A stretch of 64,000 nt of DNA from an uncultured Croceicoccus sp. Its GTDB lineage: Bacteria > Pseudomonadota > Alphaproteobacteria > Sphingomonadales > Sphingomonadaceae. Both the position numbers and the translations under genes were made by a program. Where the stretch lies: the NCBI RefSeq assembly GCF_947496385.1, contig NZ_CANMCP010000006.1, forward strand, positions 62,001-126,000. The letters run 5' to 3'. The notes under the pieces are model-generated. The model ran no database searches and was not told the DNA's origin. It saw only the letters and a program-made list of their open reading frames with translations. Shown here piece after piece: positions 1 through 64,000 of this stretch (position 1 is the first letter of the stretch; each line of letters opens with the position of its first letter).

Positions 1-148
1 CCCCGATTTCGACAGCGCCGAAAACGCCTGGCGCAGCGCGGCGCAGCGCACGGTCGACGATGCCGAGATGAAATATGTCATCGTGCACCTGCATCGCCTG
101 CTGGAACCGCATCTCGCCGATCATGAAAAGATTGCCGACGCGGAATAA
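1..148 (+). CDS. 3' end of a small DUF4170-like protein (5' end outside window)
   Basis: Reading from base 2 there is an open frame of 48 codons ending in TAA at 146-148. The visible part contains 'FDSAENAWRSAAQRTVDDA' followed by 'KYVIVHLHR'. This pattern of an aromatic/Trp segment, then 'TVDxA' and a short beta strand, reminds me of the C-terminus of small alphaproteobacterial DUF4170 proteins, but that is recall and not a search. The function of that family is unknown. The frame runs directly into a strong bidirectional terminator, which supports a real gene end. The start and N-terminus lie upstream of the window. Confidence 0.5.
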   Translation, partial: PDFDSAENAWRSAAQRTVDDAEMKYVIVHLHRLLEPHLADHEKIADAE

Positions 149-150
149 GA

Positions 151-184
151 AAAGGCTCCGGATCACGCGATCCGGGGCCTTTTT
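151..184. terminator. Bidirectional intrinsic terminator between the partial gene and greA
   Basis: An inverted repeat pairs AAAGGCTCCGGAT with ATCCGGGGCCTTTT around a CACGCG loop. A-runs lie on the left and T-runs on the right, so it can end transcription from the plus-strand partial gene and from the minus-strand greA gene that converge here. Confidence 0.85.
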
Positions 185-205
185 CTCGATCCGATCCGCA
201 AGGAT

Positions 206-679
206 TCAGATGAATTCGATCTTGTCGATGAGGTAGAACCTCTCGCCCGACGGGACGGTGACTTCGATTTCCTCGCCAACCTTCTTTCCGATCAGCGCGC
301 GGCCCATCGGACTGGAATAGCTGATGCGGCCTTTTTTCGCATCGGCCTCGGTCTGACCGACGATCTGGTAACGGATCGGCTTTTCATCCTCATCCAGCAT
401 GCTGACCGTCGCGCCGAACACGACCTTGTCGCCCGAAAGCGTGGCGGGGTCGATGATCTGTGCACGGCTGACGCGATCCTCAAGATCGGCGATGCTCGCC
501 TCGACCTGGCCCTGACGCTCCTTCGCCGCGTGATATTCGGCGTTTTCGGACAGGTCGCCATGCGCACGCGCCTCTTCGATGGCGTCCACGATCCGGGGGC
601 GTTCCTCGCGCAGCGCTTTCAGATCCGCCGTCAGCTTCTCGTAGCCCTCGGCCAGCATGGGGACTTTTTCGACGGCCAT
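206..679 (-). CDS. greA: Transcription elongation factor GreA
   Basis: The 157-residue protein has the normal GreA length. An N-terminal antiparallel coiled coil (about residues 10-75) carries the tip motif '[15 protein letters not shown]' at 42-56. Its acidic residues (D42, E45) are those that GreA inserts into the RNA polymerase secondary channel to stimulate cleavage of backtracked RNA. The C-terminal half is the FKBP-like domain, ending in 'YLIDKIEFI'. The ATG at 679 is preceded by AAGGA about 10 bases upstream. It lies downstream of carB on the same strand but a terminator hairpin separates them, so it is probably its own unit. Confidence 0.97.
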
Positions 680-710
680 TTTAGAACCATTCCTTACTGT
701 TGTGTGACAG

Positions 711-749
711 GAAAACCGGCCGCCTTGCCAGATGGAAGGCGACCGGTTT
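711..749 (-). terminator. Intrinsic terminator of the carA-orf-carB operon
   Basis: On the minus strand, downstream of carB, AAACCGGTCGCCTT pairs with AAGGCGGCCGGTTT (13 base pairs with one mismatch, 9-nt loop), followed by TTTTCC. It lies between the carB stop and the greA start. Confidence 0.75.
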
Positions 750-776
750 GCCCGCTATATGCGATGTGTCGTCAAT

Positions 777-3700
777 TCAGCCGCTATAATAGGACTGAAG
801 CGAGCGTACTTCAAGCGTTCCGCCGCGTTGCGCGACGATCGCATCGGCGGCGGCCACGCATGCGGCCGCGGTGGTATAGGACGGCACGCGCTCTTCCAGA
901 GCGGCGGTGCGGATCGACTTGCTGTCCTTGAGGCTCTGCCAACCTTCGGTCGTGTTGAAGATCAACGCGACGTCGCCATCCACGATCCGGTCGACGATAT
1001 GCGGCCGGCCTTCCGCGACCTTGTTCACGATATCGACGGCAATGCCGTTTTCGGACAGGAAGCGCGCCGTGCCGGACGTCGCGATGACATCGAAACCATT
1101 ATCGGCGAGCTTGCGCACCGCGGGCAGGATCGTCTGCTTGTCCGTCGACTTGACCGACACGAACAGGATGCCCTTTTCCGGAAGGCTCGCGCCCGCGCCG
1201 AATTGCGACTTGATGAAGGCGGAGGTGAAATCGGCATCGATGCCCATGACCTCGCCCGTGGATTTCATTTCCGGCGACAATACAGGGTCGGTGCCGGGGA
1301 AACGGGCGAAGGGGAACACCGCCTCCTTCACCGCGACATGGTCGATCCGCCGGTCGATGACGGGCAGATCGGCGAGCATTTCGCCCGCCATCACACGCGC
1401 GGCGATCTTGGCGATCGGCTGCCCGATGGCCTTCGCGACGAAGGGCACGGTCCGGCTTGCACGCGGGTTCACCTCGATCAGGTAGACCTCCCCGTCTTTC
1501 ACCGCGAACTGAATATTCATCAGCCCGACGACCTTCAACGCACGGGCAAGCGCATCGGCCTGACGCTCCATCTCCTCGATGATCGTCGCAGGCAGGCTGT
1601 AGGGAGGGAGCGAGCAGGCGCTGTCGCCCGAATGCACGCCCGCTTCCTCGATATGCTGCATCACGCCGGCGACGACGACATCGGTCCCGTCGCAGATCGC
1701 ATCCACATCGCATTCGATCGCATCGCGCAGATACTGGTCGATCAGAACCGGCTGATCCCCCGATACGTGCACGGCGGTTTCCATGTATTGATCGAGCTGC
1801 GCCTCGCTGTCGACGATTTCCATCGCCCGCCCGCCAAGGACATAGGACGGGCGGATGAGCACGGGAAAGCCGATGCGCGCCGCGATCGCCCGCGCCTCTT
1901 CCTGGCTGCGTGCCATGCCGTTCGCCGGCTGCTTCAGCCCGAGCTTGTTGACCAGCGCGGAAAACCGCTCCCGGCTTTCGGCAAGGTCGATCGCATCGGG
2001 CGAGGTGCCGAGGATGGGAATGCCCGCATCCTCCAATGCCTGCGCCAGTTTGAGCGGCGTCTGCCCGCCGAACTGCACGATCACGCCATGCAGCGTGCCA
2101 CGCGACCGCTCGACATCGAGGATCTCGAGCACGTCCTCCGCCGTCAGCGGTTCGAAATAAAGCCGGTCGGACGTGTCGTAATCGGTGCTCACCGTTTCCG
2201 GGTTGCAGTTGATCATGATCGTTTCATAACCGACCCCGCCCTTCTCCACATCGCCCAATGCGAAACAGGCGTGGCAGCAGCAATAGTCGAATTCGATCCC
2301 CTGCCCGATCCGGTTGGGACCGCCGCCCAGGATCACGACCTTCTTCGCGTCGGTGGGATCGGCCTCGTTCTCCGCCTCGCCGAACAAAGGCTGTTCATAG
2401 GTGGAGTACATGTAAGGGGTAATCGCCTCGAACTCTGCGGCGCAGCTGTCGATACGCTTGAACACCGGACGCACGCCGAGCTTGTGGCGCAATTCGCGGA
2501 TCTCTTCTTCCGACGTGCCGCCGGCCATCGCCTTGATCGCGTCGTGGAGCAGGCCGGAGCGTTTCGCCTGTGTCTCCGCCATGCCGCCGGCCACGCCAAT
2601 GCTGCGCACGGCGAGCGTCGAGAGCCGCTTGTCCGAAAAGCCCATCGCCTTGAGCCGTAGGAGACCCTCGCGCGTGCGGGGCACACCTTCTTTCAGGATG
2701 ATGCTCTCCTCGGCGATGATCTGGTGGATATGCCGCAGGAACCATTTGTCGTATTTCGTGACGGCATGGACCTCGTCCACGCTCAGCCCTTCGCGAAAGG
2801 CCTGCGCCGTGACGACCAGCCGTTCAGGCCGCGCGACCGACAAGGCCTCGACGATCCGGTCCTTGGTCGCCCCTTCGAGTTCCTCGATCCGGTTGAAGCC
2901 GTCCAGCCCGATCTCCAGACCGCGCAGCGCCTTCTGCATCGATTCCTTGAAATTGCGGCCGATCGCCATGACCTCGCCCACCGATTTCATCGCGGTGGAG
3001 AGGCGATTGTCGGCGCCCTTGAACTTTTCGAAGGCAAAGCGCGGGATTTTCGTGACGACGTAGTCGATCGTCGGCTCGAAACTCGCCGGGGTGGCGCCCG
3101 TAATCTCGTTCGTGATCTCGTCCAGCGTATAGCCGACGGCCAGCTTCGCCGCGACACGCGCGATGGGAAAGCCGGTCGCCTTGGACGCGAGTGCCGATGA
3201 GCGCGACACGCGGGGGTTCATCTCGATTACGATGAGGCGGCCATCATCCGGGTTCACGGCGAATTGCACGTTCGACCCGCCGGTTTCCACGCCAATCTCG
3301 CGCAGCACCGCGATGCTGGCGTTGCGCATGATCTGATATTCCTTGTCGGTCAGCGTCAGCGCGGGCGCGACAGTGATGGAATCGCCGGTGTGCACGCCCA
3401 TCGGATCAACGTTTTCGATGGAACAGATGATGATGCAATTGTCGTTCCGGTCCCGGACGACTTCCATCTCGTATTCTTTCCAGCCGAGCAGCGATTCCTC
3501 GATCAACACCTCGGTCTTGGGGCTGGCCTCCAGCCCGTCGCGGACGATCTTCTCGAACTCCGCGCGGTTGTAGGCAATGCCCCCGCCCGTCCCGCCGAGG
3601 GTAAAGCTGGGCCGGATGATCGACGGCAGCCCCGTGCGCTCCAGCACGGCAAGCGCGTCCTCCATCGAATGGGCGATGCCCGACCGCGCACTTTCGAGGC

Positions 3701-4118
3701 CGATCTTGTCCATCGCCTCGCGGAAACGCTGGCGGTTTTCGGCCTTGTCGATGGCGTCGGCATCGGCGCCGATCATCTGCACGCCATATTTGTCGAGCAC
3801 GCCCGTTTCAGCCAGCGTCAGCGCGCAATTGAGCGCGGTCTGCCCGCCCATGGTCGGCAGGACGGCATCGGGCCGCTCCTTCGCGATCACCTTCTCGACG
3901 AATTCCGGCGTGATCGGCTCGACATAGGTGGCGTCCGCCATTTCCGGGTCGGTCATGATCGTGGCCGGGTTGGAATTGACGAGGATGACGCGGTAGCCCT
4001 CCTCCTTCAATGCCTTGATCGCCTGCGTGCCCGAATAATCGAACTCGCAAGCCTGCCCGATGATGATCGGCCCCGCGCCAATGACGAGGATGGATGAAAT
4101 GTCAGTGCGTTTGGGCAT
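777..4118 (-). CDS. carB: Carbamoyl-phosphate synthase large subunit
   Basis: The 1113-residue protein has the two tandem ATP-grasp halves of CarB (N half beginning '[20 protein letters not shown]', second half '[20 protein letters not shown]'). Glycine-rich ATP loops ('[10 protein letters not shown]') are visible, and the C-terminus (from about residue 950) is an MGS-like allosteric domain containing '[14 protein letters not shown]'. It makes carbamoyl phosphate from bicarbonate, ATP and the ammonia delivered by CarA, feeding pyrimidine and arginine synthesis. It is slightly longer than E. coli CarB, as is common in alphaproteobacteria. Its ATG overlaps the stop of the upstream 75-aa ORF (TAATG), implying translational coupling in a carA-orf-carB operon. 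Confidence 0.98.
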
Positions 4119-4345
4119 TAAAAGTGCCTCTTTCCAAGATCGACCAACCGTTCGAAGGCTGCTTTGTCTAGCCGTATTGTTTGCGACAATTTTCCATGGA
4201 TATCCCGTGTGGAGCGTCCATAAGTATCAATTTGCAGGAAACGCTCCGCCCCGCAGTCAACCAAGCGAACGACAGCTTTTCCGACTTCGCCATGCGGTTG
4301 GGCGTTTTCGTTTACTCTGACCGTGAGAGTTCCGATGGTTGCCAT
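4118..4345 (-). CDS. Small conserved-looking protein embedded between carA and carB (possible PC4-like fold)
   Basis: A 75-residue ORF starts 3 nt after the carA stop and its TAA overlaps the carB ATG, so it is part of the operon. I do not recognise it firmly. The C-terminal two thirds, '[18 protein letters not shown]' then '[19 protein letters not shown]', have the strand-rich-then-helix layout of the PC4/p15 single-stranded nucleic-acid-binding domain ('..KxYxDIRxYY..KGISL..eqWexLk'). That is inference by pattern only. It has no signal peptide, cysteine cluster or membrane segment. The placement suggests co-expression with carbamoyl-phosphate synthase, but no role can be assigned. Confidence 0.75.
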
Positions 4346-4348
4346 TGT

Positions 4349-5536
4349 TTAAGCCTCCAACTCACCCACGAACTTCTCGAACAGGTAGAAACTGTCCTGC
4401 GGCCCCGGCGATGCTTCGGGGTGATACTGCACCCCGAACGCTTTCTTGCCGGCAATCGAAATCCCGCAATTGGTTCCGTCGAACAGCGAGCGATGCGTTT
4501 CCACCACCCCGTCCGGCAGCGTGTCGCCATCTACTGCGAAGCCGTGGTTCATGCTGGTAATCTCGACCAGGCCTTGCGTGTCGCCCCAGGTGTCGCCGAC
4601 GCGTTGCACCGGGTGGTTGGCGCCGCGGTGCCCCTGATGCATCTTGGTCGTTTTCGCGCCGGCGGCCAGCGCCAGCATCTGATGCCCCAGACATATGCCG
4701 AAGATCGGCACGTCGCGATCGAGCAGGGCGCGGATCACCGGCACGGCATATTCGCCCGTCGCCGCCGGATCGCCCGGCCCGTTCGACAGGAACACACCAT
4801 CGGGCTTCAATGCCACGATCTCGTCCCGCGTCGCGCGTGCCGGAACCACGGTTACCCGCGCCCCCGCCCGCACGAGATTGCGGAAGATATTGTCCTTCGC
4901 GCCGAAATCCATGGCAACGACATGCGGGCGTTCCCCGTCCGCCGCGGCGCCATATCCGGTGCCCAGTTCCCACACGTCGCCGGTCCAGCCTTCCTGCACC
5001 TCGCGGCTGGCGGGTCCGGCAAGGTCGAGCCCCTCGAGCCCCTGCCACCCCTGCACCCGGGCGAGCAGTGCGGGAATGTCGAAATTGCCATCGGGATCAT
5101 GCGCGATGCAGACGTTCGGCGCGCCCTGCACGCGGATCCGGCGAGTCAGCGCGCGCGTGTCCAGCCCGGCGATGCCGATCTTTCCGTTCTCCCGCATCCA
5201 GGTGGGAAAATCGCCCATGCTGCGGAAATTGGAGGGGTCGGTGACATCTTCACGCACGACGCATCCGACCGCGCTGTCGACCGCGCCCTCGACATCCTCT
5301 GCATTCGATCCGACATTGCCGATGTGCGGGAAGGTGAAACACACCACCTGCGCGGCATAGGAGGGGTCGGTCATCACCTCCTGATACCCGGTCATCGCGG
5401 TGTTGAAGCACATTTCGCCGACCGCATGGCCCGTCGCCCCGAAGCCGCGTCCCCATGCCACATGGCCATCCGCAAAAACCAGAGCGGCGGTCGCTCCCTT
5501 TGGTTGTGGCGCATGCGTAGTTGCGGCGTCGGCCAT
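4349..5536 (-). CDS. carA: Carbamoyl-phosphate synthase small subunit (glutamine amidotransferase)
   Basis: The 395-residue protein has the CPSase small-chain N-terminal domain (about 15-150) and a class I glutamine amidotransferase domain (about 205-390). The nucleophile is C282 in 'GICLGHQMLA', and the catalytic His/Glu pair is H372/E374 in 'YHPEASPG'. The oxyanion-region motif 'FLSNGPGDP' is also present. It hydrolyses glutamine and channels ammonia to CarB. It is the first gene of the carA-orf-carB operon. The 150 bases upstream separate it from the divergent yqeY gene and must hold both promoters. Confidence 0.98.
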   Translation of the reverse strand: MADAATTHAPQPKGATAALVFADGHVAWGRGFGATGHAVGEMCFNTAMTGYQEVMTDPSYAAQVVCFTFPHIGNVGSNAEDVEGAVDSAVGCVVREDVTDPSNFRSMGDFPTWMRENGKIGIAGLDTRALTRRIRVQGAPNVCIAHDPDGNFDIPALLARVQGWQGLEGLDLAGPASREVQEGWTGDVWELGTGYGAAADGERPHVVAMDFGAKDNIFRNLVRAGARVTVVPARATRDEIVALKPDGVFLSNGPGDPAATGEYAVPVIRALLDRDVPIFGICLGHQMLALAAGAKTTKMHQGHRGANHPVQRVGDTWGDTQGLVEITSMNHGFAVDGDTLPDGVVETHRSLFDGTNCGISIAGKKAFGVQYHPEASPGPQDSFYLFEKFVGELEA

Positions 5537-5688
5537 GTGTGGGCGCTCCGTTCTTGTCCAGTGGTTCGGCGATGTTCGCTAAGGCCCAGCGGCTAGCCTC
5601 GCGCGCGGCGGCGGTCAAGCTAGGAACGCGACGTTTTTACGGCTACCGACGCGGTTCAACCAATCTCCTATGCGAATGGACATGGCAC

Positions 5689-6150
5689 ATGCTGCGCGAC
5701 ACGATCAAATCCGCCCAGATTCAGGCAATGAAGGAGAAGGACAAGGAACGGCTGGCCGCGGTCCGCCTGATTCTCGCCAAGATCAAGGACCGCGACATCG
5801 AGATGCGCACCGGCAACGCATTGGGCGAACCGGCCGATGACGATGCGATGGTGATTGAAGTGCTTCAGAAAATGGCGAAGCAGCGCAAGGAATCGATCGC
5901 CATGTATAACGAGGGCGGCCGCGCCGAACTCGCCGCCGCGGAACAGGGCGAGCTCGCTGTGATCGAGGAATTCCTCCCGCAGCAGATGAACGAGGCGGAG
6001 ACGAAGGATGCCATCGAAAAGATCAAGACGGACACCGGCGCCACCGGGATGAAGGACATGGGCAAGGTCATGGCGGAACTGAAAGCGCGGCACGGCGCGG
6101 TCCTCGACATGAGCAACGCCAGCCGGCTGGTGAAGGAGAGCCTCGCCTGA
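5689..6150 (+). CDS. GatB/YqeY-family protein
   Basis: The ATG at 5689 gives a 153-residue protein beginning 'MLRDTIKSAQIQAMKEKDKE', the typical YqeY start. An upstream extension of the same frame looks like non-coding DNA. YqeY proteins resemble the tail domain of the GatB amidotransferase subunit and are proposed to bind tRNA or affect tRNA-dependent amidation, but their exact role is unsettled. The conserved features 'RLAAVRLILAKIKDRDIE', 'MAKQRKESIAMY' and 'LPQQMNEAE' are visible. It sits immediately upstream of dnaG-rpoD, with a lipoprotein gene between, and the stop and next start overlap (TGATG). Confidence 0.92.
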   Translation: MLRDTIKSAQIQAMKEKDKERLAAVRLILAKIKDRDIEMRTGNALGEPADDDAMVIEVLQKMAKQRKESIAMYNEGGRAELAAAEQGELAVIEEFLPQQMNEAETKDAIEKIKTDTGATGMKDMGKVMAELKARHGAVLDMSNASRLVKESLA

Positions 6151-6824
6151 TGACGGGGCGGATGGCAGGAGCGCCGTGCGTCGCCGCGTTGGGCGCACTG
6201 ACCGTGTTGCTCGGCGCATGTTCGCAGGCCGAGCCGGCGCAGGACGAAACCGTTGCAGAGCAGGCCATCGACGATGCCGATGCCGCGGACGGCGAACTTC
6301 TCAACCCCGAGGATTTCGCCCGCAGCATGATCGGCCCGCGCATCCTCGGTCCGCAGGGGCCGACGGTGCAGTCCCGCTTCGAAGGGCCGGACGGAACCAC
6401 GGGGACGATCGAATCCTACGTCGCCTGCCCGATCGAGACGAGCGGCAGCGCGTGCAACCCCGCCGAACTGCCCGAAACGACGATCTTCACCTATGTCATG
6501 CGCGTAACCCCGGATGAACGGGCGAGCGCGTTTCGCACCGCCATTCCCGTCTTCGGCTATGCAGGCGTCGCCGGGTTCGAGGAAGCGGAGGCACAGGCCG
6601 CGCTCGGCGGCGATGCGCGGCTTGAACTGCGCTGCGTCAATGGCGGGCTGTTCTATTCCGTGGTCGGCGGCGAAGGATGGCGCGCCGGGGCGCCGATCAC
6701 GTTCTTCTGGCAGGGGACATTGCCGCCTGCCGGTCCCGCGCAGGCGTATCAGCTTGTCGCCGGCGGCAGGATCGGGACCGCAGAGGGACCGGCCCCGGCA
6801 CAGCAGACCACGGGCGGCTGCTGA
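6150..6824 (+). CDS. Hypothetical lipoprotein
   Basis: The ATG overlaps the preceding TGA by one base. The 224-residue product starts with a basic region, a hydrophobic stretch 'VAALGALTVL' and a lipobox 'LLGAC', so C24 is the predicted lipidated cysteine. An acidic low-complexity linker ('EQAIDDADAADGE') follows, then a globular region with several cysteines ('ACPIETSGSACNPAE') and a last segment ending 'QQTTGGC'. I do not recognise a named family. It lies between yqeY and dnaG and is probably co-transcribed with yqeY. Confidence 0.8.
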   Translation: MTGRMAGAPCVAALGALTVLLGACSQAEPAQDETVAEQAIDDADAADGELLNPEDFARSMIGPRILGPQGPTVQSRFEGPDGTTGTIESYVACPIETSGSACNPAELPETTIFTYVMRVTPDERASAFRTAIPVFGYAGVAGFEEAEAQAALGGDARLELRCVNGGLFYSVVGGEGWRAGAPITFFWQGTLPPAGPAQAYQLVAGGRIGTAEGPAPAQQTTGGC

Positions 6825-6906
6825 ACCCCGCGCATTCCCGCGGAACCTGACGGAGGGCCGCAAGCGCCGCTTGATTTGCGCGTCCCATCCGCGCAGGGAA
6901 GCGGGC

Positions 6907-8827
6907 ATGGCGCTCTCCCCGCAATGGCTGGACGAATTGCGATCGCGGATCACGCTGTCCGCGGTCGTGAACCGGACCACGCGCCTCCAGAAGGCAGGGC
7001 ACGAATTCAAGGCGTGTTGCCCCTTTCACAACGAAAACACGCCCAGTTTCTACGTCAATGATGCCAAGGGTTTCTACCATTGCTTCGGCTGCGGCGCGCA
7101 TGGCGATGCGATCCGCTGGCTCACGGATCAACGCGGCCTGCCCTTCATCGATGCGGTCAAGGAGCTGGCGAGCGAGGCCGGGCTCGAAATGCCGGCCCCC
7201 GATCCCCGCATGGCGCAGGCCGCCGAACAACGCGCGACGCTGCACGACGTTCTGGCCGAGGCGCAGGGGTGGATGGTCCGCAATCTCGCCTCCGACACGG
7301 GGCGCGCGGCGCGGCAATATCTGGCGCAGCGCGGTTTTTCCGAGAAGGCCGTGCGGGAATTCGGCTTCGGCTATGCGCCCGATTCGCGTGGCGCGATAAA
7401 GGAAGCGCTCTCCGGCTTTCCAACCGACATGCTGGTCGAGGCGGGCCTGCTCATCGATGTGGAGAACAAGGCACCCTATGACCGGTTTCGCGGGCGGCTC
7501 ACGCTCCCGATTCAGGATCGTCGCGGGCGGGTCGTCGGCTTTGGCGGGCGCATCCTCGATGCCGATACGAAGGCGCCGAAATACCTCAATTCCCCCGAAA
7601 CGCCGGTCTTCGACAAGGGGCGCACGCTTTACAATCTCCACCGCGCGGCGACCGCGTCGCGGCAGGCGAATCGAATCGTCGTCGTCGAAGGCTACATGGA
7701 CGTGGTCGCGCTCGCCGATGCGGGAATTGGCGAAGCCGTGGCCCCGATGGGGACCGCGCTGACCGATGCGCAGCTGGAGATTTTGTGGCGGCTCGTCCCC
7801 GTGCCCGTGCTGTGTTTCGATGGCGATGCGGCGGGGCAACGCGCGGCGATGCGGGCCATTTCGCGGGCGCTTCCCTTGCTGCGTCCGGGGCACAGCCTGC
7901 GCATCGTCACCCTGCCCGAAGGCATGGACCCCGACGATCTCATCCGCCGCGACGGGGCGAGCGCCTTTGCCGAACTTCTCAGGAATGGCGAGGGGCTGGC
8001 CGAGATCATCTGGCGACACGAACGCGCCGCCGCGCCGCTCTCCACGCCGGAGGACAAGGCGGGTCTGAAAAGTCGCCTGCTTGCTCATGTCGACACCATC
8101 GCGGATAGCGACATACGCTCGCTCTATCGCCGGGAACTCCTCGATCGCTATGGTGCGTTTGCCTTTCCCCGGCGCGAACGGGGCAAGGATTTCGTCCGGG
8201 CACCGGCGGGAAAGCGGGGTTTCGACCGTCGGCCCGCGATTCAACCTCCCTCGCAGGAGCTTCGCCAGATGACGCCGGCGGCGGCGCGCGACAGGCTGAT
8301 TGCCGCGATCCTGGGCGGCTTGCTGCGCCATCCCGAATGCCTCGACCATTATGCCGAGCGGCTCGCCCGGCTTCATCCCGCGAACCCGGACCATGCCGCC
8401 GCGCTCGATGCGATGCTCTCGCTTGTCGATGATGGCATGGCCGATGGCGGGACAGGGCGCAGAAAACCGCTTGAAACAAAAGATATTGCGGCCATATTGC
8501 AGGCACGTGGACTGGCCCTGCCCGACAGGGAAACGATCGGCGGCATGCGATTTGCCTTCTTGACCGATCGAACAACGCCGGCCGAAGCCACGCAAGAACT
8601 GGCGGAAGCCATCGGTCTGCTGGTTGAAAAACCGGCGATCGAGGCGGCGCTGGCCGACGCGACCGCGCGTTTTGCCGAAGATCCGGAGGGAGCTTTTGTA
8701 GAACAGCAGCGTTTGCTTAACAGAAAACTGGAATTCGAACGCCGTCTTGTGCAAATGGCAGCCTCGCGAGGGACACCATCCGCAAATGTCGCGGACGATA
8801 TGGCAGGAAAGAGCAGAACGACCGAAC

Positions 8828-8835
<8 letters not shown>
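6907..8835 (+). CDS. dnaG: DNA primase
   Basis: The ATG at 6907 gives 642 residues beginning '[15 protein letters not shown]', the normal DnaG start. The longer upstream frame overlaps the lipoprotein gene. The CHC2 zinc finger is intact (C38, H41, C59, C62 within '[12 protein letters not shown]' and '[10 protein letters not shown]'). The Toprim domain follows, with '[12 protein letters not shown]' (glutamate near residue 261) and 'FDGDAAG' (near 305). The C-terminal DnaB-interacting region is divergent, as is usual. It synthesises RNA primers for replication. Its last 8 bases overlap the start of rpoD, giving the classic dnaG-rpoD pair. Confidence 0.98.
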
Positions 8836-10843
<2,008 letters not shown>

Positions 10844-10859
10844 GCCCGCCTGATCCAAG

Positions 10860-10890
10860 CCCCTCTCCGAACGGTCGGAGAGGGGTTTTT
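10860..10890 (+). terminator. Intrinsic terminator after rpoD, overlapping the next gene's SD
   Basis: A perfect 11-bp stem (CCCCTCTCCGA / TCGGAGAGGGG, loop ACGG) is followed by TTTTT. The right arm contains GGAGAGGGG, which is also the best Shine-Dalgarno for the ATG at 10894. Confidence 0.9.
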
Positions 10891-10893
10891 CAC

Positions 10894-11430
10894 ATGATTC
10901 GCCTGGCATTTCCTTTCGCCGCCATGATCGGTGCCATCATCGCCGCACCGGCCCATGCGGATGAGGAAAGCGCCCTCGCCCTCGCCCGGCAGATCGTCGC
11001 CGACGCCTATCCCCAAGAGCAGCGGGCCGAGATGTTCGGCGGTGTCGCCGACGCCATGTCGGCACAGATGATGAACGCGGTGGGCGCCGACGTCCCGCCC
11101 GGCGTGCGCGCCATCGTGGAGGAGGAAACCAACCGGTTTCTCGCCGAGGGCAAGATCGTGCTGACGCGGCATATTCCCGCGCTCATGGATTCCTACGCGA
11201 TCGCCTATCGCGACGAGTTCAGCGAAGCGGAATTGCGCGATATTGCCGAATTCGTCAAAACGCCGACGGGTTCGACCTTTCTCATGCGGTCCGTGAAGAT
11301 GATCGAAAATCCCGCATTCGCCGATGCGAACGAGGCCTATATCTCTGAAATCATGGCGATGATGCCCGAACTGCGCAAACGCGTGGAATCGCGGGTGATC
11401 GCCTATCTGGAGGCGCAGGACGCGGGATAA
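10894..11430 (+). CDS. Secreted DUF2059 domain protein
   Basis: The 178-residue protein has a Sec signal peptide (hydrophobic 'AFPFAAMIGAIIAAP' then 'AHA-DE', cleavage near residue 22) and a C-terminal DUF2059 domain. The domain has the characteristic 'YAIAYRDEFSEAELRDIAEFVKTPTG' block (about 105-130). The family is periplasmic and of unknown function. The start codon lies three bases after the T-run of the rpoD terminator, and the GGAGAGG of the terminator stem is 8-14 bases upstream and serves as the only good ribosome-binding site. The gene therefore needs either its own promoter inside or before the hairpin, or read-through from rpoD. Confidence 0.88.
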   Translation: MIRLAFPFAAMIGAIIAAPAHADEESALALARQIVADAYPQEQRAEMFGGVADAMSAQMMNAVGADVPPGVRAIVEEETNRFLAEGKIVLTRHIPALMDSYAIAYRDEFSEAELRDIAEFVKTPTGSTFLMRSVKMIENPAFADANEAYISEIMAMMPELRKRVESRVIAYLEAQDAG

Positions 11431-11534
11431 GGCGCCGTTCCGGTCGATAAAATCCCGCCGCCGTGTGCCAAGGGGGTGGCGCATCGCGGGATCGCGCCCT
11501 ATGGGCGGGCGCATCTGTTGCAGGAGCTTTTCGC

Positions 11535-11972
11535 ATGCGTATCGCCATCGCCTCCGACCATGCCGCCGTCGCGTTGAAGGCGGAATTGCGCGACTGGCTG
11601 ATCGAGCAGGGGCACGAGGTCGCCGACCTTGGCCCCGAAACCGACGCGCGTGTCGATTACCCCGATTACGGCTACTCGCTCGCCTCCGTCATCGCCGATG
11701 GCACCGCGCAATTTGGCGTGGCGCTGTGCGGTTCGGGCATCGGGATTTCCATGGCGGTGAACCGCAATGCCGCGTGCCGCTGCGCGCTGGTATCCGAACC
11801 GCTTTCGGCCGCGCTGGCCCGCGAACACAACGATGCCAATTGCATCGCCATGGGCGCGCGTCTGACCGGGCCGGACATGGCCAAAGCCTGCCTCGACGCC
11901 TTTTTTTCGACCGAATTCGGCGGGGGCCGCCATGCGGGCCGCGTCGAAAAGCTGTCCAATCCCTCCTGCTGA
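11535..11972 (+). CDS. rpiB: Ribose-5-phosphate isomerase B
   Basis: The ATG at 11535 with CAGGAG eight bases upstream gives a 145-residue protein, usual for RpiB/LacAB isomerases. Active-site features are the N-terminal 'IASDHAAVALK', C65 in 'ALCGSGIGIS' (the base in Cys-type RpiB) and H98 in 'AREHNDAN'. It interconverts ribose-5-phosphate and ribulose-5-phosphate in the pentose phosphate pathway. It lies 36 bases upstream of glyA, and the pair is commonly adjacent in alphaproteobacteria, linking pentose/one-carbon supply to nucleotide synthesis. Confidence 0.96.
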   Translation: MRIAIASDHAAVALKAELRDWLIEQGHEVADLGPETDARVDYPDYGYSLASVIADGTAQFGVALCGSGIGISMAVNRNAACRCALVSEPLSAALAREHNDANCIAMGARLTGPDMAKACLDAFFSTEFGGGRHAGRVEKLSNPSC

Positions 11973-12008
11973 ACCGCCGATCCCTCTTGTTGCAACGGAC
12001 CTGATGCC

Positions 12009-13304
12009 ATGACCACCGAAACCGCGATCCGCGCCCCCGGCTTCTTCACCGACGACCTTGCCAGCACCGACGCCGCCGTGGCCGATGCCATCGGCGCCGA
12101 ATTGAAGCGCGAGCAGAAGCAGATCGAGCTGATCGCTTCGGAAAACATCGTGTCGAAGGCGGTGCTGGAGGCGCAGGGCTCGGTCCTCACCAACAAATAT
12201 GCCGAGGGCTATCCCGGCAAGCGTTATTACCAGGGCTGCGGCCCGTCCGATGCGGTCGAAACGCTGGCCATCGACCGGGCGAAACAATTGTTCGGCTGCG
12301 ACTATGCCAATGTGCAGCCGCATTCGGGCGCGCAGGCAAACGGCGCGGTCATGCTCGCCTGTGTAAAGCCGGGCGACACGATCCTGGGGATGAGCCTCGA
12401 CGCAGGCGGGCATTTGACGCACGGTGCGCGCGCGGCGATGTCGGGCAAATGGTTCAACGCGGTGCAATATGGCGTACGCCGCGACGATCATCTCATCGAT
12501 TATGACGAGGTCGAACGCCTCGCGACCGAGCATCAGCCCAAGCTGATCATCGCGGGCGGGAGCGCCTATCCCCGCATCATCGATTTTGCCCGCATGCGCG
12601 AAATCGCGGACAAGGTGGGCGCGATCCTGCATGTCGACATGGCGCATTTCGCAGGGCTGGTGGCGGCGGGTGCCCACCCCTCCCCCTTCCCCCACGCGCA
12701 TATCGCGACGACCACCACGCATAAGACTTTGCGCGGACCGCGCGGCGGCATGATCCTCACCAATGACGAGAAGCTTGCGAAGAAGCTGAATTCCGCCGTT
12801 TTTCCCGGGCTGCAGGGTGGACCGCTCATGCATGTCATCGCCGCGAAGGCCGTCGCGTTCGGCGAAGCGCTGCGCCCCGAATTCAAGGATTACGCTGCGC
12901 GCGTGATCGAAAATGCCCGCACGCTTGCCGCCACGTTGAAGGAGCGCGGCGCCGAGATCGTGTCGGGCGGCACCGATACGCATGTCGTGCTGGTCGACCT
13001 GACCCCGCTCGGCGTGACGGGCAAGGATGCGGACGAGGCGCTGGAGCGCGCCGGCATCACCTGCAACAAGAATGGCATCCCGTTCGATCCGCTGCCGCCG
13101 GTCAAGACGAGCGGCCTCCGGGTCGGCACGCCGGCCGGCACCACGCGCGGTTTCGGCCCGGCGGAATTCCGCGAGATCGGCAACATGCTGGCCGACGTGC
13201 TCGACGGGTTGTGTGCGAAGGGTGAAGAAGGCGACCCCGATGTGGAACGCAATGTCCGTGAACGCGTCGAAGCCTTGTGCGATCGATTTCCGATCTACGC
13301 ATGA
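12009..13304 (+). CDS. glyA: Serine hydroxymethyltransferase
   Basis: The 431-residue protein is a fold-type I PLP enzyme converting serine and tetrahydrofolate to glycine and methylene-THF. Visible hallmarks are '[20 protein letters not shown]', '[18 protein letters not shown]', '[10 protein letters not shown]', and the PLP lysine (about K239) in '[14 protein letters not shown]'. Length and motif order are complete. It is followed after 12 bases by a 57-aa membrane ORF and then nrdR, so glyA probably heads a glyA-orf-nrdR-trmJ transcription unit. Confidence 0.98.
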
Positions 13305-13316
13305 GGAGCTGCTGAG

Positions 13317-13490
13317 ATGAACGATTACGACAAACGCCCGAACGAAGGCATGACGCCCGAAACGAAGACCGCGTTGAAATGGGGTGCGATCGGTGCGTTG
13401 ATCGCCATTCCGGTGCCGTTCGTCGGCCCGCTCATTGGCGGTGTCGTGGGCGGCGGCCTCGGCTATGCGAAGGCAAAAGGAAAGATCTGA
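13317..13490 (+). CDS. Small glycine-zipper membrane protein (57 aa)
   Basis: An ATG 12 bases after the glyA stop, preceded by GAGGAGC, opens a 57-codon frame. After a charged N-terminus it has a single hydrophobic, glycine-rich segment 'GAIGALIAIPVPFVGPLIGG' continuing with 'VVGGGLGYAKAKGK'. This is a GxxxG-like zipper typical of small membrane proteins. The stop TGA abuts the TTG start of nrdR. I do not recognise a named family. Good SD, codon use like its neighbours, and tight packing make it a likely real gene; its function is unknown. Confidence 0.75.
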   Translation: MNDYDKRPNEGMTPETKTALKWGAIGALIAIPVPFVGPLIGGVVGGGLGYAKAKGKI

Positions 13491-13955
13491 TTGCGCTGCC
13501 CATTTTGCGCCAACGATAACAGCCAGGTAAAGGACAGCCGCCCGACCGAGGATAACACCGCGATCCGGCGGCGGCGCCAATGCGAAGGCTGCGGCGCCCG
13601 CTTTACCACCTTCGAACGCATCCAGCTTCGCGAGATCACTGTGCTCAAAAGCGGCGATCGGCGCGAGGCGTTCGACCGCGCGAAGATCGAGCATGCCGTA
13701 TCGCTTGCCTGTCGCAAGCGCGACATCGCGCAGGAACGCATCGATCAGCTTGTATCCGGCGTGCAGCGGCAGGTGGAGACCCGCGGCGAGGCGGAAATCG
13801 ACGCGGCGGCCATCGGCGAAATGGTGATGGAAGGCCTCCGTCAGCTCGATCCGGTCGCCTATATCCGCTTCGCCAGCGTCTATCGCGATTTCAGCGAGGC
13901 CCGCGATTTCGAACAATTCGCCAGCGCGGTGACCGGCGCGGCGGCAGAGCCATGA
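13491..13955 (+). CDS. nrdR: Transcriptional repressor NrdR
   Basis: The 154-residue protein starts with TTG directly after the stop of the preceding ORF; the typical NrdR N-terminus 'MRCPFC' fixes this start. The zinc ribbon cysteines are C3, C6, C31 and C34, followed by an ATP-cone domain (about 48-138, '[20 protein letters not shown]'). NrdR represses ribonucleotide reductase genes when dATP/ATP is bound. No nrd gene is in the window. The stop overlaps the next ATG (ATGA), so it is coupled to trmJ. Confidence 0.96.
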
Positions 13956-14677
13956 CCGCCCCGGTCATCGTGCTCGTGCGTCCGCAGCTGGGCGAAAACA
14001 TCGGGAAGGCGGCCCGCGCGATGCTCAATTTCGGGCTGGTCGAGATGCGGCTCGTCGCGCCACGCGACGGATGGCCCAATCCTTCGGCCGGACCGGCGGC
14101 GGCGGGTGCAGATGTCGTGCTCGAACGCGCGTCCGTGTTCGATACCGTGGCGGACGCGGTGGCCGATTGCGAGCATGTCCACGCGACGACGGTGCGAAAG
14201 CGCGGCGTGACGAAGCCCGTGCTCACCCCGGAGGCGGCAGCCGATGCGATGATCCGCCACGAGGGCCGCCATGCGATCCTGTTCGGGCCGGAGCGGTCGG
14301 GCCTCGAAACCGATGACGTCGCGCTTGCCCGCAATATCGTGACGGTGCCGATCAATCCGGAGTTCGGATCGCTGAACCTTGCGCAGGCGGTTATCCTGTT
14401 GTCCTACGAATGGTCGAAGGCGGCGGGGCGCGAACGCCCCCTCGCCCAACCGACGCAAGAAGACACCCTGCCCCCGGCCCCGCAGGTCGAGCTTGAGGGG
14501 ATGATCGGGCAGCTTGAAACCATGCTGGAGCCGAAGGGCTATTTCCTGCCGCCGAGCCGGGCGACCGCGACGCGGCGGACCTTGCGCACGATGCTGACCA
14601 AGCCTGGCTGGAATACGCTGGAGGTGCGGGCGATGCGCGGGGTGCTCTCGGCGCTGGCGCGAACCCCGCGCGACTGA
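13952..14677 (+). CDS. trmJ: RNA 2'-O-methyltransferase, TrmJ-like (SPOUT/TrmH family group 1)
   Basis: The ATG at 13952 overlaps the nrdR TGA. The 241-residue product opens '[20 protein letters not shown]', the class hallmark of TrmJ. The SPOUT knot motifs follow: '[18 protein letters not shown]', then '[19 protein letters not shown]'. TrmJ methylates the ribose of position 32 in tRNAs using SAM. Related tRNA/rRNA SPOUT enzymes cannot be wholly excluded. The gene ends 9 bases before the convergent chorismate mutase gene. Confidence 0.9.
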
Positions 14678-14686
14678 TTCTGGCCC

Positions 14687-15001
14687 CTACCCGCCGCGGC
14701 GCGCGTCCCAGTGCCGCATTTCATACGCGATCGACGTTTCGACCATGTCCTCCCACATGCGGGCGACGAAATCGGCGGGAAGCTCATGGTCCTGTGCTTC
14801 GGCCACGGCGGCGTCGATCACCGCACGCTTGCGCGGTTCGTCGCGCACGGCGTCGCGCGTCGGCTTGATCCGGGAGGCCGCGCGCATGTAGGCGAAACGG
14901 TCCGCGAGCAGCGCGACGATGCGGCGGTCGGTCTCGTCAACGCCGGCGCGCACCTCGTCCATGGTGGTGCACTGGCTGGCGGGCAATGTCGTTTCGGTCA
15001 T
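14687..15001 (-). CDS. Chorismate mutase (AroQ class, type II)
   Basis: The 104-residue all-helical protein has the AroQ signature 'VRAGVDETDRRIVALLADRF' followed by 'YMRAASRIKPTRDAVRDEPR' and a helix ending 'MWEDMVETSIAYEM'. It converts chorismate to prephenate for Phe/Tyr synthesis; isochorismate pyruvate-lyases share this fold. An alternative in-frame ATG lies 9 bases upstream (15010), giving MWR in front. It is convergent with trmJ and divergent from rpsD. Confidence 0.88.
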   Translation of the reverse strand: MTETTLPASQCTTMDEVRAGVDETDRRIVALLADRFAYMRAASRIKPTRDAVRDEPRKRAVIDAAVAEAQDHELPADFVARMWEDMVETSIAYEMRHWDARRGG

Positions 15002-15114
15002 GCGCCACATCTGCCCGGACCGCGCGCCATTGTCGAGACGCTTGACGCAGCAGCGCATATCTGCGAAAGGCGCGCCACGCAAATTGGCTCCGCACCCCGG
15101 TGAAGCGGCAGCCA

Positions 15115-15186
15115 CGGCGGGCATTCCGGCCCGCCGGAGCGATACCGGGTTGAAGCGCCGCCATCCCGGGCGGCGTTTGCATTTTT
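15115..15186 (+). promoter_or_regulatory. Structured rpsD leader: two GC hairpins, second terminator-like
   Basis: Hairpin 1 (15115-15136) pairs CGGCGGGC with GCCCGCCG around ATTCCG. Hairpin 2 (15153-15178) pairs AAGCGCCGCC with GGCGGCGTTT around ATCCCG and is followed by GCATTTTT. The rpsD ribosome-binding site (GAAAGGA) begins immediately after. As no other plus-strand gene lies closer than 470 bases upstream, this looks like a 5' leader that could attenuate rpsD. The structure is seen in the sequence; the function is inferred. Confidence 0.5.
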
Positions 15187-15199
15187 GAAAGGACATGTC

Positions 15200-15814
15200 A
15201 TGTCGAAGCGCAAGAGCGCCAAGCACAAGCTCGATCGCCGGATGGGCGAAAACATCTGGGGTCGTCCCAATTCCCCGGTGAACAAGCGTTCCTACGGCCC
15301 CGGTCAGCACGGCCAGCGCCGCAAGAGCAAGGTCAGCGATTTCGGCCTGCAGCTCCGTGCGAAGCAGAAGCTCAAGGGCTATTACGGCGACGTCACGGAA
15401 AAGCAGTTCAAGAGCACCTATCAGGAGGCCTCGCGGATCAAGGGCGATACCGGCCAGAACCTGATCGGCCTGCTCGAGCAGCGTCTCGACATGATCGTGT
15501 ATCGCGCGAAATTCGCGCCGACGATCTTCGCCGCGCGTCAGATCGTCAACCACGGCCACATCAAGGTCAATGGCGTGAAGTGCAACATCCCCTCGCGCCG
15601 CTGCTTCGTCGGCGACGTGATCTCGCTCGGCGACAAGGCGAAGGAAATGGCGCTCGTCATCGAGGCGCAGAGCCTGCCCGAGCGTGAAATCCCCGATTAC
15701 GTGTCGGTCGACGGCGACGACAAGGTGACCTTCACCCGCGTCCCGACCCTCGACGAGGTGCCCTATCCGGTGAAGATGGAGCCCAATCTGGTGGTCGAGT
15801 TCTACTCGCGCTGA
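15200..15814 (+). CDS. rpsD: 30S ribosomal protein S4
   Basis: The ATG at 15200, with GAAAGGA seven bases upstream, gives the 204-residue S4 protein beginning '[20 protein letters not shown]'. The C-terminal half holds the S4 RNA-binding domain (about 93-155, '[20 protein letters not shown]', '[10 protein letters not shown]'). It binds 16S rRNA early in 30S assembly. Unlike the E. coli alpha operon, it stands alone here between its own structured leader and a strong terminator. Confidence 0.98.
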
Positions 15815-15842
15815 TCGGAATTCCGACACGTTACGAACGATG

Positions 15843-15870
15843 GAAAGGGCGGGTTTTTCCCGCCCTTTCT
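15843..15870 (+). terminator. Intrinsic terminator after rpsD
   Basis: A perfect 11-bp stem (GAAAGGGCGGG / CCCGCCCTTTC) with a TTTTT loop starts 28 bases after the rpsD stop. Confidence 0.75.
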
Positions 15871-15957
15871 CATGGGTCGCGCGCGCCAAATATTTCCCGA
15901 TGTTTCATTGCGTTTTGCCGGGAACCGTCGACGATGTTTGCGCATTGTTCCGCTACT

Positions 15958-16149
15958 ATGGAATATCGCTTCATCACCCCGAACAAGACCGGCAAATGGT
16001 ATCCGAGCCTTGCCCTGGCACAGCGGCACGCCTGTTCGATCGGCGCCGGCTATCTCAACGATGGAAGCGGCGAATTCTTCCAGTATTGTGAAACCGAGCT
16101 GGAGATGCGCGAAGTCGAACCGGCCGCCGAGACCTCGATCGCCGCGTAG
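15958..16149 (+). CDS. Small hypothetical protein (63 aa)
   Basis: The ATG at 15958 opens a 63-residue frame starting 'MEYRFITPNKTGKWYPSLAL'. A 71-residue version from 15934 is possible. It contains 'GAGYLNDGSGEFFQYCETEL', resembling a short beta-rich domain. There is no signal peptide or membrane segment and no family I can name. The region after the rpsD terminator is otherwise empty and the frame ends 16 bases before the convergent tgt stop. No strong SD is visible (CCGCTACT before the ATG), which lowers confidence. Confidence 0.5.
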   Translation: MEYRFITPNKTGKWYPSLALAQRHACSIGAGYLNDGSGEFFQYCETELEMREVEPAAETSIAA

Positions 16150-16165
16150 TCCGCAAAAGCGGCTG

Positions 16166-17290
16166 CTATGTCCGCAGGTAATCGCTCCGGAATTGCGACG
16201 CGAATTGCGCGAAACGCCCCGCGCCGATCGCGTCGCGCATCGCCTGCATCAATTGCTGATAAAACGACAGGTTGTGTTCCGTCATCAGCATCGCGCCCAA
16301 AATCTCTCCGGAACGGACGAGATGGTGCAGATAGGCCCGCGTATATTTGCCGCAGGTCGCGCAGGAGCAGCGCGGATCGACCGGGTCCGTATCCTCGGCA
16401 AAACGTGCGTTGCGAATGTTGATCGGCCCGGTCCAGGTGAATGCCTGCCCGTTGCGGCCCGACCGCGACGGCAGCACGCAATCGAACATGTCGACGCCGC
16501 GCTCCACCGCGCCAACTAGATCGTCCGGCTTGCCCACCCCCATGAGGTAGCGGGGCCGGTCATCCGGCAATTGGCCCGGCGCGAAATCGAGCGTGGCGAA
16601 CATCGCCTCCTGCCCCTCACCCACCGCAAGCCCGCCGATGGCATAGCCGTCAAAGCCGATCTCAGTCAGTTTTTCGGCTGAAATCCGGCGCAGATCCTGT
16701 TCAAGCGCGCCCTGTTGTATGCCGAACAGCGCGGCACGTTGGGCGTGTTCACCCCCGGCGTCGAAGCCCTCGCGGCTGCGTCTGGCCCAGCGCATCGACA
16801 TTTCCATCGAGGCCGCGATGACATCGCGCGACTGATCCGCGCGTGGGCATTCGTCGAACGCCATCACGATGTCGGAGCCGAGCAGGCGCTGTATCTCCAT
16901 CGACCGCTCCGGGGTCAATGCATGCTTCGAACCGTCGAGATGGCTTTTGAACGTGACCCCTTCCTCGGTGATCTTGCGCAGGTCCGAGAGGCTCATCACC
17001 TGATAACCGCCGCTATCGGTCAGGATCGGGCGGTCCCACCCCATGAAGGCATGCAACCCGCCAAGCCGGGCCACGCGCTCCGCCCCGGGCCGCAGCATCA
17101 GGTGATAGGTATTGCCGAGGATGATGTCCGCGCCCGTTGCGCGCACGTCCTCCACCTTCATCGCCTTGACCGTGGCGGCGGTGCCGACGGGCATGAAGGC
17201 GGGCGTGCGGATCGTGCCGCGCTGCATGGTGATGGCGCCGGTGCGCGCCTGCCCGTCGCGGGCGTCGATGGAGAACAAAAATCGGGTCAT
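16166..17290 (-). CDS. tgt: Queuine tRNA-ribosyltransferase
   Basis: The start at 17290 ('[20 protein letters not shown]') matches the usual Tgt N-terminus; a 15-residue longer start is possible but would run into the upstream gene. The 374-residue TIM-barrel enzyme shows '[13 protein letters not shown]', D92 in '[11 protein letters not shown]', the nucleophile region '[16 protein letters not shown]', and the zinc site '[16 protein letters not shown]' (CxCx2C...H). It exchanges guanine 34 of GUN-anticodon tRNAs for preQ1. queA, the next pathway enzyme, lies about 4 kb away on the same strand. Confidence 0.97.
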
Positions 17291-17300
17291 GCCGCCGTCC

Positions 17301-17912
17301 TTAGCCGCGTTGAAACGCCCCGTCACGCCCGGCATCGTCCGCCAGCGAACGGAACGTCACGGACCAGCGGGTCTCCTCCATGGGGAGGATCGAATGCTCC
17401 CAATCGCGCCGCGCCTCTCCATCGAGCCGGTAGGCCGCACGCGGATCGAGCGGCACGCTGAACCTTTCGAATCCGCCATCGCGGCGCCGCAGACGCAGCC
17501 GCATCTCCGCCGCCGCGCCAAGCGAAAGCCCGATCACCCGCCCGAATTGCGGCCGGTCGCGATGCCATCCGATCCCCGCGCCCGGATCGTAGCGGATGAC
17601 GAGCGCCTGCTCGAATGCGCCGGGTTCCTCGCCGAACGACGCGGCCACCGTGCCGCGCAACCGCAGCAGCCAGTCCGGCATCGCGTCGCCGCGCCGCAAG
17701 CCGCCGCCGGTGAAATCGTAATGCCACCCGAACGAGCGGGTCAGCCGCTTTCCTGTCCATTGCTGAAAGCGAAAGGGTTCCAGGCCGCTGTCGTCGATAT
17801 GCTGCGCCAACCGGCGTTCCCAATCCGCGTCGATCGCCGGTTCTGCGAGGGTCAGGCCGGGCGGCGCGGCGGGCGGGGTATCGGCGGCGAAAAGGTCGGG
17901 CTGAACGGGCAT
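17301..17912 (-). CDS. AlkB-like 2OG-Fe(II) dioxygenase
   Basis: The 203-residue protein begins '[20 protein letters not shown]'. The double-stranded beta helix has the iron ligands HxD in '[12 protein letters not shown]', a distal His in '[18 protein letters not shown]', and the 2OG-binding Arg in 'RWSVTFRSL'. The layout matches the AlkB family that oxidatively demethylates alkylated bases. '[19 protein letters not shown]' fits the nucleotide-recognition lid. Substrate (DNA repair or RNA/tRNA) cannot be read. It is 10 bases upstream of tgt on the same strand, suggesting co-transcription. Confidence 0.88.
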
Positions 17913-17987
17913 TCCGCGCGATATGGTTGCGCCCCGTGCCCTGCACAATGGGTTCACACGCGGCACGATTGCGCTAAGGCGAAGGGC

Positions 17988-18746
17988 ATGGAACTCGAAC
18001 TCTGGGTCATCGCGGCCCTCGCCCTTGTTGCGGTGCTCACCGGCTTTATCGATTCGATCGCGGGCGGCGGCGGGCTCATTACCGTGCCCGCGCTCCTGTT
18101 CGCGGGCCTGCCGCCGCAACTCGCGCTCGGCACGAACAAGACGCAGTCGATCTTTGCCACCACCATGGCCTTTCGCAATTATATGAAGGCCGGACTCGTC
18201 GACTGGCGGAACGAGAAATGGCTGGCGCTGCTGGCGTTTGCGGGCGCGGCGCTGGGTGCTTTCATGGTGCAGCGGATTTCGCCGGCCGTGTTGCAACTTA
18301 TCGTGCCGCTGTTCCTGATGGCGGTCGCGCTTTACGTGCTGCTTTCGCCGCGCATGGACGACGTTCCCTCGCAGGAGCGCCTGTCGCGGCGGGGATATGC
18401 GCCGGTGTCGGCGGGGATCGGGTTCTACGATGGGTTCTTCGGGCCGGGAACGGGAAGCTTCTTTGCCGCATCGCAGGTCGGACTGCGCGGTGAAGGGCTG
18501 ACGCGGGCGACGGCCAATGCGAAGCTGTTCAACATGATGACCAATCTGGCCAGCGTGCTGCTCTTCGCGTTCGGGGGCAAGATCATCTGGGCCGTGGGGT
18601 TGAGCATGGCGGTGGGCTCGATGACCGGCTCGTGGATCGGTTCGCGCTTTGCGGTCAAGCACGGCGCGAAGCTGATCCGGCCGTTGCTCGTCATCATCAG
18701 CATTGCGCTGACGGCGCGGCTCCTATGGGACTGGTTCGCGGGCTGA
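17988..18746 (+). CDS. TSUP/TauE-SafE family permease (DUF81)
   Basis: The ATG at 17988 gives 252 residues of mostly hydrophobic sequence (about eight membrane segments). It has the duplicated family motif: first half 'GFIDSIAGGGGLITVPALLF', second half 'GIGFYDGFFGPGTGSFFA'. 'ALGTNKTQSIFAT' and 'RATANAKLFNMMTNLASV' are also family-typical. Members move sulfite, sulfonates or other small organic anions across the inner membrane. No pathway neighbour narrows the substrate. It ends 4 bases before a convergent gene. Confidence 0.92.
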   Translation: MELELWVIAALALVAVLTGFIDSIAGGGGLITVPALLFAGLPPQLALGTNKTQSIFATTMAFRNYMKAGLVDWRNEKWLALLAFAGAALGAFMVQRISPAVLQLIVPLFLMAVALYVLLSPRMDDVPSQERLSRRGYAPVSAGIGFYDGFFGPGTGSFFAASQVGLRGEGLTRATANAKLFNMMTNLASVLLFAFGGKIIWAVGLSMAVGSMTGSWIGSRFAVKHGAKLIRPLLVIISIALTARLLWDWFAG

Positions 18747-18750
18747 CCGC

Positions 18751-19668
18751 TCAAAAATCGTAGATCAGCGTGAAGCGCGAAAGCGTGTCGGTCTTGAGCG
18801 CGCCATCGGGCGGCCCCGTTTCGTGTTGCAGCGAATAGGACAGCCGCGCCTTCAGCCCGTCGCCGATCCCTGCCTCCACCCCACTCAGCGCGTTGAAGCT
18901 GCTATTGCCGGCGCGCAGGAACATGTTGGCCTCCTGCGTGACGCCGATGACCTTCGTCACCTGCCAGTCGAGATCCATCGCACCCAGCGCCGCGATGAAA
19001 CGTTCGCGCCCCTCGGGCACGAGCGTCGCCGAACGCAGCGCCGGCCCGCCCTTCACCGACAATTGCAGCCCATCGCGTTCAAACACGCGATACCCGACCC
19101 CGCCGGACGCGGAATAGCGGGAGGTAAATCCCTGAAACCTGTCGCGTTCGTACTGAAACAGCCCGAAGACGAAGCCTTTTTCCGAAAAATTGTAATTGGG
19201 TTCATAGGATGCGCGATATTGTTCGCGCGTCGTATTGCCCGAACTGCGCTGATAATCGACGCGGGCGGCGACGCGGTGTTGCCAGTCGATGCCCACGCGT
19301 TCGAGCGACAGCGCCCCGGTAAAGCCCGTGTTGCGCGTGTTCCCGGTGGAGCGGAACGCACCGACCTCGCCCTTCCCCTTCCAGTAGTCGAAGAGATGGG
19401 CGTTGCGAATCGCCTTTTCCTTGCGCTGCTGCTCTTCGGCGAGGCGCGTGCGGCGGCGATCCTGAAACTCTTGATACAGCGTGTTGATCTCGCGCGTGTC
19501 GGCCGGGTGCGTCTGCCGCGCGAGTTCGACCACCGTTTCCACCTTGGCAAGGTCCCCGGTGGCGATGGCCGCCTCCACCATGGCGCGCACCCCGTCGGGC
19601 AACGCGGCATGGGCCGGTGCGGGCAGGACGGCGGTTGCGAGGATGAGCGGAGCGGCAGCGGTCTTCAT
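18751..19668 (-). CDS. DUF481 (YdiY-like) outer-membrane beta-barrel protein
   Basis: The 305-residue product has a signal peptide 'AAAPLILATAVLPAPAHA' and then a helical N-terminal segment (about 22-90, 'MVEAAIATGDLAKVETVVEL'). From 'WKGKGEVGAFRSTGNT' it is a strand-rich DUF481 barrel with alternating aromatic/polar residues, and it ends 'TLSRFTLIYDF' with a C-terminal Phe, as expected for BAM-inserted barrels. E. coli YdiY-type proteins are salt or acid induced, but the role is unknown. It lies 17 bases downstream of the ABC exporter genes on the same strand. Confidence 0.9.
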   Translation of the reverse strand: MKTAAAPLILATAVLPAPAHAALPDGVRAMVEAAIATGDLAKVETVVELARQTHPADTREINTLYQEFQDRRRTRLAEEQQRKEKAIRNAHLFDYWKGKGEVGAFRSTGNTRNTGFTGALSLERVGIDWQHRVAARVDYQRSSGNTTREQYRASYEPNYNFSEKGFVFGLFQYERDRFQGFTSRYSASGGVGYRVFERDGLQLSVKGGPALRSATLVPEGRERFIAALGAMDLDWQVTKVIGVTQEANMFLRAGNSSFNALSGVEAGIGDGLKARLSYSLQHETGPPDGALKTDTLSRFTLIYDF

Positions 19669-19685
19669 GCCAGCGCGCTTACCAA

Positions 19686-20459
19686 TCAGTCGCGCAGGCG
19701 CCAACCGGTCTTGAAGATCCATGCGATGATCGCGATGCACAGCGCCAGGAACGCGAAGGTCAGCCCCGCCGCGACGCCGATGCTGACATCCGCCTCCCCG
19801 TAAAAGGTCCAGCGCAGCCCGCTCACCAGATAGACGATCGGATTGAACAGCGCGATGGTGCGCCACGGCGCCGCCAGCATGTCGATCGAATAGAACGTAC
19901 CGCCCAGGAAGGTCAGCGGCGTGAGCACGAGCAACGGGATCATCTGCAATTTCTCGAACCCTTCGGCCCACAGGCCCAGGATGAACCCGAACAGCGAAAA
20001 GGCGCAGGCCACCAATATGATGAAGCCGAAGGCGAGCAACGGATGCTCGATCCGGTAATCGACGAAGATCGTCGCGGTCGCGAGGATGATCGCCGCGAGG
20101 ATGAGCGATTTCGTCACCGCCGCCCCGATAAAGCCGATGAGCGTTTCGCCCACCCCCACCGGCGCCGACAGCAGCTCGTAAATCGAGCCGGTAAAGCGCG
20201 GCATGTAGATGCCGAAACTGGCGTTCGACGTGCTTTCGGACAAAAGCGTGAGCAGGAGCAGGCCCGGTACGATGAAGGCGCCGTAATCCACCCCGCCGAC
20301 ATTGTTCATGCGCCCGCCGATCGCCGCGCCGAACACCACGAAGTAAAGGCAGGTGGTGATGACCGGCGACACGATGGTGCCGAACACGGCCCGCCACGCC
20401 CGATACAATTCATTGCGATAGATGGCGAATGCGCCGCGCGCGTTGAAAACGGCGTTCAT
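19686..20459 (-). CDS. ABC-2 type transporter permease
   Basis: The 257-residue membrane protein has about six hydrophobic segments and the ABC-2 signature 'FGFILGLWAEGFEKLQMIPL' followed by 'LTPLTFLGGTFYSIDMLAAP'. Its start overlaps the stop of the upstream ATPase gene (ATGA), so the two form one exporter. It resembles the YadH-type permease pairing with YadG-type ATPases. The substrate is unknown. A downstream outer-membrane protein gene could be co-transcribed. Confidence 0.93.
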   Translation of the reverse strand: MNAVFNARGAFAIYRNELYRAWRAVFGTIVSPVITTCLYFVVFGAAIGGRMNNVGGVDYGAFIVPGLLLLTLLSESTSNASFGIYMPRFTGSIYELLSAPVGVGETLIGFIGAAVTKSLILAAIILATATIFVDYRIEHPLLAFGFIILVACAFSLFGFILGLWAEGFEKLQMIPLLVLTPLTFLGGTFYSIDMLAAPWRTIALFNPIVYLVSGLRWTFYGEADVSIGVAAGLTFAFLALCIAIIAWIFKTGWRLRD

Positions 20460-21427
20460 GCGCCCTGCCCCCCGGAAATACCCTCTTCATTTTGAACGAG
20501 ATCGACGAAAATATCCTCCAGGCTCGATTCCTTCTGATCGAGCGCGGTGAACACGATCCCCTCGATGGTGAGCGTGCGGGCGAGTTCGGCGACCTCCTGC
20601 TTGCCCTTACCCGATCCGTCGCCGCCGCGATAGCACAGCACGCGGCCTTCATCCGCCAGCGTCACGGGAAAACGGTCCAGCGCTTGCGGAACATCGCCCA
20701 TCGGTTCGGCGAGGGTAAAGCGCGCCTCGGTCCGGCCGAGCCGGGCCATCATCGCGTCCTTTTCATCGACGAGCAGGATGCGCCCCTTGTCGATCACGCC
20801 GACCCGGTCGGCCATTTCCTCGGCCTCCTCGATATAATGAGTGGTGAGGATGATGGTCGTGCCATTGTCCCGCAATTGCGCGATGAGCCGCCACATGTCG
20901 CGACGCAGCTCCACATCGACGCCCGCGGTCGGTTCGTCGAGGAACAGGAGGTCCGGATCGTGCGACAGCGCCTTTGCGATGAGCACGCGCCGCTTCATCC
21001 CGCCCGAAAGCGTGCGGATCTGCGCCTCCCGCTTGTCCCACAACTGAAGCGAGCGCAGCACCGATTCGATCCGCGCCGGGTCCGCCGGCGCCCCGAAAAG
21101 CCCGCGGGAATAGGCGATGGACCGGCCCACGGTCTCGAACATGTCGAAGCCCAGCTCCTGCGGCACCAGCCCGATCTTCGCCCGCGCACGGCGCCAATCG
21201 TCGGCCATGTCGTGGCCGAATGCGACGATTTGCCCGGAGGTCGGCCGCACCATCCCGCACACCGCCCCGATCAGCGTAGTCTTCCCCGCGCCATTGGGGC
21301 CGAGCAGCGCGAAAATCTCGCCCCGGCGTATGGTCAGGTCGGCATTGTCCAGAGCCTTTACCGCAGGCGCGCCGCCGCGCCCCGCATATTGCTTCGTCAG
21401 CCCGCGAATTTCGAGAATATCAGTCAC
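20456..21427 (-). CDS. ABC transporter ATP-binding protein
   Basis: The 323-residue ATPase shows Walker A 'GPNGAGKTT' (43-51), the Q-loop 'GLVPQELGFD', the signature 'LSGGMKRR' (140-147), Walker B 'LLFLDEP' (160-166) and the H-loop 'ILTTHYIEEAEEM'. About 90 extra C-terminal residues form the regulatory tail common in ABC-2 exporter ATPases. It is translationally coupled to the permease gene that follows and drives export of an unidentified substrate. Confidence 0.95.
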   Translation of the reverse strand: MTDILEIRGLTKQYAGRGGAPAVKALDNADLTIRRGEIFALLGPNGAGKTTLIGAVCGMVRPTSGQIVAFGHDMADDWRRARAKIGLVPQELGFDMFETVGRSIAYSRGLFGAPADPARIESVLRSLQLWDKREAQIRTLSGGMKRRVLIAKALSHDPDLLFLDEPTAGVDVELRRDMWRLIAQLRDNGTTIILTTHYIEEAEEMADRVGVIDKGRILLVDEKDAMMARLGRTEARFTLAEPMGDVPQALDRFPVTLADEGRVLCYRGGDGSGKGKQEVAELARTLTIEGIVFTALDQKESSLEDIFVDLVQNEEGISGGQGA

Positions 21428-21463
21428 GTCCGCTTAGTGGGGCCGCGGCCTGCGCATTACAAG

Positions 21464-22492
21464 TCAGGGAATGAGAAGCGAGGCGTCGCCATAGCTGTAG
21501 AACCGGTAACGCTCCGCAATGGCATGGGCGTAGATCGCCTGCATCCGGTCAAGACCCATCAAGGCGCTGACCAGCATGAAGAGCGTCGACTTGGGCAAAT
21601 GGAAGTTCGTCATCAGCCCGTCGACGCTGCGGAACCGATAGCCGGGCGTGATGAAAATATCGGTATCCCCCTCGAACGGGCGGATGATGCCGTCCTCACC
21701 GCTCGCACTTTCCAGCACGCGCAGCGAGGTCGTGCCCACCGAAATCACCCGTCCGCCGGCCGCGCGCACGGCATTCAACCGGTCCGCGGTCGGCGCATCG
21801 ATCCGGCCCCATTCCGAATGCATCGCGTGGTCGGCGGTGTCGTCCGCCTTGACCGGAAGAAACGTCCCCGCCCCCACGTGCAGGGTGAGCGTTTCGCGGC
21901 CAATCCCGGCGTCGTCGAGCGCGCCGATCAGCTCCGGCGTGAAATGAAGCGCGGCGGTCGGCGCGGCAACGGCGCCGTCCTTCTGCGCGAACATGGTCTG
22001 GTAATCCTCGCGGTCCTGCGCATCCGTGCCGCGCTTGCCCGCGATATAGGGGGGCAAGGGCATGGTCCCTGCACGTTCGAGCAGTACCTCGACCGGCTCC
22101 TCGCCCGCGAAATACAGCGTCCAGCTGCCATCGTCGTGGCGGGTTTCGGCGGTCGCGGTCACCTCGGCGGGAAAGCGGATCTCGTCCCCCTCGCGCAAGC
22201 GCTTCGCATTCTTGACGAAGGCCTGCCACCGGCGCAGGTCCACCCGCTTGTGCAGCGTGGCACCGATCCGCGCCTCGCCGCGATAGCCTTCGAGCCGGGC
22301 GGGAATGACGCGCGTATCGTTGAACACCAGCACGTCCCCGCGCCGCAGCACATGCGGCAGGTCGCGGACGCCGGCATCGCGAATGCCGACCGCTCCCTCT
22401 GCGACGAGCATGCGCGCGGCATCGCGCGGCCGCGCCGGACGCAGCGCTATGTTTTCGGGCGGAAGTTCGAAATCGAAAAGGTCGACACGCAT
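21464..22492 (-). CDS. queA: S-adenosylmethionine:tRNA ribosyltransferase-isomerase
   Basis: The 342-residue protein starts '[20 protein letters not shown]', the standard QueA N-terminus. It shows '[15 protein letters not shown]', '[13 protein letters not shown]', 'LPLPPYI', '[10 protein letters not shown]', '[10 protein letters not shown]' and the C-terminal '[17 protein letters not shown]'. It transfers the ribose of SAM to preQ1 in tRNA to form epoxyqueuosine. Together with tgt it shows that this organism makes queuosine. It is preceded by a cyclophilin gene 73 bases upstream, possibly in the same operon. Confidence 0.98.
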
Positions 22493-22565
22493 GGCGCGCC
22501 CTTAGGCCGGGCGCGCCGCATTTGCAAAGCGCAGGATTCTGCAAACCGCGCGATGGCGCCGGCGG

Positions 22566-23300
22566 TTACTCGCCTGCGTCCTCCACCGGCGCGTTCAGCA
22601 TGTCGGCGGTCACGTCGCTCGTCGGCGCGGTGTTGACCGCCGGACGCGGTGCGTTCTCGCTGCCGAGCGAGGCCTGCACGATGCGCGTCGGGTTGGCGGG
22701 CGGTTCGCCGCGATTGATCGCGTCGGCATATTCCATGCCGCCGATCACCCGCCCGAAATTGGTATAATCCCGGTCGAGCGCCATGCGCGGGTAGAACACG
22801 ATGAAGAACTGGCTATTGGCCGAATCGGGATCCTGCGTCCGTGCCATCGACACCGTCCCGCGCAAATGGGGCACGCGATTGAATTCGGACTTCAGATCGG
22901 GGAGCGAGGAACCGCCATTGCCGGTGCCCGTCGGGTCGCCGGTCTGTGCCATGAAACCGTCGATCACGCGGTGAAACGTGACGCCGTCGTAAAACCCTTC
23001 GCGGGTCAGCGTCTTGATCCGCTCGACATGCGTCGGCGCCCATTCGGGTTTCAGCCGGATCGTCACCCGCCCGCCATTCGACAGGTCGAGCAGCAGGACA
23101 TTGTCGGGATCGACGCTCGCATCGGTCTCGATCTGGAAATAGGTGGGGCCGATCGCCGGCGCGATGGCGGGCCGGTCGGCGCGCGATGCCGGCGCAGCCT
23201 GCGCGGGCGCGTCCTGCGGCACTGTATCCTGCGCCGTGGCCGAGGTGGCCGCGAACAGGGACGTGGCCATGGCCAGACCGGTCAGCATGCGAAATTTCAT
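22566..23300 (-). CDS. Periplasmic cyclophilin-type peptidyl-prolyl isomerase
   Basis: The start at 23300 gives 244 residues with a clear signal peptide ('MLTGLAMATSLFAATSATAQ'). A Pro/Ala-rich linker follows, then a cyclophilin domain (about 55-215). Diagnostic segments are 'FYDGVTFHRVIDGFMAQTGD', 'RGTVSMART', 'NSQFFIVF' and 'NFGRVIGGMEY'. It would catalyse cis-trans prolyl isomerisation in the periplasm during envelope protein folding. A longer N-terminal form (to 23327) is possible but would spoil the signal peptide. It lies between coaD and queA on the same strand. Confidence 0.93.
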   Translation of the reverse strand: MKFRMLTGLAMATSLFAATSATAQDTVPQDAPAQAAPASRADRPAIAPAIGPTYFQIETDASVDPDNVLLLDLSNGGRVTIRLKPEWAPTHVERIKTLTREGFYDGVTFHRVIDGFMAQTGDPTGTGNGGSSLPDLKSEFNRVPHLRGTVSMARTQDPDSANSQFFIVFYPRMALDRDYTNFGRVIGGMEYADAINRGEPPANPTRIVQASLGSENAPRPAVNTAPTSDVTADMLNAPVEDAGE

Positions 23301-23415
23301 TGCAGTGTCGTTCCTGTATCGACGCATAGGGAAGGCTTGCGGGTAGAGGCGCGATGCTGACGATACAATGAATATCGCGCGCGCGATCGCAGGCGCCTAT
23401 CGCCGGCCTGCTGCG

Positions 23416-23931
23416 TCAGTAATCGCCCTTCTGCCCGTCGCGCGCGACGCGGGCCACGACTTCGCCGCGCACGTGATCGCTCACGAAAGGGGTGATATCG
23501 CCGCCGAACCAGGCGATTTCCTTGACCAGCTTCGACGCGATCGGTTGAAGGCCGACGTCCGCCATGAGGAAGATCGTCTCGATATTGTCATTGAGCTGCT
23601 GATTCATGCCGGCCATCTGATATTCGTACTCGAAATCCGCGACGGCGCGCAGGCCGCGCACGATGAGGCTCGCGCCCTCCGCCTCGGCAAATTTCATCAG
23701 CAGCGCGTTGAAGCCGACCACGCTCACATTGTCGATTTCCATGGCCGCGATCTCGCTTTCCACCATGGCGATCCGCTCGTCCGGGCTGAACATGGGGTTT
23801 TTCGACGGGTTGGTGGTGACCCCGATGATCAACCTGTCGACAAGCTTTGCCCCGCGGCGGATGATGTCGCAATGGCCGCGCGTGATCGGGTCGAACGTGC
23901 CGGGGTAGACCCCAATTCTTGGTTCACTCAT
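23416..23931 (-). CDS. coaD: Phosphopantetheine adenylyltransferase
   Basis: The 171-residue nucleotidyltransferase opens 'RIGVYPGTFDPITRGHCDII' with the HxGH-type motif (RGH). It also shows 'VTTNPSKNPMFSPDERIAM', 'VRGLRAVADFEYEYQMAGMN' and a C-terminal 'SKLVKEIAWFGGDITPFV'. It makes dephospho-CoA from phosphopantetheine and ATP. An AAGGGGGGGAG tract serves as RBS. It sits 26 bases after ispA on the same strand, in an xseB-ispA-coaD gene string. Confidence 0.97.
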   Translation of the reverse strand: MSEPRIGVYPGTFDPITRGHCDIIRRGAKLVDRLIIGVTTNPSKNPMFSPDERIAMVESEIAAMEIDNVSVVGFNALLMKFAEAEGASLIVRGLRAVADFEYEYQMAGMNQQLNDNIETIFLMADVGLQPIASKLVKEIAWFGGDITPFVSDHVRGEVVARVARDGQKGDY

Positions 23932-23957
23932 CGCTTCGGCTCCCCCCCCTTCCGACG

Positions 23958-24857
23958 TTATTTTTTTCGTTCGATGACGAATTGCGCCAGTGCGCGCAGA
24001 AGATCCGCCTCGTGGTCATAGACGGCGAGATGGCCGATCGCCTGCGTGATCAGGGCCTGCGCCTGCTCGCGCGCGCGTTCGGGGCCGAGCAGCGAAACAA
24101 AAGTCGCCTTGCCCGCCTTCGCATCCTTGCGCAGCGCCTTTCCGGCGAGCGCCTCGTCCCCTTCGTGGTCGAGCAGGTCGTCCGCAATCTGAAACGCAAG
24201 GCCGATGTCGTGCGCATAAAGCCTGAGCGGGGTGCGCGCATCCACCGGCACCCGGCCTAGGATCGCGCCCATTTCCACAGACGCGCCGAGCAATGCCCCC
24301 GTCTTGAGCTGTTGCAGGCGCGTGACCGTCGGCAAGTCGAAGCTCTGCTCTTCGGCGACGATATCCATCATCTGCCCGCCGGCCATGCCTGCCGACCCAC
24401 TCGCCCCCGCCAGCGTCATCACGAGTTCGGCGCGCAGGACCGGGTCGGTGACGATATCGGGCGCGCCCAGAATCTCGAACGCCAGAGCATGCAGCGAATC
24501 GCCCGCGAGCACAGCCGTGCCCACGTCGAAGGCGCGATGGGCCGTCGGCTTGCCATGGCGCAGATCGTCGTCGTCCATGCACGGCAGGTCGTCATGCACC
24601 AGCGAATAGGCGTGGATCGCCTCGATCGCGCAGCCGACCCGGACGGCCACATCGCGCGACACGCCGAACATTTCCGCCACGGCGACGCAGAGCAGCGGAC
24701 GCACCCGCTTGCCCCCGCCGATCGCGGCATAGCGCATCGCCTCGATCAGCCGTTTGCGCGCATCGTCCGGCACCGGCAGCATCGCATCGAAACAGGCGTC
24801 GACCTCGCCCGCGATACGGGTCAGCGCGCCCGAAAGGCTGTTGCTGATGTCCGTCAC
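23958..24857 (-). CDS. ispA: Polyprenyl (farnesyl/geranylgeranyl) diphosphate synthase
   Basis: The product has both aspartate-rich motifs of short-chain trans-prenyltransferases: 'DDLPCMDDDDLRHGKPT' (first motif) and 'DDLLDHEGDE' (second). 'GGKRVRPLLCVA' lies upstream. The most plausible start is the GTG at 24857 ('MTDISNSLSGAL'), 25 bases after the xseB stop, since no in-frame ATG occurs until inside the fold. That gives 299 residues, normal for IspA. It supplies C15 (possibly C20) diphosphates for quinones, undecaprenyl carriers and carotenoids. xseB-ispA adjacency is common in proteobacteria. Confidence 0.95.
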   Translation of the reverse strand: MTDISNSLSGALTRIAGEVDACFDAMLPVPDDARKRLIEAMRYAAIGGGKRVRPLLCVAVAEMFGVSRDVAVRVGCAIEAIHAYSLVHDDLPCMDDDDLRHGKPTAHRAFDVGTAVLAGDSLHALAFEILGAPDIVTDPVLRAELVMTLAGASGSAGMAGGQMMDIVAEEQSFDLPTVTRLQQLKTGALLGASVEMGAILGRVPVDARTPLRLYAHDIGLAFQIADDLLDHEGDEALAGKALRKDAKAGKATFVSLLGPERAREQAQALITQAIGHLAVYDHEADLLRALAQFVIERKK

Positions 24858-24882
24858 GCGGGCCGGCCCGTCATCGCCATGG

Positions 24883-25137
24883 TCAACCCTGCGCCTCGTC
24901 AAAGGGGCGGGTCGCGGTCGGCTTTCCCTCGGCATCGGCGACGATCGCCTCGATCCGGGCCTGCGCCGCGTCGAGCCGCGACTGGCAATGCTTGCGCAAT
25001 TTTTCGCCGCGTCCGTAAAGCGCAATCGATTCGTCGAGCCCGGCGTCCCCGCTTTCCAGCTTGCGGACCGTATCCTCAAGCTGCTTCAGCGCCTGCTCGT
25101 AGCTCAGCGCGGCGATATCGTGGTTGCCCTCGTCCAT
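24883..25137 (-). CDS. xseB: Exodeoxyribonuclease VII small subunit
   Basis: The 84-residue protein has the XseB signature '[20 protein letters not shown]' followed by '[20 protein letters not shown]' and a helical C-terminus. It forms the filamentous cap of the XseA nuclease; xseA is not in the window. It is the first gene of the xseB-ispA-coaD string and is divergent from purL across a 118-bp gap. Confidence 0.95.
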
Positions 25138-25255
25138 GGCGCGCAGCTTTGGCGGGGCGCGGCGTCACGGTCAAGCCTGCGGATGGAGGAACGCTCCGCC
25201 ATGGCTGCGGCAAAAATGCTGGCAGTCGGCGCGCGGCGTGGCTAAGGCGCGGCGC

Positions 25256-27423
<2,168 letters not shown>

Positions 27424-27427
<4 letters not shown>

Positions 27428-28305
27428 TCGACCCACTCCGCCTTGGGAATGTCGAACAGTTCGAGCACGGCGGTAAGATCGCCGCGCTCGATCCAGCCAT
27501 TGGCCGCCTCCCGCGCCTTGGGCTTCGCGCGATAGGCGATGCCGTAATCGGCAGCCTGCAGCATGGGAATGTCGTTCGCGCCATCCCCCATGGCGAGGCT
27601 GCGCGCATTATCGCCCAGCCGGTCCATCTCCTCACGCAGGGTCCGCGCCTTCACGCCCGAATCCACGATAGCGGAGGCAAGCTTTCCCGTCAGCCGCCCG
27701 TCCGCGATGCCGAGCCGGTTGCCGACCACCCGTTCAAAGCCGATCATGTCCGCCACCGGGTCGGCGAAACTGTGGAAACCGCCGGTCACCAACACGGTAT
27801 GGGCACCGCGCGAACGCAGCGTCTGCACCAGCTTGCGCGCGCCGCGCACCGGCTCGATCCGCTCGGCCAGGCATTGCGCGATGGTATCCTCCGCCAATCC
27901 CGCCAGCAGCCCGACCCGCTCGGTCAGCGCCGCCTCGAAATCGAGTTCGCCGCGCATGGCCCGCTCGGTAATGGCGGAAATCTCGTCCTTCAGCCCGGCA
28001 AAATCGGCGAGTTCGTCGATGCATTCCTGTCCGATCATGGTGGAATCCATGTCGGAGATCAGCAGGTGCGGCACCTCGATCGGGCGGTCCGACATCAACA
28101 GATCGCACGGGCCGAATGCCTGATCCAGAATGGCCGCGACCGCCGATGGCTCACCCTCGGGCAGGGAAATCTGGAGAACGTCGCCGCAAAAATCCATCAT
28201 CTGCGCGCCCGCTATCGTCCAGCCGCGTTCGGCGAGTTTCGCCCCCGCGGTGTCGAGGCCGGTTTCCAGTTTCGCGCTGTCTGCTATCAATCGGGCAATG
28301 AGCAA
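27424..28305 (-). CDS. serB: Phosphoserine phosphatase
   Basis: The HAD-IB phosphatase motif I is '[20 protein letters not shown]' (DxDxT). Motif II is '[15 protein letters not shown]' and motif III '[15 protein letters not shown]', so all catalytic residues are present. An N-terminal regulatory-like segment of about 75 residues precedes it. No ATG fits; the TTG at 28305 ('[13 protein letters not shown]') gives 293 residues, normal for SerB. This start overlaps the divergent miaA ATG by 8 bases. It releases serine from phosphoserine. Confidence 0.94.
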
Positions 28306-29302
28306 GGCTTCGAACTCCGCAGATGATGGTGGCGCCGGCCATCCGGTTGGCGCGCCGCAGGATGGCAAGCCGCCGCTCGCGCTCATCGCAGGACCGACGG
28401 CCAGCGGCAAGAGCGATTGCGCCGTCGCACTCGCGCAGGCCGCCGAGCGTTCGGGCACGCGGGCCGTCATCATCAATGCCGACAGCGCTCAGGTCTATGC
28501 CGATCTGCGCGTACTGTCCGCCCGGCCGTCGGTTGCGGAAATGGGCGGGATCGAACACCGGCTGTTCGGCGCGTGGGATGGCGCGGCGCCATGCTCCGCC
28601 GCGGATTGGGCCGATGCGGCGCGCCGTGAAATCGCCGAGGCGCATCGGGCCGGCGCCCTGCCCATCCTTGTCGGCGGGACCGGGCTTTATCTGCGCAGCC
28701 TGATCGACGGCATTGCGCCCGTTCCGGCCATTGATCCCGCGATCCGCGCGGCCGTGCGCGCCCTCCGCGTGGACGAGGCCCATGCCGCTCTCGTCCATGA
28801 GGATGCGGAGGCCGCCGCCCGCCTCGCCCCCGCCGATACGACTCGGGTCGCCCGCGCGCTGGAGGTCGTGCGGTCCACCGGGGTTCCACTGCGGCAATGG
28901 CAGGCGGCCAAGGCGGGCGGCATCGGCGACGGGGTTGCGCTTGCGGCGTTCATCCTCCTTCCCGAGCGGGAGGAACTGTTTGAACGATGCGACCGCCGGT
29001 TTGCAACGATGATGGAGCATGGCGCCGTCGCCGAGGTCGAGGCTCTATTGTCGCGCAGGCTGGATCCTGCGCTTCCGGTCATGCGGGCCATCGGCGTCCC
29101 GGAAATATCCGCATGGCTGCGCGGAACCTGCACGCGCGAGGAAGCGATTGCGGCCGGCGCGCAGGCGACTCGCCGCTATGCCAAGCGGCAATTCACCTGG
29201 TTCCGTCACCAACCCCCCGCCGATTGGCAGAGGCTCGCATGGGAATCGAACACGGCGGATGCTAATTTTGCAATAATGTTGCGTAGCTTAGGATTGACAT
29301 GA
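28298..29302 (+). CDS. miaA: tRNA dimethylallyltransferase
   Basis: The ATG at 28298 gives 334 residues. After a short disordered lead comes the P-loop '[19 protein letters not shown]'. '[20 protein letters not shown]', 'HRLFGAWDG' and '[19 protein letters not shown]' follow, and the C-terminus '[17 protein letters not shown]' is a MiaA hallmark. It adds the isopentenyl group to A37 of UNN-decoding tRNAs. No good SD precedes the start, and the start codon lies inside the 5' end of the divergent serB gene, so its promoter must be within serB. Confidence 0.96.
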
Positions 29303-29345
29303 CATTACATTTCACTTAGCAGCCGCCCATCGAATGCTTTCACAC

Positions 29346-29380
29346 GGGCCCGGACGATATGCGTCCGGGCCTGCTGTTTT
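29346..29380 (+). terminator. Hairpin between miaA and ilvB (terminator or attenuator)
   Basis: A 9-bp perfect stem GGCCCGGAC / GTCCGGGCC with loop GATATGC is followed by TGCTGTTTT. It can end the miaA transcript. It also lies in the presumed leader of ilvB, 30 bases before the start. No leader peptide rich in Ile, Leu or Val codons was found. Confidence 0.6.
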
Positions 29381-29410
29381 AGGCAGACGAATTTGTTCGA
29401 GTGATGGAGA

Positions 29411-31171
29411 ATGCACGTGACCAGCCGCACCGGCGCCGAAACATTGATGGACAGCCTCGTCGCGCAGGGTGTCGAAGTGGTATTCGGCTATCCCGGCGGC
29501 GCGGTGCTTCCCATCTATGACGCATTGTTCAACGATTCCCGCATCCGCCACGTCCTCGTCCGGCACGAGGCCGGCGCCGCCCATGCGGCGGAGGGTTACG
29601 CGCGTTCCACCGGGAAACCCGGCGTCGTGCTCGTCACCTCCGGCCCCGGCGCGACCAATGCGGTGACGGGCATTGCGGACGCGTTCATGGATTCGATCCC
29701 CATGGTCGTCCTGTCGGGACAGGTCGCGACCGCGATGATCGGCACAGACGCGTTTCAGGAAGCCGATACCGTCGGCATCACGCGCCATTGCACCAAGCAT
29801 AACTATCTGGTGAAGGATCCGGCCGATCTCGCCGCCACGGTGGAGGAAGCGTTCCAGATCGCGACCACGGGCCGCCCCGGCCCCGTCGTGATCGACATTC
29901 CCAAGGACGTGCAGGTCGCCGAACAGCCCGCCACCCGGTCCGAACCCAAGACGCGCGAAGCCCATCGCCGCTACGTGCCGGCCTCGCTCGGGGCCGACGA
30001 CGCGATCGCCCGCGCGGTCGAGCTGTTGTCCGGCGCGCGCGCGCCCGTGCTCTACACCGGCGGCGGGGTCATCAATTCGGGGCCGGAGGCATCGCGGCTC
30101 CTGCGCGAATTGCAGGAGATGAGCGGCGCGCCCGTCACCTCCACGCTGATGGGCCTGGGCAGTTTCCCGGCGCAGCATCCGGCCTGGCTCGGCATGCTGG
30201 GCATGCATGGCACGTATGAAGCGAACATGACGATGAACCGCGCCGATCTCATCCTGTGCGTCGGCGCGCGTTTCGACGACCGCGTGACGGGCAAGATCGA
30301 CGATTTCGCACCCGATGCGACAAAGATCCACATCGACATCGACCGGTCCTCGATCAACAAGACGGTGGAGGTCGACCTCGCCATCGTGGGCGATTGCGCG
30401 CGCGTCCTGCAACAGATCATCGACCAGTGGCGCAATACCGGCAAGACGCCGCAGGATCTGTCCGAGTGGTATGCCCGGATCGAGGGGTGGCGGGCGCGTC
30501 ATTCGCTGGAATATCCCAAGTCGGACAGCGAAATCATGCCGCAGCACGCGATCGAGCGTCTGTTCGAGCTGACCCGCCACCGCGACCCGATCATCAGCAC
30601 CGAGGTCGGCCAGCATCAGATGTGGGCCGCGCAGCATTTCCATTTCTTCGAGCCCAACAAATGGCTGACCAGTGGCGGGCTCGGCACGATGGGCTATGGC
30701 CTGCCCGCCGCCATCGGGGCGCAAATCGGCAATCCCGATGCGCTGGTCATCGACATTGCGGGCGAAGCGTCGATCCAGATGAACATTCAGGAGATGGGCA
30801 CGGCGAGCCAGTATCGCCTCCCGGTCAAGGTGTTCGTGCTCAACAACGAATTCATGGGCATGGTCCGGCAGTGGCAGGAGCTGACCTATGAAAGCCGCTA
30901 TTCCAACAGCTATTCGGAATCGCTGCCCGATTTCGTGAAGCTCGCCGAGGCTTACGGCTGGAAGGGGATCCTGATCGACGACCCGGCCGAACTCGACGCG
31001 GGGATCGAGGCCATGATCGCGCATGACGGCCCGGTCATCGTCGATTGCCGCGTCGCGAAGCTTGCCAATTGCCTGCCGATGTTCCGTTCGGGCGCGGCGC
31101 ACACCGACATGCTGCTCTACGGGGACGAAGCCCCCGCCGCAGTCACCGAAGAAGCGAGGGCCGCGGTATGA
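29411..31171 (+). CDS. ilvB: Acetolactate synthase large (catalytic) subunit
   Basis: The 586-residue ThDP enzyme has the pyrimidine-binding N domain ('VVFGYPGGAVLPIYDALFN', catalytic Glu in 'LVRHEAGAAHAAEGYAR'), the central FAD domain, and the ThDP domain ('GLGTMGYGLPAAIGAQI'). The first metal-binding residue of the canonical GDG...NN motif is Glu here ('IAGEASIQMNIQ' ... 'VLNN'). It condenses pyruvate to acetolactate for Val/Leu and 2-oxobutyrate for Ile. SD GATGGAGA precedes the ATG. It overlaps ilvN by 4 bases. Confidence 0.97.
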   Translation: MHVTSRTGAETLMDSLVAQGVEVVFGYPGGAVLPIYDALFNDSRIRHVLVRHEAGAAHAAEGYARSTGKPGVVLVTSGPGATNAVTGIADAFMDSIPMVVLSGQVATAMIGTDAFQEADTVGITRHCTKHNYLVKDPADLAATVEEAFQIATTGRPGPVVIDIPKDVQVAEQPATRSEPKTREAHRRYVPASLGADDAIARAVELLSGARAPVLYTGGGVINSGPEASRLLRELQEMSGAPVTSTLMGLGSFPAQHPAWLGMLGMHGTYEANMTMNRADLILCVGARFDDRVTGKIDDFAPDATKIHIDIDRSSINKTVEVDLAIVGDCARVLQQIIDQWRNTGKTPQDLSEWYARIEGWRARHSLEYPKSDSEIMPQHAIERLFELTRHRDPIISTEVGQHQMWAAQHFHFFEPNKWLTSGGLGTMGYGLPAAIGAQIGNPDALVIDIAGEASIQMNIQEMGTASQYRLPVKVFVLNNEFMGMVRQWQELTYESRYSNSYSESLPDFVKLAEAYGWKGILIDDPAELDAGIEAMIAHDGPVIVDCRVAKLANCLPMFRSGAAHTDMLLYGDEAPAAVTEEARAAV

Positions 31172-31680
31172 CCGATCTCGACACCCGTCCGTCCGAACGC
31201 CACGTTCTCGCCATCACGGTTGACAATGAAAGCGGCATCCTCGCCAAGATCGCCGGGCTTTTCACCGCGCGCGGCTATAATATCGACAGCCTGACCGTGG
31301 CCGATATTTCCGAGGATCACGAGATCAGCCGGATCACCATCGTGACCCATGGCCCGCCCAAGGTCATCGACCAGATCCATGCGCAGCTGGGCCGGCTCAT
31401 CCCCGTGCACAAGGTCGACGACCTCACCGAGCTTGGCCCGCATGTCGAACGCGAGCTTGCGCTCGTGAAGGTGGCGGGCAAGGGCGACAACCGGGTCGAG
31501 GCGCTGCGCCTCGCCGATGTGTTCCGTGCCAAGGTCGTCGATTCCACGACCGAGAGCTTCATCTTCGAGATTACCGGCGCACCGGAAAAGATCGACAGCT
31601 TCGTCGCATTGATGCGCGGGCTGGGCCTGGTCGAGGTGGGGCGCACCGGCATCGTCGGCATGATGCGCGGCATCGACTGA
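31168..31680 (+). CDS. ilvN: Acetolactate synthase regulatory subunit
   Basis: The ATG at 31168 overlaps the ilvB TGA. The 170-residue protein has an N-terminal ACT domain (about 13-85, 'VDNESGILAKIAGLFTARGY', 'NIDSLTVADI') that binds valine for feedback inhibition. A C-terminal ALS small-subunit domain follows ('ALRLADVFRAKVVDSTTESF'). It activates and confers end-product control on IlvB. Confidence 0.97.
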   Translation: MTDLDTRPSERHVLAITVDNESGILAKIAGLFTARGYNIDSLTVADISEDHEISRITIVTHGPPKVIDQIHAQLGRLIPVHKVDDLTELGPHVERELALVKVAGKGDNRVEALRLADVFRAKVVDSTTESFIFEITGAPEKIDSFVALMRGLGLVEVGRTGIVGMMRGID

Positions 31681-31739
31681 CCCTTTTTCGACAACACCCG
31701 AACGACGGCGCCTGCGGGCGCGACGCGAACCAACAATAG

Positions 31740-32771
<1,032 letters not shown>

Positions 32772-32800
32772 TCCCCCTCCCCCACCGGAACGGTAACGAA

Positions 32801-32831
32801 ACCCCCGTACGGCCCCGCGCCGTGCGGGGGT
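32801..32831 (+). terminator. Hairpin after ilvC
   Basis: ACCCCCGTACGGC pairs with GCCGTGCGGGGGT (one G-U pair) around CCCGC, 30 bases past the ilvC stop. It lacks a long T-run (TATTCGTT follows), so termination efficiency is uncertain. Confidence 0.6.
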
Positions 32832-32920
32832 ATTCGTTCGGGTTTCGGGCCGGATGACTTGCGAATGACATTCAACACGGCCATCGTGCCGCAACGCAAC
32901 ACACGAAGGAACCTCACATC

Positions 32921-33571
32921 ATGCGCCTTGCCTATCTCGCCCCGCTTGCCGCGCTCACCGCCGCGATCGCGTTGCCCGCGATCGCCGATCATCACGAAGA
33001 GCCGCAGCTCCCCGGCGTCGCGGACGTCAGCCGGGTCACGGCCGGCACCTACGTGACCGATCCCGCGCACACCATCGTCGGCTGGACCGTCAACCATTTC
33101 GGCTTCAACGATTACTTCGGCCTGTTCGGCGATGCGGAGGGTACGCTGGCGATCGATCCCGCCAACCCCACCGCCGCCGAGGTCGAAATCAGCATTCCGA
33201 TCACCAGCCTCGCCGTGGTGAGCGAGGGGCTACGCGACCATCTCCTGCGCCCGGCGAAGGACGGCGGCGACCCCGATTTCTTCGGCCCCAATCCGGGCAT
33301 GGCGGTGTTCCGTTCCACTTCGGTCACGATGGGCAACACCCCGACCGAGGCGATGATCACCGGCAATCTGACCATGAACGGCCACACCAATCCGGTCGTG
33401 ATCGCAGCCGAATTCACCGGCGCCGGCGCCAATCCGATGAGCAAGGCGGAAACCATCGGTTTCGAAGGTCGCGCCACGATCCTGCGTTCGCAATTCGGGA
33501 TCGATTATGCGCTGCCGGTCGTCTCCGATGAGGTGGTGCTCGACATTTCGGCCGCGTTCGAGAAACAGTAA
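32921..33571 (+). CDS. YceI family periplasmic lipid-binding protein
   Basis: The 216-residue protein has a signal peptide ('LAPLAALTAAIALPAIA'). The mature lipocalin-like YceI domain starts at 'GTYVTDPAHTIVGWTVNHFG' and contains 'FGLFGDAEGTLAIDPANP', 'LTMNGHTNPVVIAAEF' and a C-terminal 'FGIDYALPVVSDEVVLDI', all family-typical. YceI proteins bind polyisoprenoid or other amphiphilic molecules. The SD is GAAGGAACC. A 14-bp perfect hairpin follows. Confidence 0.95.
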   Translation: MRLAYLAPLAALTAAIALPAIADHHEEPQLPGVADVSRVTAGTYVTDPAHTIVGWTVNHFGFNDYFGLFGDAEGTLAIDPANPTAAEVEISIPITSLAVVSEGLRDHLLRPAKDGGDPDFFGPNPGMAVFRSTSVTMGNTPTEAMITGNLTMNGHTNPVVIAAEFTGAGANPMSKAETIGFEGRATILRSQFGIDYALPVVSDEVVLDISAAFEKQ

Positions 33572-33583
33572 CTCCGCTGCCCG

Positions 33584-33614
33584 CCGGCCCCTGTCTCGGT
33601 GAGACAGGGGCCGG
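33584..33614 (+). terminator. Strong hairpin after the YceI gene
   Basis: A perfect 14-bp stem CCGGCCCCTGTCTC / GAGACAGGGGCCGG with a 3-nt loop starts 12 bases after the stop. No T-run follows; it may end transcription with Rho or protect the mRNA 3' end. Confidence 0.6.
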
Positions 33615-33737
33615 CCCCAACGCCATGATTGTTTCGCTGCGCCGCCGATGCCGCGCAACAAATGGCGTGCAGCCGCCACGATCCATCCTGTTTTCGGTCT
33701 GGACAATCCGGTGCCGCGTGCCCATAGGGGGGCGGTG

Positions 33738-33803
33738 ATGAACGGCATCCGGACCTTTGCGGCCATCGGCCTGCTCCTGCGACTTACGCGCCCTCGGGCG
33801 TGA
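33738..33803 (+). CDS. leuL: Putative leucine leader peptide of leuA (21 aa)
   Basis: In the 336-bp gap between the YceI gene and leuA, an ATG at 33738 preceded by GGGGGGCGG opens a 21-codon frame ending in TGA at 33803. Its second half reads 'GLLLRL', four leucine codons within five positions, followed by an Arg/Pro-rich end. It stops just where a set of competing hairpins begins, 105 bases before leuA. This is the layout of a ribosome-mediated transcription attenuator sensing charged tRNA-Leu. Leu-rich leaders before leuA are well known in proteobacteria. It is too short to be expected by chance to combine an SD, a Leu run and this position, but no experiment supports it. Confidence 0.65.
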   Translation: MNGIRTFAAIGLLLRLTRPRA

Positions 33804-33840
33804 CATTCGCGTTGCCCGCGGGCGGCGTGAATCGCCCGGG
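33786..33840 (+). promoter_or_regulatory. Candidate attenuator structure in the leuA leader
   Basis: Three overlapping pairings are visible. CGCGCC (33788-33793) pairs with GGGCGTG (33796-33802), overlapping the leader-peptide stop. CGGGC (33794-33798) pairs with GCCCG (33814-33818). CGGGCG (33818-33823) pairs with CGCCCG (33833-33838). The middle pairing excludes the outer two, as in amino-acid attenuators. No T-run follows the last hairpin, so the terminating mechanism is unclear. A second pair of palindromic GGCGCC repeats lies at about 33870-33888. Confidence 0.4.
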
Positions 33841-33907
33841 GGAACGACACGAACCATCGCCGCAGTCCGGCGCCACCGATCCGGCGCCATCGCAGTAGAG
33901 ATTTCCC

Positions 33908-35584
33908 ATGCCCATGCTTTCCGACCCTTCGGCCAAATATCGCAGGTTCCAGCCTGTCGCGCTCCATGATCGGACCTGGCCCTCCGCGGTCATCGAACAG
34001 CCGCCCCGCTGGCTTTCGACCGATATGCGCGACGGCAATCAGTCGCTGATCGATCCGATGGACAGCGTGAAGAAGAACCGCTTTTTCGACTTGCTGCTGT
34101 CCGTCGGATTGAAGGAGATCGAGATCGGCTTTCCCGCCGCCGGCGCGACCGAATTCGACTTCATCCAGGGTCTGGTCCGGAATGGACGCATCCCTGACGA
34201 CGTGCTGGTTCAGGTGCTGACCCAGTCGCGCGAGGATCTCATTCGCACCAGTTTCGAAAGCCTGGCCGGGGCGCGCGCCGCCATCGTACACCTGTACAAT
34301 GCCGTGTCGCCTGCGTGGCGGGACATCGTGTTCCGCATGACGAAGGACGAAGTGCGCGAGATCGCCGTCACCGGCGCGAAGATCATGCGCGACGAAGCGG
34401 CCAAGCGGCCCGATACCGACTGGCATTTCCAGTATTCGCCCGAGACGTTCTCGACCGCCGAACTCGATTTCAGCATTGCCTGCTGCGAAGCGGTCATGGA
34501 CGTCCTGCAACCGACGCCGGAGCGGCCGCTCATCCTCAACCTCCCCGCGACGGTGGAGGCTTCGACGCCGAACATCTACGCCGACCAGATCGAGTATTTC
34601 TGCCGCAACATACCCCGCCGCGACAGCGTCGTCGTCAGCCTGCACACCCATAACGACCGCGGCACCGGAGTCGCGGCGGCGGAACTCGGCCTGATGGCGG
34701 GTGCGGACCGGATCGAAGGCTGCCTGTTTGGCAATGGCGAGCGTACGGGCAATTGCTGTCTCGTGACGATGGCGCTCAACATGTACACGCAGGGCGTCGA
34801 TCCCGGCCTTGATTTTTCGGACATCGATGCGGTCATCGAGACGGTCGAATATTGCAACCAGATCCCGGTGCATCAACGCCACCCGTATGGCGGGGAGCTC
34901 GTCTTCACCGCCTTTTCCGGCAGCCATCAGGACGCGATCAAGAAAGGGTTCGAGGCGCACGAGCAACAGAACGACGAAACCTGGCGCGTGCCGTACCTGC
35001 CGATCGACCCCGCCGATCTGGGCCGCAATTACGAGGCAGTGATCCGCGTCAACTCGCAGAGCGGCAAGGGCGGTTTTGCCTGGGTGCTCGAACAGGATCG
35101 CGGGCTCAAACTGCCCAAGCGGATGCAGGCACATTTTTCGAAAGCGGTGCAAAGGCTTGCCGACGAAAAGAAACAGGAAGTCACCGCGCAGGATATCTGG
35201 GATGCGTTCCGCAGCGAATATCACCTGTCGCGGCCGCGCCATTTCCACCTTGTCGATTACGAGGAATCGCGCGCGGCGGACGGCACGCGTACCTTTGCCG
35301 GAACCATCGCCGTCGCGGGCAAGGAGCGCAGCGTTTCGGGCCGGGGCAACGGCCTCATATCCTCGGTCGTGGCGACATTGCGCGAAAGCTTCGATGTCAC
35401 GCTCGAAGTGCTCGATTACAGCGAGCACGCCCTGTCGAAGGGGTCGGATGCCCGCGCGGCCGCCTATGTCGAGTGCATGACAAAGGACGGGCGAACGATC
35501 TGGGGCGTGGGCATTGACGAGGATGTCGCGACCGCAAGCGTGCGCGCGATCCTCAGTGCCGGGAATTCCGCCGTTTCGGCCTAG
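33908..35584 (+). CDS. leuA: 2-isopropylmalate synthase (LeuA type 2)
   Basis: The 558-residue protein is the long LeuA2 form. The HMGL-like TIM barrel (about 30-310) has '[18 protein letters not shown]', '[10 protein letters not shown]' and '[20 protein letters not shown]', then '[13 protein letters not shown]' with the metal-binding residues. A C-terminal leucine-sensing LeuA dimer domain (about 430-555) follows. It condenses acetyl-CoA and 2-oxoisovalerate, the first committed step to leucine, using the 2-oxoisovalerate made by the ilvBNC genes just upstream. Expression is probably attenuated by the leader at 33738. Its TAG overlaps the stop of the convergent AHH gene. Confidence 0.98.
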
Positions 35585-36168
35585 CCGACCTTTCCGCATA
35601 CGGGGATGGTCGCGATGCCGCGGTCCGGATCCTCGTATGCGGTAACGCTCCACAGCTGCTCCGCCATGGCGTCGAGCGTGCCGAAATCGATCCCGTGGCC
35701 AACCGGATCGCGCCGGTTCAGCGTGAGCGGAGAGTTCCCCTCGCGCGACAGGCGCCGGCGCAAGGCTTTTTGAAGGAGCCGCAACCGGCCCGCCGCCTCG
35801 CAATCGGCGAAAGCGGGTCTCGACTGCCCCCTCGCCCAGGAGGATTCGATGGCTCCTACCCGCTCGCCGACCGCATCGCTATACTCGCGGTGCGGACCGC
35901 GGTGGAGCGGCAGGTTTTCCTTTGCCGCGATGGTTTCGGTCGCGGGGAGCAGGACGCCGTTGAAATGGAAATCGTCGAAGGATACGCCATGACGGCGCAT
36001 CGCCGTCCAGAACGGCGCGAGCGAAGAAATAGCCGACAATTGCCGCGGTAACAGATGGTGTTTCTGCCACCCGGGTTTGAACCCCGGGTCGGATGGACGA
36101 TTGACGCGTCCAAATGAAATCCCCTTCCGGCAATCTGGAGCTGGCTGCGACCACTGCTCATATCCCAA
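35581..36168 (-). CDS. AHH-type putative HNH-fold nuclease
   Basis: A TTG start at 36168 is supported by AGGAG six bases upstream and gives 195 residues. After a short basic lead comes '[20 protein letters not shown]', then '[20 protein letters not shown]' and '[17 protein letters not shown]'. This is the AHH pattern (paired His, NG-xx-LP, later LHRGxH) of predicted nucleases found at the ends of polymorphic toxins. Here it stands alone without signal peptide or delivery domain. It lies 48 bases downstream of a 218-aa gene of unknown function, which could be an immunity or regulatory partner. Activity is inferred. Confidence 0.7.
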
Positions 36169-36216
36169 GATAGTCTCCTGCTTCTGCGATACGCAAAGGC
36201 TTATCTTAACCGGATA

Positions 36217-36873
36217 TTATCGCAATAAGTAAACAATGTTATAATCTCGCTTCGGCTGAACGCGAAATTTTCCCATGCCATCGATTTCGACCCCCGATTC
36301 ATCCTCCGAGAGTCCCTCGCGGATGATGTGATCGATGAAACGCGTCGCCACCTTTGCCTGTTGCGCATGGCTCATGCCCGGTGCGGGCGCCACGGCAACC
36401 TCCCACCCGGTGAGCGCGCGCACCCCCACGCTTTGCATGACGCCGTTTTCATCGAGGTGGAGCGCCGTCAGGCCGAGCGCCGGAAACGCCCCCCCGTCGA
36501 GCCAGCTTTGCGCGACACTGCGGAAATAGCCGACGCCCATCGCCGTGCGCGCCCTCGCCCACCCCACGGCGAGGCATCCCGCGGTCTCGGAAATACGCAA
36601 GGCCGCTGCGACCTGGTCGCGCAATCCGTTCAATCCCTCATTCTCCGATCGCAGCAGGAAGCAGACCGCATTCGCCAAGGTCGCGCCCTCGACCCCGAAG
36701 AGGTAGCGCGGATGCACGCATTCGCTCTGCCCGATGGACACGGGCGACAACAGGCCCGCCACCGCCGGGGGCAGCGAAGAGATGTCGGTCCTGTCTCGGT
36801 CGAAGAAGATCATGAGTCCGTTTTCGTTGATCGTTTCAATCTCCGGTGACGAGCGCGCCTTCCGATCAGACAT
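36217..36873 (-). CDS. Hypothetical protein, possible partner of the AHH gene
   Basis: The 218-residue protein is soluble, with no signal peptide or membrane helix. It has an alpha/beta character: 'GLMIFFDRDRTDISSLPPAV', 'GVEGATLANAVCFLLRSENE', 'FPALGLTALHLDENGVMQSV' and a C-terminal 'AKVATRFIDHIIREG'. I cannot name its family; a loose likeness to DUF4261 (immunity-like) proteins is only an impression. The ATG is preceded by AAAGG and directly by the palindrome GGTTATAACC (36874-36883), a possible operator or extended -10. The flanking intergenic DNA is distinctly AT-rich compared with the rest of the window. Confidence 0.7.
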   Translation of the reverse strand: MSDRKARSSPEIETINENGLMIFFDRDRTDISSLPPAVAGLLSPVSIGQSECVHPRYLFGVEGATLANAVCFLLRSENEGLNGLRDQVAAALRISETAGCLAVGWARARTAMGVGYFRSVAQSWLDGGAFPALGLTALHLDENGVMQSVGVRALTGWEVAVAPAPGMSHAQQAKVATRFIDHIIREGLSEDESGVEIDGMGKFRVQPKRDYNIVYLLR

Positions 36874-36991
36874 GGTTATAACCTTTGTTGCGAATTATCG
36901 TCGCTAACGACATACCCGCCCTCAGGTCGAGATTAGTTTACATACATGTCCATAATGGTTCAGATTTTGCGCAATCGCCCCTCTTCGCAGA

Positions 36992-37486
36992 TCAGAAAAT
37001 GCCCATCCGCAACCCCTCGCCCATGGCGGCGCCGAGCTCTTCGCATCGCGCGACCTGTTCCGGGGCGATCGTCTTGGGCGCGAGGATGGACGCCGCATCC
37101 TGCGCATCGCAATTCACGATAAGCGGGTCGGCCACACGCTTCAGCCGCCAGCCCGCCGCGATCCGGTCGATCTGCCGCGTGGCGCCCTCCCCGTCGGATC
37201 CCGCCGAAATCGCGGTCGCATAGGCACGCCCCTCGATCCGGCCGAGCACGGGGTAATAGCACCTGTCGAAGAACTCCTTCATCATGCCCGACATGGTGGC
37301 GAGGTTTTCCGGGCACGCAAAAAGATAGGCCTTCGCTTTCAGCACGTCGTCCGGTTGCGCATCGCGCGCTCGCACGACCCGCGCATCGCCGTCCGCGCCC
37401 TTCGACGCGGCGTCGGCCATCGCCTCGGCCGCGCCGGTGCGGCTGTGCCAGACGATCAGCAATGGCGCTTCCGGGTTCATGGTCAT
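36992..37486 (-). CDS. Flavodoxin-like NAD(P)H-dependent FMN reductase
   Basis: The start at 37486 gives 164 residues with AAGGTG upstream. The flavodoxin fold is indicated by the phosphate-binding loop 'IVWHSRTGAAEAMADAA'. 'YLFACPENLATMSGMMKEFFDRCYYP' and 'ATAISAGSDGEGATRQIDRI' follow. These are characteristic of the NADPH-dependent FMN reductase/flavodoxin group. The likely role is electron transfer or quinone/flavin reduction; no partner is evident. A start at 37508 is an alternative. It is divergent from recJ. Confidence 0.85.
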   Translation of the reverse strand: MTMNPEAPLLIVWHSRTGAAEAMADAASKGADGDARVVRARDAQPDDVLKAKAYLFACPENLATMSGMMKEFFDRCYYPVLGRIEGRAYATAISAGSDGEGATRQIDRIAAGWRLKRVADPLIVNCDAQDAASILAPKTIAPEQVARCEELGAAMGEGLRMGIF

Positions 37487-37606
37487 CTGCGCATCACCTT
37501 GGATCATCGAAAGGGCGCCCGCGCGACGCCGGCGGAAGGACAATAATTTATCCCGTCCGGCCATAGCACGATTTCGCTCGCACCGGCATTGCTGTAATCC
37601 CATGGC

Positions 37607-39403
37607 ATGGCAATACTTACCAATGGTTACGTGTGCGGCGTCGAACACTCTCTTTCCGGCCGGGCATGGCGGTGGCGCGGGGGCAATGTCGATTGCGCCG
37701 CCGCGGACGAGGCAGGCTCTGCGGAGCTGGTGACACAGCTGCTGTTATCGCGCGGTGTCTCGGTGGAAGATATGGACCGCCACCGCTCGCCGACGATGCG
37801 CGGGTTCCTTCCCGACCCGTCGATCTTCGCCGACATGGAAAACGCGGCGGACCGGCTGGCGCAGGCGGTGCTCGCACGCGAGGCGATGACGATCTACGGC
37901 GATTACGATGTCGATGGCGCGACCAGCGCGGCGCTGATGATCCGGGTGCTGCGGATGCTCGGCGCCGATCCGGGGCATTACATCCCCGATCGCCTGCTCG
38001 AAGGATACGGCCCGTCGGGCGAGGCGCTGGTCCGGCTCGGCGAGCAGGGCAGCAGCCTTGTCGTCACTGTCGATTGCGGCGCAATGGCGTATGAGGCGCT
38101 CGACATGGCGCACGATGCGGGCGTCGATGTCATCGTCGTCGATCACCACAAATGCAGCAGCGTCCTGCCCCGCGCAGCCGCGCTGGTGAACCCGAACCGG
38201 CTCGACGAATGCGACGAGGCGGCGGCGCACGGGCACCTCGCCGCGGTCGGGGTCGCGTTCCTCCTCTCGGTCGCGCTGGTGCGCAAATTGCGTGCGCGCG
38301 GCTATTTCGCCGACCGCGCGGAACCCGATCTCATGGCGCTGCTCGACCTCGTGGCGCTGGGCACGGTGGCCGATGTGGCGGCGCTGCACGGATTGAACCG
38401 GGCCTTCGTGGCGCAGGGGCTGAAGATCATGGCACGGCGGCAGAATGTCGGGCTGTCCGCGCTCATCGACGCGAGCCGGTTGAAACGTGCGCCGGTGTGC
38501 AGCGATCTCGGCTTCGCGCTCGGCCCGCGGATCAATGCTGCGGGCCGCATCGGCGAATCCACGCTGGGCGTGCGCCTGCTGACCACCGAAGATCCGGAAG
38601 AGGCTGCCGAGATCGCCGACCGGCTCGACGCGCTGAACGAAGAACGGCGCGGGGTCGAGGCCGAGGTGCAGGAGGCCGCGGAGCAGCAGCTCGCCGCGCA
38701 GCATAATCGCGCCGTGGTCGTGATCGCGGGGCATGGCTGGCATCCCGGCGTGATCGGGATTGTCGCGGGCCGCATCAAGGAAAAGGCGGGCCGGCCCGCG
38801 CTCATCATCGCGATGCAGGACGACGACGAGGGCGCGCTGATCGGCAAGGGTTCGGGCCGGTCGATTCCGGGCGTCGATATCGGCGCCGCGGTCATCGCCG
38901 CGCGCGATGCAGGGCTTGTCATGCAGGGCGGCGGCCATGCGATGGCGGCGGGGCTGACCATCGCGGCGGAGAAGCTGGACGCGTTCCGTGATTTCCTCGA
39001 CGAGCGGCTGTCCCGCGAGGTGGAGCGCGCGCGCACCTCGCTAACGACGACGATCGACCTCTCGCTCGCACCGGGCGGATTGCAGCCCGCGCTTGTCGAT
39101 ACGCTCGAAAGCGCGGGCCCTTACGGCGTCGGCTGGCCCTCTCCCCGGGTCGCGGTCGGGCCGGTGAGGCTGGTGAAGGCCGATGTCGTGGGCAACGGCC
39201 ACGTGCGCATCATCGCGGCCGGACAGGACGGCGCCCGCTTCAAGGGCATCGCCTTTCGCGCCGAGGAAACCGAACTTGGGCAGGCCCTGCTTCACGGCTC
39301 TGCCGGGCGCAGGGTCTGGCTCGCCGGGCGGGCGAAAATCGACGATTGGGGCCGCGTTCCCGCGGTCGAATTGCATGTCGAGGATGCGGCCTGGGCGGGT
39401 TAG
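37607..39403 (+). CDS. recJ: Single-stranded-DNA-specific exonuclease RecJ
   Basis: The 598-residue protein has the DHH phosphoesterase motifs 'IYGDYDVDGATSAALM' (I), 'VVTVDCGA' (II), 'VIVVDHHKC' (III) and 'LDLVALGTVADVAAL' (IV). The DHHA1 motif 'GGGHAMAAGLTI' follows, with an OB-like C-terminal domain. It degrades ssDNA 5' to 3' in recombination and mismatch/base excision repair. The ATG at 37607 has no strong SD. It lies upstream of the tRNA-Glu pair. Confidence 0.97.
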   Translation: MAILTNGYVCGVEHSLSGRAWRWRGGNVDCAAADEAGSAELVTQLLLSRGVSVEDMDRHRSPTMRGFLPDPSIFADMENAADRLAQAVLAREAMTIYGDYDVDGATSAALMIRVLRMLGADPGHYIPDRLLEGYGPSGEALVRLGEQGSSLVVTVDCGAMAYEALDMAHDAGVDVIVVDHHKCSSVLPRAAALVNPNRLDECDEAAAHGHLAAVGVAFLLSVALVRKLRARGYFADRAEPDLMALLDLVALGTVADVAALHGLNRAFVAQGLKIMARRQNVGLSALIDASRLKRAPVCSDLGFALGPRINAAGRIGESTLGVRLLTTEDPEEAAEIADRLDALNEERRGVEAEVQEAAEQQLAAQHNRAVVVIAGHGWHPGVIGIVAGRIKEKAGRPALIIAMQDDDEGALIGKGSGRSIPGVDIGAAVIAARDAGLVMQGGGHAMAAGLTIAAEKLDAFRDFLDERLSREVERARTSLTTTIDLSLAPGGLQPALVDTLESAGPYGVGWPSPRVAVGPVRLVKADVVGNGHVRIIAAGQDGARFKGIAFRAEETELGQALLHGSAGRRVWLAGRAKIDDWGRVPAVELHVEDAAWAG

Positions 39404-39435
39404 AAAAGAAAATTGCGTTTCCTCGCAATTCACCC

Positions 39436-39464
39436 TTGACCGCCCGGCTCATCCTTCGTAATTG
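39436..39464 (+). promoter_or_regulatory. Sigma-70-type promoter for tRNA-Glu
   Basis: TTGACC (39436-39441), a 17-bp spacer and TAATTG (39459-39464) place a start point about 12 bases before the first tRNA-Glu. A weak stem-loop (AATTGCG / CGCAATT, 39411-39430) after recJ precedes it. Confidence 0.55.
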
Positions 39465-39483
39465 CGCGGCCTGCACCGGACGT

Positions 39484-39558
39484 GGCCCCTTCGTCTAGCG
39501 GTTAGGACGCGGCCCTTTCACGGCTGAAACACGGGTTCGATTCCCGTAGGGGTCACCA
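39484..39558 (+). tRNA. tRNA-Glu (anticodon UUC)
   Basis: The acceptor stem GGCCCCT pairs with AGGGGTC. The D-arm is TCTAGCGGTTAGGAC. The anticodon loop CTTTCAC gives anticodon TTC at about 39517-39519. The T-arm ACGGGTTCGATTCCCGT is canonical and CCA is encoded. It decodes GAA/GAG. Confidence 0.97.
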
Positions 39559-39608
39559 CCGGTGCACAGATATTCCCGACCCCTCGCGGCCCTGCCGCCG
39601 GTCGGCAA

Positions 39609-39683
39609 GGCCCCTTCGTCTAGCGGTTAGGACGCGGCCCTCTCACGGCTGAAACACGGGTTCGATTCCCGTAGGGGTCACCA
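39609..39683 (+). tRNA. tRNA-Glu (anticodon CUC)
   Basis: This has the same acceptor, D- and T-arms as the copy at 39484, but the anticodon loop is CTCTCAC, so the anticodon is CTC, specific for GAG. CCA is encoded. It lies 50 bases after the first copy, so the two are probably one transcript. They differ by a single base, indicating a duplication followed by a T-to-C change at position 34. Confidence 0.97.
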
Positions 39684-39764
39684 CTGCGGTGCGTCGCTTC
39701 GAACGATCGCCCGGTCTTCTCCGACACCTTGCATCGCGGGATATGCGGCTGTAGCGAGAAACGT

Positions 39765-40505
39765 GTGCTCAAATCGCTTTTTAAGCTGAACCCGGATATT
39801 GATCGGATCGCGCTGGCCCGCCGCTTTGCGCAGGACAGCCGTGTACAAATTCGCAACGTATTGACCGACGAAAGCGCGCGCGAAATTCGCCACGTGCTCC
39901 AATCGGCGACCCCCTGGGGTCTCGCCTGGCAGGCAGGGAGCGATGGACCGAAGCTGATGCGTGCGGACCAATTGCGCGATCCAGAGCATCGCGGCCGTCT
40001 GCAGACCATGATGGAAAGCACGCACAAGGCCGCTGCGAGCCGGGGAGAAGATTACGCTTTCCGCTTTTGCAGCTATCCCATGCTCGATGCCTATCGCGAA
40101 AAATGGGCCGAGGGAAGTGCGCAGGACATCCTGCTCGAACATCTCAATACGCAGGAATATCTTGGACTTCTCCGCGATGTAACCGGCATCGACGCGTTGA
40201 AGAAGGCCGACGCGCAGGCCACGTTTTACGGACCAAACCATTTCCTCGCCACACACGACGACAGCCACGTGGCCGAAGGGTGGCGCGTTGCCTATGTCCT
40301 CAATTTCGCGGATGCCGACTGGCGCCCGGAATGGGGGGGGTATCTGAACTTTCACGACGAGGATGGAGACATCGTCGCGGGATGGAAGCCGCGCTTCAAC
40401 GCGCTTAATCTCTTCCTCGTGCCACAACGTCACGCGGTGGCTTATGTCCCCCCCTTCGCGCCCGCCGGGCGTTTCGCGATCACGGGATGGGCACGCGACC
40501 GGTGA
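39765..40505 (+). CDS. 2OG-Fe(II) oxygenase (prolyl-hydroxylase-like)
   Basis: The GTG at 39765 gives 246 residues beginning 'MLKSLFKLNPDIDRIALARR', a familiar start for this group in sphingomonads. The double-stranded beta helix has the iron motif in 'HDDSHVAEGWRVAYVLNFA', then 'EWGGYLNFHDEDG', the distal His in 'VPQRHAVAYVPPF', and the 2OG-binding Arg in 'GRFAITGWAR'. The substrate is unknown. It overlaps the next gene (TPR/2OG) by 19 bases, and the pair faces a TonB-dependent receptor gene. An upstream TTG at 39729 is possible but less likely. Confidence 0.85.
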   Translation: MLKSLFKLNPDIDRIALARRFAQDSRVQIRNVLTDESAREIRHVLQSATPWGLAWQAGSDGPKLMRADQLRDPEHRGRLQTMMESTHKAAASRGEDYAFRFCSYPMLDAYREKWAEGSAQDILLEHLNTQEYLGLLRDVTGIDALKKADAQATFYGPNHFLATHDDSHVAEGWRVAYVLNFADADWRPEWGGYLNFHDEDGDIVAGWKPRFNALNLFLVPQRHAVAYVPPFAPAGRFAITGWARDR

Positions 40506-42175
40506 AGGCCGCGGATCTGGCGAGCCTGCGGGAACAGGCGCTCGCGGCGGAACGTGCCGGGGACGGCGATACCGCGATGCAGATGATGGTCCGCGCGGTG
40601 GAATTGGCGGGCGATCACGCCGCGCTCTTGAATAGTGCGGGCGGGTTGGCGCTCCGGCTCGACCGGCGCGAAAATGCGCTGGCATGGTATCGCAAGGCTT
40701 TTCGACTGGCGCCGGATTCCATCGAATATGCCACCAATTTCGCCATCGCGCTTCATCGCTTCGGCCATCATGACGAAGCGCTGGCATCGCTTTCCGGTTT
40801 CGAGTTCAGTGCGCAACGCGATGCGCGCTATTTTGCGACGCGGGGTCATGTCGAACGCGCGCTTTCCCTCCTCGACGATGCGGCGGAAAGCTACGACGGG
40901 GCACTGTCATTACAGCCGGATCATGCGCGAGCGATGCACGGACGGGCGCGGATCGCCCTCGAACGGGCGGATGACGATGTGGTCGCGCGATACGAAGCGG
41001 CGCTGCGCTTGAACGCAAACGACCCGGAACTCTTGCTCGGATATGCGCAGGCTCTCGAAATTACCGGCCGGAATGACGATGCGCTCGCCCTCTCGGAGCG
41101 TTTGAACGCAGCCGCTCCGCGCTGGACCGATGCGCTTTCCCAAACGGCGCAATTGCGTCTTGCGCGCGGCGATGACGATTTTACCGCGCCTTACCATGAG
41201 GCGGCACTTCGCGCGCCGGACGATGCTGCGATACGACTGGAGTGGGCGCGGCAATTGGCAGGGCTGGACCGCTTTGCCGAGGCAGCGGATGTCGCGGCCA
41301 ACGCACGACGTGATTTTCCCGGCGACCCGCGCTTTGCCTTGCTGGAGGCGGTTCACGCTGGCGAGGCGGGCGACGACGCGCGCGGGGGTGCAATTTTTGC
41401 CGAGTTGCCAGAGCGAAATGCCACGCGCGACCTTCACGAAGCGCGTCACTGGATACGACTGGGCGATCCTGAACAGGCGGAAGCCCTCCTGATGCGCGTT
41501 CTGGACGAACGCCCTTTCGATATAGGCGCATGGGCGCTTCGTTCGATTTGCTGGCGTCTGTCAGGGGATAGCCAGCTGGAATGGCTGCATGGTCAGGATA
41601 CGCTGGTGCAGCGACTTCCCCTCCCCCTCGAACCGCAATCGCTACGAACGGTATGCGCGGTTCTCCATGCGCTTCACGAACGGTCCTCCCTGCCTCTCGG
41701 CCAATCGGTGCGGGGCGGTAGCCAGACGCGCGGGCGGCTTTTCGCCCGCTCGACGCCTGAGATCATAAGGCTTCACCGCTCCGTCATGGAGGCGCTGGAT
41801 TGCTATCGCGCGGCGCTGCCCGATCGCGATGACCGGCACCCCCTGCTTCGATTGCGTGACACACCCTGGCGAACCGATGGATCCTGGTCGGTCCGTCTGA
41901 ATGCCTCTGGCTTTCATGCCGCGCATATTCATCCGAAGGGATGCGTGTCCTCCGCAATCCATCTGGAGCTTCCCGACACGGACGGGATGGATCGCGCCGG
42001 ATGGCTCGAACTTGGAAGACCGCCGCGCGACCTGCGGCTGAACCTGCCGCCGGAGCGCATGGTCGAACCACGGCGCGCGCATCTCGTTCTCTTCCCCAGC
42101 ACGCTTTATCACGGCACGCGACCTTTTGAAGGCGGCCAGCGTATGACCGTGGCCTTCGACGTCGTACCCCGCTGA
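40487..42175 (+). CDS. TPR protein with C-terminal putative 2OG-Fe(II) oxygenase domain
   Basis: The 562-residue protein has about eight tetratricopeptide-like helices in its first 360 residues (for example 'LNSAGGLALRLDRRENALAWYRKAFRLAPD' type repeats). The C-terminal domain resembles the 2OG-FeII_Oxy_5 family: 'FHAAHIHPKGCVSSAIHLEL', 'LFPSTLYHGTRPFEGGQRMT' and 'VAFDV'. Iron ligands are likely His in 'AAHIHPKG' and His in 'LYHGTRP'. It may hydroxylate a protein or peptide bound by the TPRs. It overlaps the upstream oxygenase gene and is probably co-translated. Substrate inference is speculative. Confidence 0.85.
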   Translation: MGTRPVKAADLASLREQALAAERAGDGDTAMQMMVRAVELAGDHAALLNSAGGLALRLDRRENALAWYRKAFRLAPDSIEYATNFAIALHRFGHHDEALASLSGFEFSAQRDARYFATRGHVERALSLLDDAAESYDGALSLQPDHARAMHGRARIALERADDDVVARYEAALRLNANDPELLLGYAQALEITGRNDDALALSERLNAAAPRWTDALSQTAQLRLARGDDDFTAPYHEAALRAPDDAAIRLEWARQLAGLDRFAEAADVAANARRDFPGDPRFALLEAVHAGEAGDDARGGAIFAELPERNATRDLHEARHWIRLGDPEQAEALLMRVLDERPFDIGAWALRSICWRLSGDSQLEWLHGQDTLVQRLPLPLEPQSLRTVCAVLHALHERSSLPLGQSVRGGSQTRGRLFARSTPEIIRLHRSVMEALDCYRAALPDRDDRHPLLRLRDTPWRTDGSWSVRLNASGFHAAHIHPKGCVSSAIHLELPDTDGMDRAGWLELGRPPRDLRLNLPPERMVEPRRAHLVLFPSTLYHGTRPFEGGQRMTVAFDVVPR

Positions 42176-42218
42176 ACAAAAATCGGATGCGCTTTTCGGG
42201 CGTTTCAAACCTGGAATG

Positions 42219-42251
42219 AAAAAGGGCGGCGGCACCTGAGTGCCACCGCCC
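42219..42251 (-). terminator. Intrinsic terminator of the TonB-dependent receptor gene
   Basis: On the minus strand GGGCGGTGGCAC pairs with GTGCCGCCGCCC (one wobble pair, loop TCAG) and is followed by TTTTT. It lies 31 bases past the receptor stop. Confidence 0.88.
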
Positions 42252-42282
42252 TATCCATTCGATCGGATCCGATCCGGTGGGA

Positions 42283-45228
42283 TCAGAATTCCGCCTTGAA
42301 CGAGACGAAGAAGTCCCGGCCCAGAACGTCATAGACGGTCGGGTAGGTATTCGCCTGCTGCTGCGAATCGCCGGTCAGACGGGGCTGCTGGTCGAGAAGG
42401 TTGTTCACGCCGAAGGTGATGACCTTGTTTTCCAGAACCTCGAACGAGGTGGCGAGATCGAGGTAGAAGGTTTCTTTCAGACGCGGAATCGCGAGCGATG
42501 CCGCATCCACGCCGTCACGCAGCTGATCGTCCTCGGCTTCGCCGACATAGCGGCCACGCAGGCTGATCGTTGCGGGGCCATCCGAAAGCGTCACGCGGCT
42601 CGAGAACTTGTACTCGGGCTGAAGCGTGCCGCAGGTCGAGCCGTAGTAGCCCGCGCACTGCTCGGTCTGATCGGGGAGATCCGACACCGGGGTGAAGGTG
42701 TTCTCGTCCGTCCAGGTGCCGAGGAAGTAGAACGACAGGTCGCTCTCACCCGCGCCGAACATGCTGAAGCCGACAGGCGTCGCGTAGCTGACTTCGAGGT
42801 CGACGCCCGAGGTGGTCAGTTCCGAGATGTTGGCATTCAGGATCTCGACGAAGTTGATGCTGCCATCGTCGAAACGGTTGATGGCCTGGCAATACTCGCT
42901 CGAGACGTCCTGCACCGTGTTGTAGCACAGCGACAGGGCGTTGTTCAGACCGCCACCCAGGGTCGAGATGAGGTTCTCGACCTTGATGTCGAAATAGTCG
43001 ACGGTGATGGCGAGACGCGGGATGAAGGAGGGCTGCAGCACGACACCGGCGGTGAACGTATCGGCCGTTTCTTCTTCGAGGTTCGGGTTGCCGCCGAACT
43101 GGCCTTCGATCTGCGAGTTCAGCTGAACCGCATCGGTAAAGACCGCATCGGCAGGCACGCCCGTCGCGATGCAGAGATCGCGCACGGCGTCGCTCTGGTT
43201 CGTGCTACGGCTCGAGCACGGGTCGGTAGCGGGCGGGAAGCCCTGCGACGCACCGCCGAACAATTCGTCGACGTTGGGCGCACGGACGGCACGCTGATAC
43301 TGACCACGCAGGGTGATGTCGCGGATCGGAGCAAGCGTCACGCCGCCGGCATAGGTCCACACGCCGCCCACTGCACCGAGCGAGTAGTCGGAATAACGCA
43401 CAGCGCCGGTCAGCTCGAGACGGTCGATGAAGCCACCGTTGATCAGCGGCACGTAAAGTTCGCCAAAGAGCTCCTTCACGTCATAGCTGCCCTCGGTCGG
43501 CAGACCGGCGTTGAAGCCCGTTACGTCGCCCGATGCAAGGAAGGTGTCGGGAATGTATTCCGACGAAACCTTGCGATATTCGGCACCGAAGGCCACGCCC
43601 AGTGCGCCGCCCTGAAGCTCGAAAAGCTCGCCATTGATGGTCGCGTTGGCAACCTGCAGCGACGAGATTTCGGTGTTCTGCGCACCGATGCGGATGAAGT
43701 CTGCCGCTTCGTCCGAAATCGTGTTCAGGCCGAAGATGTTGAGCGGCACACAGCCGTTCGCCGGATTGGTGCAGACGAGATTGCCATCATCGTCGAACTC
43801 GGTCCGCAGAGCCTGGGTAAAGCGGCTGATCGACGCATTGCCCGACTGGATCTGCGAATTGCGGGTCCGCGAATACATGTAATAGGCGTCATAGCCCCAT
43901 GCCGGCGAGAATTCGCCGCGCAGACCGCCCAGAACGCGGAACGCATTACGGTCGTCGTTCGAGTTACGCGAGCCGAGTTCCAGAAGGCGGCGACGCACCT
44001 GCGAGCTGACGAAACCGTCACCATCGGTGTCGAGCGCGGCAAGCTGGTTCTGAACCGACTGGTCGAAGAACGGGCTGTCGACGTCGAGGTCGACGGTCAG
44101 GAACGCCGGCGTCGGGGCCAGTTCCTGCGGCACGTTCGAATTGACATAGGACAGTTCGGTGTACGCGGTCATGCCATCGGCGATGTCATAATGACCGTAG
44201 CCGCCGAGCATGTAACGTTCCTGCGGAAGCTGCAGGTAGTTGAACGGTGCGTAGTTGAACGGCGAATAATCGACGAGCGTGCCGCCGCTGTTCGCGAACT
44301 GTGCGCCCAGCGCGTCGACATAGGTCGTGGGAACGCCCGACGAACCGCCGGCAACCGGACCGATGACGCCGCCCTGGCCGACGCAGGTCTGACCTGCGGA
44401 CGAGCTGAACGGAACGGTCTGGTCGCTGATGCCGGTGTCGCCGTCGATGGACCCGGGAACGATACAGCCGTCGACGGCTGCAAAGCGCGAGAACGCACGC
44501 TGATCCTGGAAGATTTCCTTGCGGCGGTTGTACGAACCCCAAACGGTGACGTTACCGCGACCGTCGGCAAGGTCGGAACCGAGCGCGATGTCGATGTTGT
44601 AGCGGTGACCGTCGCCACGCTCGGTGATCGAGCTCTGCCCGCCGAGCAGGATGCCGTCGAGATCGTCACGCAGCTTGAAGTTGACGACGCCAGCCAGCGC
44701 GTCCGAACCGTAAACGGCCGAGGCGCCGCCGGTCACGACATCGACGTTCTGAATCAGGAACTGCGGGATGGTGTTCAAGTCGACGATTTGCGAGGTATCG
44801 TAGAACATCCAGCGGCGACCGTTGACCAGCACCATCGTGCGGGTTTCGCCCAGACCACGAAGGTTCAGCGTGGCGGCACCATTGCCCGGGTTGTTCGAGT
44901 TGCCGTTGAGGCCGGGAACGACCTGCGGCAGCGCGTTGATGACGGATTCGACGTTGACCGAGCCGGACAGTTCGAACTCTTCCTCGTTGACGACGGCGAC
45001 GGGGGCCGCAGTCTCGAGATTGCGTCGCGCGATGCGCGAACCAGTCACGACGATCGGCTGACCGACCTGCTCGTCATAGGAATTGGACGGCGAGCCGACG
45101 CCGGGCTCGTCCATGTCGGCCTGCGCGAACGCCGGGCTTGCCACGGCCAGCAGCGAGGTCGCGCCGACCAGAGCGGCAGCGCGCAGGCTGCTGCTCGCCT
45201 TCAGCATGGAATTGGTTTTGAATTTCAC
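42283..45228 (-). CDS. TonB-dependent outer-membrane receptor
   Basis: The 981-residue receptor starts at GTG 45228 (AGGGG ten bases upstream) or at ATG 45207. The signal peptide 'VGATSLLAVASPAFA' is followed by a TonB-box-like 'QPIVVTGSRIARRN', a plug domain (about 60-190, 'LNLRGLGETRTMVLVNGRRW', 'VDVVTGGASAVYGSDALAGV') and a 22-strand barrel ending in a C-terminal Phe ('DFFVSFKAEF'). Acidic calcium-like loops such as 'DTDGDGFVSS' occur in the barrel. The type (oligopeptide/carbohydrate-like, not classical siderophore) is common in sphingomonads; the substrate is unknown. It converges on the 2OG-oxygenase pair. Confidence 0.97.
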   Translation of the reverse strand: MKFKTNSMLKASSSLRAAALVGATSLLAVASPAFAQADMDEPGVGSPSNSYDEQVGQPIVVTGSRIARRNLETAAPVAVVNEEEFELSGSVNVESVINALPQVVPGLNGNSNNPGNGAATLNLRGLGETRTMVLVNGRRWMFYDTSQIVDLNTIPQFLIQNVDVVTGGASAVYGSDALAGVVNFKLRDDLDGILLGGQSSITERGDGHRYNIDIALGSDLADGRGNVTVWGSYNRRKEIFQDQRAFSRFAAVDGCIVPGSIDGDTGISDQTVPFSSSAGQTCVGQGGVIGPVAGGSSGVPTTYVDALGAQFANSGGTLVDYSPFNYAPFNYLQLPQERYMLGGYGHYDIADGMTAYTELSYVNSNVPQELAPTPAFLTVDLDVDSPFFDQSVQNQLAALDTDGDGFVSSQVRRRLLELGSRNSNDDRNAFRVLGGLRGEFSPAWGYDAYYMYSRTRNSQIQSGNASISRFTQALRTEFDDDGNLVCTNPANGCVPLNIFGLNTISDEAADFIRIGAQNTEISSLQVANATINGELFELQGGALGVAFGAEYRKVSSEYIPDTFLASGDVTGFNAGLPTEGSYDVKELFGELYVPLINGGFIDRLELTGAVRYSDYSLGAVGGVWTYAGGVTLAPIRDITLRGQYQRAVRAPNVDELFGGASQGFPPATDPCSSRSTNQSDAVRDLCIATGVPADAVFTDAVQLNSQIEGQFGGNPNLEEETADTFTAGVVLQPSFIPRLAITVDYFDIKVENLISTLGGGLNNALSLCYNTVQDVSSEYCQAINRFDDGSINFVEILNANISELTTSGVDLEVSYATPVGFSMFGAGESDLSFYFLGTWTDENTFTPVSDLPDQTEQCAGYYGSTCGTLQPEYKFSSRVTLSDGPATISLRGRYVGEAEDDQLRDGVDAASLAIPRLKETFYLDLATSFEVLENKVITFGVNNLLDQQPRLTGDSQQQANTYPTVYDVLGRDFFVSFKAEF

Positions 45229-45627
45229 GATGGAAAATCCCCTAAGTGGTCCTCAGCCGCCGATGATCGGCAAGCTCATGAAGAATCTCCTGCCCAGCGG
45301 GTCGACACGTGACGCCCTACTTTCCCGGCCAAGATTGACGGACCTATCGGGGCCTAAGCATGCCGAAACAAGATGCGAGCAACGCAGGTGCAACATTTTA
45401 AAAGTATCTGTTGCAATCAAAACACAGTCGCGATTCGGTCGAATCGCATTTGATGCGCTCCGTGCCATGTGGAATGTGCATGATCGGGAATTGGCGATGG
45501 CATCGCTCTCGCTCTCTCCCTAAAGCGGGCATGGCACCACGCTTGAATGCCGCCGGATTTCGTCGGCACGCGTTTTATCGCCCGTGCGTCCGGGCTGACC
45601 AAAGTCGAGAGGCCAAGGCACTTTTCA
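45229..45627. other. Intergenic region between TonB receptor and phoR
   Basis: About 400 bases hold the divergent promoters of the receptor (minus) and phoR (plus). The receptor-proximal part contains an AT-rich stretch with the inverted repeat at 45389-45415. I see no convincing small ORF with an SD. A longer phoR reading (from ATG 45547) is possible but its first 27 residues look non-coding. No Pho box was seen before phoR. Confidence 0.6.
45389..45415. promoter_or_regulatory. Inverted repeat, candidate operator for the TonB receptor gene
   Basis: A perfect 7-bp inverted repeat TGCAACA - 13 bp - TGTTGCA lies in AT-rich DNA 160 bases upstream of the receptor start. Twofold symmetry with about two helical turns between half-site centres suits a dimeric repressor or activator. 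Regulator unknown. Confidence 0.4.
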
Positions 45628-46845
45628 ATGCAACACCGCCCCCTGCCTTTGCCGGGCCTGATTCTAGCCTTTGTCGGCGGGATCGCGATCATGGTCCTTG
45701 CCGGTGATTTCTGGCTCGGCCTTGCCGTGCTCACCATATGGGCGGCCTCGCTGTTCCTCACCCCGCGGGAAAGCGATGCGCAGGCGCCGCCCCCGCCCAA
45801 CGCCCTGTTCCAGACCGACCGGCTGCGCGATTTCCTCGAACCGCTGGGCCTGCCCTATCTCGTGATCGAGGGCGGGCGCATCATCCTTGCCAATGCCGCC
45901 GCGCGCGAAGTGCTGGGCGCCCATATCGTGCAGCAGGACGCCCGCGTCGCGCTTCGCCATCCCGAGGCGGTCCGCCTGCTCGACCGCGAGGGCGGCGGAC
46001 AGGCGATCGTGCGCGGCCTCACCGGTTCGCGCAGCATTTGGCACGTGTCGCTGCTCCCCATCGACGCGACCTCCACGATGGTCGAGCTGGTCAACCGCAC
46101 GGCGGAGGCGGATATCAGCCGCGCCCACACCGATTTCGTCGCCAATGCCAGCCACGAGCTGCGCACCCCCCTCGCCTCCATCATCGGCTATGCCGAAACC
46201 CTGATCGAGGCGGAGGGCGGCGCGCGCATCGGGCCGGAGACCAGCCTTCGTTTTCACCGCACCATCCTGCGCGAAAGCAAGAGATTGCAGGCGCTGGTCG
46301 AGGATCTGATGTCGCTTTCGCGGATCGAGGCGGAAAAGCACGAATTGCCGCCTGCCATCTTCGACCTCGGCGACATGGCGCGCACGGTGGCGTCGGGCAT
46401 TGCCGCCCTCCATGGCGAGCATCGCATCCGGCTCGAGGATACGGACGCTCCGCTGCCCGTGCGCGGCGACCGGCAACAGGTCGACCAGCTCTTGCGCAAC
46501 CTCGTCGACAACGGGCTGAAATACGGGGCGGAGGACGCGCCGGTGACCATTTTGCTATCCCGCCTCGACAGCGATCAGGCCGAGATGGTGGTGACTGACC
46601 GCGGTCCGGGCATCGCGGCGGAACACCTGCCGCATCTCACCCGGCGCTTCTACCGAACCGATCCTGGCCGCAGCCGGGCCGTGGGCGGCACGGGGCTCGG
46701 CCTTGCGATCGTGAAGCATATCGTCGAACGCCATCGCGGCCGGCTCGACATTCGCAGCCGTCTGGGCGAAGGGACCGCGATTACCGTCCGCCTTCCGTTA
46801 CAGGGCGATGCCGGCGATGATGCCCCCGATCGCCACCCTGCGTAG
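45628..46845 (+). CDS. phoR: Phosphate regulon sensor histidine kinase
   Basis: The ATG at 45628 gives 405 residues. Two N-terminal membrane helices (about 6-45, 'LPGLILAFVGGIAIMVLAGD') lack a large periplasmic domain, as in PhoR. A PAS-like domain follows ('YLVIEGGRIILANAAAREVL'). The HisKA motif 'NASHELRTPLASIIGY' has the phosphorylated H176, and the ATPase has the N-box 'LLRNLVDNGLKYG', 'VVTDRGPGIAAEHLPHLTRR' and 'GGTGLGLAIVKHI'. It phosphorylates PhoB when phosphate is scarce, under control by PstSCAB-PhoU. It lies upstream of the pst genes. Confidence 0.94.
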   Translation: MQHRPLPLPGLILAFVGGIAIMVLAGDFWLGLAVLTIWAASLFLTPRESDAQAPPPPNALFQTDRLRDFLEPLGLPYLVIEGGRIILANAAAREVLGAHIVQQDARVALRHPEAVRLLDREGGGQAIVRGLTGSRSIWHVSLLPIDATSTMVELVNRTAEADISRAHTDFVANASHELRTPLASIIGYAETLIEAEGGARIGPETSLRFHRTILRESKRLQALVEDLMSLSRIEAEKHELPPAIFDLGDMARTVASGIAALHGEHRIRLEDTDAPLPVRGDRQQVDQLLRNLVDNGLKYGAEDAPVTILLSRLDSDQAEMVVTDRGPGIAAEHLPHLTRRFYRTDPGRSRAVGGTGLGLAIVKHIVERHRGRLDIRSRLGEGTAITVRLPLQGDAGDDAPDRHPA

Positions 46846-46885
46846 ACCTTCGCGCCACGCTCCTTGCGCGCCCGCGGTTGAGTCA

Positions 46886-46903
46886 CTGTCATAAAGCTGT
46901 CAT
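46886..46903 (+). promoter_or_regulatory. Pho box upstream of pstS
   Basis: CTGTCATAAAGCTGTCAT is two direct 7-bp CTGTCAT repeats spaced 4 bp, an almost perfect match to the PhoB consensus. It lies 94 bases before the pstS start. A weaker half-like site (CTGTAAC) lies at about 46929-46935. Confidence 0.92.
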
Positions 46904-46996
46904 GGGGACCGCGCATGGCGCGTCACGGCTGTAACAAAACGCGCGAAAATGTCCGGTGTTCCGGCCTTTGAAAATTGCATGCAAGGAATCGAATCG

Positions 46997-48040
46997 ATGA
47001 CGAATATCCTGTTCAAGAGCCTGCCCGTCCTGCTGGGCACGGTCGCGCTTGCCGCATGCGGCGGGGCGCAGTCTTCCTCGCGGGAGCAGATCAAGGCTGT
47101 TGGATCGTCCACCGTGTATCCGTTTGCAAAGGCGGCAGCCGAGGAATTCGCCCGCAGCTATCCGCAATATCCCTCGCCGATCATCGAATCGACCGGCACG
47201 GGCGGCGGCATCAACCTGTTCTGCGCCGGCGTCGGCGTCGCGCACCCGGACATCGCGAATGCGTCGCGCCGGATGAAGGCGTCCGAATTCGAAACCTGCC
47301 AGAACAATGGCGTGACCGATATCGTCGAACTCGAAGTCGGCATGGACGGGATCGCCATCGCATCGGCGGCCGACGGGCTGAAGCTCGACCTCACCCCGCG
47401 CGAATTCTACCAGGCGGTCGCGGCCCGCCCGTTCGGCGAGGAAAATACCGCGCAGAACTGGAACGACATCAATCCCGCCTCCCCGAATCAGCCGATCCTG
47501 GTCTACGGCCCGCCGCCGTCTTCCGGCACGCGCGATGCGCTCGCCGAGCTGATCATGACCGCCGGGTGCAAGACCGACGACGCGACCGCCGCGCTCAAGG
47601 ACAGCAACGAGGAAGAATACGAAGCCGTCTGCACCGAGGTCCGCAAGGACGGCAAGTTCGTCGAGCAGGGCGAGAACGACAATCTCATCGTGCAGAAGCT
47701 CGTCGCCAATCCGCAGGCCGTCGGCGTCTTCGGCTACAGCTTCCTCGAGGAAAACGCACAGCGCCTGCACGGACAGCCGCTCGGCGGGGTGGAGCCGACT
47801 TACGAAAACATCGCCAGCAACGCCTATCCCGGCGCGCGCCCGCTCTATCTCTATGTCAAGAAACAGCACATGGACGCGGTTCCGGGGCTCAAGGAATATA
47901 TCCAGACTTGGATCGAGAACTGGGGCCGTGACGGCATGCTGACCGGTCGGGGCATGATCGCATCGTCGGATGCGGTGCAGGCGCGGACCGCCGACACGGC
48001 AAAGAACCTCACGCCGCTCGATGCCTCGGTTCTGAAATAA
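46997..48040 (+). CDS. pstS: Phosphate ABC transporter substrate-binding protein
   Basis: The ATG at 46997 (AAGGA nine bases upstream) gives 347 residues. The lipobox 'VALAAC' indicates a lipoprotein signal, an alternative to the soluble PstS of enteric bacteria. Phosphate-binding loops are visible: 'VGSSTVYPFAKAAAEEF', 'ESTGTGGGINLFC' and 'GPPPSSGTRDA'. It captures inorganic phosphate in the periplasm for PstCAB. Transcription is expected from the Pho box at 46886. Confidence 0.96.
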   Translation: MTNILFKSLPVLLGTVALAACGGAQSSSREQIKAVGSSTVYPFAKAAAEEFARSYPQYPSPIIESTGTGGGINLFCAGVGVAHPDIANASRRMKASEFETCQNNGVTDIVELEVGMDGIAIASAADGLKLDLTPREFYQAVAARPFGEENTAQNWNDINPASPNQPILVYGPPPSSGTRDALAELIMTAGCKTDDATAALKDSNEEEYEAVCTEVRKDGKFVEQGENDNLIVQKLVANPQAVGVFGYSFLEENAQRLHGQPLGGVEPTYENIASNAYPGARPLYLYVKKQHMDAVPGLKEYIQTWIENWGRDGMLTGRGMIASSDAVQARTADTAKNLTPLDASVLK

Positions 48041-48061
48041 TACGGATATAGACCCGCCGTC

Positions 48062-49444
48062 ATGTCTCCAGCCATCTTCGTCCTTCTCGCTCTCGGCCTG
48101 GGTCTGGTCGGGTGGCTGGCGGCGCGTTCGCGCGCCTGGGCCATGGCCGCGTCCACGCCTGGGCGGCTGCATTCGCTGCCGTCGTACCATGCGTGGTACG
48201 TGGGCCTGTGGGTCTTCGTCCCCGCCGTCCTGTTCGCGACCGTATGGGCCATCATCAGCCCGCAGCTCGTGATGCAGGCCGTCACCTCGCATCCGGCGGC
48301 GGGCGCGCTGCCCGAATTCGGCATGACCCGCGACAGCATCATCGCGGAGGCCATGGCCGTCGCGCGCGGCAATGCGCAGGGCGTGTTCAACCCGCTCGCG
48401 CAGCCGCTGGTCGAGCCGGCCCGTGACGCGCTGACCCGCTATGGCATCATCGGGATCGTGGTGACGCTGCTCATCGGCTTTGCCGCGGGGGTATGGTCGT
48501 TCCTGCGGGTGAAGCCCGACTTTACCGCCCGCACGCGGGTGGAGCGCACGGTGATGCTGGCGCTGCTGCTGGCCTCGCTGGTCGCGATCTTGACGACGCT
48601 GGGCATTCTCGTCTCGCTATTGTTCGAAACCGTGCGGTTTTTCGGCATGGTGTCGCCGATCGATTTTCTGTTCGGCACGCAATGGTCGCCCAATCCGATG
48701 GGCGATCCCGCCTATACCTCCGGCGAGGATTACGGCGCACTCCCGCTGTTCTGGGGCACGATCTACATCGGTGCGATCATCGCCATGCTGGTCGCGATCC
48801 CGCTCGGCCTGTTCAGCGCGATCTACCTCACCCAATATGCGAACGACCGCCTGCGCCGCGTGATGAAGCCGATGCTGGAAATCCTCGCCGGCGTGCCGAC
48901 GGTCGTCTACGGCTATTTCGCGGCGCTGACCGTGGCGCCGGTCATCCGCGACTGGGCCCGCGCGATCGGCATTTCCAATGCCAGCAGCGAGAGCGCGATT
49001 GCCGCCGGCCTCGTCATGGGCGTGATGATCATCCCGTTCGTATCCTCGATGGCAGACGATTCCATCGCCGCCGTGCCCTCCTCGATGCGCGACGGCAGCC
49101 TGGCGATGGGCGCAACGAAATCGGAAACAATCCGCAAGGTGCTGATCCCCGCGGCGCTTCCGGGCATCGTGGCGGGCGTGATGCTCGCCGTGAGCCGGGC
49201 GATCGGCGAAACGATGATCGTCGTGATGGCCGCCGGCGCCGCCGCGAACCTGACCGGCAATCCGTTCGAAAGCATGACCACCGTGACGTATCAGATCGTC
49301 GCCATGCTGACCGGCGAGGGAAGTTTCGACCACCCCGCGACGCTGTCGGCCTTTGCATTGGGCATGGTGCTGTTCACCGTGACCCTGATCCTCAATTTCA
49401 TCGCGCTGCGCGTGGTGAAACGTTACCGCGAAGCGTATGAGTGA
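48062..49444 (+). CDS. pstC: Phosphate ABC transporter permease PstC
   Basis: The 460-residue membrane protein has an N-terminal extension with two further helices compared with E. coli PstC (319 aa), typical of alphaproteobacteria. The transport core (from about residue 220) includes 'FWGTIYIGAIIAMLVAIPLG', 'LEILAGVPTVVYGYFA', and the ATPase-contact (EAA-like) loop 'LAMGATKSETIRKVLIPAAL'. It forms the translocation pore with PstA. It is 21 bases after pstS and overlaps pstA by 8 bases. Confidence 0.96.
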   Translation: MSPAIFVLLALGLGLVGWLAARSRAWAMAASTPGRLHSLPSYHAWYVGLWVFVPAVLFATVWAIISPQLVMQAVTSHPAAGALPEFGMTRDSIIAEAMAVARGNAQGVFNPLAQPLVEPARDALTRYGIIGIVVTLLIGFAAGVWSFLRVKPDFTARTRVERTVMLALLLASLVAILTTLGILVSLLFETVRFFGMVSPIDFLFGTQWSPNPMGDPAYTSGEDYGALPLFWGTIYIGAIIAMLVAIPLGLFSAIYLTQYANDRLRRVMKPMLEILAGVPTVVYGYFAALTVAPVIRDWARAIGISNASSESAIAAGLVMGVMIIPFVSSMADDSIAAVPSSMRDGSLAMGATKSETIRKVLIPAALPGIVAGVMLAVSRAIGETMIVVMAAGAAANLTGNPFESMTTVTYQIVAMLTGEGSFDHPATLSAFALGMVLFTVTLILNFIALRVVKRYREAYE

Positions 49445-50720
49445 GCCTGCCATGAGCGAGACCACCACCAGCGTCGATGCACAGCGCGAGGCGCGCAACG
49501 CCCGCATCGCGGCCCGGCTGAAGAAACGCTATGCCGCGGAAAAGCGGTTCAAATACCTGGCCATGGGTTCGGTGATCTTTTCCGCGCTCGTGCTGGCGTT
49601 CCTGCTTTTCGTGATGACGTCGAACGGGATCGCCGGGTTTTCGCGCGCGGAAATGCGCGTGCCGGTCGATTTTTCCGGCGCGGGGCTGACCATCGACGAA
49701 ACGCGGCTTTCGCAGCCGGGCGCGCAATCCGCGCTGGAATCGGCGGGCCTTGCCGACATCCTGCAGTTTTCCGCGACCGAAGCCTATGGACCGGAAGCGG
49801 CGGACGAACTCGATGCCGCGGCATGGCGCAACCTCGCCGATCAGCTGATCGCAGACCCCGCAATGCTCCGCGGGGAGCAGACCGTGTCCGTGCCCGTGAG
49901 CGAGGATCTCGCCTCCGGCCTGCGCGGCGAAGGCGCACCGCAGATGCGCGCGCTCGCCGACCGGCTCGAGGCCGAGGGCGCACTCTATCGCGCGGTCGAC
50001 TGGGGCTTCCTGTCCCGAGCCGATGCCACCAATTCGCAGCAGGCGGGCATCTGGGGCGCGCTCAAGGGGTCGCTGCTCACCATGGTGGTGACGCTGGCAC
50101 TCGCCTTTCCCATCGGCGTGCTGTCGGCGCTTTACCTCGAGGAATACGCCCCGCGGAACAAGTGGACCGACATTATCGAGGTATCGATCAACAACCTCGC
50201 CGCGGTGCCGTCGATCATCTTCGGCCTGCTCGGCCTCGCCGTGTTCCTGGCGATCTTTCCCAATTATCGTTCGGCGCCCCTCATTGGCGGCATGACGCTG
50301 GCGTTGATGACGATGCCGGTCATCGTGATTTCGGGCCGCAACGCGATCAAGGCCGTGCCCCCGTCGATTCGCGACGGCGCACTCGCCATCGGCGCGTCAA
50401 AGGTGCAGGTGGTGTTCCACCATGTGCTCCCCCTCGCCCTGCCCGGCATTCTGACCGGCACGATCATCGGCATGGCCCGCGCACTGGGCGAAACGGCGCC
50501 GCTGCTCATGATCGGGATGCGCGCGTTCGTCGCAACGCCGCCGGATGGCTTTACTTCACCGTCCAGCGTATTGCCGGTGCAGATTTTCCTGTGGTCCGAC
50601 GAAATCAATCGCGGTTTCGTCGAACGGACCTCGGCGGCGATCATCGTGCTGCTCGTTTTCCTGCTATTGATGAACGGGCTGGCCATCTATCTGCGCAATC
50701 GCTTCGAAAGGCGCTGGTGA
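49437..50720 (+). CDS. pstA: Phosphate ABC transporter permease PstA
   Basis: The 427-residue permease has one N-terminal helix (about 42-65) and a long periplasmic insert of about 130 residues ('FSGAGLTIDETRLSQPG' onward). The transport core includes 'LKGSLLTMVVTLALAFPIGV', 'INNLAAVPSIIFGLLGLAVF' and the coupling loop 'LAIGASKVQVVFHHVLPLAL'. It is the partner of PstC. The start at 49437 overlaps pstC; a second ATG at 49452 is equally possible. Confidence 0.95.
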   Translation: MSEPAMSETTTSVDAQREARNARIAARLKKRYAAEKRFKYLAMGSVIFSALVLAFLLFVMTSNGIAGFSRAEMRVPVDFSGAGLTIDETRLSQPGAQSALESAGLADILQFSATEAYGPEAADELDAAAWRNLADQLIADPAMLRGEQTVSVPVSEDLASGLRGEGAPQMRALADRLEAEGALYRAVDWGFLSRADATNSQQAGIWGALKGSLLTMVVTLALAFPIGVLSALYLEEYAPRNKWTDIIEVSINNLAAVPSIIFGLLGLAVFLAIFPNYRSAPLIGGMTLALMTMPVIVISGRNAIKAVPPSIRDGALAIGASKVQVVFHHVLPLALPGILTGTIIGMARALGETAPLLMIGMRAFVATPPDGFTSPSSVLPVQIFLWSDEINRGFVERTSAAIIVLLVFLLLMNGLAIYLRNRFERRW

Positions 50721-50729
50721 GTGTTGAAA

Positions 50730-51551
50730 ATGACGGATCAGAAACTCGACGAAACGCATGGCGAGGACGCGGACAATCCCTTCGCCGACGCCGGCCCTGC
50801 GAAAATGTCGGCGCGCGACGTGTCGGTCTATTATGGCGAGAAGAAAGCGATCGATAACGTGTCGATCGACATTCACACCCGCTATGTCACGGCGTTCATC
50901 GGGCCGTCGGGCTGCGGCAAGTCGACCTTCTTGCGCAGCCTCAACCGCATGAACGACACCATCGCGGCCGCGCGCGTGGACGGGGAAATCCTCCTAGACG
51001 GGGAGGATATCTACCGGTCGAAAATGGATGTCGTGCAATTGCGCGCCCGCGTCGGCATGGTGTTTCAAAAGCCCAATCCGTTCCCGAAATCCATCTATGA
51101 AAACATCGCCTATGGCCCGCGCATTCACGGCCTGGCGTCCGGCAAATCGGAGATGGACGAGATCGTCGAACGCTCGCTCCAACGTGCGGGCCTCTGGGAC
51201 GAGGTGAAGGACAGGCTGACCGATTCGGGCACCGCGCTTTCGGGCGGGCAGCAGCAGCGGCTTTGCATTGCCCGCGCCATCGCGGTTGATCCCGAGGTGA
51301 TTCTCATGGATGAGCCGTGTTCCGCGCTCGACCCCATCGCCACGGCCCGGATCGAGGAGCTGATCGACGATCTTCGCGGCAATTATGCCATCGTCATCGT
51401 CACCCACTCGATGCAGCAGGCCGCACGCGTATCCCAGCGCACAGCCTTTTTTCACCTTGGCAATCTAGTCGAATACGACAAGACAAGCGCGATATTCACC
51501 AATCCCCGTGAAGAGCGGACGAAGGATTACATTACCGGACGGTACGGTTGA
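50730..51551 (+). CDS. pstB: Phosphate ABC transporter ATP-binding protein
   Basis: The ATG at 50730 gives 273 residues with a 28-residue acidic lead. Walker A is 'GPSGCGKST', the Q-loop '[10 protein letters not shown]', the signature '[16 protein letters not shown]', Walker B '[13 protein letters not shown]' and the H-loop '[13 protein letters not shown]'. '[11 protein letters not shown]' is PstB-specific. It powers phosphate import and helps hold PhoR off in high phosphate. Confidence 0.97.
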
Positions 51552-51553
51552 CG

Positions 51554-52222
51554 ATGGAACACACGGTCAAGGCTTTCGAAGAGGACATCACCCGGCTGCG
51601 CGGCCTGATCGCGGAGATGGGCGGCCTGTCCGAGCTGTCGGTACAGGAAGCATTGGATGCAATGGTCAACGGCGACGAGGATCTCGCCGAAAAGGTTGTG
51701 AAGCGCGACAAGGAGATCGACGCGCTCGAAACCGAGGTGGACCGGCTCGCCGTGCGCATCATCGCCCTGCGCGCGCCCATGGCCGACGATTTGCGCGAGG
51801 TGATTGCCGCGCTTAAGATCGCGGGCGTTGTCGAACGCATCGGCGATTATGCGAAAAATATCGCAAAACGCGTCGGCAAGATCGAGGGGCGCCGCCATTT
51901 CGAACCGCTCACCCTCCTGCCCGCGATGGGCGAGGTCGCGACCGAAATGGTGCATGACGTGCTCACCGCCTATGCCGCGCGCGACCCCATTCTGGCCCGC
52001 GAGGTCATCGCCATGGATGAAAAGGTCGATGCGTTCTACGATAGCATCTTCCGCAATCTCGTCACGCACATGGTCGAAAACCCCGCCACGATCAGCAGCG
52101 CGGCCCAATTGCTTTTCGTTGCGCGCAATATCGAGCGGGTCGGCGACCATGCGACCAATGTCGCCGAAATGGTGCACTTTGCCGCGACAGGCGATTACCC
52201 GCCCGACGAGGATCGCCGTTAA
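51554..52222 (+). CDS. phoU: Phosphate signalling regulator PhoU
   Basis: The ATG at 51554, 2 bases after the pstB stop, gives 222 residues of helical sequence with two PhoU repeats. The metal-binding E/DxxxD-type motifs appear as 'DKEIDALETEVDRLAVRI' in repeat 1 and 'AMDEKVDAFYDSIFRNLVTH' in repeat 2. 'NIERVGDHATNVAEMVHF' is the family signature. It links PstSCAB transport status to PhoR and represses the Pho regulon. Confidence 0.97.
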   Translation: MEHTVKAFEEDITRLRGLIAEMGGLSELSVQEALDAMVNGDEDLAEKVVKRDKEIDALETEVDRLAVRIIALRAPMADDLREVIAALKIAGVVERIGDYAKNIAKRVGKIEGRRHFEPLTLLPAMGEVATEMVHDVLTAYAARDPILAREVIAMDEKVDAFYDSIFRNLVTHMVENPATISSAAQLLFVARNIERVGDHATNVAEMVHFAATGDYPPDEDRR

Positions 52223-52235
52223 ATCGCGGTCGCAA

Positions 52236-52253
52236 TTGTCATAAGGCGGTAAC
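52236..52253 (+). promoter_or_regulatory. Candidate weak Pho box before phoB
   Basis: TTGTCATAAGGCGGTAAC has one good half-site (TTGTCAT) and a degenerate second (CGGTAAC) with the correct 11-bp period. It sits 51 bases upstream of the phoB GTG and would allow PhoB autoregulation. Confidence 0.45.
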
Positions 52254-52303
52254 GTTGCGCGTGTGAGACTGTGGCCGGTTTCGCGAATATAGGAGTTTCA
52301 GAC

Positions 52304-52993
52304 GTGCCCTCCCCCCGCCTTCTCCTCGTCGAGGACGATCTGTCGCTCGCCGAGTTGCTGCAATATCGGTTCGAGGCCGAAGGCTACAGGGTCATCTCCA
52401 CCCCCGATGGCGACGAGGCGCTGCTCCTGGCCGAGGAGCAGGCCCCCGATCTCGTCATTCTCGACTGGATGGTGGAGGGGACGAGCGGGATTGAGATCTG
52501 CCGCCGCCTGCGCCGAGGCAAGGGCACGGCGCATGTGCCGATCGTCATGCTGACCGCGCGCGATGCGGAGGAGGACCGGATTCGCGGTCTCGAAACCGGC
52601 GCGGACGATTATCTGACCAAGCCGTTTTCCCCGCGTGAGCTCATTGCGCGCGTTGGCGCGGTGCTGCGCCGGGTGCGGCCCGCCCTGGCCGGCGAGATGC
52701 TGGAGGTTGGCGACATCCGGCTCGACGCGACGAGCCATCGGGCTACGCGGCGGGGACAGTCGCTGCAACTGGGACCGACGGAATTTCGCCTGCTGAAATT
52801 CTTCATGGAGCATCCCGGGCGGGTGTTTTCTCGCGTGCAATTGCTCGACGCCGTATGGGGCACTGGCAGCGACATCGAATTGCGCACGGTGGATGTGCAT
52901 ATTCGCCGCCTGCGCAAGGGGCTGACCATCGAGAACAGCACCGATCCGGTCCGCACGGTGCGTTCGGCGGGCTATGCGTTCGAGGCGGTCTGA
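52304..52993 (+). CDS. phoB: Phosphate regulon response regulator
   Basis: The GTG at 52304 has AGGAG eight bases upstream and gives 229 residues beginning 'MPSPRLLLVEDDLSLAELLQ'. The receiver domain has the acidic pocket 'VEDD', D54 in 'VILDWMVEG' and Lys in 'DYLTKPFSPREL'. The OmpR-type winged helix follows ('LGPTEFRLLKFFMEHPGRVF', 'VDVHIRRLRKGL', 'VRTVRSAGYAFE'). Phosphorylated by PhoR, it activates promoters with Pho boxes such as 46886-46903. A frame upstream to 52271 exists but lacks an SD. Confidence 0.96.
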   Translation: MPSPRLLLVEDDLSLAELLQYRFEAEGYRVISTPDGDEALLLAEEQAPDLVILDWMVEGTSGIEICRRLRRGKGTAHVPIVMLTARDAEEDRIRGLETGADDYLTKPFSPRELIARVGAVLRRVRPALAGEMLEVGDIRLDATSHRATRRGQSLQLGPTEFRLLKFFMEHPGRVFSRVQLLDAVWGTGSDIELRTVDVHIRRLRKGLTIENSTDPVRTVRSAGYAFEAV

Positions 52994-52994
52994 C

Positions 52995-53753
52995 CTACCG
53001 GCAGAACGAGCCGAAGCCGCGCGGCGCCTGGTCCAGGTGAAAATGATCGGCGTGCAACGCATTGTAATCGGGCGATAGGACCGTCCCGAACGCGTCGCAC
53101 GCCCCGTCCCGCACCGCGGCGAGGAACGCGCCCTCGGCATCGGGCGTGCCCGCGCCGGTCCACCAGTCACCCTGCACCGATATGCGGCGTCCATCGTTCA
53201 GCACGAATGCGGCGATGTCGATGGCATTGCCCGTGGCGTGCTCGCTCCACCGGCCGGTGTCGGCACCATTGACCCGGCGGCAGCTATAGGTGCCGAGTTG
53301 CTCGATCCGGGCGACGCGGCTGTTCAGCAATTCCTCCGCCATGGGCTGTACGCTTTTATCCAGCCACCATGCCATTGCCGCCTGCACCGCGCAGGTCGTT
53401 TCCGGACGCGCCGGCGCAAAGGCAAGGCCGCGCTCCGGCGCCGGGACAACGCGCAGCCGGTCGTCGCGCCGACATGCCCCCTCACCCACCGGGTTAAGGT
53501 CGTCGAACGCGATCTCCGCCCGTTCCAGCGCGCCGCGGCACAGCGCCGGATCGGTGCGCAGCGCGGCCAGCTTGCGGGATGTCGCCATCCCTGCCGGCCC
53601 GTTCAAGGCCAGCGGCGCGCGCGGGTCGTGCTCCGGATGGGCCGCGATCCATCCATTCGCGGCCAGCGCCAGTGCGGCAAGGATCATCACGCCGATGAAT
53701 ACACGGTCCATGCGGAACAGCGAACGGGCGGGCAGGCGCGAAAAGACATCCAT
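52995..53753 (-). CDS. Extensin-like C-terminal (M15-fold) protein, last gene of the SOS operon
   Basis: The 252-residue protein has one N-terminal membrane anchor ('VFIGVMILAALALAANGWIA'). It then has an extensin-like C domain with paired cysteines ('TYSCRRVNGADTGRWSEH'). The motifs 'SEHATGNAIDIAAF' (SxHxxGxAxD) and 'NALHADHFHLDQ' (HxH) match the zinc-site layout of M15/VanY-type peptidases, so an envelope peptidoglycan or protein hydrolase role is plausible. The ATG follows the dnaE2 TGA by two bases (TGAGGATG), so it is translated with dnaE2. It converges on phoB with a 1-base gap. Confidence 0.87.
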   Translation of the reverse strand: MDVFSRLPARSLFRMDRVFIGVMILAALALAANGWIAAHPEHDPRAPLALNGPAGMATSRKLAALRTDPALCRGALERAEIAFDDLNPVGEGACRRDDRLRVVPAPERGLAFAPARPETTCAVQAAMAWWLDKSVQPMAEELLNSRVARIEQLGTYSCRRVNGADTGRWSEHATGNAIDIAAFVLNDGRRISVQGDWWTGAGTPDAEGAFLAAVRDGACDAFGTVLSPDYNALHADHFHLDQAPRGFGSFCR

Positions 53754-53755
53754 CC

Positions 53756-56700
53756 TCAATGAAAGTCGCGAGAGCGCGGCAGTATCCTGACATTGCGCGG
53801 ATGGCTGCCGCGAAAGCCGCATTCGCGATTGTCGCCGGGCGGCGGCTGCCACGGGTCGAGCGGGGGTTTCGGGTGGGCAGGATCGTCGCGCCCTTCCCGC
53901 AATTCGTCGCGCGGGCCGAATTTCGCCGGCAACGGGTGGCTCACATGGTCGGCACGGGCCAGATCGGTACGGATCAGGTCGTCGGACAGCGCCATCAATG
54001 CCGGGGTCGCATCCACCATGTGCTGCACGATGACATGGACCACGTCGTCGTCATATTCGACACGCCCGCGCACTTCCATCAAGCGCGCGCCCATCACCAC
54101 CTTGCGATATTTCTCCTTGAAATCGGGCCACACGACGAGATTTGCGACACCGGTCTCATCCTCCAGCGTGATGAAGCACACGCCCTTCGCGCTGCCCGGC
54201 CTCTGCCGGATCAGCACCACCCCCGCAATATGGATCATCGAGCGGAACTTGCGCGCGCGCAGGTCGCAGGCCCGCACGAAACCCCGCTCGGCCAGATCGG
54301 CCCGCAAAAACGCCATCGGATGCGCTTTCAATGAAAGCCGCGTCGTCTGGTAATCGGCGACGACCTCCTCCGACATAGGCATCGACGGCAGGCGGGTGGG
54401 CACGGCCTCCGCCCCTTCGTCGCGCGCATCGGCATGGGCGAACAAGGGCAGCGCCGGCGCGGACACCAGGCTGCGCGCATCCCAGAGCGCCTGCCGCCGC
54501 GCGAGGTTCAGCGACCCGAACGCATCGGCACTGGCAAGCCGCTCGACATGCGCGACGGGAATGCCGGATCGTTCGCGAATGGCCGCGACATCGGCGAAAT
54601 CACCGCCTGCATCGCGCGCATCGATCATCATCGCGGCGACATGTTCGGGGAACCCGTCCACCTGACGAAAGCCGAGGCGCAACGCCATGCGCCCCCGCCC
54701 CGCCTGCTCCCCCGCCTGCTCCAGCGTGCAGTCCCATTGCGACCGGTTCACGTCCACGGGCCGGATCTCCACCCCATGTTCGGCGGCATCGCGCACGATC
54801 TGTGCCGGCGCGTAAAATCCCATCGGCTGCGAATTGAGCAGCGCGCAGGCAAACGCGGCGGGATAATGGCATTTCAGCCAGCTCGACACATAGACCAGAT
54901 GCGCAAAGCTCGCCGCATGGCTTTCGGGAAAGCCATATTCGCCGAAACCGCGGATCTGGTTGAAGCACCGCTGCGCGAATTCGCGGTCGTATCCGCGTGC
55001 CACCATGCGTTCGACCATCATGTCCTGCAATTCGTCGACCATGCCGCGCGAACGGAACGTCGCCATCGCCTTGCGCAGCCGGTTCGCCTCGACGCTGGAA
55101 AATTTCGCGGCGTCGAGCGCGATCTTCATCGCCTGCTCCTGAAAGATCGGCACGCCTAGCGTCCGGGCGAGGATCGAGGACAATTCGTCGGGCGGGCCAT
55201 GCGCGGGGCCGGGCGCCGGGATCTGTACCGCCTCCTCGCCGCGCCGGCGTTTCAGATAGGGGTGCACCATGTCCCCCTGAATCGGGCCGGGACGCACGAT
55301 CGCGACCTGAATCACAAGGTCGTAGAATTCGCGCGGGCGCAGGCGCGGCAGCATGTTCATCTGCGCCCGGCTTTCCACCTGGAACACGCCGAGGCTGTCG
55401 CCCTTGCGCAGCATGGCATAGGTTTCGGCATCCTCGCGCGGAACTGTGGCCAGCGTCATCCGGCGGCCATGATGATCGCCGACCAGATCAAGGCATTTGC
55501 GAATGCAGGTCAGCATGCCGAGCGCCAGGACGTCGACTTTCAGGATGCCCAGCGCCTCGATATCGTCCTTGTCCCATTCGATGAAGCTGCGGTCCGGCAT
55601 CGCCCCATTGCCGATCGGCACGGTTTCGGTCAGCGCCCCTTCGGTCAGGATGAAACCGCCAACGTGCTGCGACAAATGGCGCGGCATTCCAATCATTTGC
55701 CGCGTAATCTTCAAAATCCGCCGTAAATGTGGATCGGTAATGTCGAGCCCGGTTTCCGCCGCGTGTGCCTCGCCGATTTCCCGGCCCATGCCGCCCCATA
55801 CCGTCCCGGCGAGCGCGGATGTCACATCTTCCGACAGGCCCATCGCCTTGCCCACCTCGCGGATGGCCATGCGCGGGCGGTAATGGATCACCGTCGCGCA
55901 CAGCCCGGCCCGCTGCCGCCCGTATGTCCTGTAAATATGCTGGATCACCTCCTCGCGTCGTTCGTGTTCGAAATCGACGTCGATATCGGGCGGCTCCTTG
56001 CGCTCCTCCGATATGAAGCGGTCGAACAAAAGCGCATGGCGCGCCGGATCGACCGAGGTGATTTCGAGGCAATAGCACACCGCCGAATTGGCCGCGCTGC
56101 CCCGCCCCTGACACAGGATCGGCGGTTCCTGCCCGCGTGCGAAATCGACGATATCCTTGATGGTCAGGAAATATCGCGCGAGGTCGAGCTTCCCGATCAG
56201 CGCCAGTTCGCGTTCCAGTGTTGCACGAATACTGTCCGGCAAGCCATTGGGATAGCGGCGTTTTGCCCCCTCCCACGTCTGCGCCTCAAGATAGCCCTGC
56301 GGCGTCTGCCCATCGGGATAGATCTCTTCCGGATATTCGTAGCGCAATTCGTCGAGGCTGAAATCGCAGGCATCGGCAACCTCCCGCGCCGCCGCGATCG
56401 CATGGGGCCAGTCGCGGAACAGCCGGACCATGTCCTGTGGCCCTTTGAGATAACGTTCCGCATTGGCGTGCAGCAGATGGCCCGCCTTCGCCACTGTGGT
56501 CTTGTGCCGGATCGCGGTCATCACATCCTGAAGCGGGCGGCATCCGGGCGCATGATAATGCACGTCATTGGTGGCGAGGATCGCCATGCCATGGGCGTGC
56601 GCCATCCGGTCGAGATGCGCGATCCGCGCCAAATCGTCACCGATATAGACGAGGCTGGCCGCGACATGGCGCAGGCTCGGCAACATGCGGGACAGATGGG

Positions 56701-57283
56701 GCAGCAAGGTCTCGAAACATCCCGTCATGCGGCCATCGGCCACGGGCTGTTCGGCACCGGGAAAGGCGACGACATTGCCCGGCGCGCAAATCGTGAACCG
56801 CGTGGCAAGATCGGCCGGCGGCACCGCGATCAGCTGCACCCCCTCGGCATGGTTCGCGAGCATGGCGAGATCGATCTCGCACACGCCCTTGTCCTGCCAC
56901 TCACCGCTCAGCGTCTGCATCCGCCCGGTGGAAATCAGGCGGCACAACCGGCCATAGGCGGCGCGGTCGGTGGGATAGGCGAGAAAGGCCAGCCCCTCCA
57001 CCGTTTCGATGCGGCAACCGATGACGGGGCGCAGCTTCGCCGTCCGTGCCTCGGTATGGATGCGCACCACGCCCGCCATCGAATTGACGTCGGCAATGCC
57101 CATCGCATCATAGCCCAGCGCCCGCGCGGTCTCGACCAGATCGACCGCATCCGAAGCCCCGCGCAGGAACGAGAAACAGCTGATCAGCCCCAGCTCCACG
57201 AAAGGCGCGCGGGGTGGCGGGTCAAAGCCGTCGGGATCGCCTTCGATCCGGCGGCGGGCGGGGGTCAGCGGTGCATCGGGCAT
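53756..57283 (-). CDS. dnaE2: Error-prone DNA polymerase DnaE2
   Basis: The 1175-residue C-family polymerase begins with a PHP domain ('FVELGLISCFSFLRGASDAV'). The polymerase core shows 'PPILCQGRGSAANSAVCYCL' and the catalytic 'PPDIDVDFEHERREEVI'. Later come 'VQVAIVRPGPIQGDMVHPYL' and 'FPESHAASFAHLVYVSSWLK', and near the C-terminus an OB fold ('FRSMIHIAGVVLIRQRPGSA'). The PYLKRRRGEE and FGEYGFPESHA blocks place it in the DnaE2/ImuC clade rather than DnaE1. It does translesion, mutagenic synthesis. No imuA or imuB is nearby; instead it follows UdgX by 12 bases. Confidence 0.96.
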   Translation of the reverse strand: MPDAPLTPARRRIEGDPDGFDPPPRAPFVELGLISCFSFLRGASDAVDLVETARALGYDAMGIADVNSMAGVVRIHTEARTAKLRPVIGCRIETVEGLAFLAYPTDRAAYGRLCRLISTGRMQTLSGEWQDKGVCEIDLAMLANHAEGVQLIAVPPADLATRFTICAPGNVVAFPGAEQPVADGRMTGCFETLLPHLSRMLPSLRHVAASLVYIGDDLARIAHLDRMAHAHGMAILATNDVHYHAPGCRPLQDVMTAIRHKTTVAKAGHLLHANAERYLKGPQDMVRLFRDWPHAIAAAREVADACDFSLDELRYEYPEEIYPDGQTPQGYLEAQTWEGAKRRYPNGLPDSIRATLERELALIGKLDLARYFLTIKDIVDFARGQEPPILCQGRGSAANSAVCYCLEITSVDPARHALLFDRFISEERKEPPDIDVDFEHERREEVIQHIYRTYGRQRAGLCATVIHYRPRMAIREVGKAMGLSEDVTSALAGTVWGGMGREIGEAHAAETGLDITDPHLRRILKITRQMIGMPRHLSQHVGGFILTEGALTETVPIGNGAMPDRSFIEWDKDDIEALGILKVDVLALGMLTCIRKCLDLVGDHHGRRMTLATVPREDAETYAMLRKGDSLGVFQVESRAQMNMLPRLRPREFYDLVIQVAIVRPGPIQGDMVHPYLKRRRGEEAVQIPAPGPAHGPPDELSSILARTLGVPIFQEQAMKIALDAAKFSSVEANRLRKAMATFRSRGMVDELQDMMVERMVARGYDREFAQRCFNQIRGFGEYGFPESHAASFAHLVYVSSWLKCHYPAAFACALLNSQPMGFYAPAQIVRDAAEHGVEIRPVDVNRSQWDCTLEQAGEQAGRGRMALRLGFRQVDGFPEHVAAMMIDARDAGGDFADVAAIRERSGIPVAHVERLASADAFGSLNLARRQALWDARSLVSAPALPLFAHADARDEGAEAVPTRLPSMPMSEEVVADYQTTRLSLKAHPMAFLRADLAERGFVRACDLRARKFRSMIHIAGVVLIRQRPGSAKGVCFITLEDETGVANLVVWPDFKEKYRKVVMGARLMEVRGRVEYDDDVVHVIVQHMVDATPALMALSDDLIRTDLARADHVSHPLPAKFGPRDELREGRDDPAHPKPPLDPWQPPPGDNRECGFRGSHPRNVRILPRSRDFH

Positions 57284-57295
57284 CGCGCATCCCCG

Positions 57296-58762
57296 TCATG
57301 CATCGGTCAGTTCGGACAGCCGCTTTGCCACCGCGGCGAGATCGGCATCGAAAAGCCGTTGCTGCTCTTCCCGCGCCGCGCCGTCGAGGCGGAGGAGGTA
57401 GGACGGGTGCGCCGTCACCCACAATTCGCTTCCGTCATCCAGCGGATGGGCGACGCCGCGCGCCTTCGTGATGCTGACCGTCTTGCCCAGCATGCCGCGC
57501 GCCGCGCTCGCACCCAGTGCCAGCACGAGTTTCGGGCGCACGATGGCGCGTTCACTCTCCACCCACCAGCGGCAGATGTCGATCTCCTTCGCCTTGGGCG
57601 ACTGGTGAATGCGGCGCTTTCCGCGCTGCGTGGTCTTGGCCGTGAACTTGAAATGCTTGACCGTGTTGGTGACATAGGCGGTGGCCCGGTCGATGCCCGC
57701 CTTTTCAAGATGCACGTCGAGCAATTGCCCCGCCGGCCCGACGAAGGGGCGGCCCTGCCGATCCTCCTGATCGCCGGGTTGTTCGCCCACGATCATGAGG
57801 GGCGCACCGCGCGGCCCTTCGCCCATGACGGCGGTATTGTCGAGTTCGCCGATCGGGCAGCGGGCGCAGGCATGGATCGCCTTTTCGATCGCGACCAGCG
57901 TTTCGGGCCGTTCGCCCATGTCGATTTCGCCGGCCTTCACCATCGTCGCCTCCCGTGCCTGCGCGCCCGCGACCAGCTCGGGAATCATCTGCGCCTCGGG
58001 CATGTTTTTCCAGTATTTGCGCGGCATTTCCTTCATCATCGCGCCGATCTTCAGGCGCGCGGGGTTGAAGATGGAGGCATAGTAGCCGCGCCACAATTCC
58101 TCCGCATCGTCGCCGGTCGGCGCGTCGGCGCGGGTGGCGGACGGCCCCTCGCGCAGCACCTCTCCGTCCCAGTGCAACGCCCCCCGCGGGGTCAGGATGG
58201 ACCAGCGCATATTGGCGAAGCGCCGCACGAAAAAGCCCGCATTGTGCCGCAATATGTGGTGGAACGGTTCGAACCACGCGATGTAATGCTCGGTCCCGTC
58301 CTCGTCCTTCGTTTCGCGAAAGCGCAGGAAGGCCCGCATCTTGTGAATGTCGCGCCGCACCGCGCGGGCCATGTCGGCCAGCTTGCGAATATCGCCATCG
58401 GCGGCATCCTCGATCAGCCGGGGCCGCGTCTGCAACCGCCACAGCGTGCGGTAAAGAATGAAAAACCGTTCCGGATCAGAGTGAAGGATAACAGTCTTCG
58501 CAATATCCATGAAGCGTCGCGACACGCGCGGCTGCGGCGCATCATCAGGCGGGGTGGGCAGGCGGCGGTCGCCATGGGTAAACAGATCGCCGGCGCTTCC
58601 ACCCGGTTCGGTCCATGCCACGCGGTCGGGCGGCGCATCCGCCATCAACAGGCGGCGGGCCTGATCGCGCCACCCCTCGAAATCGTCGCTCTCGGCCAGA
58701 GGCACCACGTAATAGGTGCCCAGCTTCACATGAGCCAGCCTGTCCTGCGCCGGCGCACTCAT
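57296..58762 (-). CDS. udgX: Two-domain UdgX-type uracil-DNA glycosylase (N-terminal DUF4130 / TIGR03915-like domain)
   Basis: The 488-residue protein has an N-terminal ~260-residue domain of the radical-SAM-linked DUF4130 kind ('YRTLWRLQTRPRLIEDAADG', 'KMRAFLRFRE', 'FEPFHHILRHNAGFFVRRFA'). It is fused to a family-4-like uracil-DNA glycosylase. Motif A is 'GEQPGDQEDRQGRPFVGPAG' (326 onward), and an FeS-type CxxC lies in 'HACARCPIG'. The UdgX hallmark loop 'GKRRIHQSPKAKE' has H386, the residue known in mycobacterial UdgX to bond covalently to the abasic site. Motif B is 'VTAHPSYLLRLDG'. Its ATG overlaps the radical SAM stop (ATGA). Confidence 0.94.
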   Translation of the reverse strand: MSAPAQDRLAHVKLGTYYVVPLAESDDFEGWRDQARRLLMADAPPDRVAWTEPGGSAGDLFTHGDRRLPTPPDDAPQPRVSRRFMDIAKTVILHSDPERFFILYRTLWRLQTRPRLIEDAADGDIRKLADMARAVRRDIHKMRAFLRFRETKDEDGTEHYIAWFEPFHHILRHNAGFFVRRFANMRWSILTPRGALHWDGEVLREGPSATRADAPTGDDAEELWRGYYASIFNPARLKIGAMMKEMPRKYWKNMPEAQMIPELVAGAQAREATMVKAGEIDMGERPETLVAIEKAIHACARCPIGELDNTAVMGEGPRGAPLMIVGEQPGDQEDRQGRPFVGPAGQLLDVHLEKAGIDRATAYVTNTVKHFKFTAKTTQRGKRRIHQSPKAKEIDICRWWVESERAIVRPKLVLALGASAARGMLGKTVSITKARGVAHPLDDGSELWVTAHPSYLLRLDGAAREEQQRLFDADLAAVAKRLSELTDA

Positions 58763-60006
58763 GCGGCGAACAGCTCCAGCTGCCGGTCCTGCGGCGGGGC
58801 GATCAGCGTTTTCAGGTCGGCCCGGTCGGTCAGCAATGTCGGGCGCCAGTCTGCGGCAACGAGGAACGGGCGCACCTTCGTAAGCGACACGGTCATCTTC
58901 GCCACATCGTCCAGCCGTAGCCGCCGATGCCGCCGCGCCGACAGGATCTGCCCCACCGCCCGCGTGCCCAGCCCCGGCACGCGCAGTAACATTTCACGCG
59001 AAGCCCGGTTCACATCCACCGGAAATTCCTCCCGAAATTTGAGAGCCCAGGCCAGCTTGGGGTCGATGTCGAGCGGCAGCATCCCGTCCGCCCCCGCCGC
59101 CTGGCCAACCTCCTGCGGCGAATAGCCGTAGAACCGCATCAGCCAGTCCGATTGATAGAGCCGGTGTTCGCGGATCAGGGGCGGCCGCTTCAACGGCAGG
59201 ACCGCGCTTGCATCGGGAATCGGGCTGAACGCGCTGTAATAGATGCGGCGCAGCGCATGCCGGCCGTAAAGGCTGCTGGCGCGGGTCACGATATCGGTGT
59301 CGCTCGCCCCGTCGGCGCCGACGATCATCTGCGTCGACTGGCCGGCAGGCGCAAATCGCGGCGCGTGGCGAAATCGCTTGCGCGCATCCACCGCCTCCGT
59401 GATGTCGCTCCCCATGCGGCCCATAGCGCCGTCGATCTGACCTGCGTTCTTGTCGGGCGCCAGCCGGTTCAACCCGGCATCGGTCGGCAATTCGACATTG
59501 ATCGACACGCGATCGGCATAGAGCCCGGCGCGGTGAATGATCTCCGGGTCCGCCTCGGGAATGGTTTTGAGGTGAATATAGCCGCGAAAATCATGCTCCT
59601 CGCGCAGGATGCGAGCCGCCTCCACCAATTGCTCCATCGTGTGATCGGACGATTTCACGATGCCGGAGGACAGGAACAATCCCTCGATATAATTGCGCTT
59701 GTAGAATGCGATGGTGAGGTCGGCGACCTCCTGCGGCGTGAAGCGCGCGCGCTCCACGTTCGAACTCTTGCGATTGATGCAGTAATGGCAATCGAAGATG
59801 CAATGATTGGTCATCAGCACCTTGAGCAGCGAAATGCACCGCCCGTCGGGCGCATAGGCGTGACAAATGCCCATCCCCTCGGTCGAACCGATGCCCTTGC
59901 CGCCGCGGCTGTCGCGTTTCGATGTGCCCGACGACGCGCAGGACGCATCGTATTTCGCCGCATCGGCGAGGATCTTCAATCGGTCGAGAATCGGTTTCTG
60001 AGCCAT
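58759..60006 (-). CDS. Radical SAM DNA modification/repair-associated protein (TIGR03916-like)
   Basis: The ATG at 60006 with AGAGG six bases upstream gives 415 residues. The radical SAM cluster CxxxCxxC is C69, C73 and C76 in 'TNHCIFDCHYCINRKSSNVE'. The early 'ICHAYAPDGRCISLLK' adds cysteines. The C-terminus has a helix-hairpin-helix DNA-binding segment, 'VDVNRASREMLLRVPGLGTR' continuing 'AVGQILSARR'. Proteins of this type co-occur with the DUF4130 partner and are proposed to act on DNA; the reaction is unknown. It is the first gene of a radicalSAM-udgX-dnaE2-extensin operon, with a LexA box 16 bases upstream. Confidence 0.93.
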   Translation of the reverse strand: MAQKPILDRLKILADAAKYDASCASSGTSKRDSRGGKGIGSTEGMGICHAYAPDGRCISLLKVLMTNHCIFDCHYCINRKSSNVERARFTPQEVADLTIAFYKRNYIEGLFLSSGIVKSSDHTMEQLVEAARILREEHDFRGYIHLKTIPEADPEIIHRAGLYADRVSINVELPTDAGLNRLAPDKNAGQIDGAMGRMGSDITEAVDARKRFRHAPRFAPAGQSTQMIVGADGASDTDIVTRASSLYGRHALRRIYYSAFSPIPDASAVLPLKRPPLIREHRLYQSDWLMRFYGYSPQEVGQAAGADGMLPLDIDPKLAWALKFREEFPVDVNRASREMLLRVPGLGTRAVGQILSARRHRRLRLDDVAKMTVSLTKVRPFLVAADWRPTLLTDRADLKTLIAPPQDRQLELFAA

Positions 60007-60021
60007 GGGCACCTCTTTTCC

Positions 60022-60036
60022 GTTCTATAAATGTTC
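60022..60036. promoter_or_regulatory. LexA (SOS) box of the radicalSAM-udgX-dnaE2 operon
   Basis: GTTCTATAAATGTTC is an exact GTTC-N7-GTTC (GAAC-N7-GAAC on the coding strand), the alphaproteobacterial LexA operator. It contains a TATAGA -10-like hexamer on the minus strand and ends 16 bases before the radical SAM start, so bound LexA would block initiation. Confidence 0.88.
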
Positions 60037-60198
60037 TTTTGGACAGAGGCCAGAACAAAACGGAACCATACAGGTACCGGCGAGGATCCGCCCCTTTCGA
60101 ACCCTCCCACGGCAAAAACGTATTAACCTTAATCAGTTTGAGGAACGGGTATCGCCGGCAATGATTGAGAACCCGGGTTTCATGACCGGGGATATTCC

Positions 60199-62265
60199 TT
60201 GCATATCGTTTCTTTGGCGCTGGGTGGATGTTTGCGGGGCGAACCCGTGGCCTATGGCATTACGGAAGATACCGGCGGGCATATCGCCTATATTCTTGGC
60301 GAGATGCGCGCCCTTGCCGCACATGGCGCCGTGACGCAGGCGGAGATCGTCACACGCCTCTTCGATGCCCCCGAACTCGGTGCGATTCACGGATGCGCGC
60401 ACGAACCGCTCGGCCCGAAACTCTTCATTACGCGGATCGACAGCGGCAACCGCGCCTATCTTGCAAAAGAGGCTCTCGCAGCCGACCGGGATGCGTTCGC
60501 GCGCGCGTTCATCACCCATCTGCGCACGCGGGACCGACTGCCCGATCTCATCCATGCGCATTTCGCCGACGCGGCCGATGTCGCGGCGCGGGTCCGGCGC
60601 GAACTGGGCATTCCCTTCATCTACACCGCCCATTCGCTCGGCATCGACAAGCGCGATTGCGCACTGGCGCCCCGCGATACGCCCACGATGCAGGCGCGCA
60701 TCGCGGAGGAGGACGCCGCGATCGCCCGCGCCGACGCCATCGTGGCGAGCTCCGTCGACGAGTGTGAGCGCCAATTGCCCGCCTACCCGTCCGCCGATGC
60801 GGCGCGTATTCATCGCTTGCGTCCCGGCGTCGACATGACGGTGCCGGATGCCGCGGCGCGCGCGCGGGCGGCGGCCATGATCGCCCCGTTCCTGCGCCAC
60901 GGGGACAGGCCCATCGTGCTCGCCGTGGCGCGCCCGGTGGCAAAGAAGAATCTCGTCGCCCTGGTCGAGGCGTTCGGACGCGACCCCCGATTGCGCGAGC
61001 GCGCCAATCTGGTCCTGCTCGCCGGTCTGCGCAAAGGGCTCGTCGGCGGAGAGCCGGAGCAGGATCGCGTGCTGTCCGGCATTGCCGATGCGATCGATCG
61101 CTACGATCTGCATGGCCATGTGGCGTGGCCCCGCAACCATTCGCGCGACGATGTGCAGGCGCTCTACGCCCTTGCCCGCGACAGCGGCGGCGTGTTCGTC
61201 AATCCGGCACTGACCGAACCCTATGGCCTGACCTTGATCGAGGCGGCGTCGCATGGCCTCCCCGTGGTGGCGACATGCCGGGGTGGGCCGGCCGATATCG
61301 TCGGCGAGCTGGAAAACGGATTGCTGGTGGAGCCGACCGATCGGGCCGGAATCGGAAATGCGGTACGTACCCTGATCGTGGATCGCCCATCATGGCTGCG
61401 CGCATCGAACAGCGGCCGTGAGGGTGTGCGCTCGATGGGCTGGGACCGCTATGCCAGCGGGCTTGTCGCGCTGGCGCGGGAAGTCACCGGTCGGGCCATG
61501 GCTCACCGCGCCGTGGCGCCCGTGCCCCGCGCGCTCGCCCTGTGCGACATCGACAATACGCTCACCGGATGCGCCGAAGGTGCGCGGAGGTTGAGCGCCT
61601 ATCTCTCCCGCCATCGCGACACCGTCTTTGGCGTGGCGACGGGCCGCTCCATCCTCGAGGCGCAGCGTGTCCTGCGCGAATGGTCGCTCCCCTTTCCGTC
61701 CGTCTGGGTGACCTCGGTGGGGAGCGAAATCTACTGGCAGCGGGGAGAGGATCGTATCGCCGATCAAGATTATGCGCGGTCCCTTGCACGCGGATGGGAC
61801 GGCGACGCGGTTCACGATGCGCTGCGCGACCTGCCCTGCCTCACGCCGCAGGGGCGCAGCGAGCAACGCGAATTCAAGCGCAGCTATTTCCTCCACGATC
61901 CCGCCCGGCTTGCGCAGGTGCGCGAACGGCTCGACCGGGCGGGCGTGAAGGCGCGGGTGATCTTCAGCCACGAAAAACTGCTCGACATCCTTCCCGTGGA
62001 GGGCGGAAAGGCGGCGGCGATGCGCCATGTCGCCAACACGCTCGGCCTCACGCCCGAGGATGTTTTCGCCGCCGGGGACAGCGGCAACGATATCGACATG
62101 CTGACCGATTGCCGCAACGCGATCCTCGTCGGCAATCACGCGCCCGAACTCGCGCGGTTGAGCGAGCGGGAGAACGTCTACCTCACCCGGCGCCACCACG
62201 CCGGAGGCACGCTGGAGGGGATTGTCGCCCATCGCTTCGCGCGCCGCCGGGGGGTCGCGGCATGA
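60199..62265 (+). CDS. Sucrose-phosphate-synthase-like glycosyltransferase fused to HAD phosphatase
   Basis: The 688-residue protein starts at TTG 60199 ('MHIVSLALGGCLRGEPVAYG'), preceded by GGGGAT. The GT-B (GT4) part has the SPS-like 'ITEDTGGHIAYILGEMRALA', 'LIHAHFADAADVA', 'YTAHSLG', and the nucleotide-sugar EX7E motif E340/E348 in 'TEPYGLTLIEAASHG'. From about residue 445 there is a HAD-IIB domain with D450/D452 in 'LCDIDNTLTG' and 'VFAAGDSGNDIDML', like sucrose-phosphate phosphatase. It probably makes sucrose or a related glycoside phosphate and dephosphorylates it. It overlaps the next gene (ATGA). Confidence 0.88.
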   Translation: MHIVSLALGGCLRGEPVAYGITEDTGGHIAYILGEMRALAAHGAVTQAEIVTRLFDAPELGAIHGCAHEPLGPKLFITRIDSGNRAYLAKEALAADRDAFARAFITHLRTRDRLPDLIHAHFADAADVAARVRRELGIPFIYTAHSLGIDKRDCALAPRDTPTMQARIAEEDAAIARADAIVASSVDECERQLPAYPSADAARIHRLRPGVDMTVPDAAARARAAAMIAPFLRHGDRPIVLAVARPVAKKNLVALVEAFGRDPRLRERANLVLLAGLRKGLVGGEPEQDRVLSGIADAIDRYDLHGHVAWPRNHSRDDVQALYALARDSGGVFVNPALTEPYGLTLIEAASHGLPVVATCRGGPADIVGELENGLLVEPTDRAGIGNAVRTLIVDRPSWLRASNSGREGVRSMGWDRYASGLVALAREVTGRAMAHRAVAPVPRALALCDIDNTLTGCAEGARRLSAYLSRHRDTVFGVATGRSILEAQRVLREWSLPFPSVWVTSVGSEIYWQRGEDRIADQDYARSLARGWDGDAVHDALRDLPCLTPQGRSEQREFKRSYFLHDPARLAQVRERLDRAGVKARVIFSHEKLLDILPVEGGKAAAMRHVANTLGLTPEDVFAAGDSGNDIDMLTDCRNAILVGNHAPELARLSERENVYLTRRHHAGGTLEGIVAHRFARRRGVAA

Positions 62266-63410
62266 CCGGCGGTCCGCGCCGCGCGGTCGGCTATTTCGTC
62301 CATCATCAGGGGCGCGGCCATGCCGAACGGGCCGCGGCGATCGCCAACCGGCTTATCGATTGCCGCCCGGTCACGCTGTTTTGTGCGCGGAGCGATATTT
62401 TCCCCGAGCTCGACCCGCGCATCGAGCGCATCGCCATTCCTTCGCTGTTCGAGCCGGAGGGCACCGCCCCGCCCCGGCTCGACGCGATGCCCACGCCCGA
62501 TACGCTGCATTGCGCGCCGGTCGGATGGCCCACCATCACGCGCGCGGTCGCGGCGATTACCGCGTGGTTCGACGATGCGGCGCCCGCCTTGTTCATGACC
62601 GATGTTTCGGCAGAACTGGGCCAGCTCGCGCGGATCGCATCGGTGCCGCATGTCGCGGTGCTGCAACATGGCGACCGGGCCGACCCCGGCCACATGGCGT
62701 CCTACGCCGCGGCGACCGGCCTGCTCGCCCCCTACCACCCCGATCTGGAGCAGCCGGAGCGGCCCCGATGGATGCAGGCGAAGACCCATTACGCCCCCGG
62801 TGTCGGGGTGGATATGACCGCCCTGCCCACGCGCGACGCGGCGCGGGAGCGGCTGTCCCTGTCACAGGATGCGGAGATCGTCCTCGTCCTTGCCGGCGGC
62901 GGCGGCACGGGCACGCCGACGGCGCCGCTCACGCTCGGTGCGCGGGACAATGCGGGGGCGCAATGGTTCACCATTGGCACGATCGCGAGCGAATGGCACG
63001 AAACGCCGCCCGGCAATCTTCGCCACATGGGATGGGTCGACAATCCGCAGGACTGGATCGCGGCGGCGGATCGCATCGTGTCGAGCTGCGGCAACACCAC
63101 GGTGCAGATGGTATGCGCCGCGGGCAAACCATGGATCGTCGTGCCCGAGTGGCGCTATTTCGATGAGCAATTGCGCAAGGCGGATGCCCTGGAGCGCGCC
63201 GGCGTTGCGGCCGTGGCGCCGCACTGGCCGGCGCATGCGGGCCGCTGGCGCGCATTGTGGGACGCGGCGCGCGCGATTCACCCGGAACGACAACGCGCCA
63301 TGGTGCGCGACGATGCCGCGGAACAGGCAGCACGATGGCTCGACCATCTCGCCACAGATCTGTGGGCGGGCGCAGGGGTACCCCTTCGCGAAAGGCAGGA
63401 TTGCGCATGA
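62262..63410 (+). CDS. GT-B glycosyltransferase (GT28/MurG-like)
   Basis: The ATG at 62262 overlaps the preceding TGA. The 382-residue protein opens 'VGYFVHHQGRGHAERAAAIA', a GT-B N-domain with the glycine/His acceptor loop typical of GT28-like enzymes. Its C domain includes 'EIVLVLAGGGGTGTPTA', 'LRHMGWVDNPQDWIAAADRI' and 'SCGNTTVQMVCAAGKPWIVV', the nucleotide-sugar-binding GGxxT/VAxG layout. It transfers an unknown sugar. It is the middle gene of a three-gene glycosyltransferase cluster, overlapping both neighbours. Confidence 0.85.
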   Translation: MTGGPRRAVGYFVHHQGRGHAERAAAIANRLIDCRPVTLFCARSDIFPELDPRIERIAIPSLFEPEGTAPPRLDAMPTPDTLHCAPVGWPTITRAVAAITAWFDDAAPALFMTDVSAELGQLARIASVPHVAVLQHGDRADPGHMASYAAATGLLAPYHPDLEQPERPRWMQAKTHYAPGVGVDMTALPTRDAARERLSLSQDAEIVLVLAGGGGTGTPTAPLTLGARDNAGAQWFTIGTIASEWHETPPGNLRHMGWVDNPQDWIAAADRIVSSCGNTTVQMVCAAGKPWIVVPEWRYFDEQLRKADALERAGVAAVAPHWPAHAGRWRALWDAARAIHPERQRAMVRDDAAEQAARWLDHLATDLWAGAGVPLRERQDCA

Positions 63411-64000
63411 AAATCTCGATATGCACGCTGGCGAGCGGGCGGGCCGCGCATCTGCGCAACCTCGTGCTCGGCCTGATGGAGAGCGAGCGGGCACCGGACG
63501 AGCTGATCGTGGCGGTGTTGCAGGATGCGCCCTATGACCTGCCGGCGGCGTCGTTCCCCGTGACGCAGATCGTTCTGGGCAGCGATGGCGTGCCGCTGTC
63601 GCTCGGCCGGAATACGGCGGCGGGCGGGGCATCGGGCGATCTGCTGATCTTCCTCGACGTGGATTGCGTGCCGCACCCTGCGCTCGTCGGCGATTATGCG
63701 AAGGTCGCGCGCGACCATGGCGGCGTGCTCATGGGCGAGGTCGGCTATTTGCCGCGCGGCGCGACCGCGAACGGCGTGGATTTCGCGCATTTCGAACGCG
63801 TCGCCGTGCGCCATTCCGAACGCCCCGGCCCACCCGAGGCTGCGGTCGGGCCGTGCCGGGATTACCGGTGTTTCTGGTCGCTGAATTTCGCCATATCGGC
63901 GGCGGATTTCGCGCGGACCGGCGGTTTCGACGAACGCTATACCGGCTATGGCGGGGAGGATACGGATTTTGGGCGCGTGGTCGCCGCCTGCGGCCTGCCG
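63407..64000 (+). CDS. Glycosyltransferase family 2 (3' end outside window)
   Basis: The ATG at 63407 overlaps the preceding TGA, and the frame is open to the window edge (198 codons). The N-terminal GT-A fold shows 'ISICTLASGRAAHLRNLVLG', 'LGRNTAAGGASGDLLIFLDV' with the DxD motif in 'LDVDCVPHP', and 'GFDERYTGYGGEDTDFGRVV', the galactosyltransferase-type ED motif. It is probably co-transcribed with the upstream SPS-like and GT-B genes. The sugar and acceptor are unknown. Confidence 0.88.
   Translation, partial: MKISICTLASGRAAHLRNLVLGLMESERAPDELIVAVLQDAPYDLPAASFPVTQIVLGSDGVPLSLGRNTAAGGASGDLLIFLDVDCVPHPALVGDYAKVARDHGGVLMGEVGYLPRGATANGVDFAHFERVAVRHSERPGPPEAAVGPCRDYRCFWSLNFAISAADFARTGGFDERYTGYGGEDTDFGRVVAACGLP

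Follow-up and report, generated by a model that had tools for sequence, protein, structure and literature searches.

The locus described here raises the question of what reaction is performed by a radical-SAM enzyme that is encoded behind an SOS box together with UdgX and the error-prone polymerase DnaE2. The locus lies in a 64,000-nucleotide stretch of DNA (the window) from an uncultured Croceicoccus sp. A preliminary description had reported four packed minus-strand genes with a LexA box at their start, and both the packing and the box were confirmed, with the coordinates, overlap and gaps given in Table 1. The first protein (rSAM) matched TIGR03916 (rSAM_link_UDG) of NCBIfam with 562.7 bits over residues 6–402 (curated cut-off 343.5), and the DUF4130 domain of the fusion protein matched TIGR03915 (220.6 bits, cut-off 112.25) and PF13566 (132.8 bits, cut-off 27). 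The UdgX domain scored 302.2 bits against TIGR03914, well above the cut-off, DnaE2 1369 bits against NF004225 (cut-off 939), and the extensin-like protein 187.8 bits against PF06904. The uncharacterised radical-SAM enzyme stands as the central open question, as had been proposed. The accompanying claim of undescribed biology holds for the rSAM reaction and is restricted to it, because the family names and the SOS-regulated gene pair are already in print in the relevant parts of PMC3765255 and PMC8565304.

Table 1 Features of the predicted rSAM operon (positions in the window)
Feature	Position	Strand	Basis and remarks
rSAM (radical SAM/HhH, TIGR03916) gene	58759-60006	-	ORF list and profile match; start ATG, alternative GTG at 60012
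DUF4130-UdgX fusion gene	57296-58762	-	ORF list and profile match; 4-base overlap with rSAM
dnaE2, error-prone DNA polymerase	53756-57283	-	ORF list and profile match; 12-base gap from DUF4130-UdgX
Extensin-like (PF06904) gene	52995-53753	-	2-base gap to dnaE2, counted from ATG at 53753
LexA (SOS) box	60022-60036	-	GTTCTATAAATGTTC; coding strand reads GAACATTTATAGAAC; 15 bases before rSAM ATG
Stretch holding invariant C23, C48 and C57 (plus H49) ahead of the radical-SAM triad	59836-59940	-	Conservation
Radical-SAM triad C69-x3-C73-x2-C76	59779-59802	-	Motif
ComEA-like helix-hairpin-helix (HhH) region of rSAM	58900-59043 (approximate)	-	Profile match to 2duy
C-terminal beta-clamp-binding-like motif QLELF, rSAM residues 409-413 of 415	58768-58782	-	Motif and conservation
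DUF4130/TIGR03915 domain of fusion protein	57992-58690	-	Profile match
UdgX domain (TIGR03914) with GEQPG, KRRIH, HPSYLLR	57329-57988	-	Profile match and motifs
UdgX R-loop KRRIH with cross-linking histidine	57605-57619	-	Motif

The LexA box taken alone was discarded as evidence, as its count in the window is at chance level: the pattern occurs twice, and at least two copies were found in 57 of 100 shuffles (window-wide count). Among rSAM relatives, however, the position of the box is conserved. GTTC-N7-GTTC precedes rSAM in 38/40 and 20/20 alphaproteobacterial loci (58/60, with the position of the box kept), where 0.005-0.006 would be expected per locus, and CTGT-N8-ACAG in 14/20 loci of other Proteobacteria (0.002 expected). 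Among 80 mainly Bacteroidota loci, 18 carry CTAA-N5-TTAG (0.004 expected) and 12 carry GGA-N5-TCC, the latter being only about threefold enriched over the 0.047 expected; one or other of these Bacteroidetes-type motifs was thus found in 30/80 and neither in 50/80. The zero counts of the control patterns carry little weight, since just 0.002 and 0.006 were expected per locus. Across the rSAM family, the SOS-type boxes are of different kinds in different groups, and the conserved LexA box at its promoter makes the rSAM operon a predicted member of the SOS regulon. The source genome has a lexA match (C1:341572-342240, minus strand) with a box of the same pattern 39 bases upstream (C1:342279-342293); no such box was found near recA (C1:696982) in the C1 rows of the genome box search. 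Judged from its box, the cassette would be induced in the SOS response by release of LexA on damage.

The rSAM family, which we take to be COG4277, is widespread, with 72/299 genomes of the phylum sample above the cut-off and 2 loci in viral contigs; Caulobacter vibrioides also matched in a control search with TIGR03916. Searches by tblastn, in which adjacency meant at most 1500 bases from the rSAM end for DUF4130 and at most 3500 for UDG and which diverged genes may escape, placed DUF4130 downstream of rSAM in 18/20, 20/20, 5/5 and 75/80 loci. In a further set of loci it follows rSAM in 40/41. UdgX adjoins the pair in 52/61 alphaproteobacterial loci; it was detected beside the pair in 0/80 mainly Bacteroidota loci and went undetected in 6/20 loci of the class sample and 12/20 of other Proteobacteria, and no relative of the UdgX part was found in viral contigs. 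The conserved core is thus rSAM with DUF4130, often without UdgX or DnaE2 alongside, and UdgX is an add-on to it. Because the pair so often lacks a detected adjacent UdgX, UdgX cannot be required for the core reaction. These counts also bear on the idea that rSAM frees UdgX for reuse by releasing or destroying its covalent adduct with DNA. The frequent neighbourhood of the two genes in Proteobacteria fits such a role, but the loci without detected adjacent UdgX tell against it, as do 13/30 UdgX genomes of the class sample without an rSAM above the cut-off. Adduct release was dropped as highly improbable.

The constant partner gave a predicted structure with a mean pLDDT of 80.6, and a PDB fold search with this model returned no match at E ≤ 0.001. 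Comparison of the DUF4130 profile with PDB sequences yielded six S100A6 chains at E 0.23-0.48, which were judged to be chance matches. Conserved arginines and tryptophans suggest that DUF4130 is a nucleic-acid or protein binding module, not a catalyst. The UdgX domain contains all of the motifs by which the relevant section of PMC10359453 defines UdgX, namely GEQPG (motif A), the KRRIH R-loop with its histidine, and HPS (motif B, here HPSYLLR), so that the cross-linking motifs are intact, as the preliminary description had stated. The cross-linking histidine was present in 34/34 fused UdgX sequences read; a pattern picked it up in 29, and visual inspection in the other 5.

A link between UdgX and DnaE2 was supported by gene neighbourhoods. 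In the family of the source organism (f1), the order imuB-rSAM-UdgX-dnaE2 was found in 9/20 loci. In the source genome itself (locus L064), a block of about 6 kb separates imuB from rSAM-UdgX-dnaE2; its imuB (IMS domain at C6:129370-129741, IMS plus DUF6504) has its own LexA box at C6:130669, and the ORF before it matched ImuA_translesion weakly (E 1.3e-4, 21.9 bits, cut-off 150). The source genome therefore carries a split imuB-dnaE2 cassette, predicted to be under LexA. This setting of rSAM-UdgX, like the clamp-like tail and the extra cysteines described below, does not feature in the preliminary description. UdgX lies beside imuB or dnaE2 in four families and in various arrangements: besides f1, it is divergent from the mutasome across a LexA box in f150 (L281, L290), stands in the orders imuB-udgX-dnaE2 and udgX-dnaE2 in f79 (L138, L143), and in the order udgX-imuB-dnaE2 in f19 (L139, L141). 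A quick tree, which carried long-branch warnings and from which L068 (near-identical to L064) and near-duplicates were left out, places the f150 mutasome link apart from f1. In the class sample, DnaE2 is no more than 10 kb away from 7/32 UdgX places above the cut-off (counted by eye, with G232:C1, at 11.4 kb, left out). DnaE2 above the cut-off was found in 20/22 rSAM genomes of the class sample, and not in the other 2, versus 121/267 (Fisher p 2.5e-5, ignoring genome size and kinship).

The four genes might instead be neighbours by history that share just an SOS promoter and have no joint mechanism. The dnaE2 gene lies inside the rSAM locus only in part of f1 and near rSAM in one other family; in several f1 genera it lies elsewhere in the genome, with 10/11 genomes having it above the cut-off, and the extensin-like gene directly follows UdgX in L075 and L079. 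The recurrence of UdgX with imuB or dnaE2 in four families, and the 7/32 places near DnaE2, make an accident of history quite unlikely. The same data do not uphold a single four-part machine, as had been suggested, and the fixed four-gene unit was abandoned: rSAM and DUF4130 often occur with neither UdgX nor DnaE2 beside them, UdgX and dnaE2 vary between lineages, and, of the loci in which the extensin-like gene was looked for, only those of f1 had it beside the cassette. DnaE2 has joined the cassette as a lineage addition, and the extensin-like gene is probably a lineage-specific companion outside the mechanism.

The radical-SAM triad of rSAM (C69, C73 and C76, CX3CX2C) is invariant in 43 aligned rows, and six cysteines, the triad together with C23, C48 and C57, are present in 165/165 rSAMs. 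The extra three may bind a second metal centre, which could be an auxiliary Fe-S cluster. A profile match of the HhH region to 2duy, a ComEA-related protein (E 0.0015), indicates that rSAM may contact DNA through this region. The predicted structure was weak (mean pLDDT 70, below 50 at the N-terminus), and its best fold matches were generic radical-SAM enzymes, with LIAS, MiaB and PFL-AE among the matches. Both the radical-SAM fold and the SOS boxes would suit a SplB-like, photolyase-type enzyme that reverses a pyrimidine photoproduct, with UdgX handling uracil from deaminated cytosine in the dimer; a figure legend by Aravind and colleagues terms the partner 'SplB-like' and suggests that DUF4130 'might modify thymines'. 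Against this, rSAM matched TIGR03916 alone in NCBIfam, with no spore-photoproduct-lyase model at E ≤ 0.001. Relatives of rSAM were also found in Bacteroides, Pusillibacter (human source) and Fusobacterium. Since these are gut or mouth anaerobes, UV damage is improbable as the substrate across the family, and photoproduct reversal is considered unlikely.

At its C-terminus rSAM carries QLELF (residues 409–413 of 415), which resembles the published beta-clamp-binding consensus, given in its source as QL(S/D)LF and usually C-terminal. The strict pattern Q[LM]x[LM]F ends 114/165 rSAM relatives (mean of 0.5 in shuffled tails) and Q[LM]x[LMI][FLWG] ends 137/165 (mean of 1.4), compared with 0/3818 and 4/3818 background ORFs, which were the other six-frame ORFs of at least 150 aa in the same loci. 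Q409 is conserved in at least 98% of 164 rSAMs; the set of 165 leaves out L236 (a virus contig), and the conservation count leaves out both L154 and L236. Weighing against a clamp role, the motif is short, and other Proteobacteria have the strict tail in only 3/20 rSAMs, with QMALW-like tails dominating there. A further point against it is that a wide pentapeptide form, which also arises by chance in a mean of 9.5/165 shuffled tails, is missing from the last 14 residues in 7/165 rSAMs. One of the seven, L154, an ORF from a phage record, has a tail of another type, and the six from Bacteroidota (L225, L226, L230, L233, L234 and L235) end in hexapeptide-like sequences such as QLTLSF, which count as variants only under a pattern set post hoc, after inspection. 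By this motif, rSAM is predicted to dock on the beta sliding clamp.

A clamp-like tail would also serve an enzyme whose substrate is a protein located there (the clamp itself, the polymerase or DUF4130), and the model has a weak fold likeness to PFL-AE and LIAS, which are protein-acting radical-SAM enzymes. The HhH region implies DNA contact, however, and a protein substrate seems rather improbable. Installation of a DNA base change by rSAM (hypermodification or sulfur insertion), with the other operon proteins guarding or reading the mark, was an option raised in the preliminary description and is also considered unlikely. In its favour, LipA and MiaB have N-terminal auxiliary clusters, which C23, C48 and C57 ahead of the triad loosely resemble, and the predicted structure matched LIAS and MiaB among other folds. 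SOS control and a clamp tail nevertheless suit repair better than a standing mark, and the three annotated loci inspected list neither a methyltransferase nor a restriction gene. PADLOC models gave no family for the four window proteins at E ≤ 0.01, which speaks against base installation and led to a defence role being dropped.

Gene order, family membership and the conservation of motifs and boxes were established directly. The reading preferred here, which we rate at an even chance, is that an SOS-induced, clamp-tethered rSAM processes a DNA lesion at the fork, while UdgX shields uracil and abasic sites and DnaE2 synthesises past them. DNA damage would release LexA and allow rSAM to be made; rSAM would then dock on the beta sliding clamp by QLELF, with its HhH region touching DNA, and together with DUF4130 would carry out radical chemistry on the damaged nucleotide, most likely reversing or trimming the lesion. 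Where present, UdgX would remove uracil and remain covalently bound to the abasic site, and an ImuB-DnaE2 mutasome, drawn to that clamp as well, would synthesise across what remains. A more specific version, offered tentatively as somewhat short of probable, is that rSAM bears a second metal cluster and rides the clamp, applying 5'-deoxyadenosyl-radical chemistry to damage at the fork, with DUF4130 as lesion reader and UdgX and the DnaE2 mutasome as lineage plug-ins. If true, this would amount to replication-coupled radical repair, of which the literature searched gave no example.

Several known systems resemble the cassette. SplB (spore photoproduct lyase) likewise belongs to the radical-SAM enzymes and is connected with SOS and DNA repair; rSAM differs in its extra cysteines, HhH region and clamp-like tail, which to our knowledge SplB does not have. 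Mycobacterium smegmatis UdgX has GEQPG, KRRIH and HPS in common with the domain described here, which, with these motifs intact, presumably performs the same covalent uracil/AP chemistry; here the domain shares a protein with DUF4130, encoded next to a radical-SAM gene that has an SOS box. For the M. smegmatis protein, the published account reports uracil excision followed by covalent attachment to the abasic site. The dnaE2 gene belongs to the imuA-imuB-dnaE2 cassette, and in relatives rSAM and DUF4130-UdgX sit between imuB and dnaE2. The COG1573-COG4277 operon is probably the same pair under LexA control, if COG4277 is the rSAM family as assumed above. PMC8565304 reports this SOS operon in Bacteroidetes, cites work on it in Verrucomicrobia and Alphaproteobacteria, and labels it UDG-based base excision repair, whereas the 80 mainly Bacteroidota loci studied here had no detected UDG domain beside rSAM, and the partner was DUF4130. 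The TIGR03916/TIGR03915/TIGR03914 linkage (rSAM_link_UDG, SAM_7_link_chp and UDG_fam_dom) describes the same rSAM followed by DUF4130(-UdgX), with all three domains well above the cut-offs. In the present locus, the pair lies within a mutasome operon and its rSAM has a clamp-like tail; this clamp tag, the three invariant extra cysteines and the recurring link of the cassette to a mutagenic polymerase system appear to be new.

Four tightly packed genes on the minus strand, with a LexA box at the operon start, were confirmed as they had been described from sequence, and their families were assigned from NCBIfam and Pfam. Motifs proper to the individual proteins are also recognisable, as had been noted: the radical SAM/HhH protein (rSAM) carries a radical-SAM triad of C69, C73 and C76, and the UdgX part of the fusion contains GEQPGDQED, KRRIH and HPSYLLR, which correspond to the UdgX-defining motifs and cross-linking histidine described in PMC10359453.

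Features of the operon and its surroundings in the window
Feature	Position	Strand	Family and remarks
rSAM	58759-60006	minus	TIGR03916 (NCBIfam)
DUF4130-UdgX	57296-58762	minus	TIGR03915 and TIGR03914 (NCBIfam); 4-base overlap with rSAM
dnaE2	53756-57283	minus	NF004225 (NCBIfam); 12-base gap after DUF4130-UdgX
Extensin-like gene	52995-53753	minus	PF06904 (Pfam); 2-base gap after dnaE2
LexA box	60022-60036		directly ahead of the rSAM start
Block separating imuB from rSAM	60199 to beyond 64000		10200-16290 of L064, the window genome's own locus

Annotation of 20 loci from the Sphingomonadaceae gave imuB-rSAM-DUF4130/UdgX-dnaE2-extensin-like as the fullest order, abutting a convergent phoB-like gene, with an imuA-like gene ahead of imuB where one was found (L073 and L080, and in further sets of loci L114, L115 and L298). 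The genes for rSAM, UdgX and DnaE2 occur together in 9/20 of these loci, with imuB in the same stretch in all 9 and the extensin-like gene after dnaE2 in 8; in the remainder they are not together. Co-conservation of the four genes holds for part of the family only, and their interpretation as one machine was rejected. The preliminary description, in which rSAM and DUF4130 process or install a DNA base change, UdgX removes or shields uracil or abasic sites and DnaE2 fills across them, is right in spirit but not as a single machine. In other genera of the family (11 genomes) the rSAM-UdgX pair stands alone; DnaE2 over cut-off is encoded elsewhere in 10 of these genomes, and the eleventh has a DnaE2 fragment at a contig end. 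The extensin-like gene directly follows UdgX in two loci (L075 and L079). Spacing between imuB and rSAM is 0.4-1.6 kb in seven other family loci and 2.5 kb in L115; in the window genome and one relative (G009) imuB is set apart because a block of about 6 kb intervenes, with glycosyltransferase, sucrose-phosphate-phosphatase and sulfotransferase domains. The ORF ahead of this split-off imuB has its own LexA box and matches ImuA weakly (21.9 bits, the cut-off being 150). The varied gene orders suggest that two SOS cassettes were joined, specifically in this lineage, to give the window operon.

DUF4130 follows rSAM in 18/20 family loci, 20/20 loci from the Alphaproteobacteria and 5/5 plasmid or phage records, and a UDG domain adjoins rSAM in 18/20, 14/20 and 1/5, respectively. 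The genome_contigs set holds the 80 top-ranked of 591 confirmed candidates from a single query; judged by their titles eight are Proteobacteria, most of the set is Bacteroidota, and it is thus not a sample of all bacteria. Here DUF4130 follows rSAM in 75/80 loci, and a UDG domain was detected beside it in 0/80. Among 41 further loci, DUF4130 was found in 40, the sole miss being a short viral contig (L236), and UDG in 19/20 alphaproteobacterial and 8/20 other proteobacterial loci. One genome (G018) has no DUF4130 beside rSAM and one elsewhere. Some entries classed as phage or virus also contain relatives of rSAM (L154, L236, L237; phage records H41-H50); two 'Acinetobacter phage' records of 240 kb each (H42 and H43), with a relative at 92% coverage, may be bacterial contigs. 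When 289 genomes of the class were scored, rSAM, DnaE2 and UdgX were over cut-off in 22, 141 and 30, respectively. DnaE2 was present in 20/22 rSAM genomes (all except G111 and G225) compared with 121/267 others (Fisher p 2.5e-5, a value that ignores kinship and genome size).

A lone LexA box in a single window is at chance level, but its conservation across loci is above chance. GTTC-N7-GTTC lies within 150 bases before rSAM in 38/40 and 20/20 alphaproteobacterial loci, against an expectation of 0.005-0.006 per locus; the two exceptions are L074, off by one base by eye, and L122. CTGT-N8-ACAG lies within the same distance in 14/20 other proteobacterial loci (0.002 expected). The two Bacteroidetes motifs, CTAA-N5-TTAG and GGA-N5-TCC, taken from PMC8565304, precede rSAM in 18 and 12 different loci of the genome_contigs set (best 80 of 591; 0.004 and 0.047 expected), and neither was found in 50/80. 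Since box types differ between groups, regulation of rSAM seems to have tracked changes in LexA specificity. Elsewhere in the window, GTTC-N7-GTTC is matched strictly at a single place, 44331-44345. In 20/40 alphaproteobacterial loci, including L065, L066, L070, L072, L075, L079 and L113, the box ends 1-3 bases from the rSAM start codon used, which gives a ribosome-binding site no room and so suggests that the transcript is leaderless. In the window and in G009 a short leader is present, and it contains an AAGAGG-like site.

The rSAM of the window ends in QLELF-AA; the bacterial clamp-binding consensus is QL(S/D)LF, with QLGLF in Pol II and QLNLF in Pol V (PMC9690074, PMC3716654). Within the last 14 residues of 165 rSAM relatives, a strict form (Q[LM]x[LM]F) was found in 114, a middle form (Q[LM]x[LMI][FLWG]) in 137 and a wide, looser pentapeptide in 158, against means of 0.5, 1.4 and 9.5 in shuffled tails. 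Alphaproteobacterial, other proteobacterial, other and genome_contigs rows (the last being the best 80 of 591) had the strict form in 46/61, 3/20, 2/4 and 63/80 and the middle form in 53/61, 14/20, 3/4 and 67/80. Among 3818 other ORFs of at least 150 aa from the same loci, which are six-frame and not all genes, 0 ended in the strict form and 4 in the middle form, and the motif occurs once, in rSAM, among the 221 ORFs of 100 aa or more in the window. The tail glutamine is conserved in at least 98% of 164 rSAMs, and the linker before it varies in length and letters (alignment A1). In mycobacteria, ImuB acts as the hub through which the mutasome binds the clamp (PMC10421592); the window genome's ImuB contains QAEMAF, a possible clamp-binding site by sequence.

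On the N-terminal side of the triad, 165/165 rSAMs have three further cysteines, C23, C48 and C57. Their equivalents were absent, in the stretch read, from a more distant Gemmatirosa relative below the family cut-off (L155, 3700-4978), which perhaps represents a sister family with different chemistry. The HhH region matches 2duy (ComEA-related), and an AlphaFold model of modest quality is similar to barrels such as those of HydE, lipoyl synthase and biotin synthase. Across 161 DUF4130 sequences, R147, F148, P166, R181 and R236 are conserved at 100% and W224, W251, P247 and E256 at 99%, with no conserved cysteine; a fold search against solved structures gave zero matches at E<=0.001.

UdgX also meets the mutasome elsewhere. 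The rSAM-UdgX pair diverges from imuB-dnaE2 across a LexA box in L281 and L290, which belong to two genera of a different family; the imuA hit there is weak. Stand-alone UdgX lies near mutasome genes in 4/17 loci, where imuA was recognised by weak hits (41-53 bits): between imuB and dnaE2 with no radical-SAM gene in L138 (imuA-imuB-udgX-dnaE2, 7166-13133), adjoining dnaE2 in L143, and ahead of imuA-imuB-dnaE2 in L139 and L141. In the class sample, 7/32 UdgX places over cut-off, from three families, lie no more than 10 kb from DnaE2 (by eye); the probability is about 2e-10 at an assumed 0.5% chance each, a figure that takes as independent places that are not.

Among the new points, the strongest are the clamp-like tail of rSAM and the repeated association of UdgX with mutasome genes. 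Among the openly licensed papers searched, none joined 'radical SAM' with 'beta clamp', and none contained 'UdgX' with either 'DnaE2' or 'radical SAM'. The COG1573-COG4277 pair is SOS-regulated in Bacteroidetes according to PMC8565304, which refers to earlier work to the same effect in Verrucomicrobia and Alphaproteobacteria. That operon was published as based on a uracil-DNA-glycosylase, whereas the loci fetched here (L156-L235, best 80 of 591) have DUF4130 and no detected UDG. TIGR03915 is matched by 56/56 members of sequence set A3, and six rSAM partner proteins from several phyla match DUF4130 alone in Pfam. Because the Bacteroidota loci show DUF4130 with no UDG domain detected, the 'UDG' of the published operon may be a DUF4130 protein that was assigned to COG1573 by way of relatives in which the two are fused.
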